This document shows, one piece after another, positions 1 to 38,517 of a stretch of 38,517 bases of DNA. A program made the translations under genes and the position numbers. The first letter of the stretch is position 1. Each line of letters opens with the position of its first letter. Where the stretch lies: contig NZ_CALWXV010000023.1 in assembly GCF_944385615.1 (NCBI RefSeq), positions 1 to 38,517 of the forward strand. The letters run 5' to 3'. The DNA comes from an uncultured Flavonifractor sp. GTDB taxonomy: Bacteria; Bacillota; Clostridia; Oscillospirales; Oscillospiraceae. The notes beneath the pieces are model-generated. The model saw only the letters and a list, made by a program, of their open reading frames with translations. It had not been told where the DNA came from and made no database searches.

Positions 1-28
1 CTTGTACTTCTTTGGCCTCTATACGCCA

Positions 29-65
29 GAAACCCGGCTTATACTTGATGCATAAACCGGGTTTC
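29..65. repeat. Inverted repeat at window edge
   Basis: GAAACCCGG at 29-37 pairs with CCGGGTTTC at 57-65, and the inner TTAT/ATAA extends the stem to 14 positions with one mismatch around a 9-nt loop. No U-tract follows directly. It may be the end of a transcript that enters from the left. I see no gene in bases 1-120. Confidence 0.5.
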
Positions 66-76
66 TCGACAGGCTG

Positions 77-104
77 AAGGCCGGCGCTGACGCGCCGGCC
101 TTTT
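77..104 (+). terminator. Intrinsic terminator, GC-rich hairpin with T4
   Basis: AAGGCCGGCGC (77-87) and GCGCCGGCCTT (92-102) form an 11-bp stem with a TGAC loop, followed by T residues on the plus strand. It fits termination of a plus-strand gene left of the window. It lies just past the ptb stop, so it may also stop ptb, though the minus strand has only two U's after the stem. Confidence 0.6.
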
Positions 105-120
105 GTGATAGGTAAGGCAA

Positions 121-1053
121 TTACTTCCCCTGCTGGGTCTTGCGCCACTCGTTGAGGACGGCGCAGAACACCAGGGACAGGAAGCTCTCCTCGGCCTTGG
201 CAGACCGGGAGGTGAGGGCGATGGGCACCTTGGCTCCCACCACCGCGCCGCAGGTGGTGGCGTGGGCGTGAATGAGCCAGCTCTTTACCAAGGTGTTGCC
301 GGCAATCAGGTCCTGGGCAATGATGCCGTCAAAGCCGCCGCCCGCCCAGGGGCAGTCATAGTTCTTCAGGCGGCAGGCCTCCTTGGAGATGATGAGGTCG
401 TAGGAAATGGGGCCCCACAGCTCACAATCGGCAAAGGGATGGGCCTTCTGCTCGGCCACCAGCCGCTGGGCCTCGATGGTGTCGGGCATGTGGAAGTTGA
501 CGTTCTCCACCAGGGCCATCAGAGCCAGCTTGGGATTTTCATAGCCAAAGGCCTTCAGCGCATCGGCGGTATTCTTGATGATGGCCTTTTTCTGGGTGGG
601 GTTGGGATTGACGATGATGGTCATGTCGGACAGGGCCAGCAGCTTGGGGTACTCGGGAATGGAGGCCAGAGACACATGGCTCATCAGCCGGTCGGTGCGC
701 AGGCCGTTTTTCTTGTCCAGCACCGGCATGAGGAAATCCCGGGTGGGCATGTTGCCCCGCATCAGGATGTCGCCCTCCCCGCAGTGGATGACGTCAATGG
801 CGGCCTGGGTCACATTGTGTCCCGGAGGGGTGTCCACCATGGTATAGGGCTCCTTGTCCAGCCCCAGCTTCTCCAGCTGCACCATGGTCCGGGCCCGGTC
901 TCCCACCAGCACAGGCTGCACAAAGCCCTCCTTCTGCGCCTGGAACAGGCCCTGGAGCATATTCTCGCCGTCAGCGCCGGCCAGTACGACCCGGAGAGGG
1001 GCATTCAGCTTGGGAACACGGCTGATAATTTCGTCGAAATTTTTCATTTCCAT
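121..1053 (-). CDS. ptb: Phosphate butyryltransferase / phosphate acetyltransferase family
   Basis: Transfers an acyl group between CoA and phosphate (acyl-CoA + Pi to acyl-phosphate + CoA), a cytosolic step that a kinase usually follows to make ATP and butyrate or acetate. The 310-residue length matches the Ptb family (about 300). Family blocks are visible: LMRGNMPTRDFL near residue 100, the stretch with NPNPTQKKAIIKN, ALVENVNFHMPDT, and a C-terminal GAKVPIALTSRSA. I chose the ATG at 1053 because GAGGG lies 8 nt upstream; an upstream GTG at 1068 is in frame but lies inside that site. No butyrate kinase gene is adjacent. A good -10/-35 pair lies 54-82 bp upstream. Ptb and the shorter Pta-like enzymes are hard to separate by eye, so the substrate (butyryl, acetyl or branched acyl) is unsettled. 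Confidence 0.85.
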   Translation of the reverse strand: MEMKNFDEIISRVPKLNAPLRVVLAGADGENMLQGLFQAQKEGFVQPVLVGDRARTMVQLEKLGLDKEPYTMVDTPPGHNVTQAAIDVIHCGEGDILMRGNMPTRDFLMPVLDKKNGLRTDRLMSHVSLASIPEYPKLLALSDMTIIVNPNPTQKKAIIKNTADALKAFGYENPKLALMALVENVNFHMPDTIEAQRLVAEQKAHPFADCELWGPISYDLIISKEACRLKNYDCPWAGGGFDGIIAQDLIAGNTLVKSWLIHAHATTCGAVVGAKVPIALTSRSAKAEESFLSLVFCAVLNEWRKTQQGK

Positions 1054-1106
1054 GGGATGATCCCTCACTTTTTCGATTGATACCGCACAGCGGCGTTTGT
1101 TCTATT

Positions 1107-1135
1107 ATTATACCGGATAGTTTTGGAGAATACAA
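1107..1135 (-). promoter_or_regulatory. Sigma-A promoter for ptb
   Basis: On the minus strand TTGTAT (1135-1130), a 17-bp spacer, then a perfect TATAAT (1112-1107). The start codon is about 54 bp downstream. Confidence 0.75.
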
Positions 1136-1168
1136 GGCATTTCCAGCTCCACCCCTGGAACGGCTTCC

Positions 1169-1209
1169 AAAAAAGCACCGCCGGCCGCCCGAATACGGGC
1201 GGCCGGCGG
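1169..1209 (-). terminator. Intrinsic terminator of trpB2
   Basis: A 14-bp perfect GC stem (1196-1209 with 1178-1191, 4-nt loop) is followed on the minus strand by six T's at 1174-1169. It starts 10 bp past the trpB2 stop and separates it from ptb. Confidence 0.9.
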
Positions 1210-1218
1210 CGGCAGGGA

Positions 1219-2604
1219 TCAGATCCCCTTGTTCTGGGGGATGTCGGGCAGGGAGTCAAAGCCCTTTTGCAGGTCCTCGTCGGTGGGGATATAGTCGGTC
1301 ATCTTGCCGCTGAGGTAGTTCTCATAGGCGGTCATATCAAAGAAGCCGGTACCGGTCAGGCCGAAGAGGATGGTCTTGGCCTCGCCGGTCTCCTTGCACT
1401 TGAGGGCCTCGTCAATGGCCCCCTTGATGGCGTGGGAGGACTCAGGGGCGGGCAGGATGGTCTCGTGCTTGGCAAAGAAGAGGGCCGCCTCAAAGACCTT
1501 GGTCTGCTCGTAGGCCACCGCCTCCATGTAGCCGTCGTGGTAGAGCTTGGAGAGGATGGGGCTCATACCGTGGTAGCGCAGGCCGCCGGCGTGGTTGGGG
1601 GCGGGGATGAAGCCGCAGCCCAGGGTATACATCCGGGCCATGGGGGTGACTCGGCCGGTGTCGCAGAAGTCGTAGGAGTACTTGCCCCGGGTGAGAGAGG
1701 GACAGGAGGCGGGCTCCACCGCCACAATGCGGGGGTTCTTCACGCCCCGGATCTTGTCTGCCACAAAGGGGGCGATGAGGCCGCCCAGGTTGGAGCCGCC
1801 GCCGGCGCAGCCCACCACAATGTCGGGGTACTCCCCCAGCTGCTCCATGGCCAGCTTGGACTCCAGACCGATAATGGACTGGTGGAGGAGCACCTGGTTG
1901 AGCACGCTGCCCAGCACATAGCGCTTGGCGCCGTTGCTGGCGGTGGCGGCCTCCACTGCCTCGGAGATGGCGCAGCCCAGGGAGCCGCTGGTACCGGGGT
2001 TTTCCGCCAGAATCTTGCGGCCTACCTCGGTCAGGTTGGAGGGCGAGGCCACTACGGACGCGTCAAAGACGTTCATCATGGCCTTGCGGAAGGGCTTTTG
2101 CTCATAGGAGCACTTGACCATGTACACGTCGCAGGCCAGGCCGAAGTAGGCGCAGGCCACGCTGAGGGCGGTGCCCCACTGACCGGCGCCCGTCTCGGTG
2201 GTGACGCCGGTCAGGCCCTGCTGCTTGGCGTAATAGGCCTGGGCCACGGCAGAGTTGAGCTTGTGGGAGCCGGAGGTATTGTTGCCCTCATACTTGTAGT
2301 AGATCTTGGCGGGGGTGCCCAGGGCCTTCTCCAGGTCATAGGCCCGGATGAGAGAGGAAGGCCGGTACATCTTGTAAATATCCAGAATCTGCTCGGGAAT
2401 GTCGATGTATTCGTGGGTTTCGTCCAGCTCCTGCCGGGCCAGCTCCTCACAGAAGATGGGGGCCAAGTCGGCCTCGGTCACCGGCTGGAGGGTACCGGGG
2501 TGGAGCATGGGGTCGGGCTGTTCCTTCATCACCGCCCGGAGGTTGAACCATTGCCGCGGCATCTGGTCTTCGGTCAAAAACAGCTTGTGAGGGATCTTGG
2601 TCAT
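1219..2604 (-). CDS. trpB: Tryptophan synthase beta-like protein, TrpB2 type
   Basis: PLP enzyme joining indole and serine to give tryptophan. At 461 residues it is longer than canonical TrpB (about 400) and carries the N-terminal extension of the TrpB2 group. PLP lysine K115 lies in SGSHKLNSA, the catalytic Glu region in TETGAGQWG (E137), and the phosphate-binding loop in CAGGGSNLGG. The start is the ATG at 2604, with AAAAGGAG seven nt upstream; the upstream in-frame codons are leader RNA. No trpA or other trp gene is near, so it probably works alone on free indole, or as a salvage enzyme. A T-box with a UGG specifier controls it, which supports a true tryptophan role. An own promoter and terminator make it monocistronic. 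Confidence 0.93.
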   Translation of the reverse strand: MTKIPHKLFLTEDQMPRQWFNLRAVMKEQPDPMLHPGTLQPVTEADLAPIFCEELARQELDETHEYIDIPEQILDIYKMYRPSSLIRAYDLEKALGTPAKIYYKYEGNNTSGSHKLNSAVAQAYYAKQQGLTGVTTETGAGQWGTALSVACAYFGLACDVYMVKCSYEQKPFRKAMMNVFDASVVASPSNLTEVGRKILAENPGTSGSLGCAISEAVEAATASNGAKRYVLGSVLNQVLLHQSIIGLESKLAMEQLGEYPDIVVGCAGGGSNLGGLIAPFVADKIRGVKNPRIVAVEPASCPSLTRGKYSYDFCDTGRVTPMARMYTLGCGFIPAPNHAGGLRYHGMSPILSKLYHDGYMEAVAYEQTKVFEAALFFAKHETILPAPESSHAIKGAIDEALKCKETGEAKTILFGLTGTGFFDMTAYENYLSGKMTDYIPTDEDLQKGFDSLPDIPQNKGI

Positions 2605-2644
2605 GTTCAAACACTCCTTTTCCTGTTGTGCGGGAGAGGGTATG

Positions 2645-2932
2645 AAAAAAGCCCTCGTCCCAAATACTTCTCTGGGACAAAGGCTGTAAACCTCTGCGGT
2701 GCCACCCGGATTGACGCGTCCAACAACGCGCCCGCTCACTTTCGTATGCCGTTCAGCACACGCTCCCCTGATAACGGGCGGAGTCCCCGTCTCGCTACTT
2801 GGTTTCCCGTTCGCTGTGCCCTCAAAAGTCCATTCACCCGGACGCCGCCTGCCGCGATCCCACCACCCGCAGCTCTCTGTGAGGCCTTGATACCGGACTA
2901 CTCCTCTTTGTCATCGGTTTGACGATTTAGTT
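2645..2932 (-). promoter_or_regulatory. Tryptophan T-box leader with attenuator terminator
   Basis: On the minus strand the leader has the AGAGAGC and GGTGGGA elements of stem I, and a specifier loop reading GTGAA-TGG-ACTTTTGAG, with the Trp codon UGG at 2832-2830. The T-box core GGGTGGCACCGC lies at about 2707-2696. The terminator is a 12-bp stem (2684-2673 with 2662-2651) plus six T's (2650-2645). T-box family knowledge: uncharged tRNA(Trp) pairs with specifier and T-box and stabilises the antiterminator, so trpB2 is read when tryptophan is short. The exact 5' end is inferred from the promoter. Confidence 0.95.
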
Positions 2933-2938
2933 TGGCAT

Positions 2939-2967
2939 AGTATACCGCCCCCTTCTCCATTTGTCAA
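2939..2967 (-). promoter_or_regulatory. Near-consensus sigma-A promoter of trpB2 T-box transcript
   Basis: TTGACA (2967-2962), 17-bp spacer, TATACT (2944-2939) on the minus strand. This fixes the 5' end of the T-box RNA near 2932. Confidence 0.9.
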
Positions 2968-2992
2968 GGGGTAATTTCCTTTTTTGTTTGCC

Positions 2993-3015
2993 GGGGCGGG
3001 GACAAGCCCCGCCCC
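2993..3015. repeat. GGGGCGGGG hairpin downstream of the Ca2+ ATPase
   Basis: GGGGCGGGG (2993-3001) pairs with CCCCGCCCC (3007-3015), loop ACAAG. There is no U-tract on either side. A similar hairpin with a CAAG-type loop occurs at 15741-15760, so this may be a small dispersed palindrome placed 3' of genes. Confidence 0.6.
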
Positions 3016-3028
3016 ATATGGACTCTGT

Positions 3029-5656
3029 TCACCTCCCCACTGTTATCGGCTGGGATACCCGTTTGCCCGGCCTGCGGCTTCGGTGGGCGGCCTTCACCCC
3101 CTCGCACACCACCACCGGCGCCAGGGCCAGAGCGGCCACCACCCCCCAGGCCTGGCCCGACAAGGGCACGGTGGAAAAGATGCGCTGCAAGGGGGGCACC
3201 AGCAGCACCGCCAACTGCATGGCCAGCCCGATGAGAAAGGCCCGGTTCATGGCCGGGTTGGAGGTCACCCCCAGCCGGAACAGGGAGGCCTCCTCGCTGC
3301 GCACATCGAAGGCGTGAAAGAGCTGACACAAGGTCAGGGTGGCAAAGGCCATGGTGTTGGCCGCCGCCAGACTGCCGCCGGGAAGCACCCAGGCCCCCAG
3401 CACATAGGCCCCCAGGGTGAGGGCCCCCACCAAAATCCCCTGCCAGGCCAGCCGGAAGGCAAAGCCGTGGGCGAAAAGGGACTCCCCCGCCTGCCGGGGC
3501 GGCTGGTCCATCACCCCCGGCTCCACCGGCTCCACCCCCAAAGCCAGGGCAGGCAGGGAGTCGGTGACCAGATTGAGCCACAGCAGCTGGACCGGAGCCA
3601 AGGGCATCTCCGGGAACCGGAACAGGGTGGCTAGGGCGATGGTCAGAATCTCCCCGATGTTGCAGGACAGCAGATAATGAATGGCCTTTTTGATGTTGGC
3701 ATAGATCCCTCGTCCCTCCTCCACCGCCGCCACAATGGTGGCGAAATTGTCGTCGGTGAGGATCATGTCGGCGGCCCCCCGGGCCACGTCGGTGCCGCTC
3801 TTCCCCATGGCGCAGCCGATGTCGGCAGCCTTCAGGGCGGGGGCGTCGTTGGTGCCGTCCCCAGTCATGGCCACCACCTTTCCTCTGGCCTGCCAAGCCT
3901 TTACGATACGTAATTTGTGCTCAGGAGATACCCGAGCGTATACTGCAAACTTGTCCACCTCCTCTTCCAAAGCGGGCTGAGGGAGAAAATCCAGGTCCTC
4001 CCCGGTGAGGGCCCGGTCTCCGGGGCGGCAGATCCCCAACTCCCGGGCCACCGCCACGGCGGTGAGCTTGTGGTCCCCGGTAATCATCACCGGCCGCACC
4101 CCTGCCCGGTAGCACTGCTCCACCGCCCGGCGCACCTCCGGCCGGGGCGGGTCCATCATGCCCAGCAGCCCCACAAAGGTGAGACCTCCTTCCAGGTGGG
4201 GACTGTCCAGGGCGGGCGGCAGGGCCTCCAGGTCCTTATAGGCCACCCCCAGCACCCGCAGGGCCTTGTCCGCCATGGCCTCGTTGCGGGCGGTAAGCCG
4301 CCGCAGAGCGCCCTCGGCCAGCCGGCACTTCCGGGCCAGCACGTCGGGGGCTCCCTTGACCATCACCCGATAGCCGCCCCCCGGTTTTTGATGTACGGTT
4401 GTCATGAGTTTTCGTTCCGAATCAAAGGGGATCTCCCCTTTTCTGGGCCACTCCTCCTCCAATTTGTTTTTGTCCAGCTCCGCCCGGGCCGCCGCCTCCA
4501 CCAGAGCCGCCTCGGTGGGGTCGCCGGTACACACCGGGGTGTGCCCCTTCCAAGCCAGCCCGGCGTCGCCGCACAAAGCCCCGATGGTGAGGGCCAGATC
4601 CCGCTCCCCCTGGCGGATGGTCCAGATATCCACCACCGTCATTTTGTTTTGGGTCAATGTGCCCGTCTTGTCCGAGCAGATCACCCCGGCGCACCCCAGG
4701 GTCTCCACCGCCGGCAGCTTTTTCACGATGGCCCGCCGCTTGGCCATGCGGCTCACCCCCAGGGCCAGCACGATGGAGATGATGGCAGGCAGGCCCTCCG
4801 GGATGGCGGCCACCGCCAGGGACACGGCGGTGAGGAACATCTCCAGCAGATTGCGCCCCTGGAGCAGCCCCACCCCGAACATCACCGCGCACACGCACAG
4901 GCAGAGAAAAGACAGGGTCTTGGAGATCTCCCCCATCTTTTTCTGCAAGGGGGTCTGGGTGTCGCCCTTTTCCAACAGCAGTCCGGCGATGTGGCCCACC
5001 TCGGTATCCATGCCGGTGGCGGTGACCAGACAGGTGGCCCGCCCCCGGGTGACCACCGTGGCGGAGAGGAGCAGGTTGCGCCGCTCCGCCAGGGGGGTGT
5101 CGGCGGGCAGGGGGCCCAGGGCCCCTTTGTTCACCGGGGCGGACTCGCCGGTCATAGCCGACTCGTCGGCCTGGAGGCCCGCCGCCTCCAGAATACGGCA
5201 GTCGGCAGGCACCAGGTCCCCCGCCTCCAGCTTGATGACGTCGCCGGGCACCAGCTTTTCCGCCTCTACCCGGACCACCACCCCGTCCCGCAGGGCGTGG
5301 GCCGCCGGGGCGGACATCTGACTTAACGCCTCCAGGGCCTTTCGGGCGCTGTCCTCCTGGGACAGGGAGATGACAGCGTTGACCGCCACAATGCCCAGAA
5401 TGATGACCGCGTCCAGCCAATCCTCTCCCCCGCTGGCCCACAGGGACAGGGCCGCCGCCGCCAGCAGCACCAAAATCATAGGGTCCTTCAGCTGGCCCGC
5501 CAGTCGGGCCAAAAAAGACGCCTCCTGCCTGTGGGCCAGCCGGTTTGGCCCGTGGGCCACCAGCCGCCGGGCGGCCTCCGCCCCGGTCAGCCCGTTTTTG
5601 TCGCTTCTCAGTTCCTCCAGCGCCTGCTTGATACTCTGCGTATGCCATTGTGCCAT
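3029..5656 (-). CDS. P-type Ca2+-transporting ATPase (SERCA-like, type IIA)
   Basis: Inner-membrane pump that uses ATP to export Ca2+. The 875-residue length fits bacterial type IIA pumps such as B. subtilis YloB. Parts in order: N-terminal cation ATPase domain; TM pair near 55-98; actuator loop with TGES (169-172); TM4 AIPEGLPA (285-292), part of the Ca2+ site; phosphorylation site CSDKTGTLT with Asp329; nucleotide domain with KGAPD; hinge TGDGTNDAPALK; TM6 NLVTDSLPALALG, whose Asn and Asp are Ca2+ ligands in SERCA; C-terminal cation ATPase domain. The ATG at 5656 has AAGGAG nine nt upstream; the in-frame codons before it cover the promoter. Ion choice is inferred from the TM4/TM6 motifs, and Mn2+ is a possible second substrate. 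Confidence 0.93.
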   Translation of the reverse strand: MAQWHTQSIKQALEELRSDKNGLTGAEAARRLVAHGPNRLAHRQEASFLARLAGQLKDPMILVLLAAAALSLWASGGEDWLDAVIILGIVAVNAVISLSQEDSARKALEALSQMSAPAAHALRDGVVVRVEAEKLVPGDVIKLEAGDLVPADCRILEAAGLQADESAMTGESAPVNKGALGPLPADTPLAERRNLLLSATVVTRGRATCLVTATGMDTEVGHIAGLLLEKGDTQTPLQKKMGEISKTLSFLCLCVCAVMFGVGLLQGRNLLEMFLTAVSLAVAAIPEGLPAIISIVLALGVSRMAKRRAIVKKLPAVETLGCAGVICSDKTGTLTQNKMTVVDIWTIRQGERDLALTIGALCGDAGLAWKGHTPVCTGDPTEAALVEAAARAELDKNKLEEEWPRKGEIPFDSERKLMTTVHQKPGGGYRVMVKGAPDVLARKCRLAEGALRRLTARNEAMADKALRVLGVAYKDLEALPPALDSPHLEGGLTFVGLLGMMDPPRPEVRRAVEQCYRAGVRPVMITGDHKLTAVAVARELGICRPGDRALTGEDLDFLPQPALEEEVDKFAVYARVSPEHKLRIVKAWQARGKVVAMTGDGTNDAPALKAADIGCAMGKSGTDVARGAADMILTDDNFATIVAAVEEGRGIYANIKKAIHYLLSCNIGEILTIALATLFRFPEMPLAPVQLLWLNLVTDSLPALALGVEPVEPGVMDQPPRQAGESLFAHGFAFRLAWQGILVGALTLGAYVLGAWVLPGGSLAAANTMAFATLTLCQLFHAFDVRSEEASLFRLGVTSNPAMNRAFLIGLAMQLAVLLVPPLQRIFSTVPLSGQAWGVVAALALAPVVVCEGVKAAHRSRRPGKRVSQPITVGR

Positions 5657-5700
5657 GCTCCCCCGCTCCTTGCCTCTTTTGTTTTCCAGCTTTTGGATAT

Positions 5701-5709
5701 AGTATAGCA
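5701..5709 (-). promoter_or_regulatory. Extended -10 promoter of the Ca2+ ATPase gene
   Basis: TGCTATACT on the minus strand, 45 bp before the start codon. No good -35 is seen, which is usual for extended -10 promoters. Confidence 0.6.
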
Positions 5710-5780
5710 GGCCTGTCCCCCGGAAACGGGGGAAAGCTGGCAGGCGGCGGAAAAAGGCAAGCATCTACGGTAAGCCTGTG

Positions 5781-5820
5781 TGTAAAAATGCCTCCACCGG
5801 TTGGTGGAGGCATTTTTACA
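5781..5820 (-). terminator. Terminator after the family-5 binding protein gene
   Basis: Perfect 18-bp inverted repeat (5781-5798 and 5803-5820) with a GGTT loop. Each arm contains five A or T residues at its outer end, so it can act in both directions. It begins 11 bp past the stop of the minus-strand gene. Confidence 0.88.
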
Positions 5821-5830
5821 ACATATTGAA

Positions 5831-7375
5831 TCAGCTTTCAATTTTCCACTGGGCAAACTGGTAAAATAGATTCTGCTGGGTGGGGGTCAGGTCAGACAGG
5901 ACGCTCCACTGGGTGAGCACCGACCAGTTTTTGAAGCAGAGCACCGCAAATGGGGGCTCCTCTGCCAAACGCTCATAAAGCCGCTGGGCGCTCAGGTCCC
6001 GGCCCTGGCCGGAGGCGGCCCGGTAGGTCTGAAGGAGCTGGGCCGTCTCGGTATCGCTGTAGCCCCCGTAATTCAGGGACCCGCCGGCGGTGATGAGGGG
6101 GGTCAGATCAAAGTCGGCGGTGAGCCGCACCTCCCCCAGATAGAGGTCAAAGTTCCCCTTTTCCAGGGCGGAGATATAGCTGTCCCACTCCAGCTTGGTG
6201 AGGGTGGCGCTGATGCCCATGTCGTTGAGGCCGTTGACCAGGTGCTGGGCCGCCGCCGCCCGGTCGGCGTTTTCAGTGGACACCACCAGCTCCAGCTGGA
6301 GCTTCTGCCTGCCGTTGACCCAGCCGCTGTCGCCCCGGGTCCATCCCGCCTCGGTAAGGGCCTCGGCTACCGCCTGGGAGGAATAGCTCAGCTGCTCGGC
6401 CAGACTTTCCGCATACAGGGGGCTGGCAGGGGAGACAGGCAGAGCGGCGGCCTGGGCGTGTCGGGAAAAGAGGGCGGTAGCCACCGAGTCCCGGTCAAAG
6501 GCCCGCAGCAGGGCCTTCCGCACCCCCGCGTCCCGGCAGGGACCGCTGGTGGTGTTGAAGCCCACATACACCATAGTGGTGGTGGGATAGTCCACCGTGT
6601 CAAAGGAGCCGGAAAAGCCCAGGGCATTGGTGGCGGTCAGGTCGGTGCTCACCAGGGTGACCTCTTTGGTGTCAAAGGCCCGGATCAAATCGTCCGCCTC
6701 CTGCATGGTCCGCAGGGGGATGGCGTCCAGGCTCAGCTCCTCCCCCTGCCACCAGCTCTGGTTGGCGGTGAGGGTCAGCTCCTCCCCGCTCCCCGTCAGC
6801 ACGTAAGGCCCGGTGCCCAGGGGGGTGCCGCCGGTCTCCTTGACCACAGGGATATCCAGCAGGGCGGGCAGAGCTCCGTTGGCCCGCTTGAGGGTAATGG
6901 TGACCGTCCCCTCCCCGGCTGTGATGGCGGTAATATCGGTAAAGCGGGCAGAGTACAGGGTGCTGGTACGGGCCAGCTCCAAAGAGGACACCACCTCCGC
7001 CGCCGTCAGGGGGCTTCCGTCGGAGAAGGTAACGCCGGAGCGCAGGGTAAAGGTCCAGGTCAGCCCGTCGGCCGACATGGTATAGCCGGAGCACAGCTGC
7101 TCCTGGGGCTCAAACTGCTGGTCCAGCACAAAAAGCCCCTCATACATCAGCCCCGCCAGGGTCAGATTGGTGCGGTTGCCCCCGGTAATGGGGTGGAATC
7201 CCGCCTCCGGGTAGCAGGCCAGGGCAAATTCCAGCCCTGTGGGGGTGGCGGTGGGAGTAACGCTGGCGGTGGGCTGGACGGACTCCACCGGCGGCTCACC
7301 CCCGGTACAGCCGGTCAGGGCCAGACAGAGGGCCGCCCCCAGCGCCGCCAGCCGCAGTCGTGTTCGTTTCTTCAA
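5831..7375 (-). CDS. ABC transporter substrate-binding lipoprotein, family 5 (peptide/nickel type)
   Basis: Extracytoplasmic, lipid-anchored binding protein of the OppA/DppA class (SBP_bac_5), 514 residues. The signal peptide MKKRTRLRLAALGAALCLALTGC ends in a lipobox LTGC (Cys23), followed by a Pro/Thr-rich linker. Family features include the region FEPQEQLCSGYTMSADGLTW, TFTLRSGVTFSDGSPLTA, and GTGPYVLTG. The start is TTG at 7375: AAGGAGGGG lies 6 nt upstream and the signal peptide begins there. No permease or ATPase gene is beside it, so it is an orphan binding protein whose partner lies elsewhere. The ligand (oligopeptide, nickel chelate or other) cannot be told from the sequence. Confidence 0.88.
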   Translation of the reverse strand: MKKRTRLRLAALGAALCLALTGCTGGEPPVESVQPTASVTPTATPTGLEFALACYPEAGFHPITGGNRTNLTLAGLMYEGLFVLDQQFEPQEQLCSGYTMSADGLTWTFTLRSGVTFSDGSPLTAAEVVSSLELARTSTLYSARFTDITAITAGEGTVTITLKRANGALPALLDIPVVKETGGTPLGTGPYVLTGSGEELTLTANQSWWQGEELSLDAIPLRTMQEADDLIRAFDTKEVTLVSTDLTATNALGFSGSFDTVDYPTTTMVYVGFNTTSGPCRDAGVRKALLRAFDRDSVATALFSRHAQAAALPVSPASPLYAESLAEQLSYSSQAVAEALTEAGWTRGDSGWVNGRQKLQLELVVSTENADRAAAAQHLVNGLNDMGISATLTKLEWDSYISALEKGNFDLYLGEVRLTADFDLTPLITAGGSLNYGGYSDTETAQLLQTYRAASGQGRDLSAQRLYERLAEEPPFAVLCFKNWSVLTQWSVLSDLTPTQQNLFYQFAQWKIES

Positions 7376-7405
7376 GGACAGCCCCTCCTTGTCTGTTTGC
7401 TATAT

Positions 7406-7445
7406 AAAAAAATGTCTTTCCGGGAATTCACTTCCCGGAAAGACA
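7406..7445 (-). terminator. Intrinsic terminator closing repeat copy A
   Basis: Minus strand: a 14-bp stem (7445-7432 with 7426-7413), 5-nt loop, followed by seven T's at 7412-7406. It forms the last hairpin of the 138-bp element and should end the pgeF transcript. Confidence 0.9.
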
Positions 7446-7550
7446 CCCCGACCCGCGCCACGGGGCGCGAAACCGGGGGTATCGAGCCAAGTCGCCGGCG
7501 TTCCGCCGGCACGCAGGCTCGTATCTAGGGGGTATTGGGTACCCCCTAGA
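7413..7550 (-). repeat. 138-bp structured 3'-UTR element, copy A (after pgeF)
   Basis: Read on the minus strand the element holds: an 11-bp hairpin TCTAGGGGGTA/TACCCCCTAGA (7550-7524); an outer stem CGAGCC/GGCTCG enclosing a GCCGGCG/CGCCGGC hairpin; an ACCCCG/CGGGGGT stem enclosing CGCGCC/GGCGCG; and a terminal 14-bp terminator hairpin. The pgeF stop codon (7548-7546) lies inside the first hairpin. Copy B at 8456-8593 is the same length and about 90% identical by eye (14 differences). Three pairs of differences keep base pairing. I do not recognise it as a named RNA family. Confidence 0.85.
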
Positions 7551-8358
7551 GCAATGCGATCATGGCCGCCTGACTCCCCCGCTCCCCGTGGGTAAAGCGA
7601 TGGGACCAGTACTTGTCGTGGAGACAGGCGGTGCAGTCGGCAGACACGGCGATATGGGCCGGGTCCAGCCCGGCGTTTTCCAGCCGCCGGGCATTGAGGG
7701 CCTTCAGATCCACGTGGAACTTGCCGGTGGGCAGCACCTGGATACAGTGCAGGGCGGAGGCCCCCATGGCCTCGGTCATGGCGTTGGGCACGTCCTCGTG
7801 GGTCTCAAAGCAGCACTTGGAGATGCCGGGGCCGATGGCGGCCAGAATGTCCAGCCGCTGGCAGCCATAGCAATCCACCATCCGCTCTACCGCCTTGGCG
7901 GCAATGCCCAGGGCGGTACCCCGCCATCCGGCGTGGACCGCCCCCACCACCCGGCGCACCGGGTCGTAGAGCAAAATGGGCAGGCAATCGGCGGTAAAGA
8001 CGGTGAGCACCACCCCGGGGATGTCGGTGACCAGGCCGTCGGCCTGCCAGGGCTCTGGTTGATCCAGGCCGATACCCAGATCGGCGGAGGTGACCGAACG
8101 CACCGTATCCCCATGGACCTGACTGGCACATACCACCTGCTTGACGTCGGCCCCGATGGCGGCGCAGAACCGGCGGTAGTTCTCCTTCACCCGGTCCGGG
8201 TCGTCCCCCCGGTTCATGCCCAGGTTGAGGGAGTCATAGATCCCCTCCGACACGCCCCCCAGCCGGGTGGAAAAGCCGTGGGCCACCCCGCCGGCTTCCT
8301 CAAAGCCATCAGCGGCCAAATAGAGCAGGCCATTTTGATTGTGTTCCATGATGTTCAT
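7546..8358 (-). CDS. pgeF: PgeF/YfiH laccase-domain protein (purine nucleoside phosphorylase family)
   Basis: 270-residue protein of the multi-copper polyphenol oxidoreductase (YfiH, DUF152) family. Members have been shown to act on purine nucleosides (phosphorolysis of adenosine and inosine, adenosine deamination) and in E. coli to clean up peptidoglycan precursors. The metal site is visible: His82 in SQVHGDTV, Cys125 in TADCLPILL and His142 in VHAGWRGT. The C-terminus CTACLHDKYWSHRFTHGERG is also typical. The ATG at 8358 has AAGGAGG seven nt upstream. The gene stands alone between two copies of the 138-bp structured element, and its TAG stop is built into the first hairpin of copy A. A purine role would suit the purine-type genes farther on, but the distance is large. 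Confidence 0.92.
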   Translation of the reverse strand: MNIMEHNQNGLLYLAADGFEEAGGVAHGFSTRLGGVSEGIYDSLNLGMNRGDDPDRVKENYRRFCAAIGADVKQVVCASQVHGDTVRSVTSADLGIGLDQPEPWQADGLVTDIPGVVLTVFTADCLPILLYDPVRRVVGAVHAGWRGTALGIAAKAVERMVDCYGCQRLDILAAIGPGISKCCFETHEDVPNAMTEAMGASALHCIQVLPTGKFHVDLKALNARRLENAGLDPAHIAVSADCTACLHDKYWSHRFTHGERGSQAAMIALL

Positions 8359-8455
8359 GGGGATTCCTCCTTGGGGAACAGATCCGTTTGGGGGATTTGC
8401 AGAGCCCAATAAAGGCATTGGTCCGCCCAATTACAGACTGAATGGACATTAAATC

Positions 8456-8593
8456 TATTTTTTCGGGAATTCATTTCCCGGAAAAATACCTCGACCCGCG
8501 CCACGTGGCGCGAAACCGGGGGTATCGAGTCAAGTCGCCGGCTTTTTGCCGGCACGCAGACTCGTATCTAGGGGGTATTGGATACCCCCTAGA
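8456..8593 (-). repeat. 138-bp structured 3'-UTR element, copy B (after secA)
   Basis: Same architecture and orientation as copy A. The first hairpin is 12 bp (TCTAGGGGGTAT type, 8593-8567); the outer stem is CGAGTC/GACTCG, where copy A has CGAGCC/GGCTCG; the last hairpin (8488-8456) has T-A pairs where copy A has C-G. Unlike copy A, no U-tract follows the last stem, so it is a weaker terminator. It starts 7 bp past the secA stop codon. Confidence 0.85.
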
Positions 8594-8599
8594 CAGTTT

Positions 8600-11359
<2,760 letters not shown>

Positions 11360-11418
11360 TCACCTTTCTGATCTCCACCGCGCCGCGCGCGTGGCTGTTC
11401 ACATTGATTCAGTTTCCT

Positions 11419-11427
11419 AGTATAGCA
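11419..11427 (-). promoter_or_regulatory. Extended -10 promoter of secA
   Basis: TGCTATACT on the minus strand; no clear -35. It lies in the 154-bp gap between mfd and secA, so secA can be transcribed on its own. Confidence 0.6.
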
Positions 11428-11513
11428 TAAGCCCCCAGAAGAAAAAAGAGGAAATTGTGAACAAATCGCCGGGGCCACAGGGAGACGTCCCCCCCTCCCA
11501 CCGGCCCGGACCC

Positions 11514-15011
<3,498 letters not shown>

Positions 15012-15121
15012 GGTTCACCTCAATGATATAGAAAAATATGGAAGTCATAGACCCGCCATGCCCCGGGAAATGGTGGTGGGCATGGATACTTGTAGGGCGC
15101 GGCATCCCTGACGCGCCGTTT

Positions 15122-15718
15122 TTATCCGTTGAACTTGTTCATAGCCTTGTCGGGGCCTTCGGCAATGAGACAGGCCGCCGCCTGGGCGGCTTTGTCAATG
15201 GCGGCGGTGATGGCCTTCAAATCTTCCCCGGTAAACTTGGACAGCACCCAGTCGGCCATGTCGTAATCGGGATGGGGCTTCTCCCCCACCCCCACCTTCA
15301 CTCGGGGGAACTGGTCGGTGCCCAGGTGCTGGATGATGTTTTTCAGGCCGTTGTGCCCTCCGGCGGAGCCCCCCTTGCGGATGCGCAGCTTGCCCAGGGG
15401 CAGGGATACGTCGTCAGAAATGACCAGCACATGATCGGGGGGGATCTTATAAAACCGGGCGGCCTCCCCCACCGCCTCGCCGGACAGGTTCATATAGGTG
15501 ACCGGCTTCATGAGCAGGACCTTGGCGCCCCCCAGCTCCACCGTATTGGTCAAAGCCCGGTATTTCAGCTTCTGCACCGGCACACGCTGTTCCTCCGCGA
15601 TGCGGTCGATGGTGAGGAAGCCCACATTGTGCCGGGTGTTCTCGTACTTGTCGCCGGGATTGCCCAGGCCCACCACCAGCCACTCCACCCCGGAGGCTCG
15701 ATTTCTGTTGAAAAACAT
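15122..15718 (-). CDS. pth: Peptidyl-tRNA hydrolase
   Basis: Cleaves peptidyl-tRNA released from stalled ribosomes, recycling tRNA in the cytosol. 198 residues, the usual size. Visible family marks: VVGLGNPGDKYENTRHNVGF with the catalytic His in RHNVG (about residue 30), the Asn-containing KPVTYMNLSGEAV, DDVSLPLGKLRIRKGGSAGGHNGLK with the key Asp, and GVGEKPHPDYDMADWVL. The ATG at 15718 has GAGGAG six nt upstream. It sits between prs and mfd as in B. subtilis, but the 303-bp gap to prs is filled with hairpins and a terminator, so it probably has its own promoter, which I could not place. Confidence 0.97.
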   Translation of the reverse strand: MFFNRNRASGVEWLVVGLGNPGDKYENTRHNVGFLTIDRIAEEQRVPVQKLKYRALTNTVELGGAKVLLMKPVTYMNLSGEAVGEAARFYKIPPDHVLVISDDVSLPLGKLRIRKGGSAGGHNGLKNIIQHLGTDQFPRVKVGVGEKPHPDYDMADWVLSKFTGEDLKAITAAIDKAAQAAACLIAEGPDKAMNKFNG

Positions 15719-15740
15719 AGATACTCCTCAAACAGGCAAA

Positions 15741-15760
15741 GGCGGGGGCAAGCCCCCGCC
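15741..15760. repeat. GGCGGGGG hairpin with CAAG loop
   Basis: GGCGGGGG (15741-15748) pairs with CCCCCGCC (15753-15760). It resembles the hairpin at 2993-3015. It lies 22 bp upstream of the pth start, in the leader of pth on the minus strand. Confidence 0.6.
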
Positions 15761-15769
15761 CTAAATTTG

Positions 15770-15799
15770 TCAAAAAAGTGGCCACAGCCACTTTTTTGA
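15770..15799 (-). terminator. Bidirectional-looking terminator between prs and pth
   Basis: 13-bp perfect stem TCAAAAAAGTGGC / GCCACTTTTTTGA with a 4-nt loop. The T6 on the minus strand lies in the 3' arm. It probably ends the glmU-prs transcript. Confidence 0.75.
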
Positions 15800-15809
15800 A
15801 TGGGATGCA

Positions 15810-16015
15810 GCCTGCCGCGCGCAGGACCTGTCCGCCTTCAGCGGACAGGTCCCACACTTGCAGACTGAGAAGTGTTTTCAGCCACGCACATGTCGCGGCT
15901 GAAAACAGATTGCCCCCTTTTCGCGCCTGCAGGCGCGAACTCTGCGAGGCTTTTTCACCGTGCCCTGTGGCGGCGCGGTGGTTTCGTATCCAGGGGGGAC
16001 AACGTCCCCCCTGGA
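15810..16015 (-). repeat. Multi-hairpin region after prs, related at one end to the 138-bp element
   Basis: This gene-free stretch is almost all hairpins. Reading the minus strand from the prs stop: a 12-bp stem TCCAGGGGGGAC / GTCCCCCCTGGA (16015-15989) followed by ATACGA; CACCG/CGGTG enclosing GCC/GGC (15980-15956); a 20-bp palindrome TTCGCGCCTG/CAGGCGCGAA (15939-15920); an 11-bp stem TGTTTTCAGCC / GGCTGAAAACA (15907-15873); a 12-bp stem GGACCTGTCCGC / GCGGACAGGTCC (15852-15824); and CCTGC/GCAGG. The first hairpin plus ATACGA matches the start of copies A and B (TCYAGGGGG...CCCCCYRGATACGA); the rest differs. It starts 7 bp past the prs stop. Confidence 0.75.
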
Positions 16016-16021
16016 CGGTTC

Positions 16022-16981
16022 TTACACGAAGAGCTTGGACACGGACACCTCTTCGTAGATGCGGCCGATGGCCTCGGCAAACATGTGGGCCACGGACAGA
16101 TACTTGATCTTGTCGCAGTTGACCCCCTCCCGAGCGGGGATGGTGTCCAGGAAGTAGAGCTCCTTGATGACGCTCTTCTCGATGCGCTCCACGGCGGGGC
16201 CGGAGAGCACGCCATGGCTGGCGCAGGCGATGACGTCGGTAGCGCCGCCGATCTCCACCAGGGCCTGAGCCGCGCCGCACAGGGACCCGGCGGTGTCCAC
16301 CATGTCGTCAAACAGGATAACCTTCTTGCCGTGAACGTCGCCGATGATGTTCATGACCTCGGAGGAGTTGGCCTTCTGGCGGCGCTTGTCCACGATGGCC
16401 AGACCCATGCCCAGCTTCTGGGCAAAGGCCCGGGCCCGGGCCACGGAGCCCACGTCGGGGGAGACCACGATGATCTCGTCCTCATGGCCGGCAAAGCGGT
16501 CGTGGAGGTAGTTGGTGAAAATGGGGTTGCCCAGCAGATTGTCCACAGGGATGTCGAAGAAGCCCTGGATCTGGTTGGCGTGCAGGTCCATGGTGAGCAC
16601 CCGGTCGGCGCCGGCACGGGTGATCAGGTTGGCCACCAGCTTGGCGGAGATGGGGTCGCGGGGCTTGGTCTTACGGTCCTGGCGGGCATAGCCGAAATAG
16701 GGCATCACGGCGGTGATGCGCCCGGCGGAGGCCCGCTTCAGGGCATCGATCATAATGAGCAGTTCCATCAGGTTGTCGTTGACCGGAGAGCTGGTGGACT
16801 GGACCACGAACACATCGGAGCCGCGGACGGTCTCGTAGATGGAGACAAAGTTCTCCCCGTCGGAGAAGGCGCCCACCTCGGCGTTGCCCAGCTCCATGCC
16901 CATCTCCTTGCAGATAGCCTCAGCCAGAGCGCGGTTGGAAGTGCCGGAAAAGATCTTGATGTCCTTACCGTGTGCGATCAT
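16022..16981 (-). CDS. prs: Ribose-phosphate pyrophosphokinase (PRPP synthetase)
   Basis: Makes PRPP from ribose 5-phosphate and ATP for purine, pyrimidine, His, Trp and NAD synthesis. 319 residues, class I size. Motifs: FSGTSNRALAE at the N-terminus, MPYFGYARQDRKTKPRDPIS (ATP-binding flexible region), the MDLHANQIQGFF loop, and the PRPP-binding signature VILFDDMVDTAGS with Asp225/226. The ATG at 16981 has AGAGG about 11 nt upstream. glmU ends 75 bp upstream with no terminator between, so glmU-prs is likely one transcript, as in other Firmicutes. Confidence 0.98.
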   Translation of the reverse strand: MIAHGKDIKIFSGTSNRALAEAICKEMGMELGNAEVGAFSDGENFVSIYETVRGSDVFVVQSTSSPVNDNLMELLIMIDALKRASAGRITAVMPYFGYARQDRKTKPRDPISAKLVANLITRAGADRVLTMDLHANQIQGFFDIPVDNLLGNPIFTNYLHDRFAGHEDEIIVVSPDVGSVARARAFAQKLGMGLAIVDKRRQKANSSEVMNIIGDVHGKKVILFDDMVDTAGSLCGAAQALVEIGGATDVIACASHGVLSGPAVERIEKSVIKELYFLDTIPAREGVNCDKIKYLSVAHMFAEAIGRIYEEVSVSKLFV

Positions 16982-17056
16982 TGTGTAAACATCCTCTCAA
17001 AATAATTGTGGTGGATCCTCTGTTTTTTATCTTTGGTCCCCCCGTGGGGACAAGGC

Positions 17057-18250
17057 TCACTTTCTTCTGGACCGACGGCGGGCGGCCCACTGCTTTTTCA
17101 CCGTCTGGCGGGGCCGGGCGATGGCCAGGGAATCGGCGGGCACCTCGTCGGTGATGGTGGAACCGGCGGCGGTATAGGCCCCGTCGCCCACCTTCACGGG
17201 GGCCACCAGGTTGGTGTTGCAGCCGATGAAGGCGTCATCCCCGATGGTGGTGCGGTACTTGCTGATGCCGTCATAGTTGACGGTGACGGTGCCGCAGCCA
17301 AAGTTGACCCGGCAGCCCACGTCGGAGTCGCCCACATAGGTCAGGTGGGAGATCTTGGTGCCGTCCCCCACGGTGGAGTTCTTCAGCTCCACAAAGTCCC
17401 CCACCTTCACGTTGGCTCCCACGTGGCAGTTGGGGCGGATGTAGGCGAAGGGGCCGATCTTGGTACCGGCGTCCACGGTGCTCTCGTTGATCTGGGAGGC
17501 GTTGACCACTACGTTGTCCCCCAGCTTGCAGTCCCGCACCATGGTGTTGGGGCCCAGCTCACAGCCGGCGCCGATGACGCTCTCTCCCCGCAGGATGGTG
17601 CCCGGCAGGAGCACCGTCCCCCGGCCCACCTTCACCCGGGGTCCGATATAGCAGGTGTTGGGGTCCAGAATGCGCACGCCCCCCTCCAGCAGCCGGTAGG
17701 CCCCGTAGTTGCGGGCGGTCAGCTCGCCTTCCACCCGTCCCTCGGGGCTGGACCGCAGCAGGGTGGCCCCCTGATACCAGATGCTCCGCCCGCCCAGCTT
17801 GTCGGCGTTTTCCTTCAAGGCATCGTCCAGGCCGGAGCCGTCGGCCAAGGCCTGGGCCAGCAGGGCCGCGTCGATGCGGCACACACCGGTATCCTTGTTG
17901 TCCAGTGGCCCGGCGGCGTTGTCGTCCACCAGCTGCCGGGCGTTCTGCCAGGACAGGAGCACCGGCCGGGTCAGGATAAGCACCTTGCCCTCCAGCTGCT
18001 TCAAAAAGGCCATCAGCTGCTCCAGGGCGTCCTCGGTGCCGCCAGTGACAAATTCGGTACCGGCGGGAAAACAGGGCTCCGCCTTTTCCCGGTCGTCGCT
18101 GTGGCACACCACAAAAAACCGCTCCACACCGGCGCTTTTCAGCGCCTCGGTGAGCCAGAGGGCCGCCGGATCAAAGAGCAGCTCCTCCAGCATCCGCGAC
18201 GTACCGGTCCCTTCCCGGGGCAGAAACACTACCGCTCCAGTCGCGCTCAT
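17057..18250 (-). CDS. glmU: GlmU-like protein: intact acetyltransferase, degenerate uridylyltransferase
   Basis: The C-terminal half is a left-handed beta-helix that acetylates glucosamine 1-phosphate for UDP-GlcNAc and wall synthesis. Matches to E. coli GlmU active-site residues are visible: Arg272 (AYIRPN), Lys290 (VELKNS), His302 and Tyr305 (SHLTYVG), Asn325 (VNYDG), Lys331. The N-terminal half, about 165 residues against the usual 230, lacks the LAAGxGTRM nucleotide loop (here FLPREGTGTSRML). It has TRP where GDVP carries the metal Asp, and DNKDTG where EINTG carries the metal Asn. So the UDP-GlcNAc pyrophosphorylase activity is probably lost (inference). Total 397 against about 455. The ATG at 18250 has GAGGTG about 10 nt upstream. 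Its place before prs-pth-mfd supports the glmU identity. Confidence 0.85.
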   Translation of the reverse strand: MSATGAVVFLPREGTGTSRMLEELLFDPAALWLTEALKSAGVERFFVVCHSDDREKAEPCFPAGTEFVTGGTEDALEQLMAFLKQLEGKVLILTRPVLLSWQNARQLVDDNAAGPLDNKDTGVCRIDAALLAQALADGSGLDDALKENADKLGGRSIWYQGATLLRSSPEGRVEGELTARNYGAYRLLEGGVRILDPNTCYIGPRVKVGRGTVLLPGTILRGESVIGAGCELGPNTMVRDCKLGDNVVVNASQINESTVDAGTKIGPFAYIRPNCHVGANVKVGDFVELKNSTVGDGTKISHLTYVGDSDVGCRVNFGCGTVTVNYDGISKYRTTIGDDAFIGCNTNLVAPVKVGDGAYTAAGSTITDEVPADSLAIARPRQTVKKQWAARRRSRRK

Positions 18251-18332
18251 ACTTGGGATCACCTCAAAAACAATGGATTTGCCGGTCCGCCCAGCAATAG
18301 GCCGCAATCAGACCGATTTTACTCTATGGTTG

Positions 18333-18341
18333 ATTATAGCA
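18333..18341 (-). promoter_or_regulatory. Extended -10 promoter of glmU-prs
   Basis: TGCTATAAT on the minus strand, about 82 bp before the glmU start. No good -35. Confidence 0.65.
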
Positions 18342-18439
18342 AAGCGACAGAAAAAATGCATCGGAATTTTGAAAAAATCACAATATTTTTTCTCTCTTGG
18401 GACCCTTGCACAATTTCCCCGCCGCCGGCTGTGTCTTCT

Positions 18440-18940
18440 TTACCAAATTTCCACCGAAGGCGCGGCGGGAGCGCAGGCCGTCCGGTACAGCTCCAGCCGC
18501 CGCCAGATACCCAGCACCTCCGCCGTGGCGCACACCTTGTCGGCCAGGCACACCGCCGCCGCCACCCGGCTGCGGGGGGCTCTGGGCGCCAGGGGCCACA
18601 TATGGGCCAAAATCCCGTTTTCCTCCTGGGCGCTCAGCCCGCCGCACAGGGCCGCCGCGTTACGGGCCGCCGCCACCGGATGGGCAAAGCACTGCTTATA
18701 GGAAGGCAAGCTTCTGGGGTCGTAGAGATACAGGTCGTGGAGCAGTCCCGCCCGGGCCGCCGCCCGGCTGTCGGCCCCCCACCGCCCGGCCAGGCGAAAG
18801 GCCACATAGGATACAAATAAGCTGTGCTCAAAACAGGACACCCCGGGATGGTGGCGGATGTCCTTCATGGCCTGGACCTGAGGGGTGGCCAGCAGCTCGC
18901 CCACACAGTCCAGATATGCCCTCCAATGTTCTGCCCGCAC
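18440..18940 (-). CDS. HD-domain phosphohydrolase-like protein
   Basis: 166-residue cytosolic protein with a complete HD metal site: His in SCFEHSLFVSYVAF, the HD pair in AGLLHDLYLYD, and a late Asp in CLADKVCATAE. HD proteins are usually nucleotide or phosphate-ester hydrolases; the substrate cannot be named here. It contains several Cys and an Arg/Ala-rich C-terminus. The start is GTG at 18940 because AAGGAGGG lies 6 nt upstream; the in-frame codons above it run through the promoter and leader. It is divergent from the thiolase operon. A small hairpin GTCCCGC/GCGGGAC (18961-18976) sits in its leader. Confidence 0.75.
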   Translation of the reverse strand: MRAEHWRAYLDCVGELLATPQVQAMKDIRHHPGVSCFEHSLFVSYVAFRLAGRWGADSRAAARAGLLHDLYLYDPRSLPSYKQCFAHPVAAARNAAALCGGLSAQEENGILAHMWPLAPRAPRSRVAAAVCLADKVCATAEVLGIWRRLELYRTACAPAAPSVEIW

Positions 18941-18988
18941 AGGGGTCCCTCCTTGTTTTCGTCCCGCCTGCGGGACCCGTTTTTTCCT

Positions 18989-19017
18989 ATTATATCGCTC
19001 CCTTATCCGCCCCGCAA
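18989..19017 (-). promoter_or_regulatory. Promoter of the HD-domain gene
   Basis: TTGCGG (19017-19012), 17-bp spacer, TATAAT (18994-18989) on the minus strand, about 49 bp before the GTG start. Confidence 0.7.
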
Positions 19018-19090
19018 CCCCATCCTGTCCCCGGGTTTCTGGTATCATTGAGATATTTCCCCTTTCCTTCCCCTTTCGCACTTTCCACAG

Positions 19091-19119
19091 TTGATTTTTA
19101 GAAAAGGCGGATGTATAAT
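19091..19119 (+). promoter_or_regulatory. Strong promoter of the thiolase-CoA-transferase operon
   Basis: TTGATT (19091-19096), 17-bp spacer ending in ATG, TATAAT (19114-19119). The leader is about 50 nt, with TGGAGG before the start. It is divergent from the HD gene promoter about 75 bp away. Confidence 0.85.
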
Positions 19120-19172
19120 GAAACGAAGGGTTTATTAGGGGAGAAAACGAAACTATCTGGAGGTTATTCACA

Positions 19173-20432
19173 ATGAAAGAAGTCTACGTAGTCAACTGCT
19201 GCCGTACCGCCGTGGGCTCCTTCGGGGGCAGCCTGAAGGACACTCCCGCCACCGATCTGGGCGCTGTCGTGGTCAAGGAAGCCCTGAACCGCGCCGGCCT
19301 GAAGCCCGAGCAGGTGGACGAGCTGATGTTCGGCTGCATCCTCACCGCCGCTCAGGGCCAGAACCCCGCCCGTCAGGTGGGTGTGAAGGCCGGTCTGCCC
19401 TACTCCGTGCCCGCCTACACCGTTGGTATGGTGTGCGGCTCCGGCATGAAGAGCGTCATTGAGGGCGCCCGCGCCATTCTGGCCGGCGACGCCGACGTGA
19501 TCGTGGCCGGCGGCACCGAGAATATGTCCGCCGCTCCCTACGCGCTGCCCGCCGAGCGCTGGGGCGCCCGCATGGGCGACAAGAAGGTGGTTGACACCAT
19601 GATTAAGGACGGCCTGTGGGACGCCTATAACAACTATCACATGGGCACCACTGCCGAGAATATCGCCGATGTGTGGGGCATCACCCGCGAGGAGATGGAC
19701 GCCTTTGCCGTGTCCTCTCAGAACAAGACCGAGGCTGCCCAGGCCGCCGGCAAGTTCGTGGACGAGATCGTCCCCGTCATGATTAAGAAGAAGAAGGAAA
19801 TGGTGGAGTTCAAGGTGGACGAGTTCCCCAAGGCCGGCGTGACCATGGAGTCCGTGGCCAAGCTCCGCGGCGCCTTCCCCGCCGGTCCCGAGGGCGTGGA
19901 GGACGAGATTGTCCATACCTTTGAGGTTACCCAGGTCCATGAGGCCGACGCCAAGAAGCACGTCCAGCGGGTCACCGCCGCCAACGCCTCCGGCATCAAC
20001 GACGGCGCTGCCGCCATCGTGCTGGCCTCCGGCGAGGCTGTGGAGAAGTACGGCCTGAAGCCCATGGCCAAGCTGGTCGGCTGGGGCCAGGGCGGCGTGG
20101 ATCCCAAGATCATGGGCGTGGGCCCCGTGCCCGCCTCCCGCAACGCCATGGCCAAGGCCGGCGTGACCATCGACGACATCGACCTGGTGGAGGCCAACGA
20201 GGCCTTTGCCGCTCAGTCCATCGCCGTGGCCCGTGAGCTGGGCTTCGACATGAACAAGGTCAACGTCAACGGCGGCGCCATCTCCATCGGCCACCCCGTT
20301 GGCGCTTCCGGCGCCCGCATCATCGTCACCCTGCTCCACGAGATGCAGAAGCGGCCCGAGGCCAAGAAGGGCCTGGCCACCCTGTGCATCGGCGGCGGCA
20401 TGGGCGTCGCCACCATTTTCGAGAAGTGCTGA
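19173..20432 (+). CDS. thlA: Acetyl-CoA C-acetyltransferase (thiolase)
   Basis: Condenses two acetyl-CoA to acetoacetyl-CoA, the first step toward butyrate, or runs in reverse. Catalytic residues: Cys88 in [10 protein letters not shown], His374 in [12 protein letters not shown], Cys405 in [10 protein letters not shown]. At 419 residues it is some 25 longer than usual (about 392). The extra stretch lies at about residues 237-266, rich in Glu, Val and His, just before [11 protein letters not shown], where normal thiolases have a short turn. The ATG at 19173 follows TGGAGG. Arginine codons are mainly CGC/CGT, unlike the CGG-rich neighbours, which suggests very high expression. First gene of an operon with ctfA and ctfB. 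Confidence 0.96.
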
Positions 20433-20504
20433 TGCTGTGATTCAGGCCGGGCGGCCCTTCCGCCGTCCGGCTTGAAAATAATGTGATTTAAGGAGGACAC
20501 TCCA

Positions 20505-21194
20505 ATGGCCAAGTTTGTCACTGTGGAAGAGGCTGTGGCCCTCATCCCTGATGGCGCCACCATTATGTGCGGCGGCTTCATGGGCTGCGGCAACGCCCAC
20601 AAGATCATTGACGCTCTGTCCAAGTCCGGCAAGGGCAACTTTACCCTTATCTCCAACGACGGCTCCATGCCTGGCGGTCCTCTGGGCGAGGACTACTACG
20701 GCGTCGCCAAGCTGATCCACAACAAGCAGGTCAAGCACCTGATCGCCACCCATGTGGGTCTGAATCCCGAGGTGGCCCAGCAGATGAACGAGGGCACCCT
20801 GAAGGTGGACCTGATCCCCCAGGGCTCTCTGGCTGAGATGATCCGGGCCGACGGCGCCGGTCTGGGCGGCGTGCTCACCCCCACCGGCGTGGGCACCATT
20901 GTGGAGGACAACAAGGACTTCTGCCTGGGCAAGCAGACCATCAACGGCCGGGACTACCTGCTGATGAAGACCGTCCACGCCGACGTGGCCATCATCTGCG
21001 GCCACAAGATCGACAAGGCCGGCAACGTGTGGTACAAGGGCACCACCCGCAACTTCAACCTGCCCATGGCCACCGCCGCCGATCTGGTCATCGCCGAGGC
21101 CGACCAGGTTGTGGAGATCGGTGAGATCGAGCCTGAGAACGTGCACACCTACGGCGTGTTCGTGGACTACGTTGTGGATGGAGGGAAAGCGTAA
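20505..21194 (+). CDS. ctfA: 3-oxoacid / butyryl-CoA:acetoacetate CoA-transferase, subunit A
   Basis: Alpha subunit of a family I CoA-transferase (AtoD/CtfA), 229 residues. It moves CoA between acetoacetate and an acyl-CoA such as butyryl-CoA or acetyl-CoA. Visible: the N-terminal VEEAVALIPDGATIMCGGFMGCGNAHKI with the glycine-rich CoA-binding turn, LIPQGSLAEMIRADGAGLGG, and GNVWYKGTTRNFN. The ATG at 20505 has AAGGAGG eight nt upstream. It lies 72 bp after the thiolase and overlaps ctfB by one base (TAATG), so the two subunits are translationally coupled. Codon use is like the thiolase. Acyl preference cannot be read from sequence alone. Confidence 0.94.
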   Translation: MAKFVTVEEAVALIPDGATIMCGGFMGCGNAHKIIDALSKSGKGNFTLISNDGSMPGGPLGEDYYGVAKLIHNKQVKHLIATHVGLNPEVAQQMNEGTLKVDLIPQGSLAEMIRADGAGLGGVLTPTGVGTIVEDNKDFCLGKQTINGRDYLLMKTVHADVAIICGHKIDKAGNVWYKGTTRNFNLPMATAADLVIAEADQVVEIGEIEPENVHTYGVFVDYVVDGGKA

Positions 21195-21850
21195 TGGAAA
21201 AGTCTGAGATCAAGGGCTTTATCGCCAAGCGGGTCGCCAAGGAGCTGAAGGACGGCGACGTGGTCAACCTGGGTATCGGTCTGCCCACTCTGGTCCCCCA
21301 CTATCTGCCCGAGGGCGTGAAGGTCACCCTTCAGTCCGAGAACGGCATCGTGGGTACCGGCACCGTTACCGATGAGAACAAGGACCCCCTGTACGTCACC
21401 GACGCCGGCGGCGCTCCCGCCGCTGTGGGCCCCGGCGGCGCTTTCATTGACTCCTGCTCCTCCTTCGGCCTGATCCGTGGCGGCCATGTGGACGCCACCA
21501 TTCTGGGCGGCCTGGAGGTGGACGAGGAGGGTTCCCTGTCCAACTGGATCATCCCCGGCAAGAAGGTGCCCGGCATGGGCGGCGCCATGGATCTGCTGGT
21601 GGGCGCCAAGAACGTCATCGTGGCCATGGAGCACACCGCCAAGGGCAACCCCAAGATCCTGAAGAAGTGCCGTCTGCCCTACACTGCCGTCCACTGCATC
21701 ACCAAGATCATCACCGAGATGGGTGTCATCAACGTGACTGACAAGGGTCTGGAGCTGGTGGAGTACAACCCCGAGTTCACCGTGGAGCAGATCCAGGCGG
21801 CCACCGAGGCCACCCTGATCGTCTCCCCCGACCTGAAGCCCATGTGCTGA
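21194..21850 (+). CDS. ctfB: 3-oxoacid / butyryl-CoA:acetoacetate CoA-transferase, subunit B
   Basis: Beta subunit (AtoA/CtfB), 218 residues, carrying the catalytic glutamate that forms the acyl-CoA thioester: Glu49 in LQSENGIVG. Other family parts: VVNLGIGLPTLVPHYLP, GGHVDATILGGLEVDEEGSLSNWIIPG and the C-terminal LELVEYNPEFTVEQIQAATEA. The start ATG overlaps the ctfA stop. With thiolase in front, the operon could split acetoacetate to acetyl-CoA while making butyrate, as described for acetoacetate- or lysine-using butyrate producers, or do the reverse; direction is inference. A strong terminator follows. Confidence 0.94.
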   Translation: MEKSEIKGFIAKRVAKELKDGDVVNLGIGLPTLVPHYLPEGVKVTLQSENGIVGTGTVTDENKDPLYVTDAGGAPAAVGPGGAFIDSCSSFGLIRGGHVDATILGGLEVDEEGSLSNWIIPGKKVPGMGGAMDLLVGAKNVIVAMEHTAKGNPKILKKCRLPYTAVHCITKIITEMGVINVTDKGLELVEYNPEFTVEQIQAATEATLIVSPDLKPMC

Positions 21851-21871
21851 TCGGCAGCTCGTCATTACAAA

Positions 21872-21902
21872 CGTCCCGCGGTTTTCCGCGGGGCGTTTTT
21901 TT
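21872..21902 (+). terminator. Terminator of the thiolase-ctfAB operon
   Basis: 10-bp GC stem (21872-21881 with 21886-21895), TTTT loop, then seven T's. Confidence 0.93.
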
Positions 21903-21964
21903 GTGCCCCGCCGAAAACCGGAAGAAAAACGTCACACTTTTTTAAGAATCTCTCCCGCCCGGTC

Positions 21965-21998
21965 GTGTATACTGACTGTACTAAGATGTGTCATACAC
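21965..21998 (+). promoter_or_regulatory. Promoter -10 and candidate operator of the GntR/ABC operon
   Basis: TATACT at 21968-21973 is a good -10 with no clear -35. It is embedded in an inverted repeat GTGTAT (21965-21970) ... ATACAC (21993-21998) just before the regulator gene. YtrA-type repressors are known to bind GTGTA/TACAC-type inverted repeats, but with a shorter spacer, so the operator is a guess. Confidence 0.45.
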
Positions 21999-22019
21999 TT
22001 CTGGAAAGGAGATGCCAGG

Positions 22020-22409
22020 ATGATCCAGCTGAATTACCGGGACGCCCGGCCCATCTATGAACAGGTCAAGGATGGACTGCGGCACCTGGTGGTGACGGGC
22101 GCGCTCCAGGCGGGGGACAAATTACCCTCGGTGCGGGCGCTGGCCACGTCGCTGGCCATCAACCCCAACACCATCCAGCGGGCCTATGAGTCCCTGGAGC
22201 AGGAGGGCTATCTGTATACCGTGGCGGGCAAGGGCTCCTTTGCCGCCCCCCAGGCCGATGTGAACGCCACCCGGCGGGAGCGGCTTTTGAAGGATTTTGA
22301 CGCCTCGGCGGCGGAGCTGCTCTTTTTGGGCATGACGGCGGGCGAGCTGGCCCGCCGCCTGGATGAGGCCGCCGCCCTTCAGGCAGCCAGAGAGGAGAGG
22401 AAACCATGA
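22020..22409 (+). CDS. GntR-family repressor, YtrA subfamily
   Basis: 129-residue DNA-binding protein. The N-terminal winged helix has the GntR pattern: PIYEQVKDGLRHLVVTGAL, QAGDKLPSVRALATSLAINPNTIQRAYESLEQEGYLYTVAGKGSF. The short C-terminal helical part, instead of a ligand domain, marks the YtrA group, which usually represses an adjacent ABC exporter. The ATG at 22020 has AAAGGAG about 10 nt upstream. Its stop overlaps the next start (ATGA), so it is co-translated with the ATPase and likely autoregulates the operon. Confidence 0.93.
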   Translation: MIQLNYRDARPIYEQVKDGLRHLVVTGALQAGDKLPSVRALATSLAINPNTIQRAYESLEQEGYLYTVAGKGSFAAPQADVNATRRERLLKDFDASAAELLFLGMTAGELARRLDEAAALQAAREERKP

Positions 22410-23308
22410 TCGAAGCCAAGAACGTGGTCAAGACCTTTGACGGCTTTCGGGCTCTGGATGGGCTGACCATGACGGTGCCCCAGGGGTCCATCTACGGCCT
22501 GGTGGGCCCCAACGGCGCGGGCAAGTCCACCCTGCTGCGCCATGTCACTGGGGTGTACCGGCAGGACTCGGGCTCGGTACTGCTGGAGGGCAACCCCATC
22601 TATGAAAACCCCGCCGCCAAGGCCCGCATTGCCGACATTCCCGACGAGCTGTACTACTTTTTGTCCGCCTCCACCCAGGACATGATGCGCTTTTACAAGG
22701 GCTTTTATCCCCGGTTTGACAAAGCCCGGTATGAGGCTTTGAAGGACGTCTTTACCAACGTGGACGAAAAGCAACCCATCCGCCGCCTGTCCAAGGGCAT
22801 GCAGAAGCAGTCGGCCTTCTGGCTGGCCCTGTGCTGCCGCCCCGACGTGCTGGTGCTGGATGAGCCGGTGGACGGCCTGGACCCGGTGATGCGCCGGCAG
22901 GTGTGGTCCCTGCTGATGGGAGACGTGTCCGAGCACGGCACCACCGTGCTGGTGTCCTCCCACAACCTGCGGGAGCTGGAGGACGTGTGCGACCATGTGG
23001 GCATCCTGTCCCACGGCAAGGTACTCATCGAGCGTTCCTTGTCCGATTTGCAGGAAAACGTGGTCAAAATGCAGATCGTGTTCCAGCAGCGGGAGCTGCC
23101 CCAGCTGCCCGAGGATCTGGAAGTGCTCCATGTGTCCCAGGTGGGCCGCATCCATACCCTTATCATCCGGGGCAACGCCACCGACGTGACCAACCGGCTG
23201 GCGGCTTACGCCCCCATCCTGATGGACGCTTTGCCCCTGACCCTGGAGGAGATCTTTATTTATGAGCTGGGAGGTGAGGACTATGCGGTCCGGGACATCG
23301 TACTTTAA
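22406..23308 (+). CDS. ABC transporter ATP-binding protein (YtrB-like)
   Basis: 300-residue cytosolic ATPase of an ABC-2-type transporter. Walker A GPNGAGKST near residue 39, signature RLSKGMQKQ near 132, Walker B VLVLDEPVDGLDP near 150, and switch His in VLVSSHNLREL. The C-terminal 80 residues resemble the tail found with YtrB/BcrA-type ATPases. It overlaps the repressor by 4 nt and the permease start by 26 nt. YtrA-linked transporters respond to cell-wall-active compounds in Bacillus; the substrate here is unknown. Confidence 0.94.
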   Translation: MIEAKNVVKTFDGFRALDGLTMTVPQGSIYGLVGPNGAGKSTLLRHVTGVYRQDSGSVLLEGNPIYENPAAKARIADIPDELYYFLSASTQDMMRFYKGFYPRFDKARYEALKDVFTNVDEKQPIRRLSKGMQKQSAFWLALCCRPDVLVLDEPVDGLDPVMRRQVWSLLMGDVSEHGTTVLVSSHNLRELEDVCDHVGILSHGKVLIERSLSDLQENVVKMQIVFQQRELPQLPEDLEVLHVSQVGRIHTLIIRGNATDVTNRLAAYAPILMDALPLTLEEIFIYELGGEDYAVRDIVL

Positions 23309-25232
23309 TACCACCCTGCTGGGCAAAAACCTGGCCCGGTTCTGGCCCATCTGGGGGGTATACGCCCTGAGCTGGCTGCTGCTGCTGCCGGTGGGCATTC
23401 TGCTTCAGGCCGACTACTGGGACGCCATGCAGGCCCGTTCCTATCCGCTGGCCCTGGCCTCCAACGGCGGCTTTTCCCTGGTGCTGACCTTCCTCTTTGG
23501 TATTTTGTGCGCCATGGCGGTGTTCTCTTATCTCTACTCCGCCCGCTCTGTGGGGATGCTCCACGCCCTGCCCATGCGGCGGGAGGGGCTCTTCCTCACC
23601 AACTACCTGTCCGGCCTGCTCTTCCTCATCGTCCCCAACTTCGCCGTCTTTCTGCTGGCCCTGATAGCGGAGGCCCTCAACGGGGCGGTGGTGTTCAGCA
23701 GCCTTTTCGTCTGGCTGGTGGTCACCTGCCTGATGGCCTTTTTCTTCTACTCCTTCGCCGTGTTCTGCGGCATGTTTACCGGCCACATTCTGGCCCTGCC
23801 CGCCTTTTACTTTATCCTCAACTTCCTGGTCTACATGCTGACCTATCTGGTGGAGGGCATCGCCCGGCTGTTCCTCTATGGCTTTATTGGCACGGACTGG
23901 GCGGAGCGGTGGGCCACCTGGCTCACCCCGGCGCTGAAGATGAGCCAAAGCACCGGTATCAACTACAGCGGCGCGGATACCCACTTTTACGGCCTGGGGG
24001 TGGTGACCCTGTACGCCCTGGTGGGCGCCGTTTTTGTGGCCGTCGCCCTGGTGCTCTACCGCCGCCGCCAGCTGGAGCGGGCGGGGGACGTCATCACCGT
24101 AGGCTGGGTCCGTCCGGTGTTCCGCTATGGTGTGGCTCTGTGCAGCGCCATCGCCCTGGGCTTCTTCTTCTACAATATCTTTTACACCCTGCTCCCCCGA
24201 AGCGCCTGGACCCTGCTGATCTGGATGCTGCTCTGGGGCGCCGCCGGCTGCTTCATTGGTGAAATGCTGCTGCGCAAGCGGTTCTGGGTCTTCAAAGACA
24301 GCTGGAAGGGCTGCGTGGTCTTTCTGGCCTGTCTGGTGGTGTTCATCGGGGCTATGGAGCTGGACCTGCTCCGCTTTGAGCGCAAAGTACCCGCCGCCGA
24401 TCAGGTCCAGGAGGTCTTTATCCATGGCGCCGACAGCGCCCCCTTTGACAGCGGTACCTATTTGAGTATGGACGTCTCCGACCCGGAGCAGATCCAGCAG
24501 ATCCTGGACCTGCACACCGCCATCACCCAGCGAAAGGATGAGCTGGAGGCATGGCGCGCCGATCGCAGCGGAGACAGCTGGTCCACCACCCAGTCCGGCG
24601 TGGAGGTCATGACCGAGTCCTATACCGACCTGTGGCTGAGCTACACCCTTACCGACGGCTCGGTGCTGAAGCGGCAGTACACCCTGCCCATTCTGGCGGA
24701 GGAGCTGGAGGACCCGTCCAGTCCGTCCGCCCTGCTGAGCGACTTGATTAACCAGCCGGAGCTGGTATACAACTCCTACTTTGGCGGGATGGAGGGGGAT
24801 GAGCGGTTGGTAGACGCCATTCTCATTAACCTGTACAACGAGGAGGATGACATCTACTACGACGAGCCTCTGCCCGCCGAGCTGCTGGAGCCCCTGCTGG
24901 AGGCCATCCAGACCGACATTCAGGAGGGCAATCTGGGTCGGCGCTACCTGCTGGAGGACCAGGAGCGGATGGAAAACTGCTGTTATGCCGACCTGGAGCT
25001 CACCTTCCGCAGACCTGCCTCCACCGACACAGCTACCCTTACCTCGGGTACGGCATCGGTTGACGGTCCCAGTGCCTCTGTGGAGGTGGATTCCACCTAC
25101 AGCGTGACCATTACCCTGCAAAAGAGCGCCGTCCACACCCTGGAGGTGCTGAAGGACTACCCCAACGCCCAGATGTCCCTGTGGGAGATCCACAGCCAAC
25201 CCTTGAACGAAGGGGAAAGCACCTTGCATTAA
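23283..25232 (+). CDS. ABC-2-type permease with large extracytoplasmic C-terminal domain
   Basis: 649-residue membrane protein. The first 370 residues hold about eight hydrophobic segments, for example near 20-40, 65-85, 108-135, 145-170, 235-260, 280-300 and 345-360. The C-terminal 280 residues are soluble, acidic and rich in Ser/Thr, resembling the DUF6449-type domain that I associate with YtrC/YtrD-like permeases. The ATG at 23283 has GGAGG eight nt upstream; it lies inside the end of the ATPase gene. As the only permease gene here, it probably forms a homodimer with the ATPase. The soluble domain may sense or bind the substrate (inference). Confidence 0.85.
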   Translation: MRSGTSYFNTTLLGKNLARFWPIWGVYALSWLLLLPVGILLQADYWDAMQARSYPLALASNGGFSLVLTFLFGILCAMAVFSYLYSARSVGMLHALPMRREGLFLTNYLSGLLFLIVPNFAVFLLALIAEALNGAVVFSSLFVWLVVTCLMAFFFYSFAVFCGMFTGHILALPAFYFILNFLVYMLTYLVEGIARLFLYGFIGTDWAERWATWLTPALKMSQSTGINYSGADTHFYGLGVVTLYALVGAVFVAVALVLYRRRQLERAGDVITVGWVRPVFRYGVALCSAIALGFFFYNIFYTLLPRSAWTLLIWMLLWGAAGCFIGEMLLRKRFWVFKDSWKGCVVFLACLVVFIGAMELDLLRFERKVPAADQVQEVFIHGADSAPFDSGTYLSMDVSDPEQIQQILDLHTAITQRKDELEAWRADRSGDSWSTTQSGVEVMTESYTDLWLSYTLTDGSVLKRQYTLPILAEELEDPSSPSALLSDLINQPELVYNSYFGGMEGDERLVDAILINLYNEEDDIYYDEPLPAELLEPLLEAIQTDIQEGNLGRRYLLEDQERMENCCYADLELTFRRPASTDTATLTSGTASVDGPSASVEVDSTYSVTITLQKSAVHTLEVLKDYPNAQMSLWEIHSQPLNEGESTLH

Positions 25233-25263
25233 CCACTCCAAGCCCCACAAGATCGTATCACAG

Positions 25264-25306
25264 CCAGCCGGGCGCGCCGTATCACACGGCGCGCCCGGCT
25301 GGTTTT
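25264..25306 (+). terminator. Terminator of the GntR/ABC operon
   Basis: 17-bp perfect stem (25264-25280 with 25286-25302), 5-nt loop, then four T's. Confidence 0.92.
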
Positions 25307-25308
25307 GC

Positions 25309-25336
25309 TTGATTTCTGCCCTGCATGTGCTATCAT
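25309..25336 (+). promoter_or_regulatory. Promoter of the membrane protein-hydantoinase-mocA operon
   Basis: TTGATT (25309-25314), 16-bp spacer ending TGC, TATCAT (25331-25336). Start codon about 150 bp downstream. Confidence 0.6.
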
Positions 25337-25368
25337 GTTGGTAAGTAGCTCGGGAAGCAGGCGTGACC

Positions 25369-25491
25369 ATGACCGGCCTGACCATCCACCGCCAGGGCCT
25401 GGCGCACAACATCCCCATTGCCCGGGAAAACGGCGGGGACGCTCCTGCCTCTCCCCCTGAAATCACACACAGAAAGGAATCCCGCCTATGA
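25369..25491 (+). CDS. Possible 40-residue leader ORF
   Basis: An open frame begins MTGLTIHRQGLAHNIP and ends RKESRL; its TGA overlaps the ATG of the next gene (ATGA), the kind of coupling seen between true genes in this window. A GTG two codons earlier is also in frame. The Shine-Dalgarno is poor (GGAAGCAGG), and the peptide matches no family I know. It may be a leader peptide, or chance in a GC-rich stretch. Confidence 0.25.
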   Translation: MTGLTIHRQGLAHNIPIARENGGDAPASPPEITHRKESRL

Positions 25492-25826
25492 ATGAACGCG
25501 CCGCCAAGGCAGGCGTCTGGGGGTATCTGCTCCTGACGCTGGCCAGCTTTGTCCTGTCCCTCTATTTCCTGCTGTTTTCCCGCCATGACGGCAGTCTCAC
25601 CTTTGTACTTATCGCCGTGTGGCTGGGCTATCTGGTCTATTCCCTCTTCCGCAGCCTGGCCGACCTGCTGGGGCCCCAGCGCCGCACCGCCAACTTTACC
25701 CGGATGCTGGACCGCTGGCAGGATGCCTTCGGCAAACGCTCCAGCGCCCTGGCTCTGCTCACCTTTATGACCCTCATTGTGGGCGCGGTGAAGATCATCG
25801 TCCCCATTTTGATTATGCAGCTGTAA
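25488..25826 (+). CDS. Small integral membrane protein of unknown function
   Basis: 112 residues with three hydrophobic segments, near 11-30, 36-56 and 87-110, joined by a basic loop RRTANFTRMLDRWQDAFGKR. I do not recognise the family. The ATG at 25488 has AAAGGAAT eight nt upstream. It is followed by the hydantoinase after 16 bp, with an AAAGGAGG site, so they are cotranscribed. A role in membrane passage or anchoring for the purine/ureide enzymes is possible, but nothing in the sequence proves it. Confidence 0.7.
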   Translation: MNERAAKAGVWGYLLLTLASFVLSLYFLLFSRHDGSLTFVLIAVWLGYLVYSLFRSLADLLGPQRRTANFTRMLDRWQDAFGKRSSALALLTFMTLIVGAVKIIVPILIMQL

Positions 25827-25842
25827 CAAAGGAGGCTTTTTT

Positions 25843-27225
25843 ATGTCTATCCTCATCCAAAACGGCACCCTGCTCTGTCCGGAAGGCCCGGTCCAGGCCG
25901 ACCTGCGGGTGGAGGGAACCAAAATCACCGAAATAGGCCCCGCCCTCCCCGTGGGAGACAGCCAGGTCATTGACGCCGCCGGGAAGCTGGTCTTCCCCGG
26001 CTTCATCGACACCCACACCCATTTTGAGATGAACAAGGGCACCATCCGGGAGACCGCCGACAACTGGGAGAGCGGCACCCGGGCGGCTCTGGCCGGCGGC
26101 ACCACCTGCGTGCTGGACTTTGCCGAGCCGGTGCGGGGGGATTCCCTCCAGTCCGCCCTGGATGAGTGGCACGCCCGGGCCGACGGCCACGCCAGCTGTC
26201 ACTACGGCTTCCACATGACCATCAAGGACTGGGACCCCCGCATTATCGCCGAGATCCCCCAGATGACCGCCCAGGGGGTCACCTCCTACAAGGTCTATCT
26301 GGCCTACGCCAATATCCGCATCTCCGACAAGGTGGCCTACGAGGTCATTAAGGCCGTGGGCAAAGAGGGCGGCATTGTGGGCTGCCACTGTGAAAACGGC
26401 GACCTCATCGACGCCGCCATTGCCGAGCTGAAGGCAGCGGGCAAGCTCTCCCCCGCCAGCCATCCCCTGTCCCACACCGCCGTTATGGAGGCCGAGGCGG
26501 TGGACCGCTGGCTGGCCCTGGCCGAGCAGGCGGGCTATCCGGTGAATGTGGTCCACCTGTCCACCCAGCGGGGGCTGGAGGCCGCCCGGGCCGCCCGGGC
26601 CAGAGGCCAAAAGGTCTATCTGGAGTCCTGCCCCCAGTACTTTACCCTCACCGAGGACAAGTACCACCTGCCCGGCTTTGAAAGCGCCAAATATGTCTGC
26701 GCCCCGCCTGCCCGGCCCCAGAGCGACGTGGACGCTTTGTGGCAGGCCCTGGAGCAGGGGGAGATCGACACCATCGGCACCGACCACTGCTCCTTCAACT
26801 TCCACCCCACCAAGGAGCTGGGCAAGGAGGACTTCTCCGCCATCCCCGGCGGGATTCCCGGCACCGAGCACCGGCCCCCGCTGATGTACACCTACGGAGT
26901 CAAGACCGGCCGCATCACCCCCCATCAGATGATGCTGGCCCTGGCCCAGCATCCCGCCCAGCTCTTCGGTATGTTCCCCCAGAAGGGCGCTTTGCAGGTG
27001 GGCAGCGACGCCGATATCGTGATCTTCGACCCGGAGCACCCCTGGACCATCACCGCCGTCGCCCAGTACCAGCGGGTGGACTACACCCCCTATGAGGGTA
27101 TGGAGATGGCGGGCCGCACCGACACGGTGCTGCTGGACGGTCAGGTGGCGGTGTCCGGCGGCAAGGTGGTCAAGGAGGGTCTGGGCCGCTATATGTCCCG
27201 GGGCCCCTCCCAGTTCTGGCGATGA
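25843..27225 (+). CDS. hydA: Hydantoinase / dihydropyrimidinase-family amidohydrolase
   Basis: Cytosolic TIM-barrel enzyme that opens cyclic amide rings (hydantoins, dihydropyrimidines or purine-derived ureides). 460 residues, normal for the family. The binuclear metal site is complete: His58 and His60 (DTHTHF), Lys150 that is carbamylated in the family (TSYKVYLAY), His182 (GCHCEN), His238 (VVHLS), Asp314 (GTDHC). The ATG at 25843 follows AAAGGAGG. It overlaps mocA by 4 nt. HyuA-type enzymes with MocA, YqeB, YqeC and XdhC mark the anaerobic purine/ureide breakdown loci of E. coli and gut Clostridia, so a purine-derived ring is the likely substrate (inference). Allantoinase is less likely from the motifs. 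Confidence 0.92.
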   Translation: MSILIQNGTLLCPEGPVQADLRVEGTKITEIGPALPVGDSQVIDAAGKLVFPGFIDTHTHFEMNKGTIRETADNWESGTRAALAGGTTCVLDFAEPVRGDSLQSALDEWHARADGHASCHYGFHMTIKDWDPRIIAEIPQMTAQGVTSYKVYLAYANIRISDKVAYEVIKAVGKEGGIVGCHCENGDLIDAAIAELKAAGKLSPASHPLSHTAVMEAEAVDRWLALAEQAGYPVNVVHLSTQRGLEAARAARARGQKVYLESCPQYFTLTEDKYHLPGFESAKYVCAPPARPQSDVDALWQALEQGEIDTIGTDHCSFNFHPTKELGKEDFSAIPGGIPGTEHRPPLMYTYGVKTGRITPHQMMLALAQHPAQLFGMFPQKGALQVGSDADIVIFDPEHPWTITAVAQYQRVDYTPYEGMEMAGRTDTVLLDGQVAVSGGKVVKEGLGRYMSRGPSQFWR

Positions 27226-27791
27226 AAATCGGCGCGGTGCTGCTGGCCTCCGGTCTGGGCCGGCGGTTCGGCTCCAACAAGCTGTTGACGGCGGTAGAGG
27301 GAATCCCCCTCTACCGCCGCGCCATGACCGCCCTGGCCGGGGCGGGCTTTGACCGGCTGGCGGTGTGCTCCCCCTATCAGGAGGTGCTGTCCGCCGGGGA
27401 GGCCCTGGGCTTTCTCCCCCTGTATAACCCGGACTATGCCCAGGGGATCTCCGCCTCGGTGCGGCTGGGAGCGGCGGGCATGTCGGGCATGGACGGGGCC
27501 CTGTTTTCGGTGTGCGACCAGCCTTTTTTGACCACGGAAAGTATTATAAGGCTGAAAAACGCCTTTGCGGAATCGAAAACTGCCATCTGCGCCCTGTCCT
27601 GGCAGGGGCAGCAGGGCAATCCCGTCCTCTTTCCCGCCGACCTGTTTGGGGAGCTGGCCGCCCTCACCGGGGACAAAGGGGGCGGCGTAATAGTCAAACG
27701 CCACCCCCACCGGCTGGTGTTGGTGGAGGCCGCCTCCCCCCGGGAGCTGGCCGACGTGGACACCCCGGCGGACCTGCCGGTACAGAAATAA
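27222..27791 (+). CDS. mocA: MocA-family molybdenum cofactor cytidylyltransferase
   Basis: NTP-transferase fold protein, 189 residues, that adds CMP to molybdopterin for xanthine dehydrogenase-type enzymes. Visible: nucleotide loop LLASGLGRRFGSNKLL at residues 7-22, QGISASVRLG, the metal motif SVCDQPFL, and GNPVLFPADLFGELAALTGDKGG, all typical of MocA/MobA-like CTP enzymes. The ATG overlaps the hydantoinase stop (ATGA). In the selenium-dependent hydroxylase system a MocA homologue belongs with YqeB and YqeC, whose genes lie 2.1 kb on. No terminator is obvious after it. Confidence 0.9.
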   Translation: MKIGAVLLASGLGRRFGSNKLLTAVEGIPLYRRAMTALAGAGFDRLAVCSPYQEVLSAGEALGFLPLYNPDYAQGISASVRLGAAGMSGMDGALFSVCDQPFLTTESIIRLKNAFAESKTAICALSWQGQQGNPVLFPADLFGELAALTGDKGGGVIVKRHPHRLVLVEAASPRELADVDTPADLPVQK

Positions 27792-27851
27792 GACTGGTAA
27801 CTTTTTATAAATTCTTTTCATAAACGCGCCTTTTTTAAGTTTTCTTTCAGG

Positions 27852-27880
27852 TTGCCATCTCTCTTTCGGTATGGTATAAT
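27852..27880 (+). promoter_or_regulatory. Sigma-A promoter of the small lipoprotein gene
   Basis: TTGCCA (27852-27857), 17-bp spacer ending TGG, TATAAT (27875-27880). Confidence 0.85.
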
Positions 27881-27888
27881 CTAGCTCA

Positions 27889-27915
27889 CGAAATAAACGG
27901 CCTCCGTTTATTTCG
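27889..27915 (+). promoter_or_regulatory. 5'-UTR hairpin of the small lipoprotein mRNA
   Basis: CGAAATAAACGG (27889-27900) pairs with CCGTTTATTTCG (27904-27915), 12 bp with a 3-nt loop, about at the transcript 5' end. A second small stem CCGCC/GGCGG follows. With no U-tract it is likely an mRNA-stabilising stem or an operator, not a terminator. Confidence 0.6.
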
Positions 27916-27960
27916 CCTCCGCCTCTGTGGCGGCTGAAAAAGAAAGGATGGATAGACAGT

Positions 27961-28344
27961 ATGAAGAAGCGCGTGATTACCCTGTTCCTGGCTCTGGCCA
28001 TGGTGGTCAGCCTGGCCGCCTGCGGCGGCAACGGCGGCGGCAGCGATGTGGCCGGTACTTACAACCTGACCGAGATGAACGCCGGCGGTATCGCCATGAA
28101 CATCGAAGAGCTCAGCGCCACCGCTGGTGTGGAAGTGAAGATCGTTCTGGACCTGAAGAGCGACGGCAACTTCTCCCTGGACATGAGCGCCCTGGACGCC
28201 AGCCAGAGCCTGTCCGGCACCTGGACTGCCGACGGCGACAAGCTCTCCCTCACCTCTGACGGTGTTACCACCAACGGCACCATCACCGGCACCACCATCG
28301 TGCTGGAGGAGAACGGCCAGACCATGACCTTCGAGAAGGGCTAA
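27961..28344 (+). CDS. Small secreted lipoprotein, lipocalin-like / META-like repeat of unknown function
   Basis: 127 residues. Signal peptide MKKRVITLFLALAMVVSLAAC with lipobox LAAC (Cys21), then a GGNGGGS linker. The mature part is a short beta-rich domain (GTYNLTEMNAGG, LDLKSDGNFSLDMS, LSGTWTADGDKLSLTSDG, GTITGTTIVLEENGQTMTFEKG) of the kind seen in many gut Clostridia lipoproteins; function unknown. It uses CGC and GGC codons like the thiolase operon. It has its own promoter, a 5' hairpin and a strong terminator, so it is a well-expressed single gene. Confidence 0.85.
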   Translation: MKKRVITLFLALAMVVSLAACGGNGGGSDVAGTYNLTEMNAGGIAMNIEELSATAGVEVKIVLDLKSDGNFSLDMSALDASQSLSGTWTADGDKLSLTSDGVTTNGTITGTTIVLEENGQTMTFEKG

Positions 28345-28374
28345 TCCCCTATTTTCTCTTAGCCTGATATGCCC

Positions 28375-28406
28375 GGCGCGCCGCTTGTGCGGCGCGCCGC
28401 TTTTTT
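28375..28406 (+). terminator. Terminator of the small lipoprotein gene
   Basis: GGCGCGCCGC (28375-28384) pairs with GCGGCGCGCC (28389-28398), loop TTGT, then GC and six T's. Confidence 0.93.
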
Positions 28407-28432
28407 ATCTTTATTTTTTCGAATATGGCCTG

Positions 28433-28477
28433 AAAAACGACAGGGGCCGGACGCCCGCTCTTGGCGTCCGGCCCCTG
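28433..28477 (-). terminator. Distal minus-strand terminator of tandem unit 1
   Basis: 15-bp stem (28477-28463 with 28455-28441) with a 7-nt loop; on the minus strand TCG then five T's follow. First hairpin of the tandem pair behind tadA. Confidence 0.8.
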
Positions 28478-28621
28478 CCGAAGGAAAGAGGATACAATGA
28501 AATGAAAAGAAACTGTCTCTTGCAGGAATTATCATACCCAAGAGATGTTAACGAAAAAAACGGAAGGTGTTACAATTTCGTTAAATCTACAGGGATTTGT
28601 GTAAAGATCCTGTCAGGACGG

Positions 28622-28662
28622 AAAAAAGCAGAGCGGACAGCGTTGCGCTCGCTGTCCGCTCT
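28622..28662 (-). terminator. Minus-strand terminator after tadA (tandem unit 2)
   Basis: 13-bp stem (28662-28650 with 28642-28630), 7-nt loop, then GC and six T's (28627-28622) on the minus strand. It lies about 100 bp past the tadA stop. Confidence 0.88.
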
Positions 28663-28764
28663 CACGATTGGAGGATAGAATGAAAAGAAGCTTGTCTCTT
28701 GCAAGTGTTATCCTAACAAAGGGTTGTTAAAAAAGGTAGGGGCGTTTGTTACAAATCAATTAAA

Positions 28765-29208
28765 TTACCGCAATCCCTGAAAAAAGGCCTGGAGCAGGGC
28801 GGTACATTCCTCCTCCAGCAGGCCGCCGTAGATGCGGGGGTGGTGGTTGAACCGCTCCTCAAACAGGTTGAGCACCGACCCGCAGCACCCGGCCTTGTCG
28901 TCCTTGGCCCCGTAGTACAGCACGGGAATTCGGGCGTTGACGATGGCCCCGGCGCACATGGGGCAGGGCTCCAGGGTGACGTAGAGGGTGCATCCGGTGA
29001 GCCGCCAGCCCCCCAGCGTGCGGCAGGCCTGGTCAATGGCCTCGATCTCGGCGTGGCCCAGGGCGGTGCGGGCGGTCTCCCGGCGGTTGCGGCCCCGGCC
29101 CACCACCATCCCGTCCCGAACGATGACGCAGCCCACCGGCACCTCCCCTTCCGCCATGGCCTGCCGGGCCAGCTCCAGGGCCTGGGCCATGTAGTCCTGG
29201 TGTTCCAT
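28765..29208 (-). CDS. tadA: tRNA adenosine(34) deaminase
   Basis: Converts A34 to inosine in tRNA(Arg) ACG, a cytosolic, usually essential step. 147 residues. Zinc-deaminase motifs complete: GHAEIEA with His52 and catalytic Glu54, and PCPMC with Cys82 and Cys85. Also typical: GEVPVGCVIV at the N-terminus, ARIPVLYYGAKDDKAGCCGSV, and the NHHPRIYGGLLEEEC end. The ATG at 29208 has AAGGAGG seven nt upstream. It is transcribed away from mntP from a shared 70-bp control region. Confidence 0.95.
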   Translation of the reverse strand: MEHQDYMAQALELARQAMAEGEVPVGCVIVRDGMVVGRGRNRRETARTALGHAEIEAIDQACRTLGGWRLTGCTLYVTLEPCPMCAGAIVNARIPVLYYGAKDDKAGCCGSVLNLFEERFNHHPRIYGGLLEEECTALLQAFFQGLR

Positions 29209-29246
29209 ATCCGCTCCTCCTTACTTGGCCGATTTCTCTTTTATTT

Positions 29247-29255
29247 GTTATAGCA
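29247..29255 (-). promoter_or_regulatory. Extended -10 promoter of tadA
   Basis: TGCTATAAC on the minus strand. It forms an inverted repeat with the mntP promoter, TATAGCATA versus TATGCTATA, so the two promoters face outward and overlap in their -35 zones. Confidence 0.6.
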
Positions 29256-29270
29256 TAATTGACCAGGCTA

Positions 29271-29279
29271 TGCTATACT
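29271..29279 (+). promoter_or_regulatory. Extended -10 promoter of mntP-yqeC-yqeB-xdhC
   Basis: TGCTATACT at 29271-29279; the mntP start is 38 bp downstream. No riboswitch-like leader fits in the short UTR. Confidence 0.6.
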
Positions 29280-29316
29280 ATTTTAAGGAAACCTTACTTT
29301 TTTGCAGGTGATTCAT

Positions 29317-29880
29317 TTGATCGAAATTTTTCTCATTGCCGTCAGTCTGGCCCTGGATGCCTTTGCCGTGTCGGTGTCCAGCGGCATCTCCATCCCCGGC
29401 TTCGGCGGCCGTCAGGCGGTGAAAATGGGGGTGTGGTTTGGCGGCTTTCAGTTTGCCATGCCCCTGATCGGCTGGTTTTTGGGCAGCAGCGTCAGCCAGT
29501 ACATCGAGGCGGTGGACCACTGGGTGGCCTTCGGCCTGCTGGCCCTCATCGGGGGCCGGATGGTATGGGGCGCTCTGAAAGCGGGCGCGGGCGAGGAAGA
29601 GGAGGCCCCCCCGGACCTGTCCGCCAGACGACTGTGCCTGCTGGCCATCGCCACCAGCATTGACGCTTTGGCGGTGGGGGTGTCCATGGCCTTTATGAAA
29701 GTGGATATCCTGGTCTCCGCGCTGGTCATCGGCGTGGTGGCCTTTGGGCTGTCGGTGGTGGGCGGCCTGGTGGGCAAACGGCTGGGGGCCCTGTTCCAGC
29801 GGCGGGCCGAGCTGGTGGGCGGCCTGGTGCTGGTGGGCATCGGGATTAAAATTCTGGCCGAGCACACGATGGGAGGCTGA
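29317..29880 (+). CDS. mntP: MntP-family manganese efflux pump
   Basis: Six-helix membrane exporter, 187 residues, the size of E. coli MntP (188). Two homologous halves each carry the family Asp motif: ALDAFAVSVSSG near residue 15 and ATSIDALAVGVSMAF near 110. A glutamate-rich loop (AGEEEEAP) joins them. The start is TTG at 29317, since GCAGGTGA lies 5-6 nt upstream and the protein then begins at the first helix; TTG at 29302 would add five residues with no RBS. It ends 3 bp before yqeC, so it belongs to the selenium/molybdenum cofactor operon, an odd partner. Upstream there is no yybP-ykoY type leader, which many mntP genes have. Confidence 0.9.
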   Translation: MIEIFLIAVSLALDAFAVSVSSGISIPGFGGRQAVKMGVWFGGFQFAMPLIGWFLGSSVSQYIEAVDHWVAFGLLALIGGRMVWGALKAGAGEEEEAPPDLSARRLCLLAIATSIDALAVGVSMAFMKVDILVSALVIGVVAFGLSVVGGLVGKRLGALFQRRAELVGGLVLVGIGIKILAEHTMGG

Positions 29881-29883
29881 ACC

Positions 29884-30600
29884 ATGGGCATTTGGGACAC
29901 CCTGAAGCTGGACCCGGACCGCCACCGGATGGTGGCCCTGGTGGGGGGCGGCGGCAAATCCTCCACCATGTACGCCCTGGCCCGGCAGGCGGCCGACAGC
30001 GGCAAAACGGTGGTGGTCACCACCACCACCCACATTCTCCCCCATCCCAAGCTCCCTCTCACCGGCGATCCCGCCGCCCTGCCCCACCTGCTGGCCAAGC
30101 ACCGGGTGGTCACCCTGGGCCGGTACGACGCCCGGGGCAAGCTGACCGGGGCGGGCGATCCGGCGGATGATCTGGCGGCGGCCGACGTGGTGCTTATTGA
30201 GGCCGACGGGGCCAAGCTGCGGCCTTTGAAGGCTCCGGCGGACCATGAGCCGGTGATCCCCCCTCAGACCCATGCGGTCATTGGGGCGGCGGGTCTGGAC
30301 TGTGTGGGCAAGCCCATCGGGGAGATCTGCCACCGGCCGGAGTGGGTGGCTGCCCTGCTGGGGACAGGCCTGGACCATATCCTCACCCCCGCCGACGTGG
30401 CGGCGGTGCTTGCCAGCCCCCAGGGCGGGCGCAAGGGGGTCTCCCCCGCCATGGCTTACCGCTGCCTGCTGAACAAGGCGGACGACGACCCCCGGCGGGC
30501 AATGGGGCAGGAAATTCAGGCGCTGCTGGCCCAACAGGGCATTTTCAGCGCCATCACCTACTATACAGAAGAGGAGCGGGGCGGACTATGCTTATTTTAG
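29884..30600 (+). CDS. yqeC: Selenium cofactor biosynthesis protein YqeC
   Basis: 238-residue putative selenium-dependent hydroxylase accessory protein. P-loop VALVGGGGKSSTMYALA near residue 20, TTTTHILPHP, and the family block VLIEADGAKLRPLKAPADHEPVIP. YqeC occurs with selenium-dependent molybdenum hydroxylases (genomic association), so it likely helps attach or activate selenium or the Mo cofactor. The ATG at 29884 has GGGAGG seven nt upstream. It overlaps yqeB by 13 nt. Its biochemical reaction is not established. Confidence 0.9.
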   Translation: MGIWDTLKLDPDRHRMVALVGGGGKSSTMYALARQAADSGKTVVVTTTTHILPHPKLPLTGDPAALPHLLAKHRVVTLGRYDARGKLTGAGDPADDLAAADVVLIEADGAKLRPLKAPADHEPVIPPQTHAVIGAAGLDCVGKPIGEICHRPEWVAALLGTGLDHILTPADVAAVLASPQGGRKGVSPAMAYRCLLNKADDDPRRAMGQEIQALLAQQGIFSAITYYTEEERGGLCLF

Positions 30601-31391
30601 TGAAAGGCGCAGGCGATCTGGCCACCGGTACGGCGGTGCGGCTCCATCGGGCCGGCTTTTTGGTGGTCATGACTGACATTGCCCAGCCCACGGCGGTGCG
30701 GCGGACGGTGGCCTTCTCCCAGTGCATCTACGACGGCCATACCACTGTGGAGGGCATCACCGGCCGCAAAGCGGCGGACAGGGCCCAGGCGGAGGCCATT
30801 CTGGCCGCCGGGGAGATCCCGGTGCTGTGTGACCCGGAGGCCGCCATTCTGGGGCAGCTGCCCTTCACCGTGGTGGTGGACGCCATTCTGGCCAAGAAAA
30901 ACCTGGGCACCGCCATCACCGACGCCCCCATCGTGCTGGCCCTGGGTCCCGGCTTTACCGCCGGGGTGGACTGCCACGGGGTCATTGAGACCAAGCGGGG
31001 CCACGACCTGGGGCGGCTCATTTTGGAGGGGGCGGCCATCCCCAACACCGGCGTGCCCGGCGACGTGGGGGGCTACACCAAGGAGCGCATCATCCGCGCC
31101 CCCGCCGACGGCCCCTTTGAACCGGTGGCCCAAATCGGCCAGCAGGTCAGCCTGGGAGATGTGGTGGCCAAGGTCAACGGCGTACCGGTGGCCGCCCAGC
31201 TCACCGGCATCGTCCGGGGGATGCTGCCCGCCGGTATCCCAGTGACGGCGGGGATGAAGTCTGGGGACATCGACCCCCGGTGTGAGGAGCGCCACTGCTT
31301 TACGGTGTCGGACAAGGCCCGGGCCATTGGCGGCGGCGTGCTGGAAGGCATTTTGTACTTTGGGAGGAAACTGTCACTGTGGAACGACTGA
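30588..31391 (+). CDS. yqeB: Selenium-dependent molybdenum cofactor protein YqeB (EF2563 family)
   Basis: 267 residues. N-terminal Rossmann-like LILVKGAGDLATGTAVRLHRAGF, then MTDIAQPTAVRRTVAFSQ, DAPIVLALGPGFTAGVDCHGVIET and PNTGVPGDVGGYTKERIIRAP, all typical of the YqeB group; the C-terminal part has a biotinyl/lipoyl-like VSLGDVVAKVNGVPV segment. The family is a marker for selenium-labile hydroxylases such as xanthine dehydrogenase in Enterococcus and Clostridia. The start is the ATG at 30588 inside the end of yqeC, with GAGGAG upstream. It overlaps xdhC by 13 nt. It is probably needed to load selenium onto the Mo site. Confidence 0.92.
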   Translation: MLILVKGAGDLATGTAVRLHRAGFLVVMTDIAQPTAVRRTVAFSQCIYDGHTTVEGITGRKAADRAQAEAILAAGEIPVLCDPEAAILGQLPFTVVVDAILAKKNLGTAITDAPIVLALGPGFTAGVDCHGVIETKRGHDLGRLILEGAAIPNTGVPGDVGGYTKERIIRAPADGPFEPVAQIGQQVSLGDVVAKVNGVPVAAQLTGIVRGMLPAGIPVTAGMKSGDIDPRCEERHCFTVSDKARAIGGGVLEGILYFGRKLSLWND

Positions 31392-32134
31392 TTTTGTGCG
31401 GCGGCGGCCATGTGTCGCTGGAGCTGGCCTGGATGGCCGCCCGGCTGGAGTTTGAGGTGGTCGTCCTGGACGACCGGACGGAGTTTGCCAACGAGACCCG
31501 GTTCCCCATGGCGGCGCAGGTGCTCTGTATGCCCTTTGAGGAGGCCCTGGACCAGCTGGGCAGCCGGGAGAGCGACTTTTACGCCATTCTCACCCGGGGC
31601 CACGCCTTTGACAAGGACTGTCTGGCCCATGTGTTGCGGGGCAAGTACGCCTATGCGGGGATGATCGGCAGCCGTACCAAGGTGGCGGCCGTGAACAAGG
31701 CCCTGCTGGAGGAGGGCTTTTCCCAGGAAATGCTGGACGGGGTGTATGCCCCCATTGGCCTGTCCATTGGGGGGCAGACCCCGGCGGAGATCGCCGTATC
31801 CATTGCCGCCCAGCTGGTGCAGGTGCGCTCCGCTCTGGGGCCCAACATGGTCAAGCCCCCCCGGGAGCCGGGGGTGCTGTGTACCATTGTGGAAAAGCAC
31901 GGCTCTGCCCCCCGGGGTGTGGGCACCTGGATGCTGGTGCGGCCCGACGGCAGCTGCGCAGGCACCATCGGCGGCGGACAGGTGGAGTATACCGCCAAGT
32001 GCCACGCCCAAGAGCTGTGGCGCTCCGGCGGGACGGAGGAGGTCGTGGAGTACGACCTGTCCCACGCCGCCGCCGAGCTGGGCATGGTGTGCGGGGGCCG
32101 GGTGAAGGTGCGCTTCACGCCGCAAAACAAGTAA
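31379..32134 (+). CDS. xdhC: XdhC/CoxI-family accessory protein with swapped domain order
   Basis: 251 residues. Maturation factor of xanthine dehydrogenase-type enzymes, thought to bind Mo cofactor and help insert sulfur or selenium. The Rossmann half (ILCGGGHVSLELAWMAARLEF, VVLDDRTEFANETRFP, GMIGSRTK) comes first, at residues 1-145. The CoxI half (TIVEKHGSAPRGVGTWMLVRPDG, GTIGGGQVEY, GMVCGGRVKV) comes last, at 165-247. In the usual XdhC the order is the reverse. The start is GTG at 31379 with GGAGG upstream. Last gene of the operon; a terminator follows. Confidence 0.9.
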   Translation: MERLILCGGGHVSLELAWMAARLEFEVVVLDDRTEFANETRFPMAAQVLCMPFEEALDQLGSRESDFYAILTRGHAFDKDCLAHVLRGKYAYAGMIGSRTKVAAVNKALLEEGFSQEMLDGVYAPIGLSIGGQTPAEIAVSIAAQLVQVRSALGPNMVKPPREPGVLCTIVEKHGSAPRGVGTWMLVRPDGSCAGTIGGGQVEYTAKCHAQELWRSGGTEEVVEYDLSHAAAELGMVCGGRVKVRFTPQNK

Positions 32135-32144
32135 ATGAGTACAG

Positions 32145-32171
32145 GCCGCCGGGCAGATGCCCGGCGGCTTT
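32145..32171 (+). terminator. Terminator of mntP-yqeC-yqeB-xdhC
   Basis: GCCGCCGGGC (32145-32154) pairs with GCCCGGCGGC (32159-32168), loop AGAT, then TTTG. Confidence 0.85.
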
Positions 32172-32185
32172 GTTATGTTCACTCC

Positions 32186-32214
32186 TTGACTGCCTCCCTT
32201 TTTCGGGCTATAAT
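32186..32214 (+). promoter_or_regulatory. Near-consensus promoter of blaI-blaR1 pair
   Basis: TTGACT (32186-32191), 17-bp spacer, TATAAT (32209-32214). Confidence 0.92.
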
Positions 32215-32246
32215 CTTCTACAGAAGAAGAACTTCTACAACAGAAG
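32215..32246 (+). promoter_or_regulatory. Candidate BlaI operators
   Basis: Two inverted repeats directly after the -10: CTTCT-AC-AGAAG (32215-32226) and CTTCT-N5-AGAAG (32232-32246). They also contain a direct repeat CTTCTACA 17 bp apart. Binding here would block transcription start, as BlaI/MecI repressors do; the sequence is not the classical staphylococcal box, so it is a candidate only. Confidence 0.6.
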
Positions 32247-32264
32247 AATAAGGAGGTGTATGAT

Positions 32265-32642
32265 ATGAAACAGGAGATCCGCCGCCTGCCGGACAGTGAG
32301 CTGGAGCTGATGCAGATTATCTGGGCCCAGGAGCCGCCGGTGACCCGCACCGACATTGAGGGTGCGCTGCTAGGCGAGCACCCCCTGGCCCCCACCACCA
32401 TCCTCACCTTTCTCACCCGGCTGTGCGACAAGGGCTTTCTGGCGGTGGAGCGCCGGGGCAAGGTGAACTATTACACCCCCCTTATCTCCCGGCGGGACTA
32501 TCTGGCCCAGGCCAGCCGGGGGGTGCTGGACCGGCTCTTTGGAGGCTCGGTGGCTGCCCTGGCCACCTCCCTGGTGGACGCCGGGGTGAGCCGGGAGGAA
32601 TTGGAGGAGCTGCGTAAGATGCTGGAGGAGGGACAACTATGA
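32265..32642 (+). CDS. blaI: BlaI/MecI/CopY-family repressor
   Basis: 125-residue winged-helix repressor. LPDSELELMQIIWAQEPPVTRTDIEGAL, then the recognition helix region PTTILTFLTRLCDKGFLAVERRGKVNYYTPLI; C-terminal dimer helices end in VSREELEELRKMLEE. The ATG at 32265 has AGGAGG eight nt upstream; a GTG nine nt before it overlaps the RBS. Its stop overlaps the start of the sensor protease gene (ATGA). Family knowledge: the repressor is cleaved or released after the sensor is activated. No beta-lactamase is in the window. Confidence 0.93.
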   Translation: MKQEIRRLPDSELELMQIIWAQEPPVTRTDIEGALLGEHPLAPTTILTFLTRLCDKGFLAVERRGKVNYYTPLISRRDYLAQASRGVLDRLFGGSVAALATSLVDAGVSREELEELRKMLEEGQL

Positions 32643-34111
32643 CGCTGTCTGCAAGCTGGGTCTTCCGTATCATTCTCTCCCTGCTGATTGGGCTGGCCGT
32701 GGCCTTTGCCTTCCGCCAGGAGTGGCGCTATGAGCAGCAGGTGGCCCAAACCAGCTGCACCGCCCGAGAGGGGAAAAAACGAGACACCGTGATCTGGCTC
32801 TCCCCCTGGGTCCTTCCCATCCTCATCGCTGTTTTGTGGTTGGCCTCCCTCCTGTCTTCCGGTCCTGCTATCAGCACCGCCTTCCTGATGGAATCCTCCA
32901 CCCAACTGGTGGCTTTGCTCACCCTGTACTTCGGGGTGCTGATGGTCCTGCTCCCACTGCTGCGGAAAACCATCTCCGCCCGGGCTTGCGCCACCTTGTG
33001 GCTGCTTCCGGTATTTGTCTACTATGGCCAGTGCGCCTTTCGCGGGTATGTGCCTCCGCTGGTGGTGCTCCGGGTTTCCCATGCTCTGGCCTCTCTTTTA
33101 CCGTGGCTGTGGATGTTTGGCTTTGGCGCGGTTTTGCTATGGCACCTGATTTCCCATTTCCGGTTTCGCCGGATGATCCTGAAAGAGGCCCAACCCGTGG
33201 AGGTGCAGGAAGTCAAGGACCTGTGGCGGGAGGAGGAGCGTCTGGTTCTGCTGAAGCGGCACATTCCTCTGTTAACCAGTCCGGCCATCTCATCCCCCCT
33301 GACCATTGGCCTGTTCAACAAAACCATGCGCACGGTGCTGCCGCAGCGGTCCCACACCCTGGATCAGTACCGGCTGATTTTCCGCCATGAACTCCACCAC
33401 GTCCAGCGGCGGGACGTGGATACCAAGTGCTTTTACATCTTTTGCAAAGCCCTTTGCTGGTTTAATCCCCTAGTGTGGATAGCCCTGAAAAAGGCCTCCG
33501 CCGATCTGGAGCTATCCTGCGACGAGATGGTGGTATGTGGAGCTGGGGACAAGACCCGTCAAGAATATGCCTTGCTCCTGCTGGAGACAGCAGGAGACGA
33601 GCGGGGCTTCACCACCTGTCTGTCCGCCTCGGCCAAAGGGCTGCGCCACCGGCTGCAAGGGGTGGTAAAGCCTCAAAAGCGATCCTCCGGCACCTTTGTG
33701 TTGGGGGCAATTATGGTGGTGCTGATGTTGTGCTCTGGCTTTTTATCGGTCAGCAGCACCTACGGCACGATAGAAGAAGTGCTGCTGGCCCCCTACGGAA
33801 CGGTGACGGTGGACTCTGTCTCGTTACAAACGGATGATGTTGACCTGTACCGAGCCGATCTCTCTCCCCAGGTCCGGGAGGAGCTGCTGGATTATCTGTC
33901 TGCCCTGCCGGTGACCAAACTGGCCACTGGACAGGATCTGCCCAAAGATGAGGAGCGGCGTCTGTCTCTCTTTCTCTCCGACTACCAGCTGTATCTGGAG
34001 CTGACCGACGGCTTGTGTACCCTTACTCCTATGAATCGGCCCCACACCCCGGTATTGTACCGCCTGGACGAGCCGGTGGACTGGGGTGGGCTGCTGGCAC
34101 TGATAACATAA
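32639..34111 (+). CDS. BlaR1-like M56 membrane metallopeptidase
   Basis: 490-residue membrane protease. About four TM segments in the first 175 residues (near 8-25, 52-72, 88-108, 118-135, 150-172). The zinc site is HELHH (His250, Glu251, His254) with the downstream SCDEMVV Glu. One further TM lies near 348-368. The C-terminal part is only about 120 residues; no penicillin-binding transpeptidase domain (no SxxK plus KTG set) is visible, so this is not a classical beta-lactam sensor. The signal is unknown. The ATG overlaps blaI. A bidirectional terminator separates it from the convergent importer operon. Confidence 0.88.
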   Translation: MTLSASWVFRIILSLLIGLAVAFAFRQEWRYEQQVAQTSCTAREGKKRDTVIWLSPWVLPILIAVLWLASLLSSGPAISTAFLMESSTQLVALLTLYFGVLMVLLPLLRKTISARACATLWLLPVFVYYGQCAFRGYVPPLVVLRVSHALASLLPWLWMFGFGAVLLWHLISHFRFRRMILKEAQPVEVQEVKDLWREEERLVLLKRHIPLLTSPAISSPLTIGLFNKTMRTVLPQRSHTLDQYRLIFRHELHHVQRRDVDTKCFYIFCKALCWFNPLVWIALKKASADLELSCDEMVVCGAGDKTRQEYALLLLETAGDERGFTTCLSASAKGLRHRLQGVVKPQKRSSGTFVLGAIMVVLMLCSGFLSVSSTYGTIEEVLLAPYGTVTVDSVSLQTDDVDLYRADLSPQVREELLDYLSALPVTKLATGQDLPKDEERRLSLFLSDYQLYLELTDGLCTLTPMNRPHTPVLYRLDEPVDWGGLLALIT

Positions 34112-34112
34112 C

Positions 34113-34150
34113 AAAACCTGCCCCGGCGCGTATGCGCCGGGGCAGGTTTT
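34113..34150. terminator. Bidirectional terminator between convergent operons
   Basis: 17-bp perfect stem with AAAA/TTTT at its ends (34113-34129 with 34134-34150), loop GTAT; T-run on both strands. It serves the M56 peptidase gene (plus) and the ABC permease gene (minus). Confidence 0.93.
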
Positions 34151-34158
34151 TAAAATAT

Positions 34159-35145
34159 TTACCGTTCCTCCCGGAAATAAGGCAGACCCAAAGAATTGGG
34201 CGGCTGCTTGTCTTTGCTGTTGCGCAAAGAGGTAAAGATCAGCACGATCACCGTCACCACATAGGGCAGGATCTTATAGATCTCATCGGGGATAAAGCCC
34301 AGGTGGAGCCGCTGGTACAGGATCATCAGCGCCCCGAACAGGATGGAGCCCCAGATGGCGTTGAGGGGCCGCCACAGGCAGAAGATGACCAGCGCCACCG
34401 CCAGCCAGCCCTCGCCGGACAGGGCCTCATGGTTCCACACGCAGCTGGCGATGGTCATGATGTACACCATGCCGCCGATGGAGGAAATGCCGCCGCCGAT
34501 GACGGTGGCCAGGTATTTATAGGCGGTGACGTTGATGCCGGCGGCGTCGGCGGTGGCGGGGGACTCACCCACCGCCCGCAGATTCAGGCCCGCCCGGCTC
34601 TTGTTCAAAAACAGGTGCATCCCCACCGCCAGAATCAGCCCCAGGTACAGAAAAATGCTGTGACCAAAGAGCAGCGGTCCCACCACCGGCAGCTGCTGCA
34701 GCGCCGCCGGGAAGGGAGAATTGAGGAACACCGCCTTCAGATCGTTGCTCACCGCCACATAGCCGCCAGAGGTCACCCGCATATACTCGCCTATGAACTG
34801 ACCCGCGCCGGTGCCGAAGATGGCCAGGGCCAGGCCGGTGACGTTCTGGTTGGCCCTGAGGGTGATGGTGAGGAAGGAGTAAATGAGGGCTCCGATGGCG
34901 CCCCCCAGGAAGGCGAAGAACAGGGCCAGGATGACGGCCAGCACCCCGATGGTGCCGCCGGCGGCTTCATAGTAGAAGGCGGCGCCCAGGCCCATGGCCC
35001 CGCCCATAAACATCATGCCCTCCACGCCCAGGTTCAGGTTGCCCGCCTTTTCCGACAGGATCTCACCCAGGGTACCAAAGAGCAGGGGCACGCCGTTGAG
35101 GACGGCGGCCATGATGAGGAGCAGCACCGCGTTTTGATTGATCAT
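34159..35145 (-). CDS. ABC permease, BMP-associated nucleoside/simple sugar type (NupQ-like)
   Basis: 328-residue inner-membrane permease with about nine hydrophobic segments. N-terminal block NGVPLLFGTLGEILSEKAGNLNLGVEGMM is the hallmark of the second permease of BMP-type importers (NupQ/YufQ). The ATG at 35145 overlaps the preceding permease stop (ATGA). Together with the partner permease, a two-domain ATPase and a BMP binding protein it forms a complete importer of nucleosides or related compounds. In this family the substrate is usually a nucleoside; some members take bases or sugars. Confidence 0.93.
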   Translation of the reverse strand: MINQNAVLLLIMAAVLNGVPLLFGTLGEILSEKAGNLNLGVEGMMFMGGAMGLGAAFYYEAAGGTIGVLAVILALFFAFLGGAIGALIYSFLTITLRANQNVTGLALAIFGTGAGQFIGEYMRVTSGGYVAVSNDLKAVFLNSPFPAALQQLPVVGPLLFGHSIFLYLGLILAVGMHLFLNKSRAGLNLRAVGESPATADAAGINVTAYKYLATVIGGGISSIGGMVYIMTIASCVWNHEALSGEGWLAVALVIFCLWRPLNAIWGSILFGALMILYQRLHLGFIPDEIYKILPYVVTVIVLIFTSLRNSKDKQPPNSLGLPYFREER

Positions 35146-36230
35146 ACCTTTGCCCCCTCCTTATGGCCGCCCCGGACGATCAGGCGGTAATTGATGAAGA
35201 ACTCGCAGCCCAGCATACAGAACAGGAAAATGCCGGTGATGATATCAGAGATGGAGGCGGGGACATTGAGCTGGGTCTGAAGGGTGTCGGCCCCCTTGTC
35301 CAGCACCGCCAGCAGCACGGAGATACCCACCATGGCGAAGGGGTTGAGCTGGGCCAGCCAGGCCACGGTGATGGCGGTAAAGCCCACCCCGGCGGCCACT
35401 CCGGCGTGGAGGGTGTTGTCCGCACCGGAGGCCACAATAAAGCCCACCAGACCGGCCACCGCGCCGGAGAGGAACATGGTGCGCATGATGATCTTGCCCA
35501 CGTTCATCCCGGCATACCGGGCGGTCTTTTCGCTCTCGCCGATGACGGCGATCTCATAGCCCTGCTTGGTATACTTCATATAGAAGAACATAGCCACCGT
35601 CAGAATGAGCACGATGATCCAGCCGCAGTGGACCCCCAGCACCTTGGGCAGCACGGCGGCATTGTCAAACTGGGGAATGATCTGGGAGCCGGGACGGCCC
35701 TCCCAGGGGCCGCCCTGGAGCCACTTCACCACGCCGATGATGATATAGTTCATCATCAGGGTGAACAGAGTCTCGTTGGTGCCCCAGCGGGCCTTGAAGA
35801 AGGCGGGCACCAGGGCCCACAGGCCGCCGCAGATGGCTCCGGCCACCGCCATGACCACCAGCAGCACCGGACCGGGCAGCTTGTCCGCCCAGAAGAGGGC
35901 GAAGTAGCTGGCCCCCACGGCCCCGGCGGTGATCTGGCCCTCGGCGCCGATGTTCCAGAACTTCATCTTGAAGCAGGGGGCGATAGCCAGGGCGGTGCCC
36001 AGCAGGGGGATGGCGATTTTCACGGTCTGGCGAATGGCGGTTTTTTTGCCCAGAGAGCCGGTGAGCATGGTGCCGAAGGCTCCAAAGGGGTTGTGGCCCA
36101 TCACCAGAAAGATCAGGGCGCTGATAAGGATGGCCGCCAGGAAGGAGGCCCCCCGGATGGCCCACACCTGGCCCCGGGGCATGGCGTCCCGCTTGGCCAG
36201 ACGGATCAGGGGCGTATGGGATTCATGCAT
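35142..36230 (-). CDS. ABC permease, BMP-associated nucleoside/simple sugar type (NupP-like)
   Basis: 362-residue inner-membrane permease, partner of the gene downstream. Marks: KTAIRQTVKIAIPLLGTALAIAPCFKMKFWNIGAEGQI, a family signature, and GTNETLFTLMMNYI; about ten hydrophobic segments. The start is ATG at 36230, 8 nt inside the end of the ATPase gene, with AAAGGAGG seven nt upstream inside that gene. So the three genes are translationally coupled. Confidence 0.94.
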   Translation of the reverse strand: MHESHTPLIRLAKRDAMPRGQVWAIRGASFLAAILISALIFLVMGHNPFGAFGTMLTGSLGKKTAIRQTVKIAIPLLGTALAIAPCFKMKFWNIGAEGQITAGAVGASYFALFWADKLPGPVLLVVMAVAGAICGGLWALVPAFFKARWGTNETLFTLMMNYIIIGVVKWLQGGPWEGRPGSQIIPQFDNAAVLPKVLGVHCGWIIVLILTVAMFFYMKYTKQGYEIAVIGESEKTARYAGMNVGKIIMRTMFLSGAVAGLVGFIVASGADNTLHAGVAAGVGFTAITVAWLAQLNPFAMVGISVLLAVLDKGADTLQTQLNVPASISDIITGIFLFCMLGCEFFINYRLIVRGGHKEGAKV

Positions 36231-37812
36231 CTTGTTGTGCCTCCTTTCCCCCGCCTACCCGGGTCATGAGCAGGCCCACTTCCTCCTTGGTGGCGGTAGG
36301 CCCGTCCACAATGCCGGACACCTGGCCGCCGCACAGCACCAAGATGCGGTCGCACAGCTCCAGCAGCACGTCCAGGTCCTCGCCCACCAGCAGCACCGCC
36401 ACTTCCTTCAGCTTTTGCTCATTGAGCAGGCGGTAGATGGTGTAGGAGGAGTGGATATCCAGGCCCCGGACGGGATAGGCAGTCATGAGCACCGTGGGGG
36501 TGGAGGCAATCTCCCTGCCCACCAGCACCTTCTGCACATTGCCGCCGGACAGCCGCCGCACCGGGGTGGACACCCCGGGGGTGACGATTTCCAGCTCGTC
36601 AATGAGCTGTTCGGCCAGAGCCTTGGGGGCCTTCCGGTCCACCAGGGGGCCGGGGGTATCCTTGTAGGTCTTGAGCATCATGTTGTCCACCATGCCCATG
36701 CCCCCCACCAGACCCATGCCCAGCCGGTCCTCGGGCACGAAGGCCAGGGACACCCCCACCTTGCGGATTTGGCCGGGGGTCTTGCCCACCAGCTCCTCCC
36801 CCGCTTTGTCCACCGGCACATGGTGGCCGGCAATATCGCTGTTGGGGTGAGGCGGATAGTAGAAGATGTGGCCGCTCTCCGCCTTCTGCAATCCGGCGAT
36901 GGCCTCCAGCAGCTCCTTCTGCCCCGAGCCGGCGATCCCGGCGATGCCCAAAATCTCCCCGCCGAAGGCCTGGAAGGAGATATCCTTCAGCACCGGCAGG
37001 CCCTCGCTGCTCAGGCAATTGAGGCCCTTGACCTCCAGCCGCAGGTCCTTATACTTGGCCTCCGGCCGGTCGATGTTGAGGGTAACGGCGTGGCCCACCA
37101 TCATCTCGGTGAGCTTCTGGGGGTCGGTGTCGGCGGTGTTGACGGTGCCGATGTACTTGCCCTTGCGGAGCACCGCCACCTTATCGGACAGGGCCATGAC
37201 CTCGTGGAGCTTGTGGGTGATAATGACGATGGCCTTTCCGTCGGCCTTCATGGCCCGGAGAATGGCAAAGAGCTTGTCGGTCTCCTGGGGGGTGAGCACG
37301 GCGGTGGGCTCGTCCAAAATCAAAATTTCCGCACCCCGGTAGAGTACCTTGACGATCTCCACCGTCTGCTTTTCCGACACCGACATGTCGTACACCTTTT
37401 TGTTGGGGTCGATGCCGAAGCCGTACTTGTCGCTGATGGCCTGGACCTTGGCGGCCACCGCCTTGCGGTCGTGGCCCTCCCCCTTCAGGCCCAGGGCGAT
37501 ATTTTCGGCGGCGGTGAATACCTCCACCAGCTTGTAGTGCTGGTGGATCATGCCGATGCCGCAGGCAAAGGCGTCCTTGGGGGAACGGATGGCGGTGGGC
37601 TTGCCCTCCACCAGGATCTCCCCCTCGTCGGGCAGGTAGATGCCGGAGAGCATATTCATCAATGTGGTTTTGCCGCTGCCGTTCTCTCCCAGCAGGGAGA
37701 GAATCTCCCCCCGGTTGATGGTCAGATCGATGCTGTCATTGGCCACCACCTTGCCGAAGCGTTTGGTGATGTGCCTGAGTTCGATGGCATGGACAGGTTC
37801 CAAGGCTGTCAT
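36223..37812 (-). CDS. ABC importer ATPase with two nucleotide-binding domains (NupO/RbsA-like)
   Basis: 529 residues with two ATPase domains. Domain 1: Walker A LLGENGSGKTT near residue 42; the signature is the degenerate SVSEKQTVE usual in this group; Walker B ILILDEPTAVLTPQE. Domain 2: Walker A position has the degenerate GIAGSGQKELLEA, signature RLSGGNVQKVLVGRE, Walker B VLMTAYPVRGLD. Domain 2 is thus the weaker ATPase, as in RbsA-type proteins. The ATG at 37812 has AGGAAGG almost adjacent; spacing is short, but no better start is seen. It follows the binding protein gene, separated by a hairpin. Confidence 0.95.
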   Translation of the reverse strand: MTALEPVHAIELRHITKRFGKVVANDSIDLTINRGEILSLLGENGSGKTTLMNMLSGIYLPDEGEILVEGKPTAIRSPKDAFACGIGMIHQHYKLVEVFTAAENIALGLKGEGHDRKAVAAKVQAISDKYGFGIDPNKKVYDMSVSEKQTVEIVKVLYRGAEILILDEPTAVLTPQETDKLFAILRAMKADGKAIVIITHKLHEVMALSDKVAVLRKGKYIGTVNTADTDPQKLTEMMVGHAVTLNIDRPEAKYKDLRLEVKGLNCLSSEGLPVLKDISFQAFGGEILGIAGIAGSGQKELLEAIAGLQKAESGHIFYYPPHPNSDIAGHHVPVDKAGEELVGKTPGQIRKVGVSLAFVPEDRLGMGLVGGMGMVDNMMLKTYKDTPGPLVDRKAPKALAEQLIDELEIVTPGVSTPVRRLSGGNVQKVLVGREIASTPTVLMTAYPVRGLDIHSSYTIYRLLNEQKLKEVAVLLVGEDLDVLLELCDRILVLCGGQVSGIVDGPTATKEEVGLLMTRVGGGKEAQQDA

Positions 37813-37893
37813 CCTTCCTGTAATCAGACGTGGTTTACAGCGATACGGGATATGGGGCGGGTCGGCCCCTCCCCCATTTCCCGGGAAAGACGG

Positions 37894-37923
37894 AAAAGAG
37901 GGCTGCTGGTGCAGCCCTCTTTT
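37894..37923 (-). terminator. Hairpin between binding protein and importer genes
   Basis: 13-bp stem AAAAGAGGGCTGC / GCAGCCCTCTTTT with TGGT loop. T residues in the 3' arm on the minus strand. Likely a leaky terminator or mRNA-stabilising stem that makes the binding protein more abundant than the membrane parts, as in many ABC operons. Confidence 0.8.
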
Positions 37924-37935
37924 GGGTCAAGGTCA

Positions 37936-38517
37936 TCAATAGGCGGAGTTGAGCCACTCGATGCCGTCGATCTGCACGGTGAAATAGGGCGCAGACTGGA
38001 AGTAAGACTCGTGGAAGGCCCCGTCAAACACGGCCTCCTCAGAGTCGGCCACAAAGTCGCCGTCGGTATCCAGAGCCAGGCAGGTGGTGAGCTCAGCGCC
38101 CTGAACGGTGAAGGTGGTGGTATCAAAGACCTGCAGCTCACCGGAGCGGATCTGCTCCTCCACCTCGATCAGCTTCGCGGCGGTGCCCTCGGCGGCGATA
38201 TCCTCGTTGAGGTCGGTCATGACCACGGCACCCTCGTCCATGCCATGGCACCAATCCTGGTCGAAGGGCTGGTCGTTGGCCACGGCCTCGATGGCGTACT
38301 CAAAGTACACGGACCAGTCGATGCGGGTGCCGATGAGGGAGGCATCAGGAGCCACGGAGATCATGTCGTTGTTGTAGCCGGTGTGGAAAGCGCCGTTGTT
38401 CTGGGCGGCGGTGGCGGGGGTGGTGTTGTCGGAGTGCTGAGAGATCATGACGCACCCGGCGTCGCACAGGGCCTGGGCGGCGTTGCCCTCCTCAGAAGCG
38501 TCAGACCAGGAGCCCAC
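37936..38517 (-). CDS. BMP-family ABC substrate-binding protein, C-terminal part only
   Basis: Runs off the window edge; 193 C-terminal residues are visible and the true start lies outside. Features: GSWSDASEEGNAAQALCDAGCVMISQHSDNTTP, then TGYNNDMISVAPDASLIGTRIDWSVYFEYAIEAV, typical of the BMP (basic membrane protein) family of lipoprotein binding proteins for nucleosides. The C-terminal half of the visible part contains an acidic stretch DTDGDFVADSEEAVFDG. It precedes its ATPase and two permeases. Confidence 0.9.
   Translation of the reverse strand: MGSWSDASEEGNAAQALCDAGCVMISQHSDNTTPATAAQNNGAFHTGYNNDMISVAPDASLIGTRIDWSVYFEYAIEAVANDQPFDQDWCHGMDEGAVVMTDLNEDIAAEGTAAKLIEVEEQIRSGELQVFDTTTFTVQGAELTTCLALDTDGDFVADSEEAVFDGAFHESYFQSAPYFTVQIDGIEWLNSAY

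Follow-up and report, generated by a model that had tools for sequence, protein, structure and literature searches.

A four-hairpin repeat behind Flavonifractor stop codons and its probable origin from a MITE with IS1182-type ends

The element described here can be set beside several known systems. Transposons of the IS1272/IS1182 family resemble it in their DDE transposase family, in taking an inverted repeat as target and in the duplication of a whole stem-loop, which the IS1272 model assigns to pathway b, acting at both ends, next to a pathway a that replaces the stem-loop (PMC5678879, in the part available). The element differs in being a short, gene-less passenger whose target hairpins are terminator-like, and its tested copies with terminal inverted repeats (TIRs) mostly duplicate the target, whereas the available part of that paper reports replacement without a target-site duplication. 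The pneumococcal BOX, RUP and SPRITE repeats are likewise short, hairpin-forming and MITE-like, with BOX being modular and SPRITE lying near 3' ends and resembling terminators; yet they are over-represented between convergent genes according to the text available of PMC3049150, whereas the Flavonifractor form of the element is GC-rich and found mainly between co-oriented genes, right behind their stops. Finally, the REPs of Escherichia coli are also extragenic palindromes, and a subset lying no more than 15 nt from the stop codon has been reported to stall ribosomes, with cleavage of the mRNA (PMC12306157, accessible sections), which makes REPs near stops the nearest tested precedent for what a post-stop position could do. 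As far as the accessible portion of PMC3733652 describes them, REPs are single palindromes of 20-40 bp, whereas the element consists of four hairpins in a fixed order, and its relatives bear IS1182-type ends.

A literature search, carried out mostly at the level of records rather than full text, found no published description of the element. The best reading, with a rough probability of 0.6, is that it is a MITE with IS1182-type ends, of which an end-less ("naked") Flavonifractor form has been kept at operon junctions as an intercistronic array of RNA hairpins.

Copies in the window and conservation of their fold

The window, a stretch of 38,517 nucleotides from an uncultured Flavonifractor sp., contains two copies of equal length (138 nt), each forming four hairpins in series on the minus strand, which is the strand of the genes. 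Copy A (7413-7550; 168.1 bits in the genome search) stands at the 3' end of pgeF and consists of H1 (7550-7524), H2 (7521-7483), H3 (7478-7446) and H4 (7445-7413), while copy B (8456-8593; 169.5 bits) stands at the 3' end of secA with H1 at 8593-8567, H2 at 8564-8526, H3 at 8521-8489 and H4 at 8488-8456. The gene names follow from profile matches to NF009538 (1240 bits) for secA (8600-11359, minus strand) and to TIGR00726 (181 bits) for pgeF (7546-8358, minus strand), which is both the host of copy A and the gene downstream of copy B. The downstream neighbour of copy A (5831-7375, minus strand) resembles a gene for an ABC-transporter substrate-binding protein, with a match below the curated cut-offs. 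The stop codon of pgeF (7546-7548) falls within H1 of copy A, and a gap of 6 nt separates the secA stop from H1 of copy B. Seven U (7406-7412, minus strand) follow H4 of copy A, and this tract is found in the pgeF copy alone among four copies of the same genome that were checked (secA, pgeF, ftsW and rplI).

A gapless alignment of copies A and B gives 124 of 138 identical positions, and an independent repeat search recovers the pair as 143 nt at 89%. The original prediction, which had counted 14 differences by eye, was right in that count and in three pairs of compensatory differences, located on the minus strand in H2 (C-G to T-A) and H4 (G-C to A-T and C-G to T-A), although its title had called the repeat exact. 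It was also right about the two gene names, the nearness of both copies to a stop codon, the stop codon inside the first hairpin of copy A and the U-tract missing from copy B. In copy B, three further base pairs found in copy A are broken or missing. Compared with dinucleotide shuffles, the folds have z-scores of -7.9 (copy A) and -7.6 (copy B).

The genome of origin (G000; 87 contigs, 2.69 Mb) holds five full copies, located behind pgeF, secA, ftsW (before murG), rplI (before dnaB) and dnaB (before tilS), with the gene names at sites other than secA and pgeF read by eye. A covariance model built from these five copies, R1, found matches in 19 of 60 genomes searched, all 19 of them among the 20 searched from the same genus (own included); the 40 genomes from outside the genus gave no match at the stricter filters used there. 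A pattern scan of named genomes, with the H3 core as query, returned at least 116 stretches, and the matches listed come from Flavonifractor, Pseudoflavonifractor, Agathobaculum, Butyricicoccus, Angelakisella massiliensis (dozens of copies among those listed) and an uncultured Oscillospiraceae assembly; one phage contig was added as a further carrier. No match was found in the phage and plasmid collections searched. The proposed comparison with Rfam gave no family matching the element at the gathering threshold and only sub-threshold matches at a relaxed one.

A third copy in the window, overlooked in its first reading, lies at 15868-16018 on the minus strand, 6 nt behind the stop of prs (ribose-phosphate diphosphokinase by profile match; 16022-16981, minus strand), and scores 37.8 bits against R1 with a z-score of -7.6. 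This copy has H1 and a decayed H2 in common with the others and a different 3' half, an arrangement that recurs by eye among the weaker genus matches. The element therefore occurs in two types with a common H1-H2 and unlike 3' halves, the copy behind prs being type II.

To examine conservation of the fold, 30 copies of the Flavonifractor type, including the phage copy, were aligned over a named structure of 50 pairs. Paired cells amount to 94.3%, against 83.1% in shuffles and 34-50% in slid versions, and cells changed on both sides number 172 against 56.3 in shuffles (sd 6.3) and 11-35 in slid versions, with only 21 cells changed on one side; since the sequences are related, these are not counts of independent events. 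Further pair types are fewer than in shuffles (38 against 42.9). The covariation falls mostly in H2 and H4, while H1 varies little in sequence and H3 hardly at all. Comparison of 20 orthologous pairs of copies shows compensated changes at the secA, pgeF, ftsW, efp, ntpK and purH sites and none at rplI, together with broken pairs (up to 7, in the efp set). The type of H2 at pgeF differs between G000 and G006, so part of the apparent compensation is exchange of a whole module. The covariation is strong, and the copies almost certainly form a repeat family with a conserved fold.

Whether this reflects selection on the RNA, as originally proposed, is a separate matter. The covariation fits such selection and stops short of proving it, because in a palindrome both arms may also change jointly at the DNA level. 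RNase P RNA of the same genus (14 loci of 18 found), taken as a control, has 51 two-sided against 17 one-sided changes, and the element by the same method has 187 against 31, a comparison that leaves selection at the RNA level and correction at the DNA level undistinguished. After this control, the absence of G-U intermediates was dropped as proof of DNA-level correction. A long alternative pairing of H1 with H3, GGGGGTATC with GATACCCCC, was likewise set aside by eye, without a count, because H1 variants lose the pairing with no compensation in H3.

Several other features were observed along the way. One H1 variant carries about 50 nt of extra loop with a GC-rich hairpin of its own and occurs in several species (L005 1358-1439, L032, L045, L079, L090, L130, L152, L160). 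The RNase P RNA of the genus (L345-L358) has one hairpin that varies by about 100 nt, with two unrelated-looking types of insert between species. Another dispersed repeat, with GGGGGAACCAGTTCCCCC as its H1 after GCGCC, lies mostly away from sense stops (L299, L300, L307, L316, L323, L336) and looks like a further family having the first hairpin in common.

Position behind stop codons and alleles at orthologous junctions

The strong copies comprise 36 genus matches of at least 100 bits, examined in two rounds (25 and 11). All except one lie in sense orientation at the stop codon of the upstream gene, from a few nt inside it to 9 nt behind; among these 35 is L038, in which the 5' arm of H1 is gone. 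The exception, L026 1307-1453 on the minus strand in G019 (158.7 bits; also L145), is the only antisense strong copy of the genus, its neighbour genes running the opposite way. Weaker matches follow the same pattern less strictly, 32 of the 42 examined lying at a sense stop and 10 not. The survey of positions covered 69 matches, which remained from 90 after removal of 20 opposite-strand echoes and one cut duplicate and which include the phage copy and one match that reaches 100 bits in the second search only. Genes were called with a home-made caller based on codon usage, and two of the 35, the purH-purD copies L304 and L309, were placed by direct reading. In view of 35 of 36 strong and 32 of 42 weaker copies at sense stops, the Flavonifractor arrangement is intercistronic and nearly always sense.

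The genes on either side of a strong copy mostly run in the same direction, and the next start is often a few dozen nt away. The housekeeping operon junctions occupied include secA-pgeF, ftsW-murG, rplI-dnaB, purH-purD, ntpK-ntpF, efp and others. In the orientation count, all 31 rows of the naked class are co-oriented, which is not an independent count, as the class was defined by an upstream gene end at most 12 nt away. Closeness to the stop codon, taken alone, may mean that the slot between the stop and the ribosome-binding site is the only one tolerated.

Behind pgeF, which was found in 19 of the 20 genus genomes, the full element is present in 7, type II in 2, remnants in 2, an ordinary terminator in 4 and no gap at all in 4, and a second pgeF-like gene of G006 has no element. 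The orthologues show that the element at pgeF occupies the place of the terminator; it may also terminate transcription there. At secA-pgeF, read in 15 genomes, G000, G004, G001 and G013 carry the element and G012 a remnant. The shortest empty alleles (G003, G008, G014) consist of stop and ribosome-binding site only, and several others have unrelated palindromic repeats instead. At ftsW-murG, read in 20 genomes, the element occurs in G000, G015, G006 and G017 and is decayed or of type II in G013 and G019; in the remaining genomes it is absent, some having other palindromes. As the shortest empty alleles are free of hairpins and others hold unrelated palindromic repeats, replacement of a stem-loop is not demonstrated at these two junctions. 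Of the four secA copies, three have right-hand junctions that match by eye; judged without a tree, this favours descent with losses over repeated insertion.

That naked copies are able to enter new sites is indicated most clearly by a phage contig (L168): one lies there between a gene for a major head protein (phrog_283), 2 nt past its stop, and that for a head-tail adaptor (phrog_132). The 18 relatives read at this junction, out of 52 other loci found and with several of them near-identical, all lack the element, and in 12 of the 18 the next gene starts, by eye, at or a few nt from the stop codon. With many copies, patchy presence at orthologous sites and this phage copy, the suggestion that the repeat spreads has held up. 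In several related phage contigs (L376-L380), the gap behind the gene for the major head protein contains other stretches that are rich in hairpins or resemble repeats; most of the relatives read have next to no gap there.

Relatives with terminal inverted repeats

The same core, comprising H1-H4 in a row and an A/T-rich tail, is bounded by TIRs like those of IS1182-family transposons in Angelakisella and in some members of Butyricicoccus and Agathobaculum. Copies of the Angelakisella type have a fifth hairpin, H0, before the core, beginning with TGAGCGTGTCGAAAAA, and a tail ending in the inverted counterpart of TCAGACTGTAGAAAAA, so that the ends of the MITE are TGAGCGTGTCGAAAAA (5') and TCAGACTGTAGAAAAA (3'). 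H0 directly adjoins a terminator-looking hairpin behind the host gene, and the same hairpin stands again beyond the 3' end. This duplication was tested in 36 of 85 insertions, 34 of them of the Angelakisella type, after 19 had been dropped for lack of a recognisable H0 or nearness to an edge and 30 for lack of a 3' end fitting the pattern used or nearness to an edge (49 in all). The flanks repeat above 99% of swapped flank pairs in 31 of the 36 (median 27 bp, range 15-43) and show no repeat above this threshold in five, and folding energies of -12 kcal/mol or better are reached by 35 of the 36 upstream flanks. The two Butyricicoccus/Agathobaculum-type sites tested are split, one with a duplication and one without; by eye, the hairpin is duplicated at L053 and L111 of this type.

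At naked Flavonifractor copies, including those of the window, no TIRs were seen by eye. Flanking target-site duplications, which the original prediction had named as evidence that would tell against it, were likewise not seen by eye at the naked copies and are present at the TIR-bearing relatives. The TIR-bearing form has no bias in gene orientation, as 30 of its 71 rows lie between convergent genes, 12 in sense tandem and 10 in antisense tandem (19 having one neighbour uncalled). In Angelakisella massiliensis, tandem arrays of 2 to about 10 units are found at a spacing of 149-150 bp (L112 560-2060; L086 4940-5870; L166), every new unit beginning at the H4 loop of the preceding one. L112 also holds a molybdenum/tungsten cofactor riboswitch at 6710-6846 (RF01055, 72.6 bits).

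The ends of the MITE were compared with those of IS1182-subgroup transposons, CAGNCTGTCGAAAAAG and CAGCCTGTAGAAAAACC, and the left-end CTGTCGAAAAAG and right-end CTGTAGAAAAACC of the transposon match its 5' and 3' ends, respectively. Flavonifractor An10 (G017), a genome with naked copies, encodes a transposase matching NF033551 (IS1182) at 370 bits, above the cut-off of 270, in a transposon with ends CAGGCTGTCGAAAAAG and CAGCCTGTCGAGAAAG and a 36-bp palindrome on each side, the two being identical at 34 of 36 positions. A search of 295 Oscillospirales genomes at E 1e-80 found related transposases in 11, and a palindrome directly precedes the same end motif, by eye, at 13 of the 16 related transposon loci. 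Five transposons, including that of An10, were seen at both ends, three with the same palindrome on both sides and two with different ones. The searched genomes of Angelakisella, Butyricicoccus and Agathobaculum (G060-G064) and G000 yielded no IS1182 transposase above the NF033551 cut-off, which leaves the hosts of the TIR-bearing form without a demonstrated mobilising enzyme. A search of A. massiliensis for an IS1182 transposase of its own yielded as sole candidate a 329-aa gene with other ends, which is presumably IS5-like. Eight near-identical copies of a presumably IS5-like transposase gene, some in tandem, are present in A. massiliensis (L220), and the gene beside the copy read there looks like an erm-type resistance gene.

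Short, non-coding, intergenic and present in many copies, with TIRs and duplicated targets in its relatives and ends in common with an IS1182-family transposon, the element is very probably a MITE with IS1182-type ends in those relatives. The naked Flavonifractor copies probably derive from it, and an origin from an IS1182-type MITE is well supported. As insertion duplicates a whole target terminator hairpin, the MITE is most likely moved in trans by a DDE transposase of the IS1182 subgroup that acts on stem-loops. In Flavonifractor, the ends would have been lost before or during spread.

Competing explanations and possible function

A different structure-seeking mover, either RAYT/IS200-IS605 of the REP type or group IIC intron machinery, would account for palindromic, extragenic repeats beside terminators, and REPs are tied to RAYT. 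Such a mover is nevertheless highly unlikely, above all for the TIR-bearing forms, since the ends and the whole-hairpin duplications fit the IS1182 subgroup. It could also be speculated that the element is a mobile transcription terminator, with H4 ending the upstream transcript in place of the host terminator. At copy A, H4 with its seven U is indeed one of three terminator-like sites per 1.4 kb (1.2 expected), and at four orthologous pgeF sites an ordinary terminator stands instead. A U-tract behind the last hairpin is nevertheless rare across the family, as at least six T within 9 nt behind H4 are present in only 4 of 30 copies, three of these being pgeF orthologues; H4 is thus not a terminator in general, and the suggestion that the repeat brings its own terminator fails as a rule. 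Strong copies also sit mostly between co-oriented genes close to the next start, and this explanation appears very improbable. A cis-regulatory or protein-binding RNA, riboswitch-like or leader-like and recognised through the sequence-conserved H1 and H3, would fit the strong sense bias and alignment A3, where 8 of 13 H3 pairs are invariant and none is changed on both sides, whereas H2 and H4 covary. However, the conservation of H3 in the pattern-scan loci is built in, as the H3 core was the query, type II copies keep their position with another 3' half replacing H3 (by eye), and Rfam gave no match at its gathering threshold, making recognition of this kind improbable.

The copies might instead be selfish relics without host function, tolerated in the gap at gene junctions and with arms kept complementary by hairpin-templated correction of the DNA. 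This explanation agrees with the patchy distribution and the losses seen at three orthologous junctions, with the remnants of G012 and G019 and with arms that change together (the 172 two-sided against 21 one-sided cells). Tolerance leaves the sense orientation of 35 of 36 strong copies unexplained, however, and orthologous sites of several species have for the most part preserved the structure. As RNase P of the same genus has a two-sided excess too, the argument from DNA correction is weak, and relics of this kind seem unlikely on balance, if worth serious consideration. The reading of a MITE whose naked form is kept as an intercistronic hairpin array combines a part on origin with a part on function, and for the latter a functional RNA module between cistrons is possible, at somewhat less than even odds.

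Any transcript that runs across these operon junctions must carry strong hairpins between its two cistrons. The array would most likely serve as a 3'-end barrier or processing site, by analogy with some E. coli REPs, and thereby uncouple the amount of upstream mRNA from that of downstream mRNA. Perhaps the element also slows ribosomes at the stop. A more specific and rather unlikely version holds that a transposon passenger was domesticated into a genus-wide post-stop RNA module, nearly always sense and with an exchangeable set of hairpins, which sets the product ratios of neighbouring genes.

With dozens of transposon-type ends placed on terminator-like hairpins, and the whole hairpin duplicated, the stem-loop-target model for IS1182-family transposases becomes directly testable. 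In addition, closely related gut bacteria offer a natural series in which the same junction occurs with and without a strong post-stop hairpin array, making the effect of intercistronic palindromes testable at housekeeping genes. Should the reading as a domesticated module be true, a module placed where the ribosome leaves one cistron would set the ratio of neighbouring gene products.
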